Assembly (NCBI GenBank): GCA_019359415.1
Contig: JAHHHH010000014.1
Span: forward strand, 47,842 to 111,841
From: Iphinoe sp. HA4291-MV1
GTDB taxonomy: Bacteria; Cyanobacteriota; Cyanobacteriia; Cyanobacteriales; Nostocaceae
Direction of reading: 5' to 3'
Length of the DNA stretch: 64,000 nt
The notes beneath the pieces were generated by a model, which had not been told where the DNA came from, searched no databases, and saw only the letters and a list, made by a program, of their open reading frames with translations. Positions 1 to 64,000 of the stretch are shown one piece after another. Every line of letters begins with the position of its first letter. The first letter of the stretch is position 1. A program made the position numbers and the translations under genes.

Positions 1-1
1 G

Positions 2-283
2 CTGATGACTCCCGCAGCCCTCACCAGTTTTGACAACTTGCAGAAATCTTTAGGCAAGCGCTGGCGAATAATTCATCTATTAAGCGTGCCAGCTTTACTA
101 CTAAGCACTATTCATGCTGTCATTATTGGATCCCACTACTTGGGTTCTTTTCAACCTAGCTGGGGGAATAAATTAGCCGCACTGCTTCTGGGAATTGTCA
201 CGCTGACTGTGTTGCTGATGCGTTGGCGCTTTTTTTGGTCAATGTTATCTTTACAGAAATTTTATGTTCACCCAAAAAAGTAG
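2..283 (+). CDS. Ferric reductase-like transmembrane protein, C-terminal part (partial at window edge)
   Basis: The frame is open to the left edge, so only about 93 C-terminal residues are visible. They hold two hydrophobic segments. The stretch T-S-x-D-N-L-Q-K-S-L-G-K-R-W-R-I-I-H resembles the TS...LG.RW..LH pattern of the ferric-reductase/MsrQ-like haem b membrane domain. The usual second helix with haem-ligand histidines (IHAVIIGSHY) follows. This is a family-level assignment; the electron partner cannot be seen. The downstream exported-protein gene may overlap the 3' end. Confidence 0.6.
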   Translation: MMTPAALTSFDNLQKSLGKRWRIIHLLSVPALLLSTIHAVIIGSHYLGSFQPSWGNKLAALLLGIVTLTVLLMRWRFFWSMLSLQKFYVHPKK

Positions 284-301
284 TCGCAGTAAATTCATGT
301 A

Positions 302-404
302 CCAAGGATTAAAATCCTTGGCTCATAGCTTAAGTCCACTAAAATGGACTAAATATTGTTTTCGAGTTAAATACGGTAGGGACACGGTATTGCCGTGCCC
401 CTAC
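302..404. repeat. Three short palindromes between the ferric-reductase-like gene and the exported protein
   Basis: Three inverted repeats follow one another. CCAAGGAT pairs with ATCCTTGG at 302-321, AGTCCA pairs with TGGACT at 333-350, and GTAGGG-ACACGG pairs with CCGTG-CCCCTAC at 376-404. They look like dispersed cyanobacterial intergenic repeats. Translation through them gives residues of no recognisable family, which argues that the next gene starts after them. Confidence 0.65.
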
Positions 405-407
405 TAT

Positions 408-1079
408 GTGGTGCATGGACTTGAAAACCGCTATCAGCTTGTTGACAATCCTGCCAAACAAGGTAAACGTCTTTGGCTAAGGCTTATTCACCGTAGTTTT
501 TATGTATTAACACTTCTTGTTGTAGTTACATGTGTAACTAACGCTTACCCAGCCGTTGCCCATAAAATAGCGATCGCAGCAGATGTCGGCGCGACCTTAC
601 ACATAGAACCCAATGACAATCCTCGCGCTGGAGAATCAACACAAACCTGGTTTGCTCTGACTCGTAAAGGTGGAAAAGTGATCCCTTTAGCAGAGTGTAA
701 TTGTCAATTGGCTATTTATGCTGAACCTCACTCATCTGGTGAACCACCACTCATCGAACCGCCCTTACAACCTGTTTCGGCTGAGCGTTATCAAGGTGTA
801 CCTGGTACCGAAATAACCTTTCCGAGACCAGGAGCTTATCAGCTACAACTGAGTGGCAAACCTAAGAATGGAGGGAGTTTCCAGCCATTTGAGTTAAAAT
901 TTGCAGTTACTGTGGCGGCTGGTTCAGCGACAACTGATAATTCACAAAATGTACCAAATGTCAACAAAAATGTAGCCGAAGAGCAAACTCAGGGAATACC
1001 ATTTTGGGCGATCGCTCTTTCTGGTCTTTTAGCAGTCGGTGTCTTCTTTGGAGTATTGCGAATGGTGAAGAGGAGATGA
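408..1079 (+). CDS. Exported protein with C-terminal membrane anchor, hypothetical
   Basis: I do not recognise a named family. A signal-peptide-like segment lies near 480-560 (hydrophobic run after R-L-W-L-R-L-I-H-R). It is followed by a beta-rich extracytoplasmic domain containing E-C-N-C, a linker, and a C-terminal helix (WAIALSGLLAVGVFFGVLR) ending in basic residues. The topology is a secreted domain anchored at its C-terminus. The start is uncertain. The frame opens at ATG 264, overlapping the previous gene, but that would place a palindromic repeat region in front of the signal peptide. I therefore prefer GTG 408 or 411. Its position after a ferric-reductase-like gene hints at metal or redox work at the membrane, which is inference only. 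Confidence 0.55.
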   Translation: MVHGLENRYQLVDNPAKQGKRLWLRLIHRSFYVLTLLVVVTCVTNAYPAVAHKIAIAADVGATLHIEPNDNPRAGESTQTWFALTRKGGKVIPLAECNCQLAIYAEPHSSGEPPLIEPPLQPVSAERYQGVPGTEITFPRPGAYQLQLSGKPKNGGSFQPFELKFAVTVAAGSATTDNSQNVPNVNKNVAEEQTQGIPFWAIALSGLLAVGVFFGVLRMVKRR

Positions 1080-1304
1080 GGAGTGGGAATTGGGGATTAG
1101 TCAAAAATTATTCTGCTCCCCTTGTCCCCTTGTCCCCTTACCGTGTACACACCAGATCGCTTTTCGCTTTTAACCTCACCCTCGCTCTGTGGAAATTTTG
1201 AACCGCTGGCGATATTTGGCAAATCTTTGGTTTACCACTACTGGATCTAATCCAAACTGTTCTAAAGAATACTGATGTACACCGTGTTTATGTTGAGGGC
1301 AGGG

Positions 1305-2456
1305 CTATTTCATTCTAAAAAGTTGCTGAAGTGTGTCTAGCCCAAAAGAGCAGAGCCGTTGAGCTTGTGCCATATTTTCAAACATATTGTCACGGAATAA
1401 ATTGAGTGCAAAATTTCGAGCGAGCGCAAAAATTTGCGGAAGGGGGGTGGTGCGAATTCTAGAGGCATCTTCGCCTTGGGTAACGTCTCGAACGTAATGA
1501 ACTTTATTTTCAACACCCCAATATCCTCTGATACGTGAGGCAAATGCTTCAGCAGTCTCACTTAAAGATGAAAGAGAATAACGGGTTTCATTAGTTACTT
1601 CAATCACATTGTGTGTGAAAACCTGACGACGCATTAATCGACACCGAAAGTGCCAACCGACGCATTGTCCCCTAAAACTTTGCCTTAGCGCAGCGGCTCC
1701 CCTAGGGAGCTTCCTTATTAAAACGAGTACCCGACTACGCCCACGAATTAACAAAACGAAGGCTGGCAAAGTTTTTACGTGTTAGACCCCCGTCCCTCCC
1801 CAAATCAAGCAGGATTTTTAGTATTAATTGAGAATCTCTTCTAATAAACTGCTTGATTTGGTGAACCAGCGCTGCAGGCGGCGGGTCTCCCACGCCCAGG
1901 CGACTGGTGAACCCGAAGGAGGCACTTCACGATTAATCGTGGAGCGCACAACGAGTACCCGTAAAGGGTTGGCACTTTCGGGGCAGGTTTTTCCCTCGAC
2001 GTTCTGATTTGACTGGAATCAAAGTTGTAAGTCCAGGCCAAGGACGAATACCATCAAGATTTTGACAAATACTGACATGACGCTTTTCGACTCGACCGTG
2101 CCCTTTATTTATCTGCTCGTAAGTGAATTCCGGTGTAAAATTTGTTTTAACATCTTTCAATAGACCAGGTTGGTTGCCTTTTAAGGCAGCAATATAATCA
2201 TTGCCACTGTTGATGATCAACTCACAAGTTTTTTTTGGGTATTAATGGCATCAAAGGCAAAAACAACTCCCTTTAGAGCTAGTTTCTCAATCAACTCTGG
2301 TAAAGCTTTAATTTCGTTGCTTTTGGTATCAACTTCACAAGGCTCCAAAATCAATCCCCGCTCCACAAGGTAAGCGCTAACCAACATAATTGCTGGGTGT
2401 GAATCAGAATATGGGTTGTCATTTTCTACTTGATATGAGCCTTTGAGGGCTATCAT
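1305..2456 (-). pseudogene. ISAs1-family transposase remnant, frameshifted and 5'-truncated
   Basis: Three reading-frame pieces on the minus strand together resemble an ISAs1 (DDE) transposase. The piece at 2217-2456 begins at L-K-G-S-Y and runs through the second catalytic region (FAFDAINTQKK). The piece at 1933-2220 holds G-N-D-Y-I-A-A-L-K-G-N-Q. The piece at 1305-1769 holds the typical end (RGYWGVENKVHYVRDV, then the RNFALNLFR stretch). The N-terminal roughly 100 residues, including the first catalytic Asp region, are missing. Frame changes lie near 2217 and between 1770 and 1935, where a 60-bp inverted-repeat element and palindromes are inserted. The right edge cuts into an ABC permease gene. 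Confidence 0.8.
1801..1860. repeat. 60-bp element with perfect 12-bp terminal inverted repeats inside the transposase relic
   Basis: CAAATCAAGCAG at 1801-1812 is the exact reverse complement of CTGCTTGATTTG at 1849-1860, with an AT-rich interior of 36 bp. It lies where the transposase relic loses its frame, so it may be a tiny MITE or a hairpin repeat. No clear target duplication is visible. It is followed at about 1862-1915 by a GC-rich repeat (GAACCAGCGCTGCAGGCGG and onwards) that recalls dispersed cyanobacterial repeats. Confidence 0.6.
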
Positions 2457-2991
2457 AGGCGTTCCTTTAGGGGTAGCGTTGGGAAGTTCAGAACCTGTCT
2501 ATCGCAGCTTTGAGTTTTTGATTGACTTTTTTCGCTCCACGCCTGCGAGTGCTTTGATTCCGATGTTCATCCTTTTTTTCGGAATCGGTGAATTTAATAA
2601 AGTTGCGATCGCAGCGTTTAGTGCTCTACTTATTATCGTGTTCAACAGCGCCTATGGCGTTATCCATGCTACAAAGAACAGGATTTTAGCTGCGAAGGTG
2701 ATGGGTGCTAATCGATTTAAGATTTTTAAAGATGTCTTGTTTTGGGAAAGTCTGCCTCAGACGTTTATTGGATTACGCAGCGCAATCAGTCTCGCCCTCG
2801 TGATTGTGATTGTGGCAGAAATGTTTATTGGTACTGAAACGGGACTGGGTAAGCGTATCATTGATGCTCAACAAGTCCTGAATGTCAAGGATATGTATGC
2901 TTCTATTTTGATTACTGGCATTCTGGGGTATGCCCTAAATGCACTGTTCTTGCTAATTGAGAAACGATTTATTCATTGGAGTGGTAGATAA
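2450..2991 (+). pseudogene. ABC transporter permease (NitT/TauT/SsuC type), 5' part lost at the IS junction
   Basis: About 180 residues match the C-terminal two thirds of a binding-protein-dependent permease: I-G-V-P-L-G-x-A-L-G, then F-E-F-L-I-D-F-F-R-S-T-P, then the EAA-type cytoplasmic loop (A-A-K-V-M-G-A-N-R-F-K-I-F), then E-M-F-I-G-T-E-T-G-L-G and a last helix. Family members are about 250-270 residues, so the first membrane helices are missing. Their place is taken by the truncated ISAs1-type transposase, whose border is at about 2450-2456. No ATPase or binding-protein gene accompanies it. I infer a dead remnant of a nitrate/taurine/sulfonate-type importer. Confidence 0.8.
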
Positions 2992-3250
2992 GTGGACTGG
3001 ATGAAACAAGAATCTCACGCGCTTTTAGCCGTGGGAGTGTCAAACCTTCTTCAACAATAGGATAGGGGGACCAGATTCTCAATCTTTTCATTTCATAAGA
3101 AAAATGTCATTCTTCTAATAGCATTCATAGAGCTTTATCTATAGTTATCACTTGTCTTGTAACGTTTACATGAGGAAAGCTACATCAATTGCAAGTGTTC
3201 AGTGATACTAGATTTATATCTATAGAATCGCTATTAGAGGAGAATAACCC

Positions 3251-4189
3251 TTGAACCAAGCGACGCTACACCAGTTGAAAGTGTTCGAGGCGGCGGCACG
3301 TCACGGTAGCTTTACTCGTGCTGCGGAGGAACTCTTTCTCACCCAACCCACTGTTTCCATGCAAATTAAGCAACTCACAAAATCAGTTGGGTTGCCTCTT
3401 TTTGAGCAGGTAGGAAAGCGCCTCTATCTTACGGAAGCAGGACGGGAACTGTTTGCCACTTGTCGGCAAATTTTCGATACAATTGCCCAATTTGAAATGA
3501 AAGTGGCAGATTTGAAAGGGTTAAAGCAAGGACAGTTGCGCTTGGCAGTCATTACTACAGCTAAATACTTCATACCACGTTTATTGGGTCCATTTTGCCA
3601 ACTTTACCCAGGAATCGATATTGCCCTGCAAGTGACAAACCATGAAGGCATTTTAGAACGTATGAGCGGCAATATGGATGATTTGTATATTATGAGCCAA
3701 GTTCCAGAACATCTGGATGTCAATTGCCAGCCATTTTTAGAAAACCCCTTGGTTGTTATAGCACCAGCTAATCATCCTCTGGCAATGGAAAAAAACATCT
3801 CCATTCAACGTCTTGCCGATGAACCTTTTATTATGCGGGAACCAGGTTCAGGAACAAGGCGAGCGGTGCAGAAATTATTAGATGAGCATGGAGTGGTGGT
3901 AAAGGTTAAGCTGGAATTGGGGAGTAACGAGGCGATTAAGCAAGCAATTGCTGGTGGTTTGGGAATCTCCGTTTTATCTCGACATACTTTAATGACAGAT
4001 GGTAAAGATTTAACCATTCTGGATGTAGAACACTTTCCAATTCAAAGGAATTGGTACATGGTTTACCTAGCTGGTAAACAACTATCTATCGTTGCTCGTA
4101 CCTATTTTGAGTATTTACTCGATGCAGCAAAGCAATTTGCAGATAAAACAGCAAGTTCTAATTTTCTGCTTGTCGAGAAAAATCATTAA
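3251..4189 (+). CDS. LysR-family transcriptional regulator (CmpR/CbbR-like)
   Basis: The 312-residue protein has an N-terminal winged helix-turn-helix (residues 1-60; F-T-R-A-A-E-E-L-F-L-T-Q-P-T-V-S) and a LysR substrate-binding domain from about residue 90. The domain contains R-E-P-G-S-G-T-R and G-L-G-I-S-V-L-S. Both are typical of CbbR/CmpR-type regulators of carbon metabolism, though the target genes are not visible. The start is TTG at 3251, preceded by GAGGAG at about 3237-3243. That fits the conserved N-terminus, which begins with the HTH. The neighbours are a dead ABC permease upstream and a MuiA-like gene downstream in the same direction. Confidence 0.85.
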   Translation: MNQATLHQLKVFEAAARHGSFTRAAEELFLTQPTVSMQIKQLTKSVGLPLFEQVGKRLYLTEAGRELFATCRQIFDTIAQFEMKVADLKGLKQGQLRLAVITTAKYFIPRLLGPFCQLYPGIDIALQVTNHEGILERMSGNMDDLYIMSQVPEHLDVNCQPFLENPLVVIAPANHPLAMEKNISIQRLADEPFIMREPGSGTRRAVQKLLDEHGVVVKVKLELGSNEAIKQAIAGGLGISVLSRHTLMTDGKDLTILDVEHFPIQRNWYMVYLAGKQLSIVARTYFEYLLDAAKQFADKTASSNFLLVEKNH

Positions 4190-4406
4190 ATAGACATAAT
4201 TTCATCTATAGGTCTTCTATTATAATCATTTTCACAAGTAGTAGAAAACCTGCCTTTGGATTGGAATTATGAACGATCTAGCCATTCTCCATTTTGAAGA
4301 CAACACTCTTGACACTTTGGATTGAGGCATCTGTGGGTCAAGAGACGATTTTTTACTTTACATTAAAATCACCAGCAAAAGCATTCACAATGGGAGAGAA
4401 CTGGCA

Positions 4407-6035
4407 GTGACTAACCTGGAATCATCGGCTGTACGAACAACAGTAGATACAGATATTGTAGCTGTTACAGTGTATACTGACCAAGCCATTGTGACACGAC
4501 GAGGTGCGATCGCACTAACCGGACAGGAACGAGAATTAAAAATAGTCCAACTGCCAGTTACCATAGAAACTGAGTCAGTCAGGGTTAGTGGTACAGGTAA
4601 AATTGCAGTACGCCTACTGGGAGTCAGTACAGAGCGCGTCTTCTCCACCGAACCCTTCGGCGAACGGTTAACCCATTTGACAAGGCAAATTCAGCAATTA
4701 GAAGCAGAATGGAACCTTCTGCAAGCACAAATCGATGGTTTAGCTTTACAGTCAAGGTTTATTGAAGGCTTACGTGACAAGACAGAGGAACCTTTTGCCC
4801 AGAGTCTATCGCGGAAAAATCTTAGCTTGAGTGAAACTTTAGATTTTTTGAACTTTCTGGGAAGCCAGTACAGCGAGTATGCTATTGCGACAGCAGAGTA
4901 CAAAGTCCAACAGCAAGAATTAGACAAGCAGCTACAAGTCTTGCGTCAACAGTGGCAACAATTACAAATACCATCACCCAAGGAAAGTTTTACCTTGAAC
5001 GTAGCAATTGAGCCTGCGGGTGCTGGAGAGTTTGAGCTAGAAGTATCCTACATAGTTAGTGGTGCCAGTTGGACTCCGCTGTATGACATGCGGGTGAGTA
5101 CGAGTAGCAATTGCATCAATCTAACCTATCTTGCTGAGGTTACCCAAAGTACTGGTGAAGATTGGATAGACGTATCTCTTACTCTTTCTACCGCTAAACC
5201 TGGATTGGGAACTCTGCCACCTAAACTGGAACCTTGGTATATCGACGTACCACGTCCATCAGAGTTCATACGTATGCAAAGACTAGCACGCATACAAGCT
5301 GCTGCTGTGGCTACGCCTGCTTCTGCTAGTGGAGATAGTTCAATGGCAGAAACCGAAGAACAACCAGAGGAAAATTTGGTGACTGTAGAAACTGTTGTTG
5401 CAGAAGTTTCCAGAGAGGGAAGTGTAGTCACTTTTAAACTGAGTAGCAATGGCAATATTCCTAGTGATGGTGCACCTCATAAAACGACAATTTTTCATGA
5501 CGATTTCCCATGTCGCTTTGAGTATGTCGCAGTACCGCGCTTGGTTAGCTTTGCGTATCTACAAGCAGATGTGAAAAATAGTACCCATGGTGTGACTTTA
5601 TTGCCAGGGAAAGCGAATATTTTCCGAGATTATACATTTGTAGGAACAACTCAATTAGAGAATGTTGCATTCGGGCAAGAGTTCAAGCTCAACTTGGGAA
5701 TTGATGAAGGTTTAAAAATTGAGCGTGACTTAGTTGAGCGTCAGGTAGATAAAAAACTAATTGGTAATAATCGAAGAATTTCTTATGGTTATCGCATAGT
5801 CGTGACTAACTTACAAAATCAAGAAGCAAATTTAAAACTCATTGAACAATTACCGATCAGTCGCAACGAACAAATTAAAGTCCGCTTGAGCCGTAGTAAT
5901 CCGCAAATTCAACTTAGTGAGATGGGAATATTGAAATGGGCTTTTACTCTTCCACCGCAGGCAAAGCGTGAAATATATTATCAATTTATTGTTGAGCATC
6001 CAGCTGAGTTAACAGTAGTTGGTTTGGATGTTTAG
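4407..6035 (+). CDS. MuiA-like protein (DUF4140/DUF4139 domains)
   Basis: The 542-residue protein resembles mucoidy inhibitor MuiA homologues. The N-terminal DUF4140-type region starts V-A-V-T-V-Y-T-D-Q-A and ends in a coiled coil (residues about 80-185). It is followed by the DUF4139-type beta domain (L-E-V-S-Y-I-V-S-G-A-S-W-T-P-x-Y-D). No signal peptide is evident. The start is GTG at 4407 with GGGAGAG about 8 bases upstream; the nearby ATG at 4390 runs into a stop after six codons. Residues about 300-345 form a low-complexity Ala/Ser/Glu insertion. The biochemical role of the family is not established. Confidence 0.8.
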   Translation: MTNLESSAVRTTVDTDIVAVTVYTDQAIVTRRGAIALTGQERELKIVQLPVTIETESVRVSGTGKIAVRLLGVSTERVFSTEPFGERLTHLTRQIQQLEAEWNLLQAQIDGLALQSRFIEGLRDKTEEPFAQSLSRKNLSLSETLDFLNFLGSQYSEYAIATAEYKVQQQELDKQLQVLRQQWQQLQIPSPKESFTLNVAIEPAGAGEFELEVSYIVSGASWTPLYDMRVSTSSNCINLTYLAEVTQSTGEDWIDVSLTLSTAKPGLGTLPPKLEPWYIDVPRPSEFIRMQRLARIQAAAVATPASASGDSSMAETEEQPEENLVTVETVVAEVSREGSVVTFKLSSNGNIPSDGAPHKTTIFHDDFPCRFEYVAVPRLVSFAYLQADVKNSTHGVTLLPGKANIFRDYTFVGTTQLENVAFGQEFKLNLGIDEGLKIERDLVERQVDKKLIGNNRRISYGYRIVVTNLQNQEANLKLIEQLPISRNEQIKVRLSRSNPQIQLSEMGILKWAFTLPPQAKREIYYQFIVEHPAELTVVGLDV

Positions 6036-6125
6036 TCAGCTTGTGCATTATCCATTATCCTTGCTAAAACTCGCAGGGAACTAACATCTGTCAACCCCTT
6101 CGCTTATTCAACGCATGTTTGCTAC

Positions 6126-6168
6126 AAATGCTCTCTCATACCTTCTTTGGAGGTATGAGGGAGCATTT
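6126..6168 (+). terminator. Strong hairpin after the MuiA-like gene
   Basis: A stem of about 17 bp (AAATGCTCTCTCATACC against GGTATGAGGGAGCATTT, one G-T pair) closes a 9-base loop. It is followed by a short T-containing stretch. It lies 90 bases after the stop of the MuiA-like gene, so a rho-independent terminator or a dispersed hairpin repeat is likely. Confidence 0.55.
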
Positions 6169-6289
6169 GTTTCAACAATCCAATTTAAGTATTAAGCTTG
6201 CAGCGCCACTCTGCTTTCTGTTGGCTCTGCCAATACCCATTCAGAATACACATCCTCAAGAAATCTACTTTTTTAAGGGATTGCGACTG

Positions 6290-6568
6290 TTGGTTGGAGA
6301 TCAGGTGATGTTTTGCCGTCGGACTGACTTTTGGGATTGTGGTGGCTTCGATGAAGCATTGCCAATTATGGAAGATGGAGATTTGTGCCTGAGACTGTTG
6401 CAAAAGGGACGAATTTGGATGGTGAACCGCATTGTTCACAGTTCAGATCGTCGTGTGGCACGCTGGGGTGTACCGAAAGCGATCGCAATTTACGTTTATA
6501 TCGGAATTTTGTGGGGGATAGGCGTAGATGCAAACTACTTAAAGCAGTTTTATCAAGACATCCGCTGA
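6290..6568 (+). pseudogene. Glycosyltransferase family 2 remnant (C-terminal part)
   Basis: About 90 residues match the C-terminal part of GT-A glycosyltransferases of the TIGR04283 type: G-D-Q-V-M-F-C-R-R, G-G-F-D-E-A-L-P-I-M-E-D-G-D-L and a tail S-S-D-R-R-V-A-R-W-G. The N-terminal nucleotide-sugar-binding half, which family members need, is absent. The sequence upstream in this frame reads through the hairpin region with no resemblance to the family. I infer a truncated, non-functional fragment. Confidence 0.7.
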
Positions 6569-6580
6569 TTTTAGGCTTGC

Positions 6581-6629
6581 TAATAAAACGTGAGTTCGAC
6601 GAGTTGAAAGTTGAACTCATGTTTTATTA
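6581..6629. terminator. Bidirectional hairpin between convergent genes
   Basis: TAATAAAACGTGAGTTCGA and TTGAACTCATGTTTTATTA pair over 19 positions with two mismatches that allow wobble, around an 11-base loop. A-rich and T-rich arms flank the GC core, so it can terminate from both sides. It lies between the glycosyltransferase relic and the osmoprotectant-binding-protein gene and overlaps the latter's stop codon. Confidence 0.7.
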
Positions 6630-7520
6630 AGCTAAACCCTTAGCTTTACGAAATTCGCTCACAACTTCCTTAACATCACGTAACTCGCCCTCAACCAAGT
6701 AGTTTAACTGCCGCATTTCATCTGCTGAAATTATTCCGACAAGTTGTGCGATCGCTTTCTTTAATTCTGGATATTTTTGCAAAGTTTCTTTCCTTACTAT
6801 TGGAGTTGCTTCATACGGTGGAAAATACTGCTTATCATCCTTTAGGACAACTAAACCTAAGCGAGAAATTTGCCCATCAGTAGAGTTTCCATTTATCATA
6901 TCTACTTGCTTTTGTAGAATTGCACGGTATATCAATCCCAAATCCATAATGCGAGGAGATTTGGCAAAGTGTAAGCCGTAGGTTTTAGACAATCCAGGAA
7001 AACCATCTTCCCTGTCCATAAATTCATAACCAAAACCAGCACGCCACTGAGGTGTATATTGAGCAGCTTCTGAGAGAGTTTTGATATTATAACGCCTCGC
7101 ATCTTCACCCCGTATTATCATCGCAAAAGTGTTTTCAAAGCCCAAAGATTCCATCACTTCCAAATTAAACTGCTGAGCGTAAGCCTGTTTTAACTGTTGA
7201 TAAACCTCTTTTGGATCGTCAATTACTTTTTGTTTTAAAATACTCGTAAAAGCTGTACCCGTATACTCAATATAAGCATCAATTTTGCCAGCAATAATCG
7301 CTTGATGACAGACAAACGAACTAGTCAAGCCCCGACGCTCAACTTTTAAATTGGTTTTTGCTTCGATTTGCTGTGCTAAAAGTTCGCTTAAAATAGATTG
7401 TTCAGTAAAACCTTTCGCAGCAACGACAATATCACCACCACTATTTGTGTTAGAGTGACAACTGACAGTCCCCATTACCAAAGCAAAAGTTACAAGGAAA
7501 AAGGCAAAAAATCTTTTCAT
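6627..7520 (-). CDS. Glycine betaine/choline-type ABC transporter substrate-binding protein
   Basis: The 297-residue protein has a lipoprotein-like signal (hydrophobic run ending V-S-C-H at residues 19-22) and an OpuAC/ProX/OsmF-type periplasmic-binding fold: V-A-A-K-G-F-T-E-Q-S, then Y-I-E-Y-T-G-T-A and I-N-G-N-S-T-D-G. It should capture quaternary-amine osmolytes and deliver them to the permease. It is the last gene of a three-gene minus-strand operon (ATPase, permease, binding protein), 53 bases after the permease. The exact ligand (betaine, choline, carnitine or another) cannot be told from sequence alone. Confidence 0.87.
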   Translation of the reverse strand: MKRFFAFFLVTFALVMGTVSCHSNTNSGGDIVVAAKGFTEQSILSELLAQQIEAKTNLKVERRGLTSSFVCHQAIIAGKIDAYIEYTGTAFTSILKQKVIDDPKEVYQQLKQAYAQQFNLEVMESLGFENTFAMIIRGEDARRYNIKTLSEAAQYTPQWRAGFGYEFMDREDGFPGLSKTYGLHFAKSPRIMDLGLIYRAILQKQVDMINGNSTDGQISRLGLVVLKDDKQYFPPYEATPIVRKETLQKYPELKKAIAQLVGIISADEMRQLNYLVEGELRDVKEVVSEFRKAKGLA

Positions 7521-7573
7521 CTATCTCTCTTCTTCACCTTAGGGTTCTTGGCGATTATTTAACTGTAACCACT

Positions 7574-8233
7574 CTATTTTTTTGTAACTTTAAATTTTCC
7601 CTCCAACCAACCAATAGCAAAATCAGCAAGTAAAGCAATCACTGCTGCAGGAATCGCACCAGCTAAAATTAACTGATTATTCACGGCTGCAATACCACGA
7701 AAAATCAACTCCCCTAAACCACCAGCACCGATCGCTGCAGCAATAGTTGCAATTCCAATCGCAATCACTGTCGCCACTCGCACCCCTGCTAGAATAACAT
7801 TCAGCGCCAAGGGAATCTCCACTTGAAGCAATAATTCTCTATCTGTCATTCCCATGCCCTGCCCAGCTTCTATTATGGCTGAATCTACACTAGTGATACC
7901 CGTGTAAGTGTTGCGAATTATAGGTAATAGAGAATACAATGTTAGGGCAACAATTGCGGGAACTGCTCCAATTCCACCGATAATAGGTACGGGGATAAGC
8001 AAGCCAAATAGTGCCAAACTAGGAACAGTTTGCATAATATTTGCAATACCGAGAATCGGTTGACGGAGGTTCTTTTGGCGGGTAATTAATATACCAAGTG
8101 GAATACCTACTAGAATAGCAATCCCAATAGAAATCGCTACCAGCAGTAAGTGTTCTAGAGTGCGTTCCAGGATTTCCGGAGCATATTTGATTAAGAAAAA
8201 GTTGCTGATGTTCATAGGGCTGGTTTGAGACAT
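7574..8233 (-). CDS. Osmoprotectant ABC transporter permease (OpuBB/ProW type)
   Basis: The 219-residue integral membrane protein has about six helices. The EAA-type loop reads E-A-G-Q-G-M-G-M-T-D-R-E-L-L, and the family pattern L-G-I-x-I-T-R and M-Q-T-V-P-S-L-A-L-F-G is present. It overlaps the ATPase gene by 22 bases, which suggests translational coupling. An internal ATG at codon 7 would still leave the genes almost touching. It forms the channel that pairs with the ATPase encoded upstream and the lipoprotein encoded downstream. Confidence 0.88.
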   Translation of the reverse strand: MSQTSPMNISNFFLIKYAPEILERTLEHLLLVAISIGIAILVGIPLGILITRQKNLRQPILGIANIMQTVPSLALFGLLIPVPIIGGIGAVPAIVALTLYSLLPIIRNTYTGITSVDSAIIEAGQGMGMTDRELLLQVEIPLALNVILAGVRVATVIAIGIATIAAAIGAGGLGELIFRGIAAVNNQLILAGAIPAAVIALLADFAIGWLEGKFKVTKK

Positions 8234-8961
8234 TGCAGAAATGCGAGCGCTTCTGGGTGTTGAGAACGTAAGAATTCTTCTGGTGTACCCAACACTACTA
8301 ATTCTCCTCCATGCATTAACCCAATTCTTGATGCCAATACAAATGCTTCTTGGATATCGTGAGTGACAAACAAAACTGTCTTACCCAGTTCCTGTTGTAA
8401 CCGTTTAAATTCTTGTTGCAGTTCTAACCGCGTAATTGGATCGAGTGCGCCAAAAGGTTCATCCATCAGCAACACTGGCGGATCTGCGGCTAAAGCCCTT
8501 GCCACACCAACTCGTTGTCTTTGCCCTCCCGAAAGTTCATTTGGATATCTTTGAGCAAATTTTTCTGGTTCTAAACCTACCAAATCCAATAATTCACGAA
8601 CTCGCATTTTGATTTGTTTGGGTTTCCATCCTTCTAAAGATGGAACTAAACCTACATTTCGTTCCACTGTAAAATGAGGAAATAAACCTATTTCTTGAAT
8701 AACATAACCAATCTTGCGCCTTAGTTTAATTTCATCCCACTGAGTTGTAGGAATGCCATCAAATAGTACCTCGCCTTGCGTAGGTATAAATAGACGATTG
8801 ATTAATTTCATTGTCGTAGTTTTGCCGCTACCACTGCGCCCTAGTAGTATCAGTGCTTCCCCCTGATGGATCGTGAAATTGAGGCTTGATACCAAGGGGC
8901 GATGGTTGCGGGTAAAAGTGACTTCGCGGAATTCGACGGCAATTTGGTTATCCTGTAGCAT
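8212..8961 (-). CDS. Osmoprotectant ABC transporter ATP-binding protein
   Basis: The 249-residue ABC ATPase has Walker A (GRSGSGKTT, about residues 41-49), the ABC signature (LSGGQRQR), Walker B (VLLMDEPFGALD) and the switch His (VTHD). It is the first gene of the operon. There is no C-terminal CBS pair, unlike many longer OpuA/ProV ATPases, so osmotic gating through CBS domains is not expected here. Upstream lies a 296-bp gap with short tandem repeats, where the operon promoter must be. Confidence 0.9.
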   Translation of the reverse strand: MLQDNQIAVEFREVTFTRNHRPLVSSLNFTIHQGEALILLGRSGSGKTTTMKLINRLFIPTQGEVLFDGIPTTQWDEIKLRRKIGYVIQEIGLFPHFTVERNVGLVPSLEGWKPKQIKMRVRELLDLVGLEPEKFAQRYPNELSGGQRQRVGVARALAADPPVLLMDEPFGALDPITRLELQQEFKRLQQELGKTVLFVTHDIQEAFVLASRIGLMHGGELVVLGTPEEFLRSQHPEALAFLQCLKPAL

Positions 8962-9002
8962 GGGTGACTCTTAATGGGTGTGCTCAATCATTTGTTGGTG
9001 GA

Positions 9003-9038
9003 CAATGGGCAATGGGCAATGGGCAAGGGGCAATGGGT
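9003..9038. repeat. Short tandem heptamer repeat (CAATGGG)n
   Basis: Five near-identical CAATGGG/CAAGGGG heptamers stand in tandem in the 296-bp gap between the diverging ABC operon and the protease gene. The same heptamers recur, reverse-complemented as ATTGCCC/ATTCCC, at 21286-21335 and 26619-26681. Such STRR arrays are characteristic of heterocystous cyanobacteria. The rest of the gap shows no gene. Confidence 0.85.
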
Positions 9039-9257
9039 AAAGACCACACCCCTCTTAATAGAGGGTGGCTTGAAGTCATTATGTGCTGAATCTTTTCTAA
9101 AATTACCCTTGGGGGTACTCCTTAAGGCTTATAGGACTTTCTAGAATACAGATAAATAGCCCCAAATGAAAGGTCTAAAGACTTCATAGGTGTGTCTGAG
9201 TCTTAAATCGACTAAATGGGCTAATTCTAAACTATCTTTTCAAGAGAAAGCTTACAA

Positions 9258-11426
9258 ATGACAGAACAACAACGACTTGATGATAACCAACTGTACTATT
9301 ACGCAGATGATAAAAAGATCTCACTGATGCCGTCGCGTCAGTTTATTACGGTGCGAGCAGATGCTCAGCGCAACATCAGCAGCATGGGTGTCAATCAAAT
9401 TGTGGAGTCCCTATCCGCCGTCACAACGCCTGCTCAAGTATTTCAACTGCCGCAGTATAATCTCGCTGTTGTCAAAGTTGCTCCAGGTTCTGGTTTTGCA
9501 GCCACCTCAACACCCGTTGCAGAGACAATACGCTCTTTTGTCAACTCCCAACCAGAATTAACCCTTGGTCCCTCGGTTTACGAAGTTCCTGAAGCTTCTA
9601 CTCAGGAAGGACTAATACCCATTGGAGAAATTCTAGTGAAATTCAAACCCAATGTATCTGAATCACAGAAGAAGCAGCTATTGGGCGAAAATAACCTGGA
9701 GGTGCAACGGAGCGACTATCCTGAGCCAGGAGCATACTTGTTGGCGTGTGAAAATGGCTCGCAGACAGTAGCGATCGCCAACAAACTCCACGAGAGCGAT
9801 CTTGTAGAGTACGCTCAGCCCAACTTTGTCCGCCTCACTCCTCGCCTGAATACGCCCAACGGTGCTCAAGTCTTGTCCCCAGAACTGTCTTTCAATAGCA
9901 ATTCTTCTCTAAAGACGACAGCCGCAACACCATCCCCATCTGCCTCAGTTTCTGACCCTGGCTTTACTTCCCAGTGGGGCTTGAAAAAAATTCTAGCTCC
10001 TGAGGCTTGGGACATTTCGATGGGTAGTCCCGACATTGCGATCGCTGTTCTCGATGAAGGCTGCGACCTCAATCATGAAGACATATCTTACAAGCTTCCT
10101 GGTTACGATGCCACCAGCGGCAGCGATAATCCCTCTCCCCTTCCTAGAGATGGACACGGAACCTCCTGTGCTGGAATTGTCGCTGCTAAAGCGAACAATG
10201 GCTTGGGGGGAGCAGGAGTTGCACCCAATTGTAAGATATTACCTGTCCGCATTGCTTACGGTGCTGGCGGCGGTTGGGTGACGACTGATGCTCAGATTGC
10301 AGATGGAGTTCGTACGGCTGTGAACCGGGGAGCAGACGTGCTATCCAACTCCTGGGGTGGCGGTGCACCAAGTTCAGCGATTACCAGTGCTTTCCAATAC
10401 GCCCAGACAAATGGACGGGGTGGTAAGGGATGCCCGATCGCGATCGCAACAGGAAACGAAGATGTGCGAGGGGTTAGCTACCCGGCGAATCTCTCACCCA
10501 CAATCCCCGGCTTGATGGCGGTAGGAGCCAGTAACGAATGGGATCAGCGCAAGAACAGAACCAGTTTGGATGGCGAAAGCTGGTGGGGGTCAAACTACGG
10601 ACCAGAAGTGGATGTGGTAGCTCCCGGTGTTCACATTTACACAACTGACATTATGGGTGCAGCAGGCTATGGCGGTGGCAACTACATTCCCAACTTCAAT
10701 GGTACATCCTCTGCGACACCCCATGTTGCAGGTTTAATGGGCTTGATTCTCTCCGTCGATCCAAACCTGCGCTCCTGGGAAGTTGAGGAAATTATCAAAC
10801 GCAGTGCTGATGATTTTGGACCTGCTGGTCGAGATGAGGAGTTCGGCTTTGGGCGGATTAATTGCCGTCGCGCCCTGGAAATGCTGTCTCCAATTTCTTT
10901 TAATATCAATGTTACGCCTGAGTTTATCGGTGCAGGTAGAGAGTGCTTTATGCGGATCAACCTGCGATTGTTCAATCCCAGTATTAACAGCGTCCGCCTC
11001 GATAGTCTCAATGTCACATCTCACAATGACGACTGGACAGCAGAGATTGATCGCTTTGAGTACCGACCTAATCCAGGAGGCATTATGGAACCGTTCACAG
11101 GTCAGGATGTGTTGTTTAATGGTATCCTGCTGAAAGCAAACGGCACCGAGTCTGGCTGGAGCTATCGTTGGTCCCTAAGCTGGACTTATACCTTCTGGCG
11201 ACCCAATGCTCCTGGAGTGCCCTTGTCAGCAAATACAGCTTTGGCAGAATCCGCAGGGACTAAAGTAACTGCAAAATCTGCGAAAGGTGGCGCAACTATG
11301 CCTCAGTCTGATAGCTTGCGAAAGAATGCTACGGCAATGATTCACACCAACGGAGCCAATGGGGTTTTGGATGACTCTATCGTGGTTGAACGCCAGAGTA
11401 GAACCATCACAATTGTAATTCGCTAA
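9258..11426 (+). CDS. Subtilisin-like serine protease (S8 family)
   Basis: The 722-residue protein has an N-terminal fervidolysin-like prodomain (about residues 110-190; I-L-V-K-F-K-P-N-V-S and V-E-Y-A-Q-P-N). A complete S8 catalytic domain follows: Asp266 (AVLDEGCDLN), His300 (DGHGTSCAG), oxyanion Asn400 (ATGNED) and Ser484 (NGTSSATPHVAG). The C-terminal 190 residues look like a beta-rich accessory domain plus an Ala/Ser linker. No clear Sec signal is seen at the N-terminus, so location is uncertain. The start ATG follows AGAGAAAG. It is transcribed alone and ends at a convergent hairpin. Confidence 0.92.
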   Translation: MTEQQRLDDNQLYYYADDKKISLMPSRQFITVRADAQRNISSMGVNQIVESLSAVTTPAQVFQLPQYNLAVVKVAPGSGFAATSTPVAETIRSFVNSQPELTLGPSVYEVPEASTQEGLIPIGEILVKFKPNVSESQKKQLLGENNLEVQRSDYPEPGAYLLACENGSQTVAIANKLHESDLVEYAQPNFVRLTPRLNTPNGAQVLSPELSFNSNSSLKTTAATPSPSASVSDPGFTSQWGLKKILAPEAWDISMGSPDIAIAVLDEGCDLNHEDISYKLPGYDATSGSDNPSPLPRDGHGTSCAGIVAAKANNGLGGAGVAPNCKILPVRIAYGAGGGWVTTDAQIADGVRTAVNRGADVLSNSWGGGAPSSAITSAFQYAQTNGRGGKGCPIAIATGNEDVRGVSYPANLSPTIPGLMAVGASNEWDQRKNRTSLDGESWWGSNYGPEVDVVAPGVHIYTTDIMGAAGYGGGNYIPNFNGTSSATPHVAGLMGLILSVDPNLRSWEVEEIIKRSADDFGPAGRDEEFGFGRINCRRALEMLSPISFNINVTPEFIGAGRECFMRINLRLFNPSINSVRLDSLNVTSHNDDWTAEIDRFEYRPNPGGIMEPFTGQDVLFNGILLKANGTESGWSYRWSLSWTYTFWRPNAPGVPLSANTALAESAGTKVTAKSAKGGATMPQSDSLRKNATAMIHTNGANGVLDDSIVVERQSRTITIVIR

Positions 11427-11436
11427 TGTTCTTTTT

Positions 11437-11474
11437 GGAAGAAGGAAGAAGGAAATCTTCTTCCTTCTTCCTTG
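11437..11474. terminator. Purine/pyrimidine hairpin between convergent genes
   Basis: A run of GGAAGAAGGAAGAAGGAA is followed at once by its complement TTCTTCCTTCTTCC, giving a long stem with a tiny loop. It lies between the protease and the convergent Hsp70-like gene and probably terminates both. Confidence 0.6.
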
Positions 11475-11482
11475 GTTAACAA

Positions 11483-13465
11483 TTACGCAATCAACAACCT
11501 AGCCTTATCCGCTTGCTCTTGCACAGTTTCCTTCAGCCACTCACTGATAGATTTACCCAATTTGACAGCTATTGTTGGATCTACAGCCAAAGTCTGTTGG
11601 ATTTTTTGCTGCAACTCCGGTTTCTTCTGACGCGCTAGTTCGTCAATTCTTTTATCCGAAACCAATGTACGTATCCAGCCAGGAATATCTGTATCCTTAA
11701 CCAAGGATTCACCTAGAAAGTAAGCTAATATCCCCACAATCGGTGCAATGATTCCAGTGAAAAGTAGGATATGAAATATTCCTGCTAGGACAACACCTAC
11801 AATTAAAGCAACAAGGTGCCCAACAAATATAGAAAGCCCAGTTAAATCATCAAAAGATATGGATGTAGGAACCTTTTGTGTGTGGTCACCTAAATCAATT
11901 GTTTTAGCGCCAAAGGTATCCAGTGGTAAACCATACTTCCTACAGATTGAATCTGTTTTTTCCCTCACCTCGTTCTGAACTTGTGACAGCCACTCAATTA
12001 AACAGGTTGTCATTTTGTCATTGGCATCATTTCCTGTTAGCCAAGTTTTTGCTTTCTGCTCTATTTCCGACTCAAGAGATGAAAGCGTTATAATATTCCT
12101 GTTCCGCCAAGATTTTACACTTGGCTTTATCACCTCATCTACCAAACCATTTGCCAGTTCCTCTGCTAATTTTTCCAAGAATGAGGGTATGTCATTTCCA
12201 ACAATACCTGTCAGTTCTTGGTCAAGGAATTGACCAATTTCTTCTATAAATCCTGCTGTGCGAACGTACACCCGTCCCCAACGTGCTAGTCCTCTGGCAA
12301 TACAAAGCTCAGGTTCTCCGTCTCGCTTGCAAGGTAAGTCAGGAAATACCTCTTGGCATATTTCCAGAATAAACCACATCTTGGAAGCACTACCTGTGAG
12401 GAGGATTGCACTGGGTTGAAAACCTATGTGTTCTAATTTTTGTTTGACTGCCTGCAACTGGTCACGGAAAGCGTCTCGCCAACTTTTGTTACCAAGTTCT
12501 GGCAGAGGTTGACTCAGGATTGCATTCATAATTTTACCATTGACCAAAGGCAAAAATTTAAGTTTTCTTTGAATATCCTCAATACCTACATTAACAATGG
12601 TTTCTTCGTAAGAATCTTGATATGTAAAATATTCTTCTTTTGCTTTACGACATCGGAGTTCACAGCGATTTTTGTATAATGGATTTTGCTCAAAAATTTT
12701 TTCAAGCTGTGAAATTTCTTCTAGTTGCAAAATTTCTTCATCTCTGAGAATTTCTCCAAGTCGTAAAATTTCTTCGCTTTCCTCTCGATATTGTCTCTGA
12801 CATTCCAGGGTTTTCTTGAGAATTTCTTTTTCAATTAGGGATGCACCCAAGTCGTGTCCAAAATCTATCGGCGTATCAGACATACCCTTGACAAGAGTGT
12901 AGTCTGTGGTGGACGAACCAATGTCGATGACCAACACCGACTTTTGTAATTCTTCTATGGTGAATATGCCACTTTCTTTGGCATGCATCAAAGCAGCACG
13001 TGACTCTTTGACTACGGTCGTATTTGGTAAGCAATCTTCAGAAAGGAGTTTTTTGTAACTCTCGATTTCTTCTTGCCACCATCCTGATGGACAGCCTATG
13101 AAAAAGTAGTTGTTATCTTCTAACTGAATTTGTTTGGTATCAATCAAGTGCTTATAAATAGCATTGACAAATTCTTTAAGATTTTTTTGGTATGCTGTTT
13201 CATTAAATCGTCTAGATTTCAAGGCAATTTCAAAGATAGTAGCATCGGGCATTTGACACGCCATTTCCCCAATAAAAATTCCTTTTTTAGGATGATGGGC
13301 AATAGCGGTAATTTGACTTTTCCTGTTATTAATTAGTAGACTTTGAGGAGTCGTTTCTGGATTATCTGCTCGTACCCAGGTCAGAGACGTTTCTCCATGC
13401 CCTAAATCAAATCCGATAATTTTGATATTGTGATAATTGTGCATGAGTAATTCTGTCTGCTTCAT
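11483..13465 (-). CDS. Hsp70-like (ASKHA) ATPase with C-terminal membrane hairpin
   Basis: The actin/Hsp70-type ATPase core is complete: phosphate-1 loop I-G-F-D-L-G-H-G-E-T, phosphate-2 V-L-V-I-D-I-G-S-S-T-T-D-Y and adenosine loop I-L-L-T-G-S-A-S-K. A charged helical insert (Glu/Leu-rich, around residues 225-265) interrupts the nucleotide-binding fold. The usual beta-sandwich substrate-binding domain is not seen. Instead there is a helical region, then two hydrophobic segments (about 545-595; VALIVGVVLAGIFHILLF and GIIAPIVGILAYFLG), and an amphipathic tail. I infer a membrane-anchored chaperone-like or signalling ATPase. ATG 13465 or 13444 fits best because the ATPase motif starts a few residues later. 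The GrpE-like gene lies 72 bases upstream. Confidence 0.75.
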   Translation of the reverse strand: MKQTELLMHNYHNIKIIGFDLGHGETSLTWVRADNPETTPQSLLINNRKSQITAIAHHPKKGIFIGEMACQMPDATIFEIALKSRRFNETAYQKNLKEFVNAIYKHLIDTKQIQLEDNNYFFIGCPSGWWQEEIESYKKLLSEDCLPNTTVVKESRAALMHAKESGIFTIEELQKSVLVIDIGSSTTDYTLVKGMSDTPIDFGHDLGASLIEKEILKKTLECQRQYREESEEILRLGEILRDEEILQLEEISQLEKIFEQNPLYKNRCELRCRKAKEEYFTYQDSYEETIVNVGIEDIQRKLKFLPLVNGKIMNAILSQPLPELGNKSWRDAFRDQLQAVKQKLEHIGFQPSAILLTGSASKMWFILEICQEVFPDLPCKRDGEPELCIARGLARWGRVYVRTAGFIEEIGQFLDQELTGIVGNDIPSFLEKLAEELANGLVDEVIKPSVKSWRNRNIITLSSLESEIEQKAKTWLTGNDANDKMTTCLIEWLSQVQNEVREKTDSICRKYGLPLDTFGAKTIDLGDHTQKVPTSISFDDLTGLSIFVGHLVALIVGVVLAGIFHILLFTGIIAPIVGILAYFLGESLVKDTDIPGWIRTLVSDKRIDELARQKKPELQQKIQQTLAVDPTIAVKLGKSISEWLKETVQEQADKARLLIA

Positions 13466-13536
13466 AAAATTTATACTATTGACTTGTTCCCATGCTCTGG
13501 GTGAGAACAAGAGTAAAATGATGAATATTGATCACC

Positions 13537-14580
13537 CTACGATGCTGAAGACGATGTAGGCTCAACTACACTACCTGGTAAAAGTACTTGGTCATCTTTA
13601 ACAAAAGCGTGCTTTAGGGTAATGTAATCTATCATTTGTGAGTCGAGACTCGGCTCAAAGTAGAACATTGACCAAGCGTATCCATCCACATCTTGTTCCT
13701 GTGTAGGTTGATAAACTCGTGTTTCTATTCCGTAGCGTCTCAAAATTGTCGCAGCTTGTTCAATTCGCCTACGCACCGCAGTTGGAAGTTGATTTTGTTC
13801 ATCCAGTGCATCTGCCATCAAGTCTTGTAAATACTCTAACAAGTCTAGATAATTTTCCAAACCGGGTTTGGGTGCTTTCTCTTCCGTTCCCCCGTATGCA
13901 GCAACAGTTAGGTCAATGGATTGAAAAGCTTGATGGAGATGATCAAGCAATTTATCAATATCTACACCTATCTTCAAGTTATTTTTGCTATGTTCTAACT
14001 GGGTGACGATACCTGCGTTCTCAGATAACTGTGTTTGCTGAACTATTTTTCCAATCACGCCTCCCGTGATTGCTCCTATTAACCCCCAGGAATAACCTCC
14101 TGCTAAGGTTCCTGTTATACCGCCAGCAACTAGACTACTCACAACCTCGCGATTTTGCTGCATTTGTTGTGATAACGCCTGCTTGTAATAATCAAGCGAT
14201 GTCAATGCTTTCAGATTGTTTTCTATCTGAACGATTGTGTTAAATGGTGATAAAGTATTAGAGGTTAACTCAGTCAAGTTTACTTGGCTTTCGGATTGCA
14301 AGTTTGCACTGCTGTTAGATTTCTCTGGAGTATTTGCGGTTGAATCTTGCAGTCTGACTAATATTAAAATGCTTGTATATTGATTGAGCGCCTTTAACAT
14401 GACTATCGCAAGGCGTGCCTGTGGTGGGGTCAATCCTTGAATGTAATCACCACTGTAGTCTGCAAGTTTATTAATCTCTTCTTGAACTATCTTAACGACT
14501 TGCTCAGTTGTTTCTGCACGTTCCAACTGAGACTTTAGCTTTTCTTTTATTTCTTTGTAATGAGATATAAGCGTTTTCAT
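13537..14580 (-). CDS. GrpE-like partner protein with glycine-zipper segment
   Basis: About 347 residues from ATG 14580; the frame also opens at 14616. The N-terminus is a long helix (K-E-I-K-E-K-L-K-S-Q-L-E-R-A). A Gly-rich membrane-active segment (GGITGTLAGGYSWGLIGAIT, then more Gly) lies in the middle. The C-terminal 60 residues resemble the beta domain of the nucleotide-exchange factor GrpE: L-R-R-Y-G-I-E, then D-D-Q-V-L-L-P-G-S-V-V-E-P, matching the family's G-x-x-V-L-R-P-A-x-V-x-V pattern. The gene sits directly upstream of the Hsp70-like ATPase and is probably co-transcribed. Exchange-factor function is inferred from this resemblance and the context. Confidence 0.6.
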   Translation of the reverse strand: MKTLISHYKEIKEKLKSQLERAETTEQVVKIVQEEINKLADYSGDYIQGLTPPQARLAIVMLKALNQYTSILILVRLQDSTANTPEKSNSSANLQSESQVNLTELTSNTLSPFNTIVQIENNLKALTSLDYYKQALSQQMQQNREVVSSLVAGGITGTLAGGYSWGLIGAITGGVIGKIVQQTQLSENAGIVTQLEHSKNNLKIGVDIDKLLDHLHQAFQSIDLTVAAYGGTEEKAPKPGLENYLDLLEYLQDLMADALDEQNQLPTAVRRRIEQAATILRRYGIETRVYQPTQEQDVDGYAWSMFYFEPSLDSQMIDYITLKHAFVKDDQVLLPGSVVEPTSSSAS

Positions 14581-14736
14581 AATAGAATTTAAGATAAGAA
14601 AATTCAAGGCATCCATCTCTATGGTATCCTTGCTATCCCAAAAGTCGATATTTAGATTGGTTGGGTTTACATACCTTTAAAGTCGTATTTTTAAGTATGT
14701 ATCGCGTATGTTAAATACAATACTTAAAATTCCTCA

Positions 14737-15159
14737 CTACAGTCGAAATACACGCTCAAATGACTGACGACGATAGCGACGATAAATATCAAAATCTTTA
14801 TCAAGAGTTGCAATAGCAGAAATATCCAAGCGTTCGGAAATAGCAATCAGCGATAAATCTGCAAAATCTCCAGGTAAGTCAGCGTATTGAGCATTGAGTT
14901 CAGCAATACGTGTAAAATCCTGCGGTAATAGCGACTCACATTCATACACATGAGTTGCTAAATGTAATAAAAACTCATTTTGCACCCGCGAATTAGGAGC
15001 AAGGAAATACATCACTTCAGTAACGCATCCAACTGTAGTTACTAAATCACTGGTACACCTAGCAAAGAAATCACGAACTTGGCTGTGATAGTTGTCTGCT
15101 GCATTGTAGAAAGCAATCAGTAAAGAGCTATCGACAAGGATAATAGAATAATCAGTCAT
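14737..15159 (-). CDS. PIN-domain toxin (VapC-like)
   Basis: The 140-residue PIN-fold protein has the expected acidic residues: V-D-S-S-L-L near the N-terminus, T-E-V-M-Y, G-D-F-A-D-L-S and T-L-D-K-D-F. These form the metal site of VapC-type ribonucleases. It overlaps the upstream small gene by 4 bases (ATGA), typical of toxin-antitoxin pairs. The RNA target is unknown. Confidence 0.85.
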   Translation of the reverse strand: MTDYSIILVDSSLLIAFYNAADNYHSQVRDFFARCTSDLVTTVGCVTEVMYFLAPNSRVQNEFLLHLATHVYECESLLPQDFTRIAELNAQYADLPGDFADLSLIAISERLDISAIATLDKDFDIYRRYRRQSFERVFRL

Positions 15160-15431
15160 GCTTCTTGCTTTTGCTGGCGTTGTTTATACCGTTTCTGGAA
15201 ATACTCCGCCAGATATTTATAGCGTGCATCCCGGTCAGATAAATTACTAGGACCGTCGAGTAAATGCTGAGGTTCACCTCCCATACGCTCTAAAACTGTT
15301 TTCCTAGGCTGTAACTTTTGCCAATGTTCGTGTATCAGCCGTTTCATCAATTCACTACTTGTGGTTTTTTCCTGTGCAAGAATTTCCACTAAATACTTCT
15401 CTGTTTCGTCATCTAAACTTATGTTTATCAT
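15156..15431 (-). CDS. Antitoxin of the PIN pair (ribbon-helix-helix type)
   Basis: The 91-residue protein begins M-I-N-I-S-L-D-D-E-T-E-K-Y-L, a ribbon-helix-helix-like DNA-binding start. It ends in a basic, Gln-rich tail (K-R-Y-K-Q-R-Q-Q-K) suited to bind the toxin. It precedes the PIN gene with an ATGA overlap, so it is very probably its antitoxin and autorepressor. Confidence 0.75.
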   Translation of the reverse strand: MINISLDDETEKYLVEILAQEKTTSSELMKRLIHEHWQKLQPRKTVLERMGGEPQHLLDGPSNLSDRDARYKYLAEYFQKRYKQRQQKQEA

Positions 15432-15535
15432 AAAAATCCCTACCTTTCATTGAGTACAAAATCAATTGTGTCCTACAGACTTACAGTTAGTTCACCAAGT
15501 TCTTTACCAATAATTCTATTGTATGCAATGTTTAC

Positions 15536-17410
15536 CTACATACTTCCCTTGTATTCTTCTAACAGTTGCGGAATGTAATCATATCCATCTACACCAATCA
15601 CGGCAATTATTTTAGAACGATTTTGCTGCAATAAATTTCTGAAATATTCTTCCCCTATTTGTGCTTGCAAAATTGTGAGCAAACCAGCAGATTTTTGCCA
15701 TTCATTGGAAGCAATTTGGTTTAATAAATACATTCCTAAACTGCCAGCATAAATTGCTTTTTCTTGGTCTTGTAGATAATAATAAGCTTCGCCTAAATTT
15801 GATAAATTCAGACCTTGGAGATACAAATCCCCAGAAACTTGTGCTGCTTGGAACCCATCTTCCAAATATTTAATTGCTGTTTGAGGTTGTTCAATAACTA
15901 AATAGGCTACGCCTAAACTACTGAAACACAGAGCTTTACTTTGAACATCACCTAGTCGTTCTGATAGTGTTAAGCCTTGTTGCAAGTAGTTAATCGCTGT
16001 TTCATAAATCTCTGGTTCAACTTGTTCCAACTGCTGAGCTTGCATGACTTCGCTGTATCCCAAATTTACCAGAGCATTTGCTTCTCCCGTGCGATCGCCT
16101 GTTTGCCGACTAAGTATTAATGCACGTTGACTAAAGTCAATTGCATCAGCATACATTTTTTGAGCAACGCAAGTACGGCTGAGGTGGTTGAAATTAGCAA
16201 TTTCACAAGAGCGATCGCCTGCATTGCGTGCTATCTCCAAAGCTTGCTGATGAAATTCCACAGAGCGTTTATATTGCCCGAATGCTCGCACAGAAGAGCC
16301 TAAAAGTGTCAAAATCCGTGCTTTTTCTTGAGTTCCTTCTACTCGGCGCAATGGTTCATCCAAATAATTCAACGCATCTCGTAAGTACTTGCCAGAAAAA
16401 GAGGCGAAAATTCCCCCGTATAATGGGAAGTAAGGACGCTGTGCAAAGGTTCGCAGAATTTGTAGCATAACTTGAGAACAACCAGCGCTGTACATCTGCG
16501 CAACGCTACCAAAACCATTTGCTAGTTGACTCCAAATCACTGCAAACGTCAAGAAAGTCGAAATCGACAACTTTGACCCTGCTTTGACATTATAAGGCTG
16601 TTGATCAAACCAGTTAATCAACCCCCGTTGCAAGTACTGCAAAATGACAGCCATCTCCACCCAATCACTGAGGCTGATACCGCTATGCTGTTGGGCAAAT
16701 TCAATTGCAGATTTCTCTAAAGCCAAGTTGCGAAACAGCGCTTGGGGGAATGTACTATTAACTTGCTTTGCCCAAGTTGCCCAAGGACCACGTTCTCCCG
16801 GTACACCGCCAAATCCCAGTGATTCTCGGCTTTGCTCGTACATCCAGCTCACCAAGTGGTCTTGCAGTCGCTGCCAACTTACTATACCACGGTTAATACC
16901 ATCTGATATTTGCTGAAAATCAGAATCAGCCTGAGCAAATTGTTGTAAAGATTTTGATACTTGCTGGATTTGCTGTAAATTCAGTGCATTCTTCCGGTTA
17001 GGATCGATAGTACGTAAGAATGCCGTAAGACGACTTCCTACTTCCGCTAAAGTCACTTCTTTAACTGCTGAGGTAATAGCTTCTGTGGCTTTATTTTGCT
17101 GTTGGGCGCGTTGCCATTGACTTTGAATTGTCTTTATTGCCCTGAGACTACGGGTTGCTTTCGCTTGCTTGAGTTCATCTTTTTCCGTGTCTACTTGTTG
17201 TTGAGTAGAATTGAAGCGATCGCTCAAAGCGAGTTCAAAAACTTCCCCTGTGTCAGCAGTCACACCTTTGAGCAACATTTGATAGACTTGCTCTTGAGAG
17301 CTAATCTTGCCCTTAAGGGTGTTTTGGACAATTTCATCAATTAAAGCGAGATACTTTTCGCGCAATGGCAGAGAGTCAGACACATTAGCAACCACAAAGG
17401 GATACGTCAA
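15536..17410 (-). CDS. TPR-repeat protein, function unknown
   Basis: The 624-residue soluble protein has an N-terminal helical region (about 1-330) without a recognised domain, including Gln-rich coiled-coil stretches. At least five tetratricopeptide repeats follow from about residue 355, with the usual pattern A-x-x-F-x-x-x-A-L-x-I-A-R-x-x-G-D-R and N-L-x-x-x-Y. TPR arrays mediate protein contacts. It reads in the same direction as the toxin-antitoxin pair and the GrpE-like and Hsp70-like genes. The 104-bp gap to the next gene is compatible with either an operon or an own promoter. Confidence 0.8.
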   Translation of the reverse strand: MTYPFVVANVSDSLPLREKYLALIDEIVQNTLKGKISSQEQVYQMLLKGVTADTGEVFELALSDRFNSTQQQVDTEKDELKQAKATRSLRAIKTIQSQWQRAQQQNKATEAITSAVKEVTLAEVGSRLTAFLRTIDPNRKNALNLQQIQQVSKSLQQFAQADSDFQQISDGINRGIVSWQRLQDHLVSWMYEQSRESLGFGGVPGERGPWATWAKQVNSTFPQALFRNLALEKSAIEFAQQHSGISLSDWVEMAVILQYLQRGLINWFDQQPYNVKAGSKLSISTFLTFAVIWSQLANGFGSVAQMYSAGCSQVMLQILRTFAQRPYFPLYGGIFASFSGKYLRDALNYLDEPLRRVEGTQEKARILTLLGSSVRAFGQYKRSVEFHQQALEIARNAGDRSCEIANFNHLSRTCVAQKMYADAIDFSQRALILSRQTGDRTGEANALVNLGYSEVMQAQQLEQVEPEIYETAINYLQQGLTLSERLGDVQSKALCFSSLGVAYLVIEQPQTAIKYLEDGFQAAQVSGDLYLQGLNLSNLGEAYYYLQDQEKAIYAGSLGMYLLNQIASNEWQKSAGLLTILQAQIGEEYFRNLLQQNRSKIIAVIGVDGYDYIPQLLEEYKGSM

Positions 17411-17527
17411 TTCTAATTCCTGTGTCGGTCAAGTTGCAGAATAAGACCCTGCCAAGTTGTGTTCAAAAAGCAAGAACACGATCGCTCCTTTGATTAACAG
17501 CTGATATCAGGGGCGATCGCTTTTGCT

Positions 17528-17710
17528 TTACTTAGCTTTATGTTCAGCTTGGACTATCGGTGCTGGTAAGAATTCTAACTCCAATGGGTTGAAATACTTT
17601 TTAAACTGGATATATAGACCGGCTAACTGGATACTCAAACCAATAATGGCCATAACTACAGAAATTTTCTCAAAACGAGTCATAGCTTTAATCTTCTTAA
17701 AACTACTCAT
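17528..17710 (-). CDS. Small single-pass membrane protein
   Basis: A 60-residue protein with one hydrophobic helix (ISVVMAIIGLSIQLAGLYIQ) after a basic N-terminus. An excellent Shine-Dalgarno sequence (GAGAGG) lies about 8 bases before the ATG, which supports it as a real gene. A long frame on the other strand over the same stretch has no such support. Family and function are unknown. Confidence 0.55.
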   Translation of the reverse strand: MSSFKKIKAMTRFEKISVVMAIIGLSIQLAGLYIQFKKYFNPLELEFLPAPIVQAEHKAK

Positions 17711-17873
17711 TGCTTTTTACCTCTCGGTGTTTGGGATAATTTTGAGCAAGTTACTGGTTCGTTGTAATTTTATAATTGCACTGGTGTCATAAACACCGAC
17801 TGCACAAAGCTGTGAGTTTTTATAAACAACTGCAGTAAACACCTGTGAAGGTGGCTGCAACTAGCCTAGAAAT

Positions 17874-17981
17874 ATGACTAAAGGACAATTCACAAGAGTA
17901 TTCGACGATTTGACACCCAGACGCAAGGAAGTGTTGAAGATGTTTTTGGCTGGCGAGGGAGATAAAGCGATCGCCCTTTAG
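17874..17981 (+). pseudogene. Truncated LuxR-like helix-turn-helix fragment
   Basis: A 35-codon frame starts M-T-K-G-Q-F-T-R-V-F-D-D-L-T-P-R-R-K-E-V-L-K. It continues like the first half of a LuxR-type HTH (L-T-P-R-x-x-E-V-L...G-x-x-x-K-x-I-A) and then stops. This start is common in cyanobacterial multidomain proteins where the HTH precedes NB-ARC or similar ATPase domains. Only the N-terminal tip remains, so I call it a relic. Confidence 0.5.
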
Positions 17982-18075
17982 GTAATCGCTTTATCTGTGT
18001 ATAAAATAATATACATTTCGTAAATATCTGAAATGATAAGATTGAATAATAAGTTCAACCCAAAAAGCAATTGCA

Positions 18076-18378
18076 ATGACCGATGAAGAACTCAAACAGC
18101 TGATTGAGAGTAACGCCAGAACAGCCCAAGCAATGCTAGATACAATGGCTGAAGCACGACAAGAACGGGAAGAACTCCGAGAAGGTATACAAGAACTCCG
18201 AGTTGGGATGCTACAACTCCAGAGTGTTGTGGAAAGATTGACAAATATACAACAAGGAGTGGCAAACTTGCTAGCTTCTCTTGATGATGACCGTCCTACT
18301 ATTCTTAGGAAATTAACAGCTATTGAAAATAAAGTCGATAGACTATTGCAGAAAGAGCAAGAAAATATTGGTGAATAA
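18076..18378 (+). CDS. Small coiled-coil protein, hypothetical
   Basis: 100 residues, almost entirely helical and charged (R-Q-E-R-E-E-L-R-E-G-I-Q-E-L-R), with heptad-like leucines. It resembles small coiled-coil proteins that are common in cyanobacteria, but no function is assigned. It converges with the acetyltransferase toxin gene, with 18 bases between the stops. Confidence 0.6.
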   Translation: MTDEELKQLIESNARTAQAMLDTMAEARQEREELREGIQELRVGMLQLQSVVERLTNIQQGVANLLASLDDDRPTILRKLTAIENKVDRLLQKEQENIGE

Positions 18379-18396
18379 GTTTTGTAATAAATGTCT

Positions 18397-18930
18397 CTAC
18401 TCAACAATACCAAAAACCGCTTTCACATCAGCAATAGTAACCATCAGTGTCATTGGTGCGACAGGTGAAGGGATAAAACCACATTTCTCGTAAAATCGCT
18501 TTGCTTGTTCTGAAATAGCATGGACGAGGATAGCCCTAATTCCAGCAATTGATGCTGCTTGTAAAGTGCGTAATACAGCATCCCGTACTAATGCACGTCC
18601 AATTCCTTTCCCTTGCCAGTTCTGATCCACCGCCAGCCGCCCAATCACCATGACACGAATCGCCTCGGGCATATTGCGGCGGACTCGCCCCGACGCACTG
18701 GCGTTTAATACACTACCGTTCGCCAGACAGTAGTATGCAATAATCTTTTGCTCAACACTCACCACATATGTTCGGGAAGCACCGCTGTCTTCATTCTTGA
18801 GCGCCCGTTTTCTCAACCAATCGTCTAGTTCTGGATTACCTGAATCAAAATCTTCCAGCAGATACTCTGGCTTTATGGGTTGAGGAGGGTGCAAGATCCT
18901 GTTTTGCTGGTTGCTCACTTTCAATCCCAC
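18397..18930 (-). CDS. GNAT acetyltransferase toxin (TacT-like)
   Basis: The 177-residue GNAT-fold protein has the acetyl-CoA loop (QNWQGKGIGRALVRDA) and the C-terminal Y-E-K-C-G-F. The arrangement and size match TacT/AtaT-like toxins that acetylate aminoacyl-tRNA. It follows a DUF1778-type antitoxin gene with a 10-base overlap, which fixes the pair. Confidence 0.85.
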   Translation of the reverse strand: MGLKVSNQQNRILHPPQPIKPEYLLEDFDSGNPELDDWLRKRALKNEDSGASRTYVVSVEQKIIAYYCLANGSVLNASASGRVRRNMPEAIRVMVIGRLAVDQNWQGKGIGRALVRDAVLRTLQAASIAGIRAILVHAISEQAKRFYEKCGFIPSPVAPMTLMVTIADVKAVFGIVE

Positions 18931-19238
18931 GGCGCTTTTGTTGTCAGCAATTGACGCAAGTTCTCATTGGCAGAAGGCGGTGCATCAAGAAGATCCACAA
19001 ATTGCTTGAATTTCTCATCATTTAGCATAAACAGCCGGCGATCTAGTAAAACCGCTTCTGCTTCCCGACAAGCAGTCTCTAGCATGAAATCAGAACGGTT
19101 CTTGCCTAGTGCTTCTGCTGCACGATCAATTAAATCACGTTGTGCTTGGTGCGCCCGGATGTTGATAGTCACATCGCGGTTTCGGTTCGCCGATTCAGTT
19201 GATTGCGATTGCATCACTCTATCTTTTTTAATATCCAT
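18921..19238 (-). CDS. DUF1778-type antitoxin (TacA-like)
   Basis: From ATG 19238 the protein has about 105 residues. R-D-V-T-I-N-I-R-A-H-Q-A-Q-R-D-L-I-D-R-A-A is the ribbon-helix-helix DNA-binding domain of the family. The tail contacts the toxin. The frame extends upstream to 19343 but that part does not resemble the family; ATG 19214 is another possible start. Confidence 0.8.
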   Translation of the reverse strand: MDIKKDRVMQSQSTESANRNRDVTINIRAHQAQRDLIDRAAEALGKNRSDFMLETACREAEAVLLDRRLFMLNDEKFKQFVDLLDAPPSANENLRQLLTTKAPWD

Positions 19239-19459
19239 ACAATGAGTATACAAAATATGTATAGACAACATCAACACAAACTTCCAGCAAAAATCTACCC
19301 TACTGTACTCAATCAATAATTCTAGGATTGCTATATTCGCCAATATATTTCATACACGCTAGCTTAAAAGAACGTAAGTAAAATTTATGCGTCAAGCAAG
19401 TCTTTATCGCTTGACAAAAATTATATATTCTGCATAAGAGCTATAAAACCGATAAAAAG

Positions 19460-20449
19460 ATGAACCAGGTAGACTACCTCCGTATAAGTTTAATAGACCG
19501 CTGTAATTTCCGCTGTCAATACTGTATGCCAGAGGGAGCAGAGCTTGATTACATCCTCAAGCAGCAGTTGTTGACTGATGCGGAACTGCTGACTCTGATT
19601 GAAGAAGTGTTTATCCCTGTTGGATTCACTCGGTTTCGTTTGACTGGGGGAGAACCTTTACTGCGTCCCCGTGTGGTGGAATTGGTGAGAGCGATCGCAT
19701 CACTCCCCCAAACTCAAGACCTCTCAATAACGACAAATGGCTTTTTACTCGCCCCATTAGCGCAAAACCTGTATGATGCTGGTTTGCGACGAGTCAATAT
19801 TAGCCTAGATTCCCTTGATCCCGATATCTTTAACCAAATTATTGGTAATCGTGGTCGTCCACGCTGGGAACAAGTTTGGCAGGGAATTCATGCGGCTTAT
19901 CGCGTCGGATTTGACCCGTTGAAGCTAAATGTGGTGGTCATTCCTGGTGTCAACGACCACGAAGTTCTGGATCTAGCGGCGTTGACGATTGATAAGCAAT
20001 GGCACGTCCGATTTATTGAGTTTATGCCGATTGGTAATTCGCAATTGTTTGGCGATCGCGGTTGGATATCTTCAGAGGAGTTACGGCAACGTATTCGCTT
20101 GCGTTGGGGATTGACAGAATCCCAAGTTCGTGGTAATGGTCCTGCAGATGTATTTCAGATTCCGGGAGCGAAGGGGACACTGGGATTTATCAGTCAGATG
20201 TCGGAGTGTTTTTGCGATCGCTGCAACCGGATGCGTCTTTCCGCTGATGGCTGGTTGCGTCCCTGCTTATTGAATGAAACGAATCAAATTGACTTAAAAA
20301 CTGCTCTGCGTGAAGGTATCAGCACCGCCAAATTGCGGGAGCAGGTTAGGTACCTGCTTGCTCTTAAGCCAGAAATTAACTTCAAGCAACGTTATTCAGG
20401 TACGGCGACTGGTGTCTACAGTCGCACCATGTCGCAAATTGGCGGATAA
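19460..20449 (+). CDS. moaA: GTP 3',8-cyclase MoaA
   Basis: The 329-residue radical SAM enzyme carries out the first step of molybdenum cofactor synthesis, converting GTP to 3',8-cH2GTP. The N-terminal [4Fe-4S] cysteines are Cys15, Cys19 and Cys22 (CNFRCQYC). The T-G-G-E-P motif follows, and a C-terminal cluster site is present (C-F-C-D-R-C-N-R and R-P-C-L). The C-terminus ends in Gly-Gly, as needed in MoaA. No other moa gene is nearby; the gene stands alone and converges with rpsD. Confidence 0.95.
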
Positions 20450-20530
20450 CCTTTGGAAAGGCAAAAATAAAAAGAAACAAGTAAATATTTTCTCTTTCTT
20501 TTGCCTTTTAACTTTTGCCTTTTAACTTTT

Positions 20531-21139
20531 TTAAGCTTGACGTGAGTAGTATTCCACCACAAGCAGTTCGTTAATTTGTAGCGCCACCCACTCGCGCTCA
20601 ATGACGCCGTTGACTTTGCCAAGCATCTTGTTTTTGTCAAACTCCAGATGGCTGGGAAGATTTGCCAAACCAGGGTATTGCAAGTTGGCTTCCACCAACT
20701 TACGTGATGGTTCCCGGTTTCTGACGGCAATTTCCTCTCCAGGACGGCACTGGTAACTGGCAATATTGACAACACGACCATTGACGGTGACATGACCATG
20801 ATTTACCAGTTGACGAGCTGCGGGAATCGTGGGAGCCATTCCCATACGGAAAACAGTATTATCTAACCGCATTTCTAGCAATTGCAGCAGAACTTGTCCA
20901 GTAGAGCCGGTAACGCGTCTGGCTTTGCGTATATAACGCAGCAATTGCTTTTCTGTCAAACCGTAGTTAAAACGGAGTTTTTGCTTTTCCTCCAACCGGA
21001 TGGCATATTCAGAACGCTTTTTGCGGTTCTGACCATGCTGACCTGGAGGGTAGGCGCGTCTAGCACTTTTACGAGTTAATCCTGGTAAGTCGCCTAAGCG
21101 ACGTACAATCCTAAGGCGTGGTCCTCTGTATCGGGACAT
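20531..21139 (-). CDS. rpsD: 30S ribosomal protein S4
   Basis: 202 residues, the usual length. The S4 RNA-binding domain ([11 protein letters not shown] and the G-H-V-T-V-N-G-R-V stretch) follows the typical N-terminus [16 protein letters not shown]. It binds 16S rRNA early in 30S assembly and usually represses its own synthesis. It is monocistronic here, as in many cyanobacteria. Confidence 0.97.
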
Positions 21140-21285
21140 GAGTTTCCTAAATTTAATCCTGCTTAACTTTACCCAGACATATAATTATAGTTCGAGATTC
21201 CATGTATGAATACATGAATGTTTTTGTATGGTGGAGGGGCAAATCAATTCAAAATTCGCTCATTCAAAGTTCAAAATTAAGAATC

Positions 21286-21335
21286 CAATTCCCAATGCCC
21301 ATTGCCCATTGCCCATTGCCCATTGCCCAATTCCC
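21286..21335. repeat. Short tandem heptamer repeat (ATTGCCC)n
   Basis: About six ATTGCCC/ATTCCC heptamers in tandem lie between rpsD and the exported Cys-rich protein. They are the reverse complement of the array at 9003-9038. Confidence 0.85.
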
Positions 21336-21413
21336 ATATCTTTGTATTGCAAGCATCAAAGCAGGCTTTTATCATGAGGTAGCATACCTTTGGGTGTTTG
21401 GAGAACGGAAAAA

Positions 21414-22154
21414 ATGTTAGGCAACAGAAAAAGCGAAAATACCTATAGACTTGGGCTAAGAGCAAGATACACTGCAAAGCGTTTTGAAAGAAGCGCAAAC
21501 ACCTTCAAAGCAGTTATTTTCAAAACCACTGCTGGACTAGCCGCACCAGTTTTTGCTGTAGCTGGATGGTTAGCAATGACCTCATCTAGTATGGCTATCA
21601 CTGCCACATACAGGAATGATTTCCGCGTTTGTGCTGGACGACTTTTGAGTGTGGGTGTAGCTGCGGATGCTGCATCACAAGCTTGTGCTGCAGCATTACG
21701 TCCTGGGGACTTGTCCGCCTGCGTAACTAGAATTGGGCGACAAACACAAATTGCTGCATCCGATGCGCTGGCAACTTGTAGACAGTCTCGGCGTCCTGAA
21801 GATTTAGCGACTTGTGTTGTTGGTATAAGTCGGTACACTCGGGAAGCGGTCAGCCCAGAAGTTTTAAATTATTGTGGTCGAAGCTTGTTACCTGTACGCT
21901 TTGCTCAATGTGTAGTGGGTTTGCGTGCTGAAATCGATTTTGCCCCTGCGCTAGCAATGGAGACTTGTATTGACGCCAGCGACAGAATTAGCGGCTTTTT
22001 GCCTTCTTTTATCCCGTCAAATAAGCAACCTACGGATTTTAGACCAACTTTTGAATCGGCTCCAACTCCATCTGAGCCATCTCAAACCCCGGCTACGCCA
22101 TCTCAAATCCCATCTGAACCATCTCAAACTCCAGCAAATCCAGGCAGCAAATAA
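21414..22154 (+). CDS. Exported protein with Cys-containing repeats and Pro/Ser/Thr tail
   Basis: From ATG 21414 the protein has 246 residues. After a basic start, a hydrophobic segment (AAPVFAVAGWLAMTSSSMA) looks like a signal peptide. The mature part has at least three imperfect repeats of about 38 residues, each with two cysteines (C-A-G-R-L-L...L-S-A-C-V, then C-R-Q-S-R-R...L-A-T-C-V-V-G-I, then C-G-R-S-L-L...F-A-Q-C-V-V-G-L). This suggests a disulphide-linked helical-repeat protein. The last 60 residues are rich in P, S and T with the tandem motif P-S-E-P-S-Q-T-P. Family unknown. Confidence 0.65.
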   Translation: MLGNRKSENTYRLGLRARYTAKRFERSANTFKAVIFKTTAGLAAPVFAVAGWLAMTSSSMAITATYRNDFRVCAGRLLSVGVAADAASQACAAALRPGDLSACVTRIGRQTQIAASDALATCRQSRRPEDLATCVVGISRYTREAVSPEVLNYCGRSLLPVRFAQCVVGLRAEIDFAPALAMETCIDASDRISGFLPSFIPSNKQPTDFRPTFESAPTPSEPSQTPATPSQIPSEPSQTPANPGSK

Positions 22155-22160
22155 TCTCTA

Positions 22161-22240
22161 ATAACAGTTATCAGTTATCAGTTATCAGTTATCAATATAT
22201 CAATCAACTGCATACTGCTAACTGTTAACTGTTAACTGAC
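22161..22240. repeat. Tandem AGTTATC / AACTGTT short repeats
   Basis: AGTTATC heptamers repeated about four times are followed, after a short spacer, by AACTGTT heptamers. They fill the gap between the convergent exported-protein and hetR genes. They belong to the same class of short tandem repeats as the ATTGCCC arrays. Confidence 0.8.
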
Positions 22241-22242
22241 TT

Positions 22243-24400
<2,158 letters not shown>

Positions 24401-26422
24401 TTAAGGTTTAGCCCTGCGAATTTTTTCAAAACACAGAGCTGCTGCTCCAAAGGTGACCAGCAGGACTCCCAAAACTTGCTCAAGTTGCAAGGTTTCCTGA
24501 AGAATCAACCCAGCAAAAATGACCGTTAGAAGAGGGATCGTGGTACCAATAATTGCTGAGCGTGAGGCACCAATCTTACGAATTCCAAGATGATTTAACA
24601 AATAGCTGAAGAGCGTCAGGACACCCAGTAAGAAAGCACATAAAACAATTTCAAGGAAGTAAGCACGGTTCAGTTGCAGGTTCGAGTTTGGTAAAGGCAG
24701 TATCAAACCGAAGACAGACAACAGGAGCACCGTAGTGGAGTTGATTAAGGTAAGAGAAACTGGATGCAATTTGGCAGCACATAAGCGTGAGACTAGGAGG
24801 TAGAAGGCAAAAGCACCTCCTGAAGCAATTGCTGCAATGCTCCCCATACGAATATTACCGATGATGGTGCTGTTAGAACTTCCTAAAACCAACAATTCAC
24901 CTACACCAATCACAGCTGTAGCACCAGAAGTGAATAAAGTTAAGCGATAGCCCGAAGGGCGGCTCCCTCCGGGAGCATCGCGGAACAAAAACCACGACAG
25001 GAGTCCGTTGATAATGGGATAGACAAAGAAAAGCGCGATCGCCATCCCAGTCGGAATTTGACCGATGGCAAGGTAGATGAGTACCTGAGATAGAAACAAA
25101 AAGCATCCACTGACAATCGACAGTATCAACACCCGTTTTGTGTTTGGATTACTGAAGTTTCCTCGGACTGAATAACCCAGGTATTGCAAGTCTCGCCATA
25201 CTCGTGAATGCAGTATCGGAGCCAAAACGAACATCAACGGTACAACGACCAGCATTCTGAGCATTAAAATTAACAGCGAATTACCCAAAGTCGGTGAAAT
25301 CAGGCGTTGTACATCCAACGCACCGAAAATCTGAGAACCAGGCAGGAAAATAACCTTAATAACTACGTAGTACAGTGCTGATCCCACTGTTGCTAATACA
25401 AGCAGGATAATTCCTGTGATTTGTAAGGAAGAAATTCCTGTCTCCTTTGGCAGAGGTTGCTTTGGTGTAACTTGTGGCTCTGGCTCTGGTGTAGGAGACG
25501 TTTCTGGCTGTGAGATGGTGGGCGTTGGAGATAGTACGGAAATTGGTTCGCCCACAGGAGCAGACTGAGTTGTTTTGCTTGGCGAGACTATACTTTGGGA
25601 AGGAGAACTCGAAGCAGGAGTTTCTTCCTGTGGTGGACTGCTTGGTAAAACCGTAACTTCTGGAGGAATATCTATCTGCAAATTGGTTGACGCTTTTGAG
25701 GAAGTTGGCTGTTGCTGTTGCGGAGTTTGTTCAATCTCAGGATTGGAAACTTGTGGAATTGCCTTCTCCTTCAAAGACACTACCGCGAACGGTACTGAGC
25801 CTTGCCCAATTCCAGTTGTTCCTTCCAGTTCTCCACGGACTCCACGGAGACGATTCACTAACTCTATTAAAATTGCTTCGCCTTCCCTTTGTTGGACGCT
25901 CATCCGGGATAACTGTTGAGAAAGACTGCTTTGATAGTTTTTCAGCTCCTGTTGCAGTGAGTTAAAGGTAATAGTGAGGGTATCATCCAAAGAGCCAAGG
26001 AGCTTTTCAGCATACTCATTCACTTCACTTGCTGAGCGACTTGTGGTTTGGGCGGGTTCAGAACTTCCCACTGGTTGGGAAACACGCTCCATAGCTTCGG
26101 TCGCTAACGTTTCTAGAGAAGATTGCAGCTGCGAAGATATATGATTAGCTAAGACTTGTGACAATTGACGAATCAACGCTTGCTGCTCATTGACTTGGTG
26201 CTCCTGTTGTAAATGTTCTTTTTCCTCTTGTAGCCGTCTAATATCTTCAGTTAAGCGGTTTTTTTCTGCTTGCAGCCGCTTCATATCTTCCTGTAACGAC
26301 TTGAGCAAATTCCGTTGGAGAATTTGCAATTCTTCGGTGACAGTCCGTAAGGCAATTTCTGCTGCCTCATATGGATCGTCTTTTCCTCGTGGATTATCTG
26401 GTTCCCTCTCGTATCGCCTCAT
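24401..26422 (-). CDS. Coiled-coil protein fused to EamA/DMT-type transporter
   Basis: The 673-residue protein has an N-terminal coiled coil (about residues 20-120), a helical segment, and a Pro/Ser/Thr/Gln linker (about 230-320). An integral membrane half with about ten helices in two EamA-like repeats follows. EamA/DMT proteins are drug/metabolite exporters; the substrate is unknown. An in-frame 30-base palindromic insertion adds ten residues (A-P-G-G-S-R-P-S-G-Y) between L-F-R-D and R-L-T-L in a loop after the third or fourth helix. It is flanked by gene-free DNA on the hetR side. Confidence 0.75.
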   Translation of the reverse strand: MRRYEREPDNPRGKDDPYEAAEIALRTVTEELQILQRNLLKSLQEDMKRLQAEKNRLTEDIRRLQEEKEHLQQEHQVNEQQALIRQLSQVLANHISSQLQSSLETLATEAMERVSQPVGSSEPAQTTSRSASEVNEYAEKLLGSLDDTLTITFNSLQQELKNYQSSLSQQLSRMSVQQREGEAILIELVNRLRGVRGELEGTTGIGQGSVPFAVVSLKEKAIPQVSNPEIEQTPQQQQPTSSKASTNLQIDIPPEVTVLPSSPPQEETPASSSPSQSIVSPSKTTQSAPVGEPISVLSPTPTISQPETSPTPEPEPQVTPKQPLPKETGISSLQITGIILLVLATVGSALYYVVIKVIFLPGSQIFGALDVQRLISPTLGNSLLILMLRMLVVVPLMFVLAPILHSRVWRDLQYLGYSVRGNFSNPNTKRVLILSIVSGCFLFLSQVLIYLAIGQIPTGMAIALFFVYPIINGLLSWFLFRDAPGGSRPSGYRLTLFTSGATAVIGVGELLVLGSSNSTIIGNIRMGSIAAIASGGAFAFYLLVSRLCAAKLHPVSLTLINSTTVLLLSVFGLILPLPNSNLQLNRAYFLEIVLCAFLLGVLTLFSYLLNHLGIRKIGASRSAIIGTTIPLLTVIFAGLILQETLQLEQVLGVLLVTFGAAALCFEKIRRAKP
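24944..24981. repeat. Palindromic repeat inserted inside a HIP1 octamer (in frame)
   Basis: GCGAT is followed by a 30-base palindrome-rich insert (24949-24978, with GGCTCCCTCCGGGAGC as its core) and then CGC. Removing the insert restores GCGATCGC and the transporter frame without its extra ten residues. The same arrangement occurs at 52531-52563. Confidence 0.75.
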
Positions 26423-26618
26423 TCGTCTCTAACCTCTGACCCTGTCAATGAATATTTACCACACCTTTAGATAAAAGATAGCGAGAAGGTTGAACTCAGA
26501 TGCTGAGCGCAGTCCCTACCTAAAAATACTATAAAGATATCTACATTTTAGGTAGGGTAAGCGAAGCTAGTATAAAAAGCGTTCGCTCAAGAGGTAAGGG
26601 GCACTCTTGCAATGCTCG

Positions 26619-26681
26619 ATTCCCAATTCCCAATTCCCAATTCCCAATTGCCCATTGCCCATTGCCCATTGCCCAGTTCCC
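26619..26681. repeat. Short tandem heptamer repeat (ATTCCCA/ATTGCCC)n
   Basis: About nine heptamers alternate between CAATTCC and CATTGCC types just upstream of holB. They match the arrays at 21286 and, in reverse orientation, at 9003. Confidence 0.85.
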
Positions 26682-26709
26682 ATTTGTATCAACCTTAAAG
26701 TGAAACGGT

Positions 26710-27636
26710 ATGAATAATGCATTTGCACCACTTGTCGGACAACAGCAAGCAGTTGAATTACTTACAAAAGCTGTCGCAAAAAATCGTATTGCCCCAGCAT
26801 ATTTATTTGTAGGTCCAAATGGTGTAGGACGGGGTTTAGCAGCACGGTGCTTTGTGGAATTGCTATTTCATTCACATCCAAACCGCCTGCGTCAAGGTAA
26901 CCACCCAGATTTGTTGTGGGTGCAGCCAACCTATTTGCATCAAGGACAACGACTAACAGCAACAGAAGCAGCAGAAAAAGGACTTAAGCGCAAAGCACCA
27001 CCTACAATTCGCCTAGAACAAATTCGGGAAATTACTGCGTTTCTGAGCCGTCCACCATTGGAAGCACCAAGACAAATGGTTGTGTTAGAGCAAGCAGAAA
27101 CTATGGCAGAAGCTGCAGCAAATGCCTTACTCAAGACTTTAGAAGAACCCGGACAGGCAACACTGATTTTAATTGCACCTTCAATTGAGTCTGTATTGTC
27201 AACGTTGGTATCACGCGCTCAGCGTATTCCTTTCTATCGTTTGGATGCAGCAGCAATAGCTCAGGTATTGACACAAACAGGACATGAGGAAATTTTGCAG
27301 CATCCGACATTGTTGAGTATTGCAGCTGGTAGTCCAGGAGATGCGATCGCATCTTACCAACAACTGCAAGCCATTCCCCCTGAACTCCTAAAAACCGTGA
27401 CCAAAGTTCCTTCGTCATATCGTGAGGCTCTGGAATTAGCCAAACAAATTGACAAGGATTTAGATACAGAAGCTCAATTGTGGTTAGTTGATTATCTGCA
27501 ACAATCTTATTGGCAGCAGAAGCGTCAATCAAGCGTGATTAAACAGTTAGAACAAGCTCGTAAATCTTTGCTTTGCTATGCTCAGCCGCGTCTTGTTTGG
27601 GAATGCACACTTTTATCATTCGTCATTAGCCATTAG
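26710..27636 (+). CDS. holB: DNA polymerase III delta' subunit
   Basis: The 308-residue clamp-loader subunit has an AAA+ fold. The P-loop-like G-P-N-G-V-G-R-G lacks the Walker Lys, as is usual for delta', which does not hydrolyse ATP. The sensor-1 region includes A-N-A-L-L-K-T-L-E-E-P, and the S-R-A-Q motif follows. It helps to load the sliding clamp. It converges with the thioredoxin gene at a strong hairpin. Confidence 0.93.
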   Translation: MNNAFAPLVGQQQAVELLTKAVAKNRIAPAYLFVGPNGVGRGLAARCFVELLFHSHPNRLRQGNHPDLLWVQPTYLHQGQRLTATEAAEKGLKRKAPPTIRLEQIREITAFLSRPPLEAPRQMVVLEQAETMAEAAANALLKTLEEPGQATLILIAPSIESVLSTLVSRAQRIPFYRLDAAAIAQVLTQTGHEEILQHPTLLSIAAGSPGDAIASYQQLQAIPPELLKTVTKVPSSYREALELAKQIDKDLDTEAQLWLVDYLQQSYWQQKRQSSVIKQLEQARKSLLCYAQPRLVWECTLLSFVISH

Positions 27637-27648
27637 TTTAGATGACTA

Positions 27649-27676
27649 GTAGAGACGTTACACATAACGTCTCTAC
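27649..27676. terminator. Perfect 12-bp stem hairpin between holB and trx
   Basis: GTAGAGACGTTA and TAACGTCTCTAC pair perfectly around the loop CACA, followed by a short T-containing stretch. It lies between two convergent genes and can serve both. Confidence 0.75.
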
Positions 27677-27688
27677 CTTAAAAAGTCA

Positions 27689-28006
27689 TTACATCAACGA
27701 TGTTAAATGTTGCACTAACTGCGGTGCTTGCAGCACACCCTCAATCCGATCAACTGGCTCACCTTTCTTAAACAGTACCAGCGTTGGTAGAGCATAAATT
27801 TCATACAGACTTGCTAATTCCGGGTATTTTTCAGTATCAATTTTGACGATTTGTATGCGTCCTTGAAGCTGAGCATTGACTTGCTCTAAAATTGGACTCA
27901 TCATATGACAAGGTCCACACCAATCAGCGTAAAAATCTACTAATACAGGAACATCAGAACCAGACAGCATTTCTTCAAAGCTGTTGAATTGTTTTTTAGT
28001 AGCCAT
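27689..28006 (-). CDS. trxA: Thioredoxin
   Basis: 105 residues with the active site W-C-G-P-C (in F-Y-A-D-W-C-G-P-C) and the cis-Pro loop A-L-P-T-L-V-L-F. It is a cytoplasmic disulphide reductase. Divergent from fabG. The allele type (m, x, y) cannot be fixed from sequence alone; the gene symbol is used in the generic sense. Confidence 0.93.
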   Translation of the reverse strand: MATKKQFNSFEEMLSGSDVPVLVDFYADWCGPCHMMSPILEQVNAQLQGRIQIVKIDTEKYPELASLYEIYALPTLVLFKKGEPVDRIEGVLQAPQLVQHLTSLM

Positions 28007-28121
28007 GTGACACGCACCAGTTTTCTACTTTTGATTTTTCAATAGTAGTTCCCGAAAACGTTTATCTGTGGAATCTCACTTTATTTTTATTGTTGACGCA
28101 CAATCACCCTATTATGATTAG

Positions 28122-28913
<792 letters not shown>

Positions 28914-28991
28914 GCGATTTTGAGCAATGAGTGCTGAGTCGTTTCCTCTCAGCACTCTGGGGAATAAAGATTTAGAAAGAGTTTGCCCAAA

Positions 28992-29553
28992 ATGTTTGCG
29001 TTACTGAAATATCAAGAACAACACGTCATGGCAAAGGATCGGCGTATGCTTGGCTTTCTGTATTAATCACTTGACACCAGCGGAGAAAGTCTTGTTGTGT
29101 CCCTACTTCAAGTTTGTTGAAGAATATGTTGCTGTCCCTTGGGTGCGAGTCTGTTGTGCTGCTGCTAAGCATCAGATAGGTTCACCAGCCTTCACTCTAG
29201 TTGAGCAAATGTTCCCTATGGCTTCTGAAATTAGTTCAACAGTTTATTGCCAACTTTTACAATTATTGCCCAATCATCGTAGCAAGAGAGGCGGATTGGG
29301 TCATCCAGATGTCGCGCACTCTTGTCTTCGTGACTTAGACATGTTCCAGGCTTACTTATGGCTTTGCGTGTTAGAGGAAAGTCTAAAACCTATGGAACAG
29401 GAACTGATGCCATTATGTGTGATGGTCATGTCGAGTGTGGGAGTGGAATGGGAAATGACGGATCAATGGAAACGATTATTAGTAGATGAAATAGAAAGCC
29501 GTGTGCAGCCGGAACACAAGCCCCTTTTGCTGAATTACACTCAAAGTCAGTAG
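28992..29553 (+). pseudogene. Conserved hypothetical gene with an apparent one-base frameshift
   Basis: The first 20 or so codons from ATG 28992 (M-F-A-L-L-K-Y-Q-E-Q-H-V-M-A-K-D-R-R-M) run into a stop at 29064. The next frame continues at 29050 without any ATG as L-A-F-C-I-N-H-L-T-P-A-E-K-V and is open to 29553. Removing one base near 29049 joins them into a single protein of about 186 residues. The downstream part is helical and rich in Cys and Trp (V-P-W-V-R-V-C-C-A-A-A). I do not recognise a function. It is either a recent pseudogene, a TTG-started shorter gene, or a sequence error. Confidence 0.55.
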
Positions 29554-29760
29554 ACCGAAAACTTTTGTCAGTCAACGCAAGAATGAGGGTTTGGGGCGAT
29601 GTTTTTGGCACAGGGTCGAGCGATCGCTTACCTTAGCAGGAGAACTCATCTACAACCCTATTGCTCAAAACGCAGATGATACGGGCATTCTGGCGGATTG
29701 TATACAATCCGCCAGAATGCCCCAATGGTAAGCCTTCTAGAAATCTTTTCGGTCTACTGA
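29547..29760. mobile_element. MITE-like element with 15-bp terminal inverted repeats and a 40-bp palindrome
   Basis: TCAGTAGACCGAAAA at 29547-29561 is the exact reverse complement of 29746-29760. Both ends are flanked by AAG, possibly a 3-bp target duplication. The 214-bp element carries a perfect 40-bp palindrome at 29683-29722 (arms GGGCATTCTGGCGGATTG, TATA at the centre). The left end overlaps the stop of the frameshifted gene. No transposase is encoded. Confidence 0.6.
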
Positions 29761-29946
29761 AAGTATGGAGTCAGCATTCTTTGCGGCGCGTAAACGTCTA
29801 GGTCACCTGGGTGAGATAGTAGAAGTTCTCTCTGAGTTTAGGGAAAATTTGACTGTTCACGTCAACTCTCAAAATTCTTATGAGACTATGCGTTAAGGTT
29901 ATGCAAGGTTGGAAACTACCAAGAGTGAAATGAGATATTCCATACC

Positions 29947-30291
29947 CTAGCGTTTCTCCAATTTAGCAACTCGCCCTTCTAATGTGTTGACTTGCTGCTT
30001 GAGTTCTACCACCAGAGTTGCTAGTCTATCAAACATCTTCTCTCGTTCTTGCTGCGATACAGTTCTTCCAGAACGTATAGATGGTGTAGTTGTTGCGCCA
30101 CGGGGCGACTGACTCGTTTGACCTAGCTGCGCCTCAATGCGACTGACTCGTGACTCCAAACGATTGAAGTCCGCTTCTAAATTATAGAAGCGAGATTCTA
30201 CTTGCTGAGACAAGGCGGTGTTTGAAAAGACTCCACCCCAAAGCATAATCAACAAAAATATGGTTAACGCCATCAACCCAATACGCTTCAT
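29947..30291 (-). CDS. Small exported coiled-coil protein
   Basis: The 114-residue protein has a clear signal peptide (MALTIFLLIMLWGGVFSNTALS), then a short coiled coil (Y-N-L-E-A-D-F-N-R-L-E-S-R-V). A Ser/Thr/Arg linker and a second coiled coil to the end (L-K-Q-Q-V-N-T-L-E-G-R-V) complete it. It is probably periplasmic or membrane-tethered. No known family; transcribed in the same direction as the SDR/CIA30 gene, which lies downstream of it. Confidence 0.65.
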   Translation of the reverse strand: MKRIGLMALTIFLLIMLWGGVFSNTALSQQVESRFYNLEADFNRLESRVSRIEAQLGQTSQSPRGATTTPSIRSGRTVSQQEREKMFDRLATLVVELKQQVNTLEGRVAKLEKR

Positions 30292-30374
30292 TGCTTTACT
30301 CCTACTATGAGGTTAAGCGTAGGGCACTCGTACAATAAAAACTACAATGTTACGCACTATCATGCACCCCACCG

Positions 30375-31856
30375 TTAGTTTGGTTGCAGTTGAGAAAATA
30401 ACCTTTGCCAGTCGATAGAACTAGCAGTATTTTCTCCTTCTTTCACCTCAAACGTAACGTTACACGCTTTCGTTTGTTGTAGCGCTTCTACACAAAGCTT
30501 AGCGACATCCTCGCGGCTGATTTTTCCTCTGATATTGTCACCTTGTTCAAAAATAAACTCCTTGTCCCCATCTTCTTCAGTGAGTGCACATGGTCTGATA
30601 ATCGTATAAGGAATTCTACTTTCTCTTAAACTATCTTCTCCCTTCAACTTCCATGTTAAAATTCCTCCTAATTGGTCATTTAATCTGACTGCTGGTGGTT
30701 CTTCATCTAAATTAATTCCGGGACGACCAGGACGAGTGACACCCGCTGAACTCACTAAAATAAACTGTGGTAAACTTACACCACCATAAGCTTTGATTGA
30801 TTCTACTTGTAAAGCAAAACTACCAGGAGAAAATTTGGGATTGAGTTCGCCATCATATTCAAACTTGCTCAACATCAGTTGAAATGAGCAAATTTTGCTT
30901 GCATCAATTGGCGGGGAATCTTTTAGTGTTTTGGCACGAAATACCGGAATCATATGAGCAAAGGGAATGCGAACATCTATCCAGGTATTAGCCTCTGTGT
31001 TAAAAGAATAGCTATAGGCAACACTATCCCATTGTGCTTCTGTACGCAGAAAGAATTTATAACGCTTACCATCGCCTCTTAAGCGTAGTTCCACACCTTC
31101 GCAACCGGACAAATTGAAAGGAGGAGTGAAATTTTTTGTTCTTACAGAAGCAAAGCCTCCAGAGTTAGCAGTTGAGACATAACCAGCAAACAAAGCTGTC
31201 TCTTCCACCAATTGGATTTGACTTTGACTCACGCCACCCATCACAACATCATCCACCGCACCCCAGGTATTCTTCAATTTGGTTGATGGTTTTGTGAAAT
31301 CAAATAATAATTCTTCTCCTGCTTTAGGCAGATATTTAGCAGTAGCTTCTATCAAATTTTTCACACCTTGATATTCTACATTTTCAGGGGTATCGCCAAC
31401 AATTTCTGGTTGGTAAAATTTGATGCCTTGATAGTATTTGGCGCGTTCTGGGGTATCTCCTTCTACTGGTTGCACGCGTACCGCTGTGCAACATATCACA
31501 GCTTGGATATTAGCCATGACTAGGGCAGTTAGAGTTTCTGGCTTGGTAATATCTGCAACAACTAATTCAACGTCATCAGTGAGAATTGACTGTGCTTTGT
31601 CAATGTCTCGCACGAGTGCGCGAACTTTATAACCCTGTTCTAGTAGTCGTCTGACCACTCGCTTACCGACTCCACCCGTCGCACCTGCTACTAGTATGAC
31701 ACCCACTTGTCTTGCTCCATTAGGTATATTTTTGCTGCTATTAGGACGACCTTGAATAAAATCTTGTATCCAGTTGACAAAAGGAATAACCTCAAAATAG
31801 GTGAGGGTTTGGATGAATCTGCCTAAATCCCATTGAAAGCGATTGTTGTTAGTCAC
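30375..31856 (-). CDS. NAD(P)-binding SDR with an inserted CIA30 domain
   Basis: The 493-residue protein begins with an atypical SDR Rossmann domain (I-L-V-A-G-A-T-G-G-V-G-K-R-V, about residues 54-67). A CIA30-type beta domain (about 185-350; F-D-F-T-K-P...N-T-W-G-A-V-D-D-V-V-M-G-G-V-S) interrupts it. The rest of the SDR fold then resumes (F-I-L-V-S-S-A-G-V-T-R and Y-T-I-I-R-P). The CIA30 domain is named after a mitochondrial complex I assembly factor. In cyanobacteria and plants such fusions exist, and a role with photosynthetic or NDH complexes has been proposed. Confidence 0.8.
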   Translation of the reverse strand: MTNNNRFQWDLGRFIQTLTYFEVIPFVNWIQDFIQGRPNSSKNIPNGARQVGVILVAGATGGVGKRVVRRLLEQGYKVRALVRDIDKAQSILTDDVELVVADITKPETLTALVMANIQAVICCTAVRVQPVEGDTPERAKYYQGIKFYQPEIVGDTPENVEYQGVKNLIEATAKYLPKAGEELLFDFTKPSTKLKNTWGAVDDVVMGGVSQSQIQLVEETALFAGYVSTANSGGFASVRTKNFTPPFNLSGCEGVELRLRGDGKRYKFFLRTEAQWDSVAYSYSFNTEANTWIDVRIPFAHMIPVFRAKTLKDSPPIDASKICSFQLMLSKFEYDGELNPKFSPGSFALQVESIKAYGGVSLPQFILVSSAGVTRPGRPGINLDEEPPAVRLNDQLGGILTWKLKGEDSLRESRIPYTIIRPCALTEEDGDKEFIFEQGDNIRGKISREDVAKLCVEALQQTKACNVTFEVKEGENTASSIDWQRLFSQLQPN

Positions 31857-32032
31857 GATTCATGTCTTACGCTTGTTCTGTTGCAGAGTTATTATGACGA
31901 TGATTCTTTATAAGTTCACCATCATATAGACTGATTTTTTAGCTCTAGTTGTCTTTGCTATCAAACTGGCGTTACTGTAAAATATCTTGAAAATATCTTG
32001 TCTGTTCGCAAAGAGTGATTAACTTTGCCACT

Positions 32033-32256
32033 CAGGGTAAGCGCATCTCAAATGGGATTGACAAAACATACACTTAATGCATTAACGATCAAATAAGGAT
32101 TTAGGGTTCGATTGATTTCTACGGGCTAATAGCGATGCCTCCGGCAAGCCGCAAAGCGTCTACGCCTAAGTGCTTATCAAGAAACGGGGCTTAATGCGAT
32201 TCTTTGACTCTTTCTTGAGATTCTTGCGTTCTTATTGACAAGATGCGCTTGCCCTG
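32033..32256. mobile_element. MITE copy 1, 224 bp, with intact 10-bp target duplication
   Basis: The ends are inverted repeats of 16 bp (CAGGGTAAGCGCATCT left; AGATGCGCTTGCCCTG right, one mismatch). The flanks carry the same 10 bases, CTTTGCCACT, at 32023-32032 and 32257-32266: a perfect target duplication. The copy at 44319-44542 differs at a single base. No coding capacity. It lies 40 bases upstream of the hydrolase gene. A 10-bp duplication fits an IS4- or ISAs1-type transposase. Confidence 0.93.
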
Positions 32257-32296
32257 CTTTGCCACTATAAATACATATTCATGAGGGTAGCAAACT

Positions 32297-33193
32297 ATGC
32301 TCCAGTTTCAACCTCCTGGCTTTGGACAAAAAGTCGTTCATACTTCTTTGGGATTTATGGTTTACTATACCCAAACGACCGCACCTTGGTTGATTGCTGA
32401 GAGAAAAAATTTACCTCCCTTAGTCTTTCTCCATAGCTTTGGTGGCGGGGCTTGTGCTTATGAATGGTCTAAAGTTTACCCTGCTTTTGCAGCTACGCAC
32501 GAGATAATAACCCCGGACTTAATCGGTTGGGGTGAATCTGCACATCCTGTGCGGGATTACCAAGTTAGCGATTATTTGACGACTCTTGCAGAGTTTATCA
32601 GACAAACTTGTCGTCCACCTGTGACAGTCGTTGCGTCTTCATTAACAGCGGCTTTGGTTATTCGCCTCGCCATTGCTCAACCTTTTTTATTCCAAGCATT
32701 GTTTCTGGTATGTCCTTCTGGATTTGATGACTTTGAACAAGGTGTAGGACGCAGACTTCCACTTCAACTCATCAACACACCACTATTGGACAATTTCATT
32801 TATACTCTTGGCGCTGAAAATGCACTAGCAGTATGCAACTTTTTGCAAAGTTTTTTGTTTGCTAAATCAGAACGAGTTTCTGAAGAAATGGTACAAGCTT
32901 ATTTAGTCTCTGCACAACAGCCTAATGCTAAATTTGCAGCCTTGGCATTTTTACGGGGTGACCTTTACTTTGACTTGAGTTTGTATATTCCACAACTGAC
33001 TATTCCTACGGTAATATTGTGGGGTGAGAAGGCACAATTTACCAGTGTTATACTAGGACAGCGTTTGACAAAGTTAAATACCAACGCAATTCGTGATTTT
33101 TATACAATTCCAGATGCAGGAGTACTACCCCATTTGGAAAGACCAGAGGTTGTGATTGGTGTGTTGCAACAGTCTCTACACGTTAATATGTAA
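32297..33193 (+). CDS. Alpha/beta hydrolase
   Basis: The 298-residue alpha/beta-hydrolase fold has an oxyanion region F-L-H-S-F-G-G-G and D-L-I-G-W-G-E-S. The nucleophile elbow is A-S-S-L-T (less canonical than G-x-S-x-G). A late His lies in V-L-P-H-L-E-R-P-E. The substrate is unknown. A mobile element inserted about 40 bases upstream may have changed its promoter. The RBS before ATG 32297 is GAGGG. Confidence 0.8.
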   Translation: MLQFQPPGFGQKVVHTSLGFMVYYTQTTAPWLIAERKNLPPLVFLHSFGGGACAYEWSKVYPAFAATHEIITPDLIGWGESAHPVRDYQVSDYLTTLAEFIRQTCRPPVTVVASSLTAALVIRLAIAQPFLFQALFLVCPSGFDDFEQGVGRRLPLQLINTPLLDNFIYTLGAENALAVCNFLQSFLFAKSERVSEEMVQAYLVSAQQPNAKFAALAFLRGDLYFDLSLYIPQLTIPTVILWGEKAQFTSVILGQRLTKLNTNAIRDFYTIPDAGVLPHLERPEVVIGVLQQSLHVNM

Positions 33194-33241
33194 GTTATAT
33201 TTAATACTCTACAAAAGTAGCAATTTTTAAGGAGATGAACT

Positions 33242-34150
33242 ATGAACATCTTTCTTACAGGAGCAACAGGATATATTGGCTCAATTGTTGCCCGAAGACT
33301 GAAAGAAACTGGTCACAATGTTGTTGGCTTGGCGAGGAGTGAAGCATCTGCACAAAAACTTAAAGAGCTTCAGATTGAGCTAGTTTTAGGAACTTTGCAG
33401 GACAGAGAAAAATTAATTGAAGCTGCACACAAGGCAGATGCAGTGATTCACACTGCATTCATTCACGACTACAGTGATTTCGCTGGTGCAATTAAAACAG
33501 AACGTGATGTGCTAGCTGCGTTTACAGAGGCTCTGGCAGATTCAGGAAAACCATTTATCGCTACATCGGGAACAGGCTTGCTCGGTGATAGTGGCGATCG
33601 CGTAATTGATGATTCAGAAAGTTTTGAGTTTCAGGGAGAATTGACAGGAAGAGCCGTTGCTGAGCAAGATATTGTCCGTGCAGCACAGCAAAACATCCGC
33701 AGCGTTGCGTTGCGTCTACCAATTTTTATTTATGGGCGTGGTGGTAGTCAGTTCATCCCATTTCTTATCAATGATGCCAAGCAAACGGGTGTGGCTCGAT
33801 ACATTGAACCGGGAGACTTTAAATACTCGGTTGTTCACGTTGACGATGCTGCAGAGCTTTACATTCAAGCTTTGCAAAATGGGAAGGCAGGTTCCATCTA
33901 TCATGCTGTTTCAGAATCAGGAGTTACCAGCAAAGCGATGACCGAGGCAGTTGCACGTATGCTTGGATACAAAGTTGCTGGTATGTCAAAGGAAGAAGCT
34001 ATCCAAGTTTGGGGAATAGCGGTAGCTACCTTCTTTTCACTCAACAACCAGATTTCGTGTTCAAAAGCTGAAAAAGAGCTTGGCTGGAAGCCATCTGTAA
34101 AAACTACAATTCTTGAAGACATTGAGCATGGTTCCTACAAAGCGATCTAA
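33242..34150 (+). CDS. NAD-dependent epimerase/dehydratase family protein (extended SDR)
   Basis: The 302-residue protein begins M-N-I-F-L-T-G-A-T-G-Y-I-G, the Rossmann glycine motif of the extended SDR family. T-S-G-T-G-L-L-G and the V-H-V-D-D-A-A sequence follow. The usual Y-x-x-x-K is not obvious, so the reaction is uncertain. AAGGAGATG is a good ribosome site. It reads in the same direction as the hydrolase, with 48 bp between them. Confidence 0.8.
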   Translation: MNIFLTGATGYIGSIVARRLKETGHNVVGLARSEASAQKLKELQIELVLGTLQDREKLIEAAHKADAVIHTAFIHDYSDFAGAIKTERDVLAAFTEALADSGKPFIATSGTGLLGDSGDRVIDDSESFEFQGELTGRAVAEQDIVRAAQQNIRSVALRLPIFIYGRGGSQFIPFLINDAKQTGVARYIEPGDFKYSVVHVDDAAELYIQALQNGKAGSIYHAVSESGVTSKAMTEAVARMLGYKVAGMSKEEAIQVWGIAVATFFSLNNQISCSKAEKELGWKPSVKTTILEDIEHGSYKAI

Positions 34151-34174
34151 CAAAAGCGTTGATGAAACTGGAAG

Positions 34175-34204
34175 CCTCGGACGTAGCGTCAGCGAAGTCC
34201 GAGG
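34175..34204. repeat. Palindrome at the front of the Ap4A phosphorylase gene
   Basis: CCTCGGAC and GTCCGAGG form the arms of a 30-base palindromic repeat. Translating it adds residues foreign to the family, so it probably lies in the 5' leader of the next gene. Confidence 0.6.
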
Positions 34205-34263
34205 TAGTTCACTTGCTATCAAAACCTAATGGAAAAATCTGGATCGCCATACATACACTGACC

Positions 34264-35214
34264 ATGCAAGAAGAAAAACTAACTGTACATGAAGAAATAT
34301 TACTGAAACCAGGCACTTTGTGGAAACGTGTCAAAGAACAAACTGAATACGCTCTGCGATGTGGAGCGTTGGTGACAATACCAACGGAATTTGAGTTCAT
34401 AGAACAAGGTAGAGTTCGCTTCTTAGTGCGAGTCTTATCTAACCTTGCTCGCAAAGATGCAGTTAAGCAAAAACAACAGACACAAACCTCCTCTGGTCAA
34501 GAATTCAATCCTTTTCTTCCCTACGAGGAGGATTTGTTTATTGCAGATCTTTCCAACACGCACGTATGTATTTTAAATAAATTTAACGTTGCTGACTATC
34601 ACTTACTGATCATCACTCGTGTGTTTGAAGAACAGGAAACTCTACTCACCCTGCAAGATTTTGCAGCAATGTGGGCGTGTCTTGCTGACTTTGATGGTTT
34701 AGTATTTTACAATGGTGGCAAAATTGCTGGTGCTAGTCAGCGACACAAGCATTTGCAACTTGTCCCACTTCCACTCATACCCAATGGATTACAAATACCT
34801 ATTGAACCTCTGTTTGCATCCGCTCAATTTCAAGACTTTATTGCCACTATACCGCAATTTCCTTTTGTACACGCCTTTACAAGGCTAGACCCTCATTGGG
34901 TACAATCTCCATTGAAAGCTGCTGAGGCAACCCTAAAGCGTTACCGTACCCTGCTACACGCCGTTGGCTTAGAAAACACTAACCAAGCGAGTGGAATACA
35001 GTCTGGTCCTTACAATCTTCTGGCGACAAGGAAATGGATGCTTATAGTACCGCGATCGCAAGAAACTTTTGAGTCCATTGCTGTAAACTCATTAGGATTT
35101 GCAGGTTCCCTTTTCGTACGAAACGAGCAACAGATGCAGATTCTCAAAGACGTTGGACCCATGACTCTCTTAGAGAAGGTCGCCGTAGCAACAAAACAGG
35201 AGGGGACAAATTAA
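34264..35214 (+). CDS. ATP adenylyltransferase / Ap4A phosphorylase
   Basis: From ATG 34264 the protein has 316 residues. The HIT-like active site reads A-G-A-S-Q-R-H-K-H-L-Q-L-V-P (H-x-H-x-Q). A phosphate-binding region near F-N-V-A-D-Y-H-L-L-I-I-T-R matches Ap4A phosphorylases of the Apa1/2 group, which convert Ap4A and phosphate into ATP and ADP. The frame opens at ATG 34159, but those extra 35 codons run over a palindromic repeat, so the later start is favoured. It sits just behind an epimerase gene. Confidence 0.88.
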   Translation: MQEEKLTVHEEILLKPGTLWKRVKEQTEYALRCGALVTIPTEFEFIEQGRVRFLVRVLSNLARKDAVKQKQQTQTSSGQEFNPFLPYEEDLFIADLSNTHVCILNKFNVADYHLLIITRVFEEQETLLTLQDFAAMWACLADFDGLVFYNGGKIAGASQRHKHLQLVPLPLIPNGLQIPIEPLFASAQFQDFIATIPQFPFVHAFTRLDPHWVQSPLKAAEATLKRYRTLLHAVGLENTNQASGIQSGPYNLLATRKWMLIVPRSQETFESIAVNSLGFAGSLFVRNEQQMQILKDVGPMTLLEKVAVATKQEGTN

Positions 35215-35339
35215 GCAATTCGCTCATTCAGAATTCACGCATTAAGAACCCCGTCTTGATAAATCAGGCGTTGGAATTAACAATTTAAGCGTGATACCAA
35301 TTCTATGTGAGGCGGCGCTGTATTTCTCTGCGAAGACAG

Positions 35340-35562
35340 CGCATGCACTTGCGTTCAGGGCATAAGTACCACTTTGCATCAAAGTTTCTAGATTGTCTAA
35401 GACAATCAAGCAACAATGTTGTTTGAGATGTTCTATAAGTTTAGAAAGTTTACCAGTGTCGTTTCTAGTAATGGAGTCGTTTGTTGCTGAGCTAGAAATT
35501 GAAGCAAATCATCTAGCAATTCTGACAAGAGGGGAGCATTACGGAGCGATCGCACATCCTAC
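35340..35562 (-). pseudogene. NB-ARC ATPase fragment with frameshift
   Basis: On the minus strand the sequence gives R-S-L-R-N-A-P-L-L-S-E-L-L-D-D-L-L-Q-F-L. After a frame change comes K-L-S-K-L-I-E-H-L-K-Q-H and then C-C-L-I-V-L-D-N-L-E-T-L. This is the Walker B segment with its lead-in from NB-ARC proteins of the cyanobacterial HTH-NB-ARC-WD40/TPR class. Neither the P-loop nor the C-terminal domains remain. It is a relic in a stretch that otherwise holds only repeats. Confidence 0.7.
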
Positions 35563-35736
35563 AAAAAGTAAATTCTTTTCGTTGAGCGATTGCCCAAGGG
35601 GCACAAGCATTGCTGATCGCCCCTTAGAGCGCAGCGCTCTACACCATCGCATTCCAAAAACAAAACTCAAGGGCGATCGCCTTCCCTCTGCACCTTGATA
35701 AGTCTACAATATTAATTAAGATGAAATCTTAGTACG

Positions 35737-35964
35737 ATGAGTATGCATCCCTTATTGAAGGTTGACATTTCCCAATTAAGTGTAGCTGAGCGAATACAAC
35801 TTGCAGAGGATTTGTGGGATAGCATCCTTGCAATACCTACAGCGGTTGGTGTCAGTGAGAGCCAGCAACGAGAATTAGACAGACGCTTAGAACAGTACCG
35901 CCAAAACCCAATGCAGAATTCAAGCTGGAAAGAGATTAAGCAACGACTGGGTTTTTCTGAATGA
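35737..35964 (+). CDS. Addiction-module antitoxin (TIGR02574-type)
   Basis: The 75-residue protein has L-S-V-A-E-R-I-Q-L-A-E-D-L-W-D-S-I and E-L-D-R-R-L-E-Q-Y. Both are hallmarks of the small antidote proteins paired with RelE/ParE toxins. It overlaps the toxin start by 4 bases (ATGA). Confidence 0.87.
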   Translation: MSMHPLLKVDISQLSVAERIQLAEDLWDSILAIPTAVGVSESQQRELDRRLEQYRQNPMQNSSWKEIKQRLGFSE

Positions 35965-36260
35965 AGTATAACTTACTGATTCGCCCAGAAGCGGAGCTTG
36001 ATATCGAGGAGGCTTTTGAGTGGTACGAAGAACACAATCCCGGACTAGGTTTTGAGTTTGTACGTGCAGTTGATACCTGTCTAGCTACAATTGGACGCAT
36101 TACCTTAGCTTATCCTTTGGTGCATCAAGAGGTACAACGAGCGTTGATTCGTCGATTTCCTTACGGGATTTTTTACCTTCTTGAAGAAGATACGATTTTT
36201 GTCATCGCCTGTTTCCATGTTAAACGTGATCCACAACAATGGCAAAATCGAAGTGATTGA
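35961..36260 (+). CDS. RelE/ParE-family toxin
   Basis: The 99-residue protein has the RelE/ParE fold: R-P-E-A-E-L-D-I-E-E-A-F-E-W-Y-E, F-V-R-A-V-D, R-R-F-P-Y-G-I-F-Y, and a C-terminal strand with H-V-K-R-D-P. These features are commonest in ParE-like toxins whose targets are gyrase or translating ribosomes; which applies here is open. It is coupled to the antitoxin gene. Confidence 0.87.
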   Translation: MKYNLLIRPEAELDIEEAFEWYEEHNPGLGFEFVRAVDTCLATIGRITLAYPLVHQEVQRALIRRFPYGIFYLLEEDTIFVIACFHVKRDPQQWQNRSD

Positions 36261-36535
36261 ATAAGCCGTCGTGATCCTGCTACACAGCAACCTTAAGGAG
36301 TTTCTCCCAACGCCGTTGATAAGCTGTTCCACATTTATAGCGATTCTCATCCGGATGAAGTACAAATTTCTCTGCGTCCATCTGCGCCTTTGGGTGCGGT
36401 TAATTCTTTCTTCTTGTACCTCACCCAAGCGGGAAACGCTATAAATTGCATCCATTTGGGTGGGCAAGATGCCCACCCCACAAAAGGTACAAAAAATTTC
36501 AATATGCAAACTAGATATGGTTTAGCTTAAACAAC

Positions 36536-38722
36536 TCACACCACCTGATAAACAAAACTGAGACTTGCCCAATAATTCACATCCAACACATAGGAGTCGG
36601 TCGCTGTACTGTTCATATCATTGGCACTAGCATTATGCAAATCTTGTAGAACGGCTTGTACGACTTCCACAGGGTTTATCAAGGGCTGAATACGATGTTG
36701 TTCTGCTTTGGGATGCTTAGTAGCTTCCAAAGCCGAGAGGGATTGAGTAAAAGGTGCTGTACTAAAGATGAGTTGGGTTTCACTTAAGGAAGTTGGTCCT
36801 TGTACGACCCATTCAAAACCAGCAGTCGTTTGTGGTATTGTCAAAGTTTCCCCTGGGGAGATGACCATATCTTTGAGTACTGATTGGACTTCTGATGGGT
36901 CTGATTCAGTACTCTTGTACCAAGGAAACAAGGCGATCGCAGTCCTACTGCTATTTAATGCTAGCAGCATAAGATAAACAGGGCGATCGCTGATATTTTC
37001 CACTCGATACTGTATCTTACTGCCAACAGTCACAGTCGCAATACTTCCGAGTTCAGGATTAAATGTTTTCTTATTTGACGTCTCAGCACTTTGGGTTCTC
37101 AGTGTTTCTCGTTTTATCAGCGCCCGAGGCGTTAAAGCGCCAATGAGCTCTAATGTTGCCTTAATACCCAAGTGAGAAGATCCTGCATTCTCTGTTAGTC
37201 GCCATAATTTTGCCGCTAGTAAGGTTTGCAGTTTTGGTCCTAACCGCTGCGCAACGACTTTCACTGCTTCTCCCACTTCTCCAGCAGTGCTTAGAATTAA
37301 CTCGCCACCAGGAGAAAATAAACCGTAGCGACTGGGAGACACAACTGTAGATGTCGCTGTAGAATCTTTATTCTTCGCTTCTGGTAGTTTCCCAAACACA
37401 TAATCTGCTGGTTGTTCTCCTGCGACTACGCTTGATACATGAGCGACTGTTGCAAAAGCACTTGTCGCATCAACCCGTTCAATTCTTTCCAGTCCATGGA
37501 GGGCGACTGTTAAACCTATATTCCGGGGGATAACTCGCACAACTTCCTGAACAAGTTGCCCGACTTGAGGAGAAGTTGTACCATCAGGACTAGAAATTTG
37601 GGCTTTTGCTGTCAACCCAGCACGCGATTTCAAAACCAGCTTTATATTCAACTCTTCTTTTGTCACTAGAGTGAGTCGTGAATTCACTCCGTAGTGTTCC
37701 AATACTTGTGCAGGTAGTCCCCCCAACCACAGTAGGATTGTTTTCCCGTCATCTTCACCTCCTGTAACTACTCCTTCTGCGAAGGTGCTGTTTGGAAGTA
37801 AAATATCTGCAATGAGTGTATGAGCAAGCTGATTTTTTTCATCTAGCAATAAAGCTGGCTGCTGTTTCGTACTACCCAACTGCTGAACAGAACCTGCCAC
37901 ATGCGAGAGACAGAGTTGAATTGTTGTTGTTGGTGTAGCTTCCCACAAGTACTGTGTCAAGGCATAGGTAAATAACCCAGCACTAAAACCAGACAACTGC
38001 TGCTCTCTTGCCAATTGCTTGGGGTCAGAAGTAGCTGAAAGCACAACGGCTGACTGCTCAGTAGAGGCATTTTGTTGTAGCTGTTTTTGCCACTCAAGTT
38101 CTTCTGCTAACAGGATAGCTTGTCTTGGTCCTGGGCGAGCGCGAATTCGCAGGTTCGTTGGCAAAGAGTTGGAGGGAGTGTAGTAGCTCGTATCCAATAC
38201 TGCTGCTACATGGTTTGTCGTAAGCGATCGCAACATGAGCAACAGTGTTTCTTCTAATATATAGTTGACAAATTTGTTTTCTTGTGTATTTATTTCATCA
38301 ACTGAAACTAGAGCATTTTGCTCTGTTTCTGGCAAATCTCCCAATTTGATACGACTGCCATAGCCACTATAGTGGAACACAACTACATCATCAGGTTTAG
38401 CTTGCTTCACCAAATGCTCAAAAAAAGCTGTCTCGATAGACTCCCTCGTCGCTTTTTCATCAGTTAACGCGACAATATCTGAGGGGTGAAAACCAAAGCG
38501 GTGAATCAAAAGTTCCCTTTGCAGTTCCACATCTGTCAGACAACCGATAAGATCTGGAAATTGTGGGTATTGATTGATACCGACTAATAAAGCCAATTTA
38601 CGCGGTACAGATTGTGCCAAAGCTTCGTAGTAGTGACTTCCTAGGGTCAACCACTCTGTCTCAGCTGCACCCAATGCCGCGAGTATAGAGCCAAACCTTT
38701 GTAAAAACGTTCGCCGTTTCAT
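36536..38722 (-). CDS. Orthocaspase-like protein (C14 family) with a substituted catalytic dyad
   Basis: The 728-residue protein has a twin-arginine-like signal (M-K-R-R-T-F-L-Q-R-F) and a caspase p20-type domain (about 40-290). The motif normally Y-S-G-H-G reads Y-S-G-Y-G (Tyr121), and the catalytic Cys loop D-C-C-H reads D-T-S-Y (Ser179). The His-Cys dyad is thus replaced by Tyr-Ser, a class described among cyanobacterial orthocaspases and predicted to be inactive. The C-terminal 400 residues include a region of unknown fold, a polar linker and a DUF4384-like end. I infer a binding or regulatory role rather than proteolysis. Confidence 0.85.
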   Translation of the reverse strand: MKRRTFLQRFGSILAALGAAETEWLTLGSHYYEALAQSVPRKLALLVGINQYPQFPDLIGCLTDVELQRELLIHRFGFHPSDIVALTDEKATRESIETAFFEHLVKQAKPDDVVVFHYSGYGSRIKLGDLPETEQNALVSVDEINTQENKFVNYILEETLLLMLRSLTTNHVAAVLDTSYYTPSNSLPTNLRIRARPGPRQAILLAEELEWQKQLQQNASTEQSAVVLSATSDPKQLAREQQLSGFSAGLFTYALTQYLWEATPTTTIQLCLSHVAGSVQQLGSTKQQPALLLDEKNQLAHTLIADILLPNSTFAEGVVTGGEDDGKTILLWLGGLPAQVLEHYGVNSRLTLVTKEELNIKLVLKSRAGLTAKAQISSPDGTTSPQVGQLVQEVVRVIPRNIGLTVALHGLERIERVDATSAFATVAHVSSVVAGEQPADYVFGKLPEAKNKDSTATSTVVSPSRYGLFSPGGELILSTAGEVGEAVKVVAQRLGPKLQTLLAAKLWRLTENAGSSHLGIKATLELIGALTPRALIKRETLRTQSAETSNKKTFNPELGSIATVTVGSKIQYRVENISDRPVYLMLLALNSSRTAIALFPWYKSTESDPSEVQSVLKDMVISPGETLTIPQTTAGFEWVVQGPTSLSETQLIFSTAPFTQSLSALEATKHPKAEQHRIQPLINPVEVVQAVLQDLHNASANDMNSTATDSYVLDVNYWASLSFVYQVV

Positions 38723-38822
38723 AAGTTAGCTATCAGCCCTCAGTCCACCAGCTATAGCTTAAAGGGCTGAGGTCTGTATGTAAAGCAACCTTTTACACTT
38801 TACTATCTGCCTTTAATGTGCT

Positions 38823-40010
38823 TTAAATATCGTAAGTATGAACTGGCACTTGCATTGCCCGTGCCAATTCTTGAGCCACCTCTGGACGAGAAAATTCTGG
38901 TGGAGGTAACTCACCTCGGCGCAGCATTTCTCGCACTTTTGTTCCTGAAAGATGAATGCGCTCTTCCGGAAGACTAGGACTTGTTTTACTTGTCGCCATT
39001 TGTTGAGTACGCATGCAGTAAAAGGCGTGTTCAAACATCATCGGCACAATGCCCAGTTCTTCAGGCTTGAACTCATCAAAGATGTGTTGAGCATCATAAG
39101 TGCCGTAGTAATTACCGACTCCAGCATGATCCCGACCGATGATAAAGTGAGTGCAACCGTAGTTCTTGCGAATGATAGCGTGGAAAATTGCCTCCCGAGG
39201 ACCAGCATAACGCATAGCCGAGGGATTAATTGCTAAAAAGACACGGTTATTTGGGTAGTATTTTTCTAGCAAAATTTCGTAGCAGCGCATCCGCACATCT
39301 GCGGGGATGTCATCTTCTTTCGTCGCTCCTACCAATGGGTGCAAAAATAGACCATCCACAATTTCCAAAGCGCACTTTTGGATATATTCGTGGGCGCGGT
39401 GGATGGGGTTGCGAGTTTGGAACCCAACAATAGTCTTCCAGCCCATTTCCTGAAACACCTGCCGAGACTCGACGGGATCAACTTGGTATTTTGGAAACAG
39501 AGGATGAGGCTCGCGTTGTAATAACCACACATCACCTGCTAAATTTACAGAACCTTGATTATAAACCACCTGTACACCAGGATGCTTTGAATCATTAGTT
39601 CGATAAATATGAATGGCTTCGCGGGTTTTGTCGTAGTGATATTTTTGTGTCAGTTCCAATACTCCGATATACTGACCAGCAGGATCATCTAAGCGAATCA
39701 AATCGTCTTCTTTTAAGGAGGCGGCGACTTGCTCATTAACCGAGAGTGTAACGGGAATTGACCAAACTGTACCCTTAGCAAGGCGCATTTCTGTAACAAC
39801 GCGGTTATAATCCTCCTGGTTCATAAAACCAGTGAGTGGACTAAAACCACCAATTGCAATCATTTGCAAATCTGATACCGCCCGTCCATCAAGTTGAACT
39901 CGCGGTAGGAAGTCGGCTTTTGAGAGAAATACTTGTCTTTGCTCAGGTGTAGCGATGCGATTCACCAATTGCCCACCATGGGGGGCTATGCTGTCAAAAT
40001 GATAACTCAA
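38823..40010 (-). CDS. sat: ATP sulfurylase (sulfate adenylyltransferase)
   Basis: The 395-residue enzyme makes APS from ATP and sulfate, the first step of sulfate assimilation. The active-site motifs [11 protein letters not shown] and [11 protein letters not shown] are intact, and the N-terminal PUA-like part is present. It has the length of the monofunctional Sat type, without a kinase extension. A short hairpin (AGCCCT...AGGGCT) follows the neighbouring orthocaspase gene start, not this gene. Confidence 0.95.
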
Positions 40011-40543
40011 GGCTGTCCTTTTTTTTGCGATAACTACATTTTTTTTAAGCTAGTATCTAAATTACCAAACCGTAGGGACGCATAGAGCAAGGATTATGTT
40101 GGTAAGTAGGAGAAGATGAGGGGGATGAGGGGGATGAGGGAGATGAGGGAGAAGGGAACATGACAAATCACAGACTTGCTTACAAGTTAATCATTATGAT
40201 ATTTATACATCATTAAAGAAAATAAAAAGTGCATCTAAGTGCATCTATCTGTATTCATTACAGGAAGTGATTTCTATGGTTTGCGAAACAAGCTCACACC
40301 TTATCACTATAGATACGAATATTCTTCAGAACCCACTGAATAAGGCAGATAGGCTTTTAACTACATTGGATAAGACACACTGGGTGTCTTGTTAGTTGTT
40401 GGTTGTCAGGACTTAGGTATTGACAAAAAGCTGATTGTGTGGATATGTTCCCCGCTTCTACTTGAGGTGTTTCGGAGTGAGCAACTGGTAAAAATTGTGT
40501 AACGTTTTATAAAGTTTTCGTTCGGCTTCCAAAGTCACTTACC
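40011..40543. other. 533-bp gap without a gene; GATGAGGG tandem repeat
   Basis: No coding sequence is recognised. At about 40112-40153 the purine repeat GATGAGGGG stands in about five imperfect tandem copies. The reverse complement of the same repeat occurs within the coding region of the NAD(P)HX repair gene. The rest is AT-rich and includes the promoters of sat and the MscS gene. Confidence 0.6.
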
Positions 40544-42115
40544 ATGAACAGCAGTGCTAGTCAACCTATTTTGATTTTTCTTGCCGTATTTGTCTTACTC
40601 TACATTTTTATCTTTTACGGGCTACGGTCTTGGTTCCGTCGAGCTTCTCTAGATATCGGTAGTGTTGCTCTGAGCGTATCTCAAATACCCATTTTAATAA
40701 TTGCGGTCTTAAGCTTTGTCAAAATTGTTCTTGCTCAGCTGGAGTCAATACCGGCGCTTGTATGGGTGCAGCGAGGATTGACTGCTCTGATTTTCATCAC
40801 GGCTACCTACTGGGTTGCTCAACTGTTGAGTCAGGTGTTGGTCTATACTCTCAAGCAAATTGCTCAAACGAGTGAAGCGCAATGGGACGATGTTATTGTG
40901 CCGATTCTAGAGTCATCACTCCCGATTGTAGTCTATCTGTTTGGGAGTGCACTCAGCTTGCAGGCGCTCGGGATTGATCTAACAGGAGTGTGGGTTGCAG
41001 TTGGCGGGGCGGCTTTTATTCTTGGCTTTGCGCTCAAGGATATATTGGCTGACTTCTTCAGTGGCTTAGTGCTGTTGATGGATACCCCTTTCCGCTTTGG
41101 CGATGTCATCAGCTTACCAGACGGCACTAAGAGCGTGATTAAAAGGGTTGGATTGCGAGTTACCAACTTGTATGTCTTTGATCAGCACTGTGAATTGTAT
41201 ATCCCCAATTCTGTATTCCACGGTCAATCGATTCTCAATTTAAGCCGTCCCACCTCCCACTACTATTACACTTTGAATCTCCCTGTAAAAAGCGATGCCG
41301 ATCCAACTCTCGTGATTAAACTGATGGAGGCTGTGATTTTAGCGCATCCGGACACATTAGGAAAGATTGATCAAAAAGTTGAGTTTATCGATCAGTTCTA
41401 TGGCGTATCTGGTGACCCACTCAAGGCAGAACAGAAGCGAGAAGCGGGACGTCTACGGTTGTTAGCTGAGAAAAAGCTTAACACTCAGTTGATGAATATT
41501 GAACAGGCATTGGACTCGCTATCAGCTCAGGTTAGTCAGTTCGAGAAAGGAGGTTTAGATTTTGATGAAACTAGACGGATACAGGGAGATTTCTTGGATA
41601 TTTGCCAAATGATTGGTATGGATTTAATATCTAGTCGAATGACAAAACAGCGGCGAGCCTTCCTATTAGAGGAGATTCGGGAAATGGCTGCCAAAGAAAA
41701 GCTAATTGGGCTGGTCAGAGAGTGGTATGGGTTCTGGTTGAAAGATCCAGATCTGCTCCAGGAGGATCATGATATCTTACCACAGCAGTGGGAACAGAAA
41801 ATAGAGTTTCTTAAGCGGAAACTGAACCGATTGTCACGCAAATTCAGTAATCCCTCTGCCGATGAGACTCGTTTAGATGACGCCGTGATACAAGTGTCAA
41901 ACTGGATGCGCGAGAATTTCAAGACCACTCGTAATGAGTGGCAAGAACCAAAAATATGGTTGAGTGAAGTCCGCGAAGGAATGAGTAAGAACTTTAGCAT
42001 CAAGTTCTACGTGGACGATATTACTTTGGAGCACTTTGAGCGCGGTAACCGAGTGGAGAGCGAAGTGAATCGAGAATTGAGTTGGCAATTGCGGCGGGCT
42101 TATCTATCACTGTAG
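40544..42115 (+). CDS. MscS-family mechanosensitive channel with a long C-terminal extension
   Basis: The 523-residue protein has three to four membrane helices. The pore helix and the beta domain carry typical MscS features (V-G-G-A-A-F-I-L-G-F-A-L-K-D-I-L-A-D-F-F-S, then T-P-F-R-F-G-D and I-P-N-S-V-F). A helical charged extension of about 230 residues follows. It should open under membrane tension and let solutes out. The extension lacks a known domain. A stem (TTGAGCAAT...ATTGCTCAA, 42117-42144) separates it from the convergent mnmA. Confidence 0.88.
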   Translation: MNSSASQPILIFLAVFVLLYIFIFYGLRSWFRRASLDIGSVALSVSQIPILIIAVLSFVKIVLAQLESIPALVWVQRGLTALIFITATYWVAQLLSQVLVYTLKQIAQTSEAQWDDVIVPILESSLPIVVYLFGSALSLQALGIDLTGVWVAVGGAAFILGFALKDILADFFSGLVLLMDTPFRFGDVISLPDGTKSVIKRVGLRVTNLYVFDQHCELYIPNSVFHGQSILNLSRPTSHYYYTLNLPVKSDADPTLVIKLMEAVILAHPDTLGKIDQKVEFIDQFYGVSGDPLKAEQKREAGRLRLLAEKKLNTQLMNIEQALDSLSAQVSQFEKGGLDFDETRRIQGDFLDICQMIGMDLISSRMTKQRRAFLLEEIREMAAKEKLIGLVREWYGFWLKDPDLLQEDHDILPQQWEQKIEFLKRKLNRLSRKFSNPSADETRLDDAVIQVSNWMRENFKTTRNEWQEPKIWLSEVREGMSKNFSIKFYVDDITLEHFERGNRVESEVNRELSWQLRRAYLSL

Positions 42116-42116
42116 T

Positions 42117-42144
42117 TTGAGCAATTCATATGCTCATTGCTCAA
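42117..42144. terminator. Hairpin between the MscS gene and mnmA
   Basis: TTGAGCAAT pairs with ATTGCTCAA over nine bases around a 10-base loop in an 18-base gap between convergent genes. Confidence 0.45.
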
Positions 42145-43183
42145 TTATCCCGCCACCCAACACCTTCTCTGTATCGTACCATACAGCGGCTTGTCCGGGA
42201 GTAATGCTGAACTGAGGTTCATCAAACACTATGCGGACACGGGAATTTTCTAAGGGAATAACCGTAACTGGTACAGGAGTTGAACGGTAGCGAACTTGTA
42301 CCTCAGTCCGAATGGGAGTTGATGGTTCAGCGATGGATACCCAATTCACCCGTTCTACTGTACATTCTGGTTGGGTTGCTTTGGTGCGATCGCCTACAAT
42401 CACTCTATTATTAACTGCATCCAACTCAATCACATACAGTGGTTCAGCGGCGGCGATTCCTATACCCTTACGTTGCCCAATTGTGTAATGATGGACACCA
42501 TCATGTTGACCCAGTATTTTACCGGAAGTATCAACAATATCCCCTTTTTTGGGCGCGAGATACTTATCCAGAAACGCTCGCATTGAACCGTTACTTTCCA
42601 CAAGGCACAAGTCTTGGCTTTCTGGCTTATCTGCTGTTTTTAACCCGTATTCATCGGCAAGACGACGAGTTTCTGTTTTGTGCAGTTCTCCTAGTGGAAA
42701 TACGCTGCCTGCTAGTAAATCTTGTGACAAATCATAGAGGAAGTAGGACTGGTCTTTATTGCGGTCAACTGCTCGCAGCAATTGGTAGCGTCCAGAAACT
42801 TCATCATACTGGATGCGAGCATAATGACCAGTGGCAATGCGATCACATTCCAAATTTTCGCGAGCGTATTGTAACATAGGACCAAATTTCACAGTCTTGT
42901 TACACTGCGAGCAAGGCAAAGGAGTGATTCCAGTACTGTAACCAGCCACCAGGTAGTCAACAATATTGTTTTGAAAGACATCACGAATATCAACAATATG
43001 ATGGGGAATACCCAACTGTTCACAAATATAAGCCGCATCAATCATACCTTCAGAGCAGCACTGACCTTTCCCTTTCATCAGCCAAAGGGTTAGACCAATA
43101 ACTTCGTATCCTTGATGGTGTAAAATGGCAGCTGCGGTGGAACTATCAACGCCACCAGAAAGACCAACGACGATTTTGTTCAT
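42134..43183 (-). CDS. mnmA: tRNA-specific 2-thiouridylase MnmA
   Basis: 349 residues with the PP-loop (G-L-S-G-G-V-D-S-S), the catalytic Cys pair region (C-S-Q-C-N and the later D-L-C-L-V) and the C-terminal beta domain (Y-T-I-G-Q-R-K-G). It adds sulfur to U34 of tRNA Lys, Glu and Gln with ATP. Standard length; the gene stands alone. Confidence 0.96.
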
Positions 43184-43300
43184 AAAATGGTTCGCTTATT
43201 ATATAACTTTGCTACACAAATCAAGATATTTTAGATTTTGGATTTAGTGACTTAATAATTTTTTAGCAAAAAACTATCTAAAATTTTTGCTGCTAATAAT

Positions 43301-44125
43301 ATGCTCAGCGCAATACCGAGTCAGGTTATGGCATTTATCAAATTGAGCCGACCATCTTTGATTTTGCGTTTGCTTTTAGGAGGATGGTTAGCTCTTTTAT
43401 CCCAATCTAACTTAGCATATGCTCAAATCAACCATCGCGAAGTTTTCATAGCGCAGCGATCAGTATATGATGGGGTACCGCCTGCACCTCCAAGTTCCGA
43501 ACCATTACCAGCAGTACCGTCAAATTCAGAAGGTTATACAGTTCCTGAAGTAAATACACCATCTCAACGTTCTGTTGAATTCCAAGCAGAACCGTCTCGG
43601 TATAATCGGGACTATACTCTCTACAAAGTGTATGTTAACGACAGTGGTTACGGACTGCTGCAACGAATACGTCGTATTTCACCAAGAGCTTTTAGACGAC
43701 AGTTTCGAGGACGTTCTGTCATTCAGGTAGGAGCTTTTGACAGAAAATCTAATGCCCAAAACTTAGTGAGAAATTTGGAATCCTACGGTATATATTCTGC
43801 AAGAGTCGTCTCTAGCGATCGCATTGTCTATAACGGACGCGATGGACGGGACGCTCCCGATGATTCTGGCAGAGGCGATAATGGTAGAGAGAGGTCTAAT
43901 TATTATTATGTCGTTATTCCTGCTAAAGCGGAAGACTTACCCTACTACAGAAACGAAATCAGACGATATGTCGGACGAAATGTCTATGTCATCCCTAGAC
44001 TTGAACCGCGAGGACCACATGTAGCAGTTGGACCTTTTGTCAAGCGATCGCAGGCGGAAGAGTGGAATAGTTATCTGCGGCGAGATTCAAGATTTGGTAA
44101 TGCTAGGGTTTATTATGGAAAGTAA
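43301..44125 (+). CDS. Exported SPOR-like domain protein
   Basis: The 274-residue protein has a signal peptide (S-L-I-L-R-L-L-L-G-G-W-L-A-L-L-S-Q-S, cleavage near A-Y-A-Q). A Pro/Ser-rich linker follows, and then two short halves that each resemble SPOR-type folds (S-V-I-Q-V-G-A-F-D-R-K-S-N-A and V-A-V-G-P-F-V-K-R-S-Q-A-E). SPOR domains bind denuded peptidoglycan, so a place at the cell wall or septum is likely. ATG 43328 is a possible alternative start. AGG-type ribosome sites are weak here. Confidence 0.72.
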   Translation: MLSAIPSQVMAFIKLSRPSLILRLLLGGWLALLSQSNLAYAQINHREVFIAQRSVYDGVPPAPPSSEPLPAVPSNSEGYTVPEVNTPSQRSVEFQAEPSRYNRDYTLYKVYVNDSGYGLLQRIRRISPRAFRRQFRGRSVIQVGAFDRKSNAQNLVRNLESYGIYSARVVSSDRIVYNGRDGRDAPDDSGRGDNGRERSNYYYVVIPAKAEDLPYYRNEIRRYVGRNVYVIPRLEPRGPHVAVGPFVKRSQAEEWNSYLRRDSRFGNARVYYGK

Positions 44126-44236
44126 TGATTCAGTTACCAGTTATCAATTTGAAGAAGAATTCAGAATCCAGTATTCTGAAGGAAGAAATAAAGAATTTAG
44201 TTTTCTGACTTGGTGACTCGGTAACTCCTGACTCCT

Positions 44237-45016
44237 TCACTGTTCACTGACATGAGTCCTTGCGGGAGCAGCACACACAACCCGAAACCCGACAGTGCTG
44301 TAGTCGGAGTCGGGATAGCAGGGTAAGCGCATCTCAAATGGAATTGACAAAACATACACTTAATGCATTAACGATCAAATAAGGATTTAGGGTTCGATTG
44401 ATTTCTACGGGCTAATAGCGATGCCTCCGGCAAGCCGCAAAGCGTCTACGCCTAAGTGCTTATCAAGAAACGGGGCTTAATGCGATTCTTTGACTCTTTC
44501 TTGAGATTCTTGCGTTCTTATTGACAAGATGCGCTTGCCCTGATGCTTATAGGGGCAAGCACTACTAATTGCAATTAAAACCTGTCGGCTACTAATAGCT
44601 CTCTTCAAAAAACCAACATCCCAAAAATCTAGTTCCGACTGAAATAAACCTTGAAGTAGCAGTTCTTCCGTTGGTCCTAACCAATCAATATCTGGACCCG
44701 TATTTCCAGTAATATTTATTTGGGCGGGATTAATAATAAATCTTTGCTGAAATATAGTTTTATAAAACTCTTTTAACTCTTGATTACCTCGGTTTGTCTC
44801 ATATGCAGCGAGAATGAGACGTTCTAACTTACCTCTTGACTCAGCCCATTTAATCAAATCAAAAACAACTTCAGTAAGATTTGCTCCTCCAGCGATCGCA
44901 TCTAAATTTTCCTCTAATTCATTATCAACAACCATCATTTCTAAATCAGCTTTCTTTGGATAAGCACTGATAATAGCGTCGCGTAATTTCTTGCGTTCAG
45001 AACCCGTTAGATGCAT
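44237..45016 (-). pseudogene. EAD1 - FGE-sulfatase-type effector gene, interrupted by a MITE and internally deleted
   Basis: The N-terminal part (from 45016) has an effector-associated domain 1-like sequence (L-R-D-A-I-I-S-A-Y-P-K-K-A-D-L-E-M-M-V) with N-L-T-E-V-V-F-D-L-I-K-W-A-E-S and a linker. The far side of MITE copy 2 holds the C-terminal tail of a formylglycine-generating-type (SUMF1/FGE-sulfatase) domain (D-S-D-Y-S-T-V-G-F-R-V-V-C-A-A-P) ending in a stop at 44237. Such EAD1-effector proteins belong to predicted bacterial conflict systems. Most of the FGE domain is gone. Confidence 0.7.
44319..44542. mobile_element. MITE copy 2, 224 bp, inside the EAD1-FGE pseudogene
   Basis: It is identical to copy 1 (32033-32256) at 223 of 224 positions, with the same 16-bp terminal repeats. 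The flanks (GTCGGGATAG left, ATGCTTATAG right) do not match as a 10-bp duplication. That fits a deletion next to the element that removed most of the FGE domain. Confidence 0.93.
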
Positions 45017-45160
45017 AACGAAAGAAGGGATTATTAACTCTTATTGTTATTGAAATTACCATAGATTAACTAGATAAAGAGACTCTAGGATAGAGAAAAA
45101 CAGGGAAACGTCACTCAGCACCCATTCCTCAAAACTGTTGAACTTTAGGACTCAGAACTG

Positions 45161-46741
45161 ATGCAAGACAGACAAGAACAAATTTCACAAATAGTCGTCA
45201 CCGCACAACAAATGCGTGATATCGAAGAGCGTATTTTTGCAGCAGGAATGCCTGTAGCAGCTTTAATGGAGAAAGTAGCAGGACTTATCACCCGTCGTGT
45301 TCAGAATATCTACCCTCTGTTTTGGGGACAAGTACACAAAGGGAAAGCTCCCTCATCCCCCTCATCTCCCCTAGGAATTCTCGTCGGTCCTGGTCACAAT
45401 GGTGGTGATGCTTTGGTTGTTGCCCGTGAGTTACACTTTCGTGGCTATGAAGTCTTGATATATTGCCCTTTCTCTAAACTCAAGGAATTAACTTCGCAAC
45501 ACTTGCAGTATAATAGAAGTCTGGGTTTACTGTGTTATGACTCAATTGAGCCACTGAAAAATTGTAATTTATTGATTGATGGGTTGTTTGGATTTGGCTT
45601 AGAAAGAACGCTCACAGATCCAGTCGCTAATGCTATTAATCAACTGAATGAATGGAACAAACCAATTATTAGTATCGATTTGCCTTCGGGATTGCACACA
45701 GATATTGGTGAGGTGTTGGGAACTGCGGTGCGTGCGACGCACACATTTTGCTTAGGTTTGTGGAAGTTGGGTTTATTGCAAGACCAAGCTCTTGATTATG
45801 TCGGTAAAGCTGAGTTAATAGATTTTGATATTCCCTTGGCTGATATCCAAGGTGTTCTGGGGAATTCTCCAAGAATTAAACGTATCACAAAAACAACTGC
45901 ACTCTCCAGTTTACCTCTACCCCGTCCGCTAGTGACTCATAAATATAAAGAAGGACATTTACTGTTGATTTGTGGTTCGCGTCGCTATTCGGGAGGAGCA
46001 ATATTAACTGGTTTGGGAGCAAGAGCAAGTGGTGTCGGTATGCTCTCGATCGCTGTGCCAGAATCTCTCAAGCCGATAATGATAGCACAGTTACCTGAAG
46101 CCCTAATTATTGGTTGTCCGGAAACGGAGTCTGGAGCAATCGCTCAACTGCAACTTCCACCAAAAACAGATCTGAGTTCATTTGATGCGATCGCTTGTGG
46201 TCCTGGTTTAACCCAAGATGCAAATCCTATTTTACAACAGGTGTTAGGTAGCACTAATCCCCTAGTTTTGGATGCTGATGGTTTGAATATCCTTGCTCAG
46301 ATGGGAACTATAGCCACACTACAAAAGCGACAATCTACTACCGTACTTACACCACACGCAGGTGAATTCAAGCGGTTGTTTCCTGACATTGTTGATGCCA
46401 ACCAGGATAGGGTAAAAGCAACGCGGGAAGCTGCGGCGCAAAGTGGGGCAGTAGTTTTATTGAAAGGTGCAAGGACTGTTATTGCCAACTCCCAAGGAAC
46501 CGTCTGGATTAATCCTGAAAGTACTCCAGCTTTGGCGCGTGGTGGTAGTGGAGATGTATTAACTGGGCTTATTGGTGGATTATTGGCGCAAGCTTCTTCT
46601 AAAAATATTTCTGTAGAGGAGATTGTTGCAACTGCTGCTTGGTGGCATTCTCAAGCGGCAATTTTAGCAGCACAAGAGCGGACAGAGTTGGGAGTAGATG
46701 CCCATACCTTAACAAACTATCTCATAAAAATTTTTATATAG
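45161..46741 (+). CDS. nnrE/nnrD: Bifunctional NAD(P)H-hydrate epimerase / ADP-dependent dehydratase
   Basis: The 526-residue fusion repairs damaged NAD(P)H. The N-terminal YjeF_N epimerase half has V-G-P-G-H-N-G-G-D-A-L-V-V-A-R. The C-terminal carbohydrate-kinase-like dehydratase half has P-A-L-A-R-G-G-S-G-D-V-L-T-G. A short Ser/Pro insertion (A-P-S-S-P-S-S-P-L) sits just before the epimerase glycine motif. It is encoded by a short tandem repeat (about 45346-45373) like the one at 40112. Confidence 0.93.
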   Translation: MQDRQEQISQIVVTAQQMRDIEERIFAAGMPVAALMEKVAGLITRRVQNIYPLFWGQVHKGKAPSSPSSPLGILVGPGHNGGDALVVARELHFRGYEVLIYCPFSKLKELTSQHLQYNRSLGLLCYDSIEPLKNCNLLIDGLFGFGLERTLTDPVANAINQLNEWNKPIISIDLPSGLHTDIGEVLGTAVRATHTFCLGLWKLGLLQDQALDYVGKAELIDFDIPLADIQGVLGNSPRIKRITKTTALSSLPLPRPLVTHKYKEGHLLLICGSRRYSGGAILTGLGARASGVGMLSIAVPESLKPIMIAQLPEALIIGCPETESGAIAQLQLPPKTDLSSFDAIACGPGLTQDANPILQQVLGSTNPLVLDADGLNILAQMGTIATLQKRQSTTVLTPHAGEFKRLFPDIVDANQDRVKATREAAAQSGAVVLLKGARTVIANSQGTVWINPESTPALARGGSGDVLTGLIGGLLAQASSKNISVEEIVATAAWWHSQAAILAAQERTELGVDAHTLTNYLIKIFI

Positions 46742-46974
46742 CAATTCACTTCCTGCAAATTTTCATTAGTCATTTTTATTATCTACAAGGCTTTGAGACC
46801 AATCCTTGCAGATATTATTTCAACGTAACAATTAGGTTTTGATATCGTTACCGATAGTTTAGAGACAGAAAAATACAGTTTCATAATTCTATGCGATCGC
46901 TATTTTATCCACTTTCATTAACGTCTCGACTCCCCTCTCCTAAGGGAGAGGTTGCGCCAACGGCTCTGCCGATC

Positions 46975-47108
46975 GACATTAAATTTTCTAATTCTTTATG
47001 GCGTGCGATCGCGGAAACTAAAAATGATTGATATTGCTCATAACTAATCCCTAATATCTGTTTTGTCCGTAGAGGATATTTTTGGATATAATCAAGTACA
47101 ATACACAT
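46975..47108 (-). pseudogene. Transposase N-terminal fragment (IS5/HARBI-like)
   Basis: About 45 residues begin M-C-I-V-L-D-Y-I-Q-K-Y-P-L-R-T-K-Q-I-L-G-I-S-Y-E-Q. This is the HTH start of an IS5/HARBI1-like transposase frequent in cyanobacteria. After that the frame enters a palindromic repeat (CCCCTCTCCTAAGGGAGAGG at about 46930) and the DDE part is missing. Confidence 0.6.
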
Positions 47109-47183
47109 TTTTTACCTGAAGTGGTAGATTTACATTTTATTCTTCTACCACTTTTTTGTGCTTTATTTATATTTAGGACGGGT

Positions 47184-47337
47184 CTAATCAACTGCTGGAT
47201 GGGGAATACCAAAAGATTCAATCATGTCTTTAATTAAAGCTCTTTCAGTAAAAAAAATGGGCTATTCTCATCTGCTTTTTATACGATGGCAAGAAATCAT
47301 TCAACTCTGCATAAAAGCGGAAAGAAGCAAAAGCCAT
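47184..47337 (-). pseudogene. Mut7-C ubiquitin/RNase-type gene remnant (frameshifted N-terminus)
   Basis: From an ATG at 47337 the reading is M-A-F-A-S-F-R-F-Y-A-E-L-N-D-F-L-P-S-Y-K. After a shift it continues T-E-R-A-L-I-K-D-M-I-E-S-F-G-I-P-H-P-A-V-D and a stop. This is the ubiquitin-like start that precedes the Mut7-C RNase domain in cyanobacterial proteins. The RNase half is absent. Confidence 0.6.
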
Positions 47338-48180
47338 AGCAACAAATTTTGGGATTTTTCTTTTTCACTATACTAACTTGAGTCAATCCTCTAGATTTAT
47401 CCGTGGCATCATTCGGAATTGGGGAGTTCTTCTCAAAGGATGAGAGATGGTGACTGCCTTAAAGTCTTTGTCATTATTTTCTACTATAAGAGAATATTCA
47501 TATTCTATATCCAGAGCATGAAACCTTGTTTCAGCAGGGGTTATCAGCTATTTGAAGCAGTTTAACTCTGTGTTAACTGGCACTTTCTAGTTTTGGACGG
47601 TAGCTGTGATTAGAAAAATTAGCAAATACTTGCTTTTGTTATTGACTTCCGGTAAAGTCATAGCAGATACCCCACTTCAACCTTGATAGAATTTTCAAGA
47701 GCCTAGGTAAGATAAATAAATGCTTAAGGTAGTCCAGCTAGGATATATCATAGGAATTAGGAAAATCTGCTTAAAAACAGTACTATATGAGTCATATTCA
47801 CATTAATATCAAGGAGATTGCCATGTAAGCGCTAAGTAAAATTACCTTTTAGAAGTTGAATGTTGATATTGAAAAAGGTGACATTAGCAATAAATAGTTG
47901 CTAATCTTTAGTATTAAGTAAATCAGCAAATGAGCAGGTATTGAATCCAGTACCTTGATTTGCTCTTAGTTATTCGTAATGATAAATTCCACTTTGTTTT
48001 TTTTGAAAATAAATTGAGAATAATTAGCAATATGATGTATCCAATGATAGATTTGGGAAAACCATTTAGATTCCAAGAACTTAAAAAAAATTGTCCAAAC
48101 AAAGCAGTTTTTATATCTAAATGACACGATCTCTGTTTGTAATATCCTTTGTTCATAAATATATCAATAAGTAAAGTTAT
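47338..48180. other. AT-rich gene-free region
   Basis: About 840 bases without a recognisable gene. AAGGAG at 47811 is spaced ideally before ATG 47823, but the next codon is TAA, giving a start-stop pair. Nothing else is identified. The promoter of the sucrase/ferredoxin-like gene should lie at its right end. Confidence 0.5.
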
Positions 48181-49191
48181 ATGAATACTTTTTTTTGTTC
48201 AGACTATTCGCGACAAGTAGAAGAAGATATTATTGGTGATGCTTCCAATCATCAGACTTACATCTTAGTGGAGTGTCCTCCACCTTGGACACCAGAAGCC
48301 TTTCACTCCAGATGGGTTCCTGAGAATTTGCAGATTTTAATTAGGGAGGTAAAACGAGATAAACTGCCGATAAAATTCCTTTTGATTGCCAACAATTTAT
48401 CTCATAAAGTAGACTACACAACCCTATTGGTTTATCAAAGAAAAGAGGGTTTGAGTAATGGGTATCGCAAGCAAGAATTTCAGTTGACAAATATTGAACA
48501 AGTAGCAGATGTTGTCAGAAAATGGTTACGTGGTGGATTTTCTGATTATGATGCTCAAACAAGTGCAACAAGAGATATTCTTGTCTGTACTCACGGTAGT
48601 CATGATAGATGTTGTGCTAGGTACGGCAATCCTTTCTACTTTTATGCGACATCTATTGTTTCTAGTTTGGAATTAGATAACGTTCGTATTTGGAAATCTA
48701 GTCATTTGGGTGGACATCGGTTTGCTCCAACAGCTATAGATTTCCCAGACGGAAGATACTATGGAGCTTTGGATCAAGAGTCGTTTCAGTCAATTTTAAC
48801 TCGTAGTGGTGACATAACATTCTTGAAGAAAGTCTATAGAGGTTGGGGAATTCTGCCAAATTCACTTCAGGTTTTAGAAAGAGAACTTATTCTTCGTCAT
48901 GGATGGGATTGGTTTAATTATAAAGTAGCAGGCGAAATCATTAAGCAAAACTTAGATAAAAAGATGGTTCTCGCTGAGATAAATGTTGAAAAACCAGACG
49001 GTTCTCTACACTGTTATCAAGCAAAGGTAGTAAAAGACGAAACAAAAACTCTAAAACTTAGAGCCTCTTGCAATGCTACGCAAGAATCAGTGTTTACTAA
49101 ATATACTGTGGATAGTTTCTGGCTTGCATCTACTAACAAACTGGCAGCTTGTAGTCAAAAAAATGAGGCTTTGCTGGGCAAGGAACTATAA
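48181..49191 (+). CDS. Sucrase/ferredoxin-like family protein
   Basis: The 336-residue protein matches the Suc_Fer-like family. It has a thioredoxin-like ferredoxin fold with V-C-T-H-G-S-H-D-R-C-C-A-R-Y-G (cluster or metal cysteines) and S-S-H-L-G-G-H-R-F-A-P-T. Its action is undefined; electron transfer is plausible. A strong terminator follows. Confidence 0.8.
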   Translation: MNTFFCSDYSRQVEEDIIGDASNHQTYILVECPPPWTPEAFHSRWVPENLQILIREVKRDKLPIKFLLIANNLSHKVDYTTLLVYQRKEGLSNGYRKQEFQLTNIEQVADVVRKWLRGGFSDYDAQTSATRDILVCTHGSHDRCCARYGNPFYFYATSIVSSLELDNVRIWKSSHLGGHRFAPTAIDFPDGRYYGALDQESFQSILTRSGDITFLKKVYRGWGILPNSLQVLERELILRHGWDWFNYKVAGEIIKQNLDKKMVLAEINVEKPDGSLHCYQAKVVKDETKTLKLRASCNATQESVFTKYTVDSFWLASTNKLAACSQKNEALLGKEL

Positions 49192-49247
49192 TCTAAAAGC
49201 TACTCACTTCTGTTGCATATAGCATTTCTAAATGATTCGTGAGATAA

Positions 49248-49280
49248 AGAAACCCGGTATCTGGAAAATACCGGGTTTCT
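49248..49280 (+). terminator. Strong hairpin terminator after the sucrase/ferredoxin-like gene
   Basis: AGAAACCCGGTAT and ATACCGGGTTTCT form a perfect 13-bp stem with the loop CTGGAAA. A similar AAACCCGG/CCGGGTTT hairpin is a common cyanobacterial terminator. Confidence 0.8.
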
Positions 49281-49321
49281 AAGGCTCAGTATTTTCTTAC
49301 AAATGATTCCGGATTCTATAG

Positions 49322-49480
49322 CTAGTCTTTTTGAGTAGAGTTCTCATTTTCTTCAATAATCTTGTCTATGGCATCTCTGACTTTTTCGCGTCATTCAGGG
49401 ATGCTCATTAGTTTTTCTTGCTTCTCGACTTTAAGAAGTATTGATAGAGGTTTTCTGTCTAATGGTTTGTCGCTTGTAAA
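49322..49480 (-). pseudogene. Relic of a small conserved protein with an internal stop
   Basis: On the minus strand the frame reads D-K-P-L-D-R-K-P-L-S-I-L-L-K-V-E-K-Q-E-K, then L-M-S-I-P-E, a stop (TGA where Trp would fit), and then R-E-K-V-R-D-A-I-D-K-I-I-E-E-N-E to a TAG. The layout resembles small ribbon-helix-helix-like proteins. No start codon precedes it, so it is probably dead. Confidence 0.4.
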
Positions 49481-49681
49481 ACTTAATTGATGATTTTTCT
49501 GGAAAGGCAGGAATTGTCTATTCTAGAAGTTGGAGCTTATTAACCAGCCATTGCTGATTCATTGCTGATTTTTCAAATCTCAGCAAGGTACACTTGATGC
49601 GGCAAAATTATATATGTGTAAAAAACAACATATGAGACGTATTTGTAGACGATTGGAAATATCTAGCTTTAGGAAAATATA

Positions 49682-50878
49682 ATGCAAACAAATTGGAGAA
49701 TCGGGTCTTTATTTGGAATTCCGCTGTTTTTAGACCCTCTATGGTTTGTGGTTTTAGGGCTAGCAACCCTTAACTTTGGAGTCGCTTACCAAGCTTGGGG
49801 GTCTGTCCTAGCTTGGAGTGCTGGAGTAGTGATGGCATTGCTGCTTTTTGGTTCAGTATTATTGCACGAACTGGGTCACAGCTTAGTTGCGCGATCGCAA
49901 GGCATAAAAGTTAATTCGATTACCCTATTTCTGTTTGGTGGCATTGCTTCTATCGAAGAAGAGTCCAAAACCCCAGGAAAAGCATTTCAAGTGGCAATTG
50001 CTGGACCTGTAGTGAGCGTTGTTCTGTTTTTCCTTCTCAGACTGCTAACAAACATTTTGCCTTATAACAGCCCTGCCAGCCTTATGGTTGAAGATTTAGC
50101 GAGAATCAACTTAGTTTTGGCACTGTTCAATCTTATTCCTGGTTTGCCCTTAGATGGCGGACAAGTTTTAAAAGCAGCACTTTGGAAAGCAACAGGGAAC
50201 CGCTTTCAAGCGGTACGGTTGGCAGCAAAAGCAGGACAAATTTTAGGTTACGGTGCTATTGCTTTGGGTATAGCAGTGGATTACTTTACCGGCGAATTAG
50301 TCACTGGTTTGTGGATAGCTTTATTAGGTTGGTTTGGCGTCCGCAATGCTGGCAGCTATGACCGCATAACAATCTTACAAGAAACCTTGCTCAATTTAGT
50401 TGCCGCCAATGCTATGACCCGTGACTTTCGCGTAGTCGATGCTAAAGCGACTTTGCGTTCTTTTGCCGACTCCTACCTTTTAGATACCAGCACCCCTGAA
50501 GTTTATTTTGCTGAGTCTGATGGACGTTACCGGGGCATGGTTTCCATTGACGATTTGCGCCTTGTGGAAAGAAGTCAATGGGAAACCCTAACAGTGCAAA
50601 GTATAGTGCATCCGCTGACAGAAATTCCTACTGTTGCCGAATCAACTGCTTTGGTAGAGGTGATTAACAAGCTGGAAAATGAACAATTGCCTCGCATAAC
50701 CGTGCTATCTCCCGCTGGTGCTATCGCTGGTGTCATTGACCGAGGAGATATTATACGAGAATTAGCACAAAAGTTAAATATGCGGATAACCGAAGCCGAG
50801 ATTAAGCGCATAAAAGATGAAGGGAGTTATCCGCCTGGTTTGCAATTGGGACTGATTGCAAAATCGCTTCAATCGTAA
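49682..50878 (+). CDS. Site-2-protease-like M50 metalloprotease with CBS domains
   Basis: The 398-residue membrane protein has the zinc motif H62-E-L-G-H66 in a helix and the second motif N-L-I-P-G-L-P-L-D-G-G. These are the two halves of an intramembrane S2P active site. A pair of CBS domains (about 240-370) may sense adenine nucleotides. It cuts membrane-bound substrates, perhaps anti-sigma factors. Confidence 0.93.
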   Translation: MQTNWRIGSLFGIPLFLDPLWFVVLGLATLNFGVAYQAWGSVLAWSAGVVMALLLFGSVLLHELGHSLVARSQGIKVNSITLFLFGGIASIEEESKTPGKAFQVAIAGPVVSVVLFFLLRLLTNILPYNSPASLMVEDLARINLVLALFNLIPGLPLDGGQVLKAALWKATGNRFQAVRLAAKAGQILGYGAIALGIAVDYFTGELVTGLWIALLGWFGVRNAGSYDRITILQETLLNLVAANAMTRDFRVVDAKATLRSFADSYLLDTSTPEVYFAESDGRYRGMVSIDDLRLVERSQWETLTVQSIVHPLTEIPTVAESTALVEVINKLENEQLPRITVLSPAGAIAGVIDRGDIIRELAQKLNMRITEAEIKRIKDEGSYPPGLQLGLIAKSLQS

Positions 50879-50992
50879 ACAGTTGTTAGCATATTTGGGG
50901 TCTGCCATTCAATACAATTCTTGTGGGGTGGACATCTTGTCCGTTTTAAATTAAGGACGGACGAGCCGCCCATCTCACTAGAAAATTGGATT

Positions 50993-51715
50993 TCACAACT
51001 GAGGTTGCGCCAAAATTGCCTCCCACTCAGACACAGAAAGTGGTTGCACCTCTAACTGCACGTCAAAACAATCTTCAGCAGCCCTCATTAACGCTGTCAT
51101 AATCTTCTCAACATCTAAGTTCTGGGGAAGCTGCACACAAGTAAAAGATTCTGTACCAAATACTTGAGTAAATAACTCAGCATCAGGCTGCAAACGCATT
51201 GAACCATGTTGTAAAATTGCTCCACCTCGTCGCAGTTGGGCGCTACCAATGAGTTTGGTACCATCTGGCAAAATTAAATCTGCACCAGTTGCTGTACCGA
51301 AACAGTTGGGGTTGTGGATGTAACCGCGCCCAGCCGTACCGTAGTGCAATTCTATGCCAAGCGATCGCCACCCTTGAATCAAAAACTCACATATTTTTTC
51401 GTACACCTGAATGCGAGTCCCGATGAGTCCAGATGTCACAACAGCGTAGGTTAAATCACCTTGATGTAACACTGCTCGTCCCCCTGTAGGACGCCGCACT
51501 AAATCTAGTTTCTCACCTTGCCAAACCAGATGCTGCCAATGTTCGGGATATCTATGTTGATGGTAACCTAAGGAAATGGCAGGTGGCGACCAAGTGTAAA
51601 ATCGCAAAGCTGGAGGATGTCCCGACTGGTGCTGTTCTAACAACCAACGGTCGATCGCCATCTGCACATCACCAGAGGCTTCTAACAACGGAATGAATCG
51701 CCACACTAAAGTCAA
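50993..51715 (-). CDS. Lipoate/octanoate-protein ligase-like protein (BPL/LplA family)
   Basis: The 240-residue protein has the family motif R-R-P-T-G-G-R-A-V-L-H plus D-G-T-K-L-I-G-S-A-Q-L-R-R-G-G-A. It should move lipoyl or octanoyl groups onto lysines of carrier proteins. It overlaps the YbjN-like gene by 4 bases (ATGA), implying one transcript. Confidence 0.87.
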   Translation of the reverse strand: MTLVWRFIPLLEASGDVQMAIDRWLLEQHQSGHPPALRFYTWSPPAISLGYHQHRYPEHWQHLVWQGEKLDLVRRPTGGRAVLHQGDLTYAVVTSGLIGTRIQVYEKICEFLIQGWRSLGIELHYGTAGRGYIHNPNCFGTATGADLILPDGTKLIGSAQLRRGGAILQHGSMRLQPDAELFTQVFGTESFTCVQLPQNLDVEKIMTALMRAAEDCFDVQLEVQPLSVSEWEAILAQPQL

Positions 51716-52215
51716 GCCACACCAAATTCAGATTGTAATGCTTCGTCGTTGTTATCAGCGATCGTTGCCACAATAGTAATTAAGCGGGAAGCTTCGCCAG
51801 CAGACAAATCTGCGAGAGTTCGTGTTGCGAGTACGACGACTTGGTTTTCAATGATGGCAAAACGCGCTTCAAATGTGCTATATGCACTCATTTCCAACAA
51901 CTGTCGCATCAACTTAGGTTCATCTTTTGCCGGTAGCTTTAGTACTGCAGACCAAACTGTTAAGGTATCTTCATCAGTTGTTCCAGTGAGTTGGACAAAC
52001 ACTTCCACAGTACCGTACTTGAACTTCCAGCGGTAACCACCTTCTGAAGGATGACTCACCATTGCGCTGTCATCTTGTTCTAGCGTGTCGATAACGTTTT
52101 CGATTATCTCCACGTGGTTGATGTCATTTGTTTCTTCAATAATCTCATCGATGAGTTCATCAGTTGATGGGGATTCGGTCGCAACTGTTTCTTGATTGGA
52201 TTGGTAGCTTGTCAT
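51712..52215 (-). CDS. YbjN-like domain protein
   Basis: The 167-residue protein has an acidic N-terminus (D-E-L-I-D-E-I-I-E-E) and then a YbjN/type-III-chaperone-like fold (W-S-A-V-L-K-L-P-A-K-D-E-P-K-L-M-R-Q-L-L-E-M). Function unknown. It is coupled to the lipoate-ligase-like gene, which may indicate a chaperone or folding task for it. Confidence 0.7.
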   Translation of the reverse strand: MTSYQSNQETVATESPSTDELIDEIIEETNDINHVEIIENVIDTLEQDDSAMVSHPSEGGYRWKFKYGTVEVFVQLTGTTDEDTLTVWSAVLKLPAKDEPKLMRQLLEMSAYSTFEARFAIIENQVVVLATRTLADLSAGEASRLITIVATIADNNDEALQSEFGVA

Positions 52216-52386
52216 ACAGATTTTTGCCTCAACAGCATAATTGTTGCACCTAAACTACTTTATAGCTTGTGTGTCTGGTTATTTTTAGATTCTTAAGTAG
52301 GAGGCTGCTTATCAGGCTAGGAGTGAAGGGAAACATTTATGAAGATTTGCGGTAAATTCTAACCAGTAGCGAGGATATGTAAATTT

Positions 52387-53485
52387 ATGTCTCTTGTTTC
52401 CCAAACTGCCCAAACTCATGCCCAAAGTCATGATATTCGTCAGTTGGGTATTAACCATAATCACTGGTATGTTGTTGCTCGCTCAAGTGAAGTGAAAACT
52501 CAGCCTGTGGGTGTGACATTGTGGAAACAGGCGATAAGCGGAGCTTAAGCCTTCGGCTATCGCACTCTACCGCGACAGCAAGGGACAAGTCCACGCCTTG
52601 GAGGATAGATGTCCTCATCGGTTAGTTAAACTGAGTCACGGGCAAGTTATTGGTGATGAATTGGAATGTGCTTATCACGGTTGGCGTTTTAACGATCAGG
52701 GTGAATGTGCAGCAGTTCCCTATCTAGCAAACAATCAGAAACTCCCAAGTTGCAAAATCCGCCGTTATCCAGTCAAGGAACAAGATGGATTTATTTGGCT
52801 TTTCCCTGGAGATGTAGAGATGTTGTCTGCAAATTCTCTACAACCAATGGGTGTTCCAGAGTGGGATCATCTCAATTACATTGCCACAGTTTCAATTATT
52901 AATTGTAATGCCCATTATTCATATTTAATTGAAAACCTGATGGATATGTACCACGGACATTTACATCAGGATTATCAAGCATGGGCAGAAGCATTACTGG
53001 AAGATATTGATGAAGATGCTCATCGTGTTGATGCTCATTATACAGCACAAAGCTATTATAAGATAGACAAAATTTGGTCGATTTCACAATTGTTTTTTCC
53101 TGCTTTGCGTCGTCTTCATCCTGAACCTTTGGATGTCAGCTATGTTTATCCTCACTGGATTTCAATCTTGGGTAAAGATTTCAAAATTTACTGTTTACTG
53201 TGTCCCGTGAATGAAACGCGTTCCAAAGCTTATTTGATTCATTTCACATCTTTAAATGCCTTTTGGCGATTACACAAATTACCTATATGGTTTCGGCGTT
53301 TTGTGAAAGATAGTTTGTTTGGTGCGGCGCAAAAGTTTCTCGATGGTTTAGTGCGTCAAGATGTGCAGATGATTGAGGAGGAACAGCAGGCGTATTTGGA
53401 GAATCCCCAGAGGCGGGGTTATGAGTTGAATCGTGCGTTGGTGAGTGTGCAAAGGTTGATGAGAAGTCAGGTTGAGCAGAAGTAA
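52387..53485 (+). pseudogene. Rieske-type oxygenase broken by a palindrome insertion
   Basis: The frame starts at ATG 52387 (N-terminus with H-W-Y-V-V-A-R-S-S-E-V). It meets TAA at 52546 within a 25-base insert and resumes one frame over as A-L-Y-R-D-S-K-G-Q-V-H-A. The Rieske motif C-P-H-R-L-V...C-A-Y-H-G and the following oxygenase domain are otherwise intact (about 350 residues in total). The catalytic part runs to 53485. Without the insertion it would be a normal gene. The downstream part alone could be translated only from an internal ATG at 52598, leaving out part of the Rieske domain. Confidence 0.85.
52531..52563. repeat. Palindromic repeat inserted inside a HIP1 octamer (frameshifting)
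   Basis: GCGAT is followed by a 25-base insert (52536-52560) and then CGC. Removing it restores GCGATCGC and the open Rieske frame. The insert contains an in-frame TAA and an imperfect palindrome (AAGCGGAGCTTAAGCC...). It resembles the 30-base insert at 24949 in reverse orientation. Confidence 0.8.
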
Positions 53486-53504
53486 TCTAATATACACAAC
53501 CGAC

Positions 53505-54977
53505 TTACTGACGATTTTGCAGAAATATCTCAGCTAGCTTCAGAGCATTGAGTTGAGCTTGTGCTTTATTTAAAGACTCATACCATTCTTTTTGGGGATC
53601 GCTATCTGCAACAATGCCTGCACCAACTTGTCCCCAAACAATTGCACCTGGTGTAGATTCGTTCATATTAGTATATAAAAGCGTGCGAATCAAAATATTT
53701 AAGTCGAGGTTCCCCCGCCAATCTAAATAACCACAGGAACCGTAAAATAAGTTGCGCTTTACGGGTTCGAGTTCTTCAATAATTTCCATACAACGAACTT
53801 TAGGACAACCTGTAATTGTACCTCCAGGAAACACAGCTCGAATTAAGTCTACGGCGTCATAGTTTGGATGTAGCGTACCCATAATATTGCTGACAAGATG
53901 CATGACATGGCTGTAGCGTTCAATGGTGAGGAGTTCATCGACTTTGACAGATCCCCACTCGCACACTCTCCCGATGTCATTACGCTCTAAGTCAACAAGC
54001 ATGATGTGTTCGGCTCTTTCTTTGATGTTGCTGATTAACTCTTGCGCTAAGAACTCATCAGCTGCGGGCGTAGCACCACGCGATCGCGTTCCTGCAATCG
54101 GTCGAGTCTGAACTTGCCTTCCTGATAATTGTATCAACCGTTCGGGAGAACAGCTAATCATTGCTCCCCAAGGAGTCTGCCAATAACTGGCAAAGGGGGA
54201 AGGATTAATCTGCTGCAAAGCTCGATAAATTGACCAACTATCGCAAGGGGTATGCGCTTCAAACCGCAAGGACAAATTAGCCTGAAATATATCGCCAACC
54301 TGAATATATTTCTGAACTCGCCGCACCGCCGCTTCATAATCATCCTGAGACATTTGGAAAAGGGGAGTGATATGATTAATTTTGTATGCCTGGTATGAAT
54401 TTTGCGTTCCCCTCTCCCTATCTGCTTGCTCTAATTGACTTTGCATGATATAGAGTTGAGCAGAGTCAGTAGCAGCTAACCACAGAATTTGCTGTTGATG
54501 ATCCAAAACTGCAAAAGATTCTGGTTCGTACCAGTAGGCGATCGGGAAAGGAAGCGAATCGGCTTTGAAATAGGGCAGTTGCTCAATTTCCCATGCTAAA
54601 TCATATCCTAGCCATCCTAACCAACCACCTGTAAAAGGAAGTTCAGGAGGTACAATTGATTCCGCTTTTGTACTCGCATCTTCATCTTGATGAGAGTTGA
54701 GCAAACGGCGCAGAAACGGAAGAATTTCTCCTACAGGCGGTGTCCATAATTGAGGTCTTCCCTCAATCCAGCACGGAGAACCCGCACAAATGGAATATCG
54801 AGCAAGATGCGTGCAGTTTGGAGTGACTGGGCTTTCTAAGAGGGTTGCAATACGCTGATGGGAACAATCTTGCACCCTTGCTACATCATTACTGGTTTTG
54901 AGAAATAATGCCTCGAAGACTTGCGCTCCACTCAGTTTAGCCAGAGGTAGCTTTCGCCAATGTCGAGATTGTATCAC
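53505..54977 (-). CDS. Chorismate-utilising enzyme (anthranilate/aminodeoxychorismate synthase component I)
   Basis: The 490-residue enzyme has the chorismate-binding domain: P-I-A-G-T-R-S-R-G, L-V-D-L-E-R-N-D-I-G-R and F-P-G-G-T-I-T-G-C-P-K. The N-terminal region is of the TrpE/PabB type. P-I-A-G-T is found in TrpE and in part of the PabB enzymes (E. coli PabB has Lys there), so the product, anthranilate or aminodeoxychorismate, cannot be told. The gene is separate from trp genes, which leans towards the folate branch. Confidence 0.85.
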   Translation of the reverse strand: MIQSRHWRKLPLAKLSGAQVFEALFLKTSNDVARVQDCSHQRIATLLESPVTPNCTHLARYSICAGSPCWIEGRPQLWTPPVGEILPFLRRLLNSHQDEDASTKAESIVPPELPFTGGWLGWLGYDLAWEIEQLPYFKADSLPFPIAYWYEPESFAVLDHQQQILWLAATDSAQLYIMQSQLEQADRERGTQNSYQAYKINHITPLFQMSQDDYEAAVRRVQKYIQVGDIFQANLSLRFEAHTPCDSWSIYRALQQINPSPFASYWQTPWGAMISCSPERLIQLSGRQVQTRPIAGTRSRGATPAADEFLAQELISNIKERAEHIMLVDLERNDIGRVCEWGSVKVDELLTIERYSHVMHLVSNIMGTLHPNYDAVDLIRAVFPGGTITGCPKVRCMEIIEELEPVKRNLFYGSCGYLDWRGNLDLNILIRTLLYTNMNESTPGAIVWGQVGAGIVADSDPQKEWYESLNKAQAQLNALKLAEIFLQNRQ

Positions 54978-55202
54978 GTTGCAAGAAGGATTATTGAGTT
55001 TTTTGGAGCGGGAGTATGGGAAAATTACTGACTAACATGGTTAAATATAACAAAGCTGAACAAAGATTTAAATAACGCTCACGAGTTTACATTACACAGT
55101 AAAAGGAGTTAAGCTTTATTACCTTTGCTGCATACATAGCTTATCCAAAAAAGGTTGTGCACTACTGCCAGTTTGCACTGCCCGTTACCGAACGACTACA
55201 AG

Positions 55203-56714
55203 ATGCCCGATACTCCTGACTCACCCGTAACTCGCAAGTCCAGTATAACTCAGCAGACGCTATCACTTGGCGAGCAGCAAATCCGCTACACTGCGATCGC
55301 TGAATGGCAAACCCTGTTTGAGCATGAAAAACCCGTTGCTGAAATGTTTCATGTGGCTTATCTAGCCGATGTTAAAGAAGCATCGCAACGACCGCTTACT
55401 TTCGTCTTCAATGGTGGACCTGGAGCGGCTTCCGCTTATCTGCATATGGGAGCATTGGGTCCGAAGCGCGTTTATTTCGGAGCTTGTGGTAGCTTGCCCA
55501 AACCACCTGTTCGGGTGGTGGACAATGTCGAAAGTTGGCTAAGCTTTACGGATCTGGTGTTCATCGATCCAATCGGCACAGGTTTTAGCCGTAGTTTACC
55601 TCAAGACAAGGATAACCGGGATCAAGAGAGCGAGAAAGCCAAGACTCCGGACGCTGACAAACCCAAAGAGATAGAATTCTGGGAAGTTGAGCGAGACTTG
55701 AAAGCATTGGGAGAATTCATCCAACGATTTCTCTCTCGTCATAAGCGGTGGCTGTCCCCCATCTTTATTGCGGGAGAAAGTTACGGCGGCTTTCGAGTTG
55801 CCAGGTTAGCCCGCAAGCTGCAACAGGAATTTGGTGTTGGTCTTTCCGGTGCTATTCTAATCTCTCCTGCTTTAGAGTACAGTCTGCTGGTGGGTAGTGA
55901 TTACAGCCTCACATTTTGGGCAACCCTGATTCCTTCCTTTGCGGCTGTTGCTGCTCATCACAATCGTGTCCAATGGGCAGGGGAACCTGGGAATTTACAA
56001 GCTCACATAGCAGCAGCAGAAAAATTTGCCCGCAAAACAGTGATTCCACTTTTGGCAATGGGAGATGCCATGACATCCGATGAGCGCCAGATTGCCTATC
56101 AGCAGCTGGCAGGGTTGATTGGCTTACCTGTCACATTTGTTGAGAGAAAAGCAGGAAGGATAAGCATTGAAGATTTTGCGAGGGAACTGCTGCGAGACGA
56201 AGAGCGGATTGTGGGACTGTACGACGCTTCGATCACGGCGATCGATCCTTTTCCCGATCGCGCGACTTATGAGGGCACTGATCCCACGCTTGATGGATTG
56301 GATCGCCTGTTTACGGGGGCGATCAACAGTCACTTGCGGGACACGTTAGGCGTTGAAACCGACTTGTCTTACCATCTCCAGAACTTGGAAATATTCAAAG
56401 CTTGGAAATTCGATGTTAAAGGCGAGTTCAACCAGGGCTTTCTAGGGTCGGTGTTTCTAGCGTCGGTGGACGATCTGCGCGTAGGGATGGCTTTAAACCC
56501 TTATATGCAAGTGTACATCGCTCATGGATTGTTTGATTTGGTTACTCATTATTTTGCCTCAAAACATCTGGCAGATTTGATGAAATTAAATGCAGAAATT
56601 CGCCCTAATCTGACTGTAAAACATTTTCAAGGTGGGCATATGTTCTTCACTTGGGATGAATCGCGCTCTTCCTGGTTGGCTCAGATGAAAGCTTTCTACC
56701 AAAAAGCGACATAG
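55203..56714 (+). CDS. Serine carboxypeptidase-like peptidase (S10 family)
   Basis: From ATG 55203 the protein has 503 residues. The S10 features are N-G-G-P-G-A-A-S, the nucleophile G-E-S-Y-G-G, the late Asp (H-G-L-F-D-L-V-T) and His (Q-G-G-H-M-F-F). A charged loop (about residues 138-160) is inserted. Such peptidases remove C-terminal residues, often at acidic pH. No signal peptide is evident. The frame also opens at 55155, but the family start lies at the later ATG. Confidence 0.87.
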   Translation: MPDTPDSPVTRKSSITQQTLSLGEQQIRYTAIAEWQTLFEHEKPVAEMFHVAYLADVKEASQRPLTFVFNGGPGAASAYLHMGALGPKRVYFGACGSLPKPPVRVVDNVESWLSFTDLVFIDPIGTGFSRSLPQDKDNRDQESEKAKTPDADKPKEIEFWEVERDLKALGEFIQRFLSRHKRWLSPIFIAGESYGGFRVARLARKLQQEFGVGLSGAILISPALEYSLLVGSDYSLTFWATLIPSFAAVAAHHNRVQWAGEPGNLQAHIAAAEKFARKTVIPLLAMGDAMTSDERQIAYQQLAGLIGLPVTFVERKAGRISIEDFARELLRDEERIVGLYDASITAIDPFPDRATYEGTDPTLDGLDRLFTGAINSHLRDTLGVETDLSYHLQNLEIFKAWKFDVKGEFNQGFLGSVFLASVDDLRVGMALNPYMQVYIAHGLFDLVTHYFASKHLADLMKLNAEIRPNLTVKHFQGGHMFFTWDESRSSWLAQMKAFYQKAT

Positions 56715-56769
56715 CGTCATATTAAATAGTGTTGGTCTAGATATCTGTGCTGCGATCAGCTTTGCTGGT

Positions 56770-56900
56770 GCCCCTTCTCCTGACGGAGACGCCAAGGGCG
56801 AAGGGCAATCGCCTCTGGCGCTGCGCTCCGCGCCATCGCCCTTTGGGCGGCTCCTTTGGAGCATCGCCGTTCGCGAGTGCGTTCCGCAGGAAAGGCGGGG
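56770..56900. repeat. Cluster of HIP1-like palindromic repeats
   Basis: Several palindromes follow one another: CTCCTGACGGAGACGCC, GGCGCTGCGCTCCGCGCC and CGGCTCCTTTGGAGCATCGCC. They recall the small inserts at 24949 and 52536. They occupy the gap between the S10 peptidase gene and the PIN relic. Confidence 0.65.
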
Positions 56901-56904
56901 CTTA

Positions 56905-57072
56905 GTGGCTTTACTCACAAGTCCATTGCGGATTCCAAGAGCCAAGACGATTGAATTTATCCATGCTTTAAAAACTTCCTCTTATGTTGAAGTTATTCAT
57001 GTAGACACTGCACTTGATAAGCAGGCTTGGGAACTTCTAGCAAGTCGAGAAGATAAAGAGTGGAGCCAATAG
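56905..57072 (+). pseudogene. PIN-domain toxin fragment
   Basis: Read in this frame, T-I-E-F-I-H-A-L-K-T-S-S-Y-V-E-V-I-H and V-D-T-A-L-D-K-Q-A-W-E-L-L-A-S-R-E-D-K-E-W-S match the middle of a PIN toxin of the type found in cyanobacteria. Both ends are lost: upstream palindromes, downstream the 21-bp array. Confidence 0.6.
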
Positions 57073-57432
57073 GGTTCGGATAAGCTCTTGAAGCTCTTGA
57101 TACTCGCAGACGAGTGTTTGATATTCGCGGACGAGTGTTTGGTACTCACGGACGAGTGTTTGGTACTCACGGACGAGTGTTTGATATTCGCGGACGAGTG
57201 TTTGATATTCGCGGACGAGTGTTTGGTACTCACGGACGAGTGTTTGGTACTCGCGGACGAGTGTTTGGTACTCACGGACGAGTGTTTGGTACTCGCGGAC
57301 GATTGTTTGATACTCGCGGACGAGTGTTTGGTACTCGCGGACGAGGGTTTGGTACTCGCGGACGAGGGTTTGGTACTCGCGGACGAGTGTTTGATGTTCG
57401 TGGACGAGTGTTTGATACTCGCGGACGAGTGT
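57037..57432 (-). pseudogene. Heptad coiled-coil reading frame over the 21-bp array
   Basis: The third minus-strand frame translates the array as R-E-Y-Q-T-L-V repeated 15 times, a perfect heptad pattern (Y and L/V at a/d positions). Differences between units are almost all synonymous here (CGC/CGT, GAG/GAA, TAC/TAT, ACA/ACC), while in other frames they change residues. The frame is closed by TAA at 57433-57435 where CAA is expected, and no start codon follows. It ends with E-L-Q-E-L-I-R-T-L-L and a TAG at 57037. This suggests a coding past and a nonsense mutation. Confidence 0.55.
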
Positions 57433-57444
57433 TTAATACTCATC
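57109..57444. repeat. Sixteen tandem copies of a 21-bp repeat
   Basis: The consensus unit is GACGAGTGTTTGGTACTCGCG. All 16 copies have exactly 21 bases. Each contains CGAGT and ACTCG as a small inverted repeat. The array is flanked by an 18-base direct repeat (CAATAGGGTTCGGATAAG at 57067 and its copy at 57451, one mismatch). Confidence 0.98.
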
Positions 57445-57496
57445 CACTCGCAATACGGTTCGGATAAGGTGCAGGCGATTCTTCTTGACTTCAAAT

Positions 57497-58315
57497 TCAA
57501 ACTTTAGCAGCCGCAACGCTTGGAATATTAACCTTCAACCGCTTAAACATAGCTTCCCGCGCTTGCAAGGCAAGGGTATCATCCAGCGGTGGCAAAGTGA
57601 TAGGCGCTTTATACTTCAGCCGCAGCGCTGTTTGAATCAGCCAGTCAGCAACAAAGGGATTCTTCGGTAACAAGGGACCATGGGAATAGGTCGCTATGGC
57701 ATTCTGATAAAATGCTCCCTCTGTCCCATCTTCGCCATTGTTACCCAAACCGTACACCACACGCCCTAGTGCTTCTACTTTTCCTAGCTTGGTGCGTCCG
57801 CCATGATTTTCAAAACCAATCAAATAAGCTTTACTACCCGTCATCTCTCCCAAGTCCCGCGCTAGACGAGTTGCTGTCACTTCTATGACCAAATTACCAA
57901 TACAACGGCGAACATTTTCCCCAGGATGCACAGACACCATATCTAATATCCCCAAGCCTTCAATGCGCTGTCCAAAACCAGGTTCATAATAGTGTCCCAG
58001 CAACTGAGGTGAACCACAGGTAAACACTCCAGGAGTTCCATTTTCAATTTTTTCACGTATTGCTTCTGCTTTTGCACCTTGCAAATCGCGCATCACGATT
58101 TCTTGCTGACGATCTTGTGCGCCACCACCAACAATCAAATCCACTGAACGAATATCAGCTGCTGTCGCGCTTTGGTCTAAAGGTAAGATTTTGACACTGT
58201 ATCCTCGCCATTGACTGCGGCGTTCTATACAGATGACATTACCCCTATCACCGTAAGTACTCATCAGCTTTGGATACAGCCAACCAATTGTTAACTCATA
58301 CTGTTGATAACTCAT
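57497..58315 (-). CDS. gatD: GatD: glutamine amidotransferase subunit of lipid II amidotransferase
   Basis: The 272-residue class-I-like glutaminase has the nucleophile V-F-T-C-G-S-P-Q-L-L and F-E-N-H-G-G-R-T (catalytic His). It partners MurT to amidate D-glutamate of lipid II. The murT gene lies 1.35 kb upstream on the same strand, split by dinB and a divergent nuclease-like gene. ATG 58315 follows no strong ribosome site. Confidence 0.85.
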   Translation of the reverse strand: MSYQQYELTIGWLYPKLMSTYGDRGNVICIERRSQWRGYSVKILPLDQSATAADIRSVDLIVGGGAQDRQQEIVMRDLQGAKAEAIREKIENGTPGVFTCGSPQLLGHYYEPGFGQRIEGLGILDMVSVHPGENVRRCIGNLVIEVTATRLARDLGEMTGSKAYLIGFENHGGRTKLGKVEALGRVVYGLGNNGEDGTEGAFYQNAIATYSHGPLLPKNPFVADWLIQTALRLKYKAPITLPPLDDTLALQAREAMFKRLKVNIPSVAAAKV

Positions 58316-58385
58316 ATCTGATAATTCCTAACTCATTTACAGACGCACTGTCTGAAGCGTCTTTAGAATGTATAATGTTCCCTAA

Positions 58386-58883
58386 CTATGGTCGGATAAT
58401 CCGGTGCATATCCAAAACTGGTGGAGCAATTTCGGTTTGGGTGAGCATATCGTGAATTTGACCGCGATGGTGTGTTTGGTGGTTAAAAAAGTGTGCTAGC
58501 AATAGATTAGCCGGGTCAGTATAAAGCTTACCCTGATTATTCACGTAGCTTATTGTTTTAGTCAAGAAATCTTGATGTAACCCTGAGATGAAGGCTGCTA
58601 TGCGTTCATCTTCTAAGACACGAGCTGAGCGCAACTCGTTAAAGTCATCATAGAGGATAGCATCAAGGTTGGTAGATGGCATTTGTTTACCTTCAAACCG
58701 TCCCATCCAAATGCGATCGCCCACCATAATATGATTCAGTGTCCCATGAATACTTTTGAAAAAAGCTGGTCTAATGCGCTTGCGTTCTACATGCGAAAGT
58801 TGGGAACAAACTTCATAGAGTTTTCGATTTGCCAAGGTGTTGTAGTTTGCAAGCATTTGAAAGTGCTGGATGAGCATAATCAA
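58386..58883 (-). CDS. DinB-family protein
   Basis: The 165-residue four-helix protein has the metal-site pattern of the DinB/YfiT family: H-G-T-L-N-H in helix 2 and a late H-x-x-x-H (F-N-H-Q-T-H-H-R-G-Q-I-H). A damage-inducible thiol transferase-like role is only known for relatives. Confidence 0.85.
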   Translation of the reverse strand: MIMLIQHFQMLANYNTLANRKLYEVCSQLSHVERKRIRPAFFKSIHGTLNHIMVGDRIWMGRFEGKQMPSTNLDAILYDDFNELRSARVLEDERIAAFISGLHQDFLTKTISYVNNQGKLYTDPANLLLAHFFNHQTHHRGQIHDMLTQTEIAPPVLDMHRIIRP

Positions 58884-58980
58884 TCTCTTTCATTCGCTAC
58901 ACTCGACATTCCGTAGATTGGAGTATCGAGTGATGATATTTTAGCGAAAGCACTGCTCATACATCCGTGATATAAGAAAA

Positions 58981-59631
58981 ATGTCATGTGCAGCTTTAAC
59001 TATGTCAATTCTTGACTCCAATCAAAGTTATACTTTCAGCCAATACTTTGAGCTTGGCTTTGAAGCTAGCGAACTCGCTCAAGAATTTGGCTATAGTTTA
59101 ACTCGAAAAACGCTCAATTTACCCCAGTTTCCTGATGAACTTGACCGTTTGGAAGAATTACGCGATCGCATTGAAGAAGTACTACCATTTGTACCGTTGA
59201 CTAACGAACTTGCAAGACGAGAAATTCTCATCTCGCGGGTGATAACAGAGTTAATTCATTACACACAGGCAGAATTACGAATTGAATATAGTTTGAAGGT
59301 TTCTAATTGGCTTCAAGGCAATTTAGATTATCTACTGCGGCTAAATTCCGTCAATCAACTATTAGTCATTGAGGCAAAATACGAAGATTTGACGCGAGGG
59401 TTTACGCAGTTAGTCGCTGAATTGGTGGCACTCGACCAGTGGTCTGGCTCGACCACAGTTGACCAACAGCCAATTTTAATTGGCGTTGTTTCTACAGGTA
59501 CAATATGGCAATTTGGTAGGCTTTATCGCAATACAAAACATTTTGAACAGGGGATTAATAGCTATCGGGTTCCTGAAGATTTGGAGCAAGTCATGCGAAT
59601 TTTGGTAGCGGCTTTGAAAGGAAATAAATGA
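58981..59631 (+). CDS. PD-(D/E)XK-like nuclease-fold protein, hypothetical
   Basis: The 216-residue protein contains L-L-V-I-E-A-K-Y-E-D-L-T-R-G-F-T-Q-L, matching the E-x-K strand of restriction-endonuclease-like folds. The other parts are helical. ATG 59002 is an alternative start. Function unknown. It ends at a bidirectional hairpin with murT. Confidence 0.6.
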   Translation: MSCAALTMSILDSNQSYTFSQYFELGFEASELAQEFGYSLTRKTLNLPQFPDELDRLEELRDRIEEVLPFVPLTNELARREILISRVITELIHYTQAELRIEYSLKVSNWLQGNLDYLLRLNSVNQLLVIEAKYEDLTRGFTQLVAELVALDQWSGSTTVDQQPILIGVVSTGTIWQFGRLYRNTKHFEQGINSYRVPEDLEQVMRILVAALKGNK

Positions 59632-59670
59632 ACGACCCCGGCTTCAACGAAGTAAGCCGAGGTCATTCAT
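59628..59670. terminator. Bidirectional hairpin between the nuclease-like gene and murT
   Basis: ATGAACGACCCCGGCTT pairs with AAGCCGAGGTCATTCAT (17 positions, two mismatches) around a 9-base loop, overlapping the ends of both convergent genes. Confidence 0.7.
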
Positions 59671-61004
59671 AGAATCTTCCTACCAGTCAGCACTTCTCGC
59701 ACTTCGAGCATGGCAGAATAGGTAGGTAATATGTGCAAAGTTTCATTATCTGGTGTGTGTTCCAGTGCGGTTGCAATTGCTTGTCGCAAATCTTCTTCAA
59801 CAATTAAATTGAAATGACTTTGAGAGGTCTTTTCACTGTAACGTAGACGTAGCGCCATGTCATAAACGCGATCGCCACTCACAACTAAAGTCCCTCCCCG
59901 TTCTACCAACTTCTCTGTATCGACATCCCAAATCCAAGATACATCCGTTCCATCGGGTGTCCTGTCGTTAAGCACAAGCAGTGTTGTTTTGTCAAGACTT
60001 TGAGTGACCACGCGAATTGTTTCATTCGTCCCCACAGGATTTTTTGATAATAAAATTCGTACTCGTTTACCGTCAACTTCTAACTCTTCAGCACGACCAA
60101 ATGCAGCTTGGAAGTTATTAATAGTATCTAGGATAGTTGCTTCATCAACTCCTAATTCTATCGCAGCACTAGCGGCTGCCAAAGTATTATATTTGTTGTA
60201 TAAGCCTACAAGTATTTGTGGAAATTCGCTGCTATCAAGCGCGGGTTGACTTCTACGAAAGCCACACTTAGGACAGTGAAAATCTCCTAAATGGGACAAG
60301 TAAACTCCTTTGTAATCAAGTGAGTGTCCGCAACTAGGACAAAATATAGAATCGACAGCGTGAGGAATTTCATCTAAATAATTTTCTGGCTCATTCAAGC
60401 CAAAGAATAACACCCGCTGCGGTAACTGCTGACCAAGATAAGATAAGGTTGGGTCATCAGCATTAGGAATGACGACTGTTTCTTGTGGAAGCTCGGAAAT
60501 GACTTTTGTCCAACGCTTGCTAATTGTATCAACTTCCCCATACCTATCGAGTTGATCGCGAAACAGGTTTAAACAGAGGATGAGCCGAGGCTGAATTGGT
60601 GCGAGAATCTTCGGTAGGATATTTTCATCGACTTCTAAAATGGCGTAATCAACATCTAATCTGCCTACTAGGTTAGTGCTTTCCAACAGCGCAGTCATCA
60701 AGCCGTTTTCTAGATTTGCGCCTGTTGAGTTGTGAGCAACGCGATACCCTTTGCGTTCTAGAATTGAGCACAGAAGCAGCGATGTGGTTGTTTTGCCATT
60801 AGTACCAGCAATCAAAATGACTCCGTTCTTGACTTGCTGAGTTAATAACTGCAACAGTCGGGGTTCAATGCGACGCGCCAGAGAACCTGGTAAAACACTC
60901 GCCGCACCCAAGCGGAGCGATCGCACTCCTAAAGTGACGCTTTTTGCGACTGACACAGCAAAAGCCAGTCGTATCCTGTTTATCAGTTGAATTTTGTTTC
61001 CCAC
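59667..61004 (-). CDS. murT: MurT: Mur-ligase-like subunit of lipid II amidotransferase
   Basis: The 445-residue protein has the ATP loop A-G-T-N-G-K-T-T-T, a zinc ribbon (C-P-S-C-G and C-P-K-C-G, about residues 230-260) and the C-terminal Asp region (L-N-D-R-T-P-D-G-T-D-V-S-W-I-W-D). This is the MurT type, which with GatD amidates lipid II in Gram-positives; homologues occur in cyanobacteria. Confidence 0.9.
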   Translation of the reverse strand: MGNKIQLINRIRLAFAVSVAKSVTLGVRSLRLGAASVLPGSLARRIEPRLLQLLTQQVKNGVILIAGTNGKTTTSLLLCSILERKGYRVAHNSTGANLENGLMTALLESTNLVGRLDVDYAILEVDENILPKILAPIQPRLILCLNLFRDQLDRYGEVDTISKRWTKVISELPQETVVIPNADDPTLSYLGQQLPQRVLFFGLNEPENYLDEIPHAVDSIFCPSCGHSLDYKGVYLSHLGDFHCPKCGFRRSQPALDSSEFPQILVGLYNKYNTLAAASAAIELGVDEATILDTINNFQAAFGRAEELEVDGKRVRILLSKNPVGTNETIRVVTQSLDKTTLLVLNDRTPDGTDVSWIWDVDTEKLVERGGTLVVSGDRVYDMALRLRYSEKTSQSHFNLIVEEDLRQAIATALEHTPDNETLHILPTYSAMLEVREVLTGRKIL

Positions 61005-61162
61005 ATCAGTACCCTAATCTTGGTGAGTGTTGCTAGATTGTAGCCTTGAGTCTCAAATTTAATCATGTGAGTTTAACTAATTCTTGCCAAAATAGCCAGT
61101 TAAGGAGATGACAGGTGATATGTAACAGCATCGCCTCCAAACAACTACAATAAAAAAATTTA

Positions 61163-62101
61163 ATGACCGAGCAACGCGCTAATTACGATAGTCCTTGGAA
61201 GGACATTATTGAAGAATTTTTTCCTCGCTTTTTGGAATTCTTTTTCCCTTTGGCTTACGCTGTCATTGATTGGGAACAAGGCTATGAATTTCTCGATACA
61301 GAACTGCAACAACTAGAACCTGATGCAGAAATTGGTAAGCGACTCGTCGATAAAGTGGCAAAAGTTTGGCTACTCAATGGTGACGAAGCTTGGGTATTGG
61401 TTCATGTGGAAGTTCAAGGACAGTACGATAGTGAATTTGCTCAACGAATGTACACATACAATTATCGATTGTTTGACCGCCACAAAAAACAAGTTATTAG
61501 TTTAGCAGTTTTAGCGGACGAAGAAGCTTCTTGGCGACCTTCAAGTTACGGGTATTCACTAGGAGGATGTCGCGTTAATTTAGAGTTTCCCGTGGCAAAA
61601 CTGTTGGATTATGAAGCACAGTGGGAAACTCTAGAACAAAGCACCAATCCTTTCAGTGTAGTAGTCATGGCACATCTGAAAACCAAGGCGACGCACCGAA
61701 ACCCCAAAAGTCGGTTACATTGGAAATTGAGTTTAACCAGAAGACTATTTGAACAGGGATATAACCGAGAAGATATTCTGGGGTTGTTTCGATTTATTGA
61801 CTGGGTGATGGTATTACCAAAAGAATTAGCACACAGTTTTATACAAGAAGTTAGAAGTTACGAGGAGGTACAGAAGATGCGGTATGTAACTAGTATTGAA
61901 AGACTAGCGAAAGAAGAAGGAATTATCGAAACAAATCGAGAAAACGTAATTAAAATCCTACAGACGCGGTTTGGAGTAGTACCTGAACCAGTTGTGGAAG
62001 TCATTAATGGAATTGAGGATTTATCTGTACTGCAAACGCTTTTTACAAGAGCGATTACAATTGGTTCTATAGAAGAATTCCAGCAGCTTCTCAACGAATG
62101 A
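61163..62101 (+). CDS. Rpn/PD-(D/E)XK-type protein, transposase-associated family
   Basis: The 312-residue protein has the pattern V-L-V-H-V-E-V-Q-G-Q-Y-D-S-E-F-A-Q-R-M-Y, typical of a cyanobacterial family often called Rpn or PD-(D/E)XK nuclease family transposase. It probably acts on DNA, but whether it moves it is unclear. The C-terminal 60 residues form a helical DUF4351-like part. Neither terminal repeats nor partner genes are visible. Confidence 0.75.
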   Translation: MTEQRANYDSPWKDIIEEFFPRFLEFFFPLAYAVIDWEQGYEFLDTELQQLEPDAEIGKRLVDKVAKVWLLNGDEAWVLVHVEVQGQYDSEFAQRMYTYNYRLFDRHKKQVISLAVLADEEASWRPSSYGYSLGGCRVNLEFPVAKLLDYEAQWETLEQSTNPFSVVVMAHLKTKATHRNPKSRLHWKLSLTRRLFEQGYNREDILGLFRFIDWVMVLPKELAHSFIQEVRSYEEVQKMRYVTSIERLAKEEGIIETNRENVIKILQTRFGVVPEPVVEVINGIEDLSVLQTLFTRAITIGSIEEFQQLLNE

Positions 62102-62247
62102 ACATCTGAGAGAGAATCGTAAAAGATGAGATTCTCATCTTTATTTCTTTTCTTAAGGCGAACTTGCTTTTGTTTGTTCTTATCGTTAGTTGTTGTCATC
62201 TGATAGTATAAATAGAGAATATATTAACTCTTGAAAAAGGTGTAACC

Positions 62248-62424
62248 ATTCTTCCAACTTCTGAACAGGCATTAGTTTGCTTTACTCTCTGTCAAAGATT
62301 AACAAATATGTATCGACCTATTTTCCTGGTGCGTCTAGATGAACGTACAGGACAAATATTCATTTTGGCAGGAAATGAAACAGAAATTGTGATTAACCGT
62401 GATGGTAGGTGGGATTTATTATGA
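62248..62424 (+). CDS. DUF6888-like protein with apparent ATT start
   Basis: The 58-codon frame reads I-L-P-T-S-E-Q-A-L-V-C-F-T-L-C-Q-R-L and then M-Y-R-P-I-F-L-V-R-L-D-E-R-T-G-Q-I-F-I-L-A-G-N, characteristic of DUF6888. The frame has no ATG, GTG or TTG between the preceding stop (62209) and the conserved part. ATT 62248 lies 8 bases after AAAGG and may be the start. TGA overlaps the next ATG as ATGA. Confidence 0.6.
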   Translation: MLPTSEQALVCFTLCQRLTNMYRPIFLVRLDERTGQIFILAGNETEIVINRDGRWDLL

Positions 62425-62645
62425 CACAGCTAAATTTTCAGCAGATGAGTAGAGCAGAACTTCGTGCCTATATACTTGAACATCGAGATGATGAACAAGC
62501 TTTTCATGCTTACATGGACAAGTTGAAAAGTGAACCTGTTTTAGCAAATGGAACTCTGGGTGATCTCGAAGACTCTGCTCGTTTTTCGGAACTTCTTGAG
62601 AGAGTTCAAAAGACTAAGCAGGAACGTAGACGCTCTGATTTTTAG
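62421..62645 (+). CDS. DUF6887-like small protein
   Basis: From ATG 62421 it has 74 residues: M-S-R-A-E-L-R-A-Y-I-L-E-H-R-D-D-E-Q-A-F-H-A-Y-M is the family core. The gene follows the DUF6888-like frame with a 4-base overlap, the arrangement commonly seen for this pair in cyanobacteria. Function unknown; a toxin-antitoxin-like role is possible but unproven. Confidence 0.75.
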   Translation: MTQLNFQQMSRAELRAYILEHRDDEQAFHAYMDKLKSEPVLANGTLGDLEDSARFSELLERVQKTKQERRRSDF

Positions 62646-62785
62646 CGTTCGCGTTCGCGTAGCGTCTCCGTCAGGAGAAGCGGCTTCTTCGGAGCATCAC
62701 TGCTTGCAGAGGGCTTGTTTTGCCCAATCGTCCAACTTCTCCGCAGTACAATACGTTAGCAAACCTTCTCCGCAAGAGGCTTGCT
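62646..62785. repeat. Palindrome-rich stretch
   Basis: GCGTTCGCGTTCGCGTAGCG is followed by CTCCGTCAGGAG and CTTCTTCGGAG hairpins, similar to the repeats near 56770. No gene. Confidence 0.6.
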
Positions 62786-63874
62786 TCATCTCTGTCGTTT
62801 CTCAATCTCCACCATAGGTAAAAGCAACGTATCCTCAATTTCCTGTCTGACCTCCCGGCTGACATAACAATCACAATTCAGACAAGAAACTATTAGTAGA
62901 TTGGCATCGTAATACTGTTCCAACAACTCGTCTTGTACATCGCTGAACTGCCAATCATGCCCAATATTACGATATTGAACAATTGTACTTTTTAATTGCT
63001 GAGCCCAAGTCTTACCATGAGTCTTCCACCATGTCTTATACGTCTATTTGTCCTCACATTGGTCAGGTAGTTGTTCCTTAAGTTTTTGCAATTCTAAATT
63101 TGTTTCAGATGTATATAGGGCACACGCAAAAGAATAACTTACATCATCGTTTACGTTTACCTCATAATAGAACTCACAGACAGTTGCAAGCATAAGGGTG
63201 CTAGCTAGGTTTATATCTAGTTCAACGTCGTCGAGAGTCGTAGCTCTATTATTATCTAGAGCAAAAGCTAGATAGAATATATGAGCAATTTCTTTATAGT
63301 TACAATCGGGGTTTAAAGTTAGAATTGAGACGAGAGTTTTGTTTCGGAAATCTTGGTATTTTGTGAAGTTTGTAGGGCATATAGCACACTCAAGGTCAAA
63401 GTAAAAGGCTCGATCTACTGCTGTTTTCTCAGAGATTTCAACTGAAAAAGATTTCTGACTAACCCATGTCAAAAACTCTTGTAACTTCTCATCCTCTGCC
63501 AATAGCCCATCAACCTTCTGCTTCATCAACAGCACCAAGTCATCAGCCTTCCTCATCATCCCAGCAGTGAGCAAAAACACCTCTCGCCAGCGTTTCTCCG
63601 TAATATGCTTCACCAAACTTTCCCACGCAGAATTCGCAACAATTTCCCTAGCAGCAAAATACTCCTGAAACGTCAGATGTGAAAAGGAATAGATACCCTT
63701 TGCTCGTTGCACTAGTAACCCATGTTGTGCTTCAATCGACTTCAAAACAGCTTCACTGTCTAGTTCTAATTCCTTTACCTTAGTATGAGCATCACGTAAG
63801 TTGCGGATGAAGTCAGCGATGTATACCTCAACAGTTTTTTGCTTAAAGAAATAATCCTTCTGCTCAAATGTAGT
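62786..63874 (-). pseudogene. NACHT NTPase, C-terminal part, cut by a mobile element and a nonsense codon
   Basis: The frame is open from the element border (63874) as T-F-E-Q-K-D-Y-F-F-K-Q-K-T-V-E-V-Y-I-A-D. It includes G-I-Y-S-F-S-H-L-T-F-Q-E-Y-F-A-A-R-E, the late NACHT/STAND signature, and then a helical region. It meets TAG at 63044-63046 and continues in the same frame (T-Y-K-T-W-W-K-T-H-G-K-T-W-A-Q-Q-L) to TGA at 62786. The P-loop half would lie beyond the element. NACHT proteins of this kind can act in phage defence; this copy is not intact. Confidence 0.8.
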
Positions 63875-64000
63875 CAGGGTAAGCGCATCTAATTTTGTGC
63901 TTAAGAATACAGACTAATTTGCTAAAGTATAGAGCGGTGTATCGAATTTGAGCATGAAATGTGTTAGATAGTACGCTAATTAACAAAGCGTTCAATGATA
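63875..64000. mobile_element. End of an insertion element sharing the MITE terminal repeat (partial)
   Basis: It begins with CAGGGTAAGCGCATCT, identical to the left 16-bp end of the two MITEs. The next bases differ from them, so it is probably a fuller related element running off the window. It splits the NACHT frame. No transposase start is visible in the 126 bases seen. Confidence 0.7.

Follow-up and report, generated by a model that had tools for sequence, protein, structure and literature searches.

What does an Hsp70-type ATPase do when a membrane-type domain appears to stand where its peptide grip should be, and what is the role of the gene beside it? Hsp70 is commonly viewed as a chaperone that grips peptides, and the locus described here raises this question in a cyanobacterium. 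We analyzed a window of 64,000 nt from Iphinoe sp. HA4291-MV1 (assembly GCA_019359415.1, contig JAHHHH010000014.1, positions 47,842-111,841 of the forward strand), in which an original prediction had placed a dedicated, membrane-anchored chaperone-like machine. The open reading frames of that cluster were found again in the window, with the same strands and coordinates (Table 1). Because most aligned relatives start at ATGs 13444 (ATPase) and 14580 (partner), the TTG and ATG starts listed for the two reading frames are probably too early.

Table 1. Features of the ATPase/partner locus, in window coordinates.
Feature	Position	Strand	Remarks
ATPase gene	11483..13444	(-)	653 aa from the ATG favoured in relatives; ORF start is a TTG at 13510
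ATPase nucleotide-binding domain (NBD), Hsp70-type		(-)	Residues ~1-390 of 653; profile against PDB and invariant residues
ATPase C-terminal part	11483..12274	(-)	Residues ~391-653; helical domain, then hydrophobic hairpin and helical tail, as predicted by a low-confidence model
Two ATPase hydrophobic segments	11699..11815	(-)	Residues 544-562 and 564-582, by hydropathy
Partner gene	13537..14580	(-)	347 aa from the ATG favoured in relatives; ORF opens at 14616
Partner layout			N-terminal helical part (conserved), variable linker, Gly-rich stretch, C-terminal domain; low-confidence model in part
Partner C-terminal domain	13537..13977	(-)	Residues ~202-347; weak GrpE likeness
PIN/antitoxin pair, VapBC-like	14737-15431	(-)	Upstream of ATPase and partner, same strand

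When a profile built from 32 ATPase members was searched against PDB, the best match had an E-value of 2.1e-12, and chains of 116 distinct sequences matched below 0.001, the best 60 of the 116 all being Hsp70 (60/60). Removal of the fused members from the profile gave 6.9e-7, and 60/60 among the matches listed were again Hsp70. Residues D13, K76, E147, D174 and T179 are invariant in the alignment of all 32 members; from matching by eye, we take their DnaK counterparts to be D8, K70, E171, D194 and T199. Collectively, these comparisons argue that the Hsp70-type NBD of the window ATPase is real, and both the profile and the catalytic residues bear out the Hsp70-type nucleotide motifs originally predicted. 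At a threshold of 0.01, however, the MreB_Mbl model matches 16 of the 32 members, as many as the HSP70 model does, and the top PDB match of the window ATPase, searched as a single sequence, is an MreB (E = 0.0072). Together with the membrane-type segments in both proteins, such matches could reflect an actin-like scaffold, in which the ATPase would form polymers at the membrane, as MreB, FtsA and PilM do, with the partner as its membrane anchor. Since the PDB profiles favour Hsp70, and the ATPase profile matches the DnaK paralogue of the same genome at 4e-8 compared to 4e-5 for its MreB, we rejected membership of the actin/MreB group and consider a scaffold of this kind very unlikely.

The top aligned stretch of each of the best 60 of the 116 PDB chains stops at or before profile position 390, and by this profile no Hsp70 substrate-binding domain (beta-sandwich and lid) was found in the ATPase. 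By hydropathy analysis, 30 of 32 ATPases have a hydrophobic segment in their C-terminal part, and the remaining two (L057 and L157) have none. The predicted structure places helices around the two segments of the window protein at low confidence; the two protein models, whose mean pLDDT values are 48 and 50, are too poor to judge the fold. It looks as if a helical hairpin domain occupies the position of the substrate-binding domain, and the predicted substitution agrees with the hydropathy and profile data. In comparison with DnaK, the ATPase has the full-length NBD, the catalytic residues and an alignment with its own-genome DnaK paralogue that is confined to the NBD, but it carries a hydrophobic hairpin domain where no substrate-binding domain was detected, and the Pfam model PF00012 (HSP70) has no match to the window protein.

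Conserved synteny of the two genes elsewhere had been named beforehand as a check, and it was found. Of 386 cyanobacterial genomes, 14 have matches to the ATPase, and these same 14 have matches to the partner; a partner match adjoins the ATPase on the same strand in 60 of 65 ATPase loci, no partner being detected in the other 5. Because of this shared occurrence and adjacency, we conclude that ATPase and partner are a true unit in filamentous cyanobacteria. The gap between them has a median of 51 nt over 57 pairs whose ORF starts were assigned mechanically, and their pairwise identities correlate at r = 0.97 over 28 loci, which is partly expected for any linked genes. Measured against 12 relatives, dN/dS is 0.08-0.15 for the ATPase and 0.15-0.31 for the partner; purifying selection acts on both genes. 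No description of the pair was found in the literature searched, which scarcely covered subscription journals.

The unit does not extend to the rest of the minus-strand cluster. The PIN/antitoxin pair and the TPR gene predicted upstream on the same strand are indeed present: the PIN gene matches a PIN-domain toxin model with 39.2 bits (cut-off 23.6, E = 1.2e-9) and the NCBIfam VapC models far under their cut-offs, the adjacent 91-aa gene overlaps it by 4 nt and is RHH-like below the cut-off (RHH_1, 0.023), and the TPR match has an E-value of 1.9e-20. Genes of these three kinds neighbour the pair in few loci, 4 (PIN), 4 (antitoxin) and 6 (TPR) of 65, and they were rejected as members of the unit. 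Across the 65 loci, whose neighbours were domain-scanned in part, no single gene recurs beside most pairs. Between 11300 and 15700 we counted 11 promoter-like sites compared to 12.1 in shuffles, and 6 terminator-like sites compared to 2.8, none of them between the ATPase and partner genes. Rfam returned 0 matches over the window, and the spacer sequence at 13486-13503, considered as a possible repeat, occurs there as a single copy.

GrpE speeds nucleotide release from DnaK, and a GrpE-like beta domain had been predicted at the partner C-terminus. Here the profile of the C-terminal domain resembles GrpE weakly (E 0.001-0.013, probability 3-19%). Against divergent GrpE it scores 28.0, with 22.6 for the best of 58 shuffled controls, whereas against housekeeping GrpE alone it scores 19.8, under its best shuffles (22.6). 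In a decoy test, single GrpE sequences took ranks 9 to 272 of 315 and eight decoys ranked top. Neither the GrpE model PF01025, which finds three other GrpE places in this genome, nor solved structures matched the partner. We regard the likeness of the C-terminal sequence to GrpE as suggestive: the profile likeness is weak, no GrpE model or solved structure matches, and the predicted structures are poor. Firm GrpE membership was dropped, since no curated model matches and the profile scores are weak. Like GrpE, the partner adjoins an Hsp70-type ATPase, and the order of helices, strands and motifs in its C-terminus matches weakly; unlike GrpE, it is missed by PF01025, has an extra N-terminal domain and, in most relatives, a membrane-type middle. 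The Gly-zipper predicted for this middle fared unevenly. Pfam matches to the Gly-rich stretch are sub-threshold (C19orf12, 6e-4; Gly-zipper_Omp, 0.65) and the window partner has no central segment above the hydropathy cut-off, but such a hydrophobic segment is present in 24 of 29 aligned partners.

Taken together, the data fit, at about even odds in our judgement, a pair in which the ATPase is an Hsp70-type ATP switch anchored at a membrane and the partner its dedicated regulator. Judging by the family match and the invariant catalytic residues, the NBD would bind and hydrolyse ATP. Its nucleotide state would be relayed to the helical C-terminal domain and the hairpin, which may lie in or on the membrane in place of the peptide-binding domain, so that ATP turnover would alter membrane attachment, assembly or shape and not the grip on an unfolded peptide. 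The partner, with its membrane-type segments in most relatives, would bind the NBD and govern the cycle; most likely, and this is the weakest step, it would accelerate nucleotide release as GrpE does. The DnaK and GrpE genes of this genome are located elsewhere. Thus, of the dedicated machine first proposed, an Hsp70-type protein with membrane-type segments apart from the housekeeping DnaK is retained, while a GrpE-type exchange factor as partner has weak profile matches.

The Hsp70 NBD with its catalytic residues, the purifying selection and the constant site of the pair in one genus would also suit membrane-bound, chaperone-like quality control, with the ATPase extracting or remodelling membrane proteins through a helical C-terminus that binds the substrate. 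We think this unlikely: the profile finds no peptide-binding domain, sporadic presence would be odd for a core quality-control factor, and no J-protein is tied to the pair, because no gene recurs beside most pairs among the neighbours domain-scanned in part.

The distribution of the pair bears on a possible defence role, and the evidence runs both ways. By profile search, 78 of the 388 genomes of the order carry the ATPase, and presence varies from 3/61 genomes in one family to 13/20 in another. In one genus (g7), 39 of 53 genomes carry the system, and the flanking genes c13 and c14 are constant in 18 and 16, respectively, of the 20 genomes compared; this presence with the same flanks indicates stable inheritance there, and a site that stays constant within a genus does not point to conflict use. 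In tblastn searches of plasmids, which took the survey beyond cyanobacteria, ATPase and partner each matched one Calothrix record, and one copy of the pair lies on a conjugative plasmid with integrase genes on either side. Among viral contigs scanned with profile A1, 54 stretches fit the pattern and 0 were relatives.

A HerA/DUF87-type ATPase gene lies directly downstream of the pair in 8 of 65 loci from 5 families; the one scanned (L047) matches PADLOC mad8 (6e-16) and HerA (4e-13), and a quick tree puts the HerA-type rows at two or more positions, with long branches for some of them. Within six ORFs, zinc-peptidase-like genes occur in 5 loci (Peptidase_Mx1 just under its cut-off) and ThiF/E1-like genes in 2. 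A TIR domain is fused to one ATPase member (TIR_2, 1.9e-20; HSP70, 24.5 bits, cut-off 20.6) beside a relaxase-type gene (2.8e-21), a single case (1/53 in its genus). Two members carry a second, fused Hsp70 domain, and in 2 Brasilonema loci a Roc-COR-TIR gene lies downstream of the pair. The HerA, TIR and second-Hsp70 branches hint at conflict use.

These associations, the patchy spread and the plasmid copy would fit an antiviral or abortive-infection system, in which the ATPase senses infection or damage by its nucleotide state, and harm to the membrane or the NAD pool is done by the hairpin or by an effector fused or linked to the ATPase. The wide presence and constant flanks in genus g7, the 13/20 genomes of another family and the isolation of the TIR fusion speak against it, as does PADLOC-DB, in which the window ATPase has no match and the partner has an unconvincing one (LmuB, 9e-5, over helical stretches), which we read as chance. 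On balance we hold such a system to be a doubtful candidate.

Related arrangements have been described. The report on GAP1-N2 GTPase conflict systems (Kaur et al. 2020, PMC7159879) describes HSP70 with GrpE and, in a subset, an added HSP70 domain without a peptide-binding domain, which parallels our pair with its weakly GrpE-like partner. Those systems are mostly from actinobacteria and firmicutes and include the GTPase and FNIII, DnaJ or TPR proteins, whereas no such gene recurs beside most cyanobacterial pairs in the neighbours scanned in part. CoCoNuT Type III-A (PMC11090510) likewise has an Hsp70-like unit, with HerA/FtsK-type ATPases in some variants and a glycine zipper protein in another, but its core, McrB/McrC with an Hsp70 NBD and SBD, was not recognised among the scanned neighbours. 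A further report (PMC5827413) links a DnaK-domain protein of the 'chaperone group' of cyanobacterial dynamin-like proteins to membrane remodelling, a similar membrane link, but no dynamin is among the eight window proteins scanned.

The membrane-anchored ATP switch would be an accessory function in the common lineages, and side branches would combine it with further parts: a TIR domain, a second Hsp70 NBD or an adjoining HerA-type ATPase gene. An extended version, in which the switch with a membrane-embedded exchange factor is wired to varied outputs (TIR, or a HerA/zinc-peptidase/E1-like operon) and acts generally as an ATP-clocked trigger for immunity or cell death, is speculative and improbable in our view. 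If the switch reading is true, the Hsp70 cycle can power a membrane process through a protein that retains the NBD, has a membrane-type domain instead of the peptide grip and works with a dedicated partner. The pair is common in the order and makes it testable whether a membrane protein can rebuild GrpE-type regulation, and the TIR and HerA branches would link an Hsp70-type motor to bacterial immunity.

The ATPase, the Hsp70-like protein encoded in the window, gave only weak matches as a single sequence: Pfam MreB-like_C at 0.034, an MreB as the top PDB match at 0.0072, and the NCBIfam PRK11678 chaperone at 7.5e-6, yet scoring 25 bits where the cut-off is 331. Its identity as an Hsp70-type protein was settled by searching profiles against the PDB. 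A 16-member profile, in which no member carries a fused extra Hsp70 domain, reached Hsp70 at 6.9e-7. With a 32-member profile, which takes in two members with such a fused domain (the columns that it adds ought to consist largely of gaps), Hsp70 was found at 2.1e-12 and in all 60 chains listed out of 116, one DnaK covering profile positions 31–390 (5e-12). Hhalign against the genome's own proteins gave a DnaK paralogue (4e-8), a YegD-like protein (2e-7) and MreB (4e-5). At a threshold of 0.01, PF00012 and MreB_Mbl each matched 16 of the 32 members, and neither reached the window ATPase. Residues D13, K76, E147, D174 and T179, which have equivalents in DnaK, are invariant across all 32 members; together with the PDB profile match, this bears out the Hsp70-type nucleotide domain of the original prediction. 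Beyond about residue 390 no known domain was matched, and 30 of the 32 members have a hydrophobic segment near the C-terminus. An AlphaFold2 model, poor overall (mean pLDDT 50, pTM 0.34), shows this part as mostly helical, with helices at 538–562 and 566–577. The proposed helical part with hydrophobic segments in place of the substrate-binding domain is upheld as to the segments, and its helices are predicted with low confidence.

The ATPase and its partner, the product of the adjoining gene, are a real pair. The window belongs to contig C25 of a 7.36 Mb genome, and the closest relatives of its ATPase come from Scytonema, Brasilonema and related cyanobacteria. Internal ATGs of both open reading frames correspond to the start in most aligned relatives and give proteins of 347 aa (partner) and 653 aa (ATPase). 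Each protein matched the identical 14 of 386 genomes in the phylum sample, all within the order of the window (Cyanobacteriales), and the 32-member ATPase profile returned the same 14; within the order, the ATPase was found at 1e-12 in 78 of 388 genomes, spread over 48 of 150 genera. We laid out 66 loci found via the ATPase (the window, L033–L057, L105, and L140–L179 without L177), a set weighted towards close relatives of the window, with three genomes contributing two loci each. An ATPase ORF above 60 bits occurs in 65 of them, L149 holding a remnant only. Adjacency in other genomes, set beforehand as a test of the pair, was confirmed: a partner match adjoins the ATPase on the same strand in 60 of the 65 loci, 58 times upstream (five of these separated from it by a single ORF of the mechanical list) and twice downstream. 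The contig end cuts the partner in L169, and no partner was detected in L157, L164, L167, L170 and L173. Among the 57 pairs spaced between −200 and 400 nt, the gap between the genes has a median of 51 nt and runs from −35 to 313, and dN/dS against 12 relatives is 0.08–0.15 for the ATPase and 0.15–0.31 for the partner.

Coordinates of the pair and of other features named in the text
Feature	Location	Strand
Partner ORF	13537-14616	minus
ATPase ORF	11483-13510	minus
Subtilase gene	9258-11426	plus
PIN pair	14737-15431	
TacA1-type antitoxin/GNAT pair	18397-19343	minus
HerA-type stretch	L047:2994-7934	
TIR-ATPase fusion	L173:5162-7591 (G664:C38)	
Relaxase-type gene	L173:4109-4744	
Partner on Calothrix plasmid	L105:8009-8815 (AP018209.1, NIES22_68830)	

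The comparisons are suggestive of the GrpE-like C-terminus predicted for the partner and do not confirm it. Profile-profile comparison with GrpE gave E values of 0.003 and 0.002 (0.013 and 0.0027 with more members), and the C-terminus alone gave 0.0062 and 0.0012, the same GrpE alignments reversed giving 0.015 and 0.034. The C-terminal scores of 24.2 and 28.0 were matched by none of 58 scoring shuffles (best 22.6). In a decoy test with 315 single sequences the top eight places were all decoys, and the 15 GrpEs, which are mutually non-independent, were clearly shifted upward (ranks 9, 14, 18, 19, 21, 25, 28, 29, 33, 42, 54, 68, 97, 102 and 272). Against this, a curated GrpE model hit three other places in this genome and not the partner gene, and housekeeping GrpE alone (19.8, E 0.038) was outscored by the best of its shuffles (22.6, 20.5). 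Searched against the PDB, a 17-member partner profile found no chain better than E 0.46 and a 29-member profile none up to E 10. The poor structure model (mean pLDDT 48), with helices followed by C-terminal strands, is compatible with GrpE and counts as no evidence for it. The partner annotated on the Calothrix plasmid is a short protein of 268 aa in which the conserved C-terminus is missing.

That a PIN pair and a TPR gene form one minus-strand machine with the pair was not sustained: within six ORFs, PIN and RHH genes occur in four of the 65 loci each and TPR genes in six, all in the window's own branch, and we rejected all three as parts of the unit. Near the PIN pair lies a second toxin-antitoxin-like pair, a TacA1-type antitoxin (2.5e-25) followed by a GNAT acetyltransferase (1.2e-12). 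A subtilase gene (Peptidase_S8 9.9e-48, fervidolysin-type prodomain) converges on the ATPase gene, with 56 nt between the gene ends.

The unit also occurs in variant forms. By clustering, a HerA/DUF87-type ATPase gene lies directly downstream in eight loci (L047, L056, L057, L153, L163, L166, L167 and L170), its domains having been scanned in L047 only (DUF87 2e-10, PADLOC mad8 6e-16). Within six ORFs these loci further hold genes for a small protein (four loci; 105–110 aa), a membrane protein (three) and a zinc-peptidase-like protein (five; L057 has one beyond this range), and two hold a ThiF/E1-like gene (2e-40 and 2.1e-43). A single 1078-aa ORF with two nucleotide-binding domains is found in L047, and two consecutive ATPase genes in L163. 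An N-terminal second Hsp70 domain is present in L144 and L171 (5.1e-38 and 1.4e-8), the latter beginning at a contig edge. The ATPase of L173 carries an N-terminal TIR domain (1.9e-20) and adjoins a relaxase-type gene, and that of L157 lacks a hydrophobic segment and has an N-terminus to which no domain was assigned. In two Brasilonema loci the pair is followed downstream, on its own strand, by a Roc-COR-TIR gene (scanned in L035, assigned by cluster in L044).

For at least one genus the common form gives a picture of stability, an argument against its being purely a defence cassette. In this genus, g7, the ATPase occurs in 39 of 53 genomes. Among 21 loci examined there, the flanking neighbour-gene clusters c13 and c14 are present in 19 and 17; L125 and L226 being one place, these are 18 and 16 of 20 genomes. 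In six genomes chosen from the 14 lacking the ATPase, c13 is also missing in five and stands in a different setting in the sixth. The c13 gene lies divergently upstream of the pair in L049, L051, L052, L055, L174 and other g7 loci; from its sequence, the product is read as S-adenosylmethionine hydroxide adenosyltransferase-like. Loss, transfer and side branches leave room for a defence cassette. One copy lies near integrase genes on the conjugative Calothrix plasmid, and the ATPase tree matches families only partly: rows of family f1 on the common branch group with the plasmid copy, those of f58 and f50 are split, and the f1 branch that contains the window's ATPase is separate from the common one. 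The window ATPase shares 39% identity with L048 of the same family, whereas L048 shares 67–75% with other families.

The anatomy of an Hsp70 nucleotide-binding domain, a hydrophobic hairpin domain and a conserved adjoining partner is well supported. We see about an even chance that the pair is a membrane switch, which the ATPase would drive by ATP and in which the partner would control its nucleotide.
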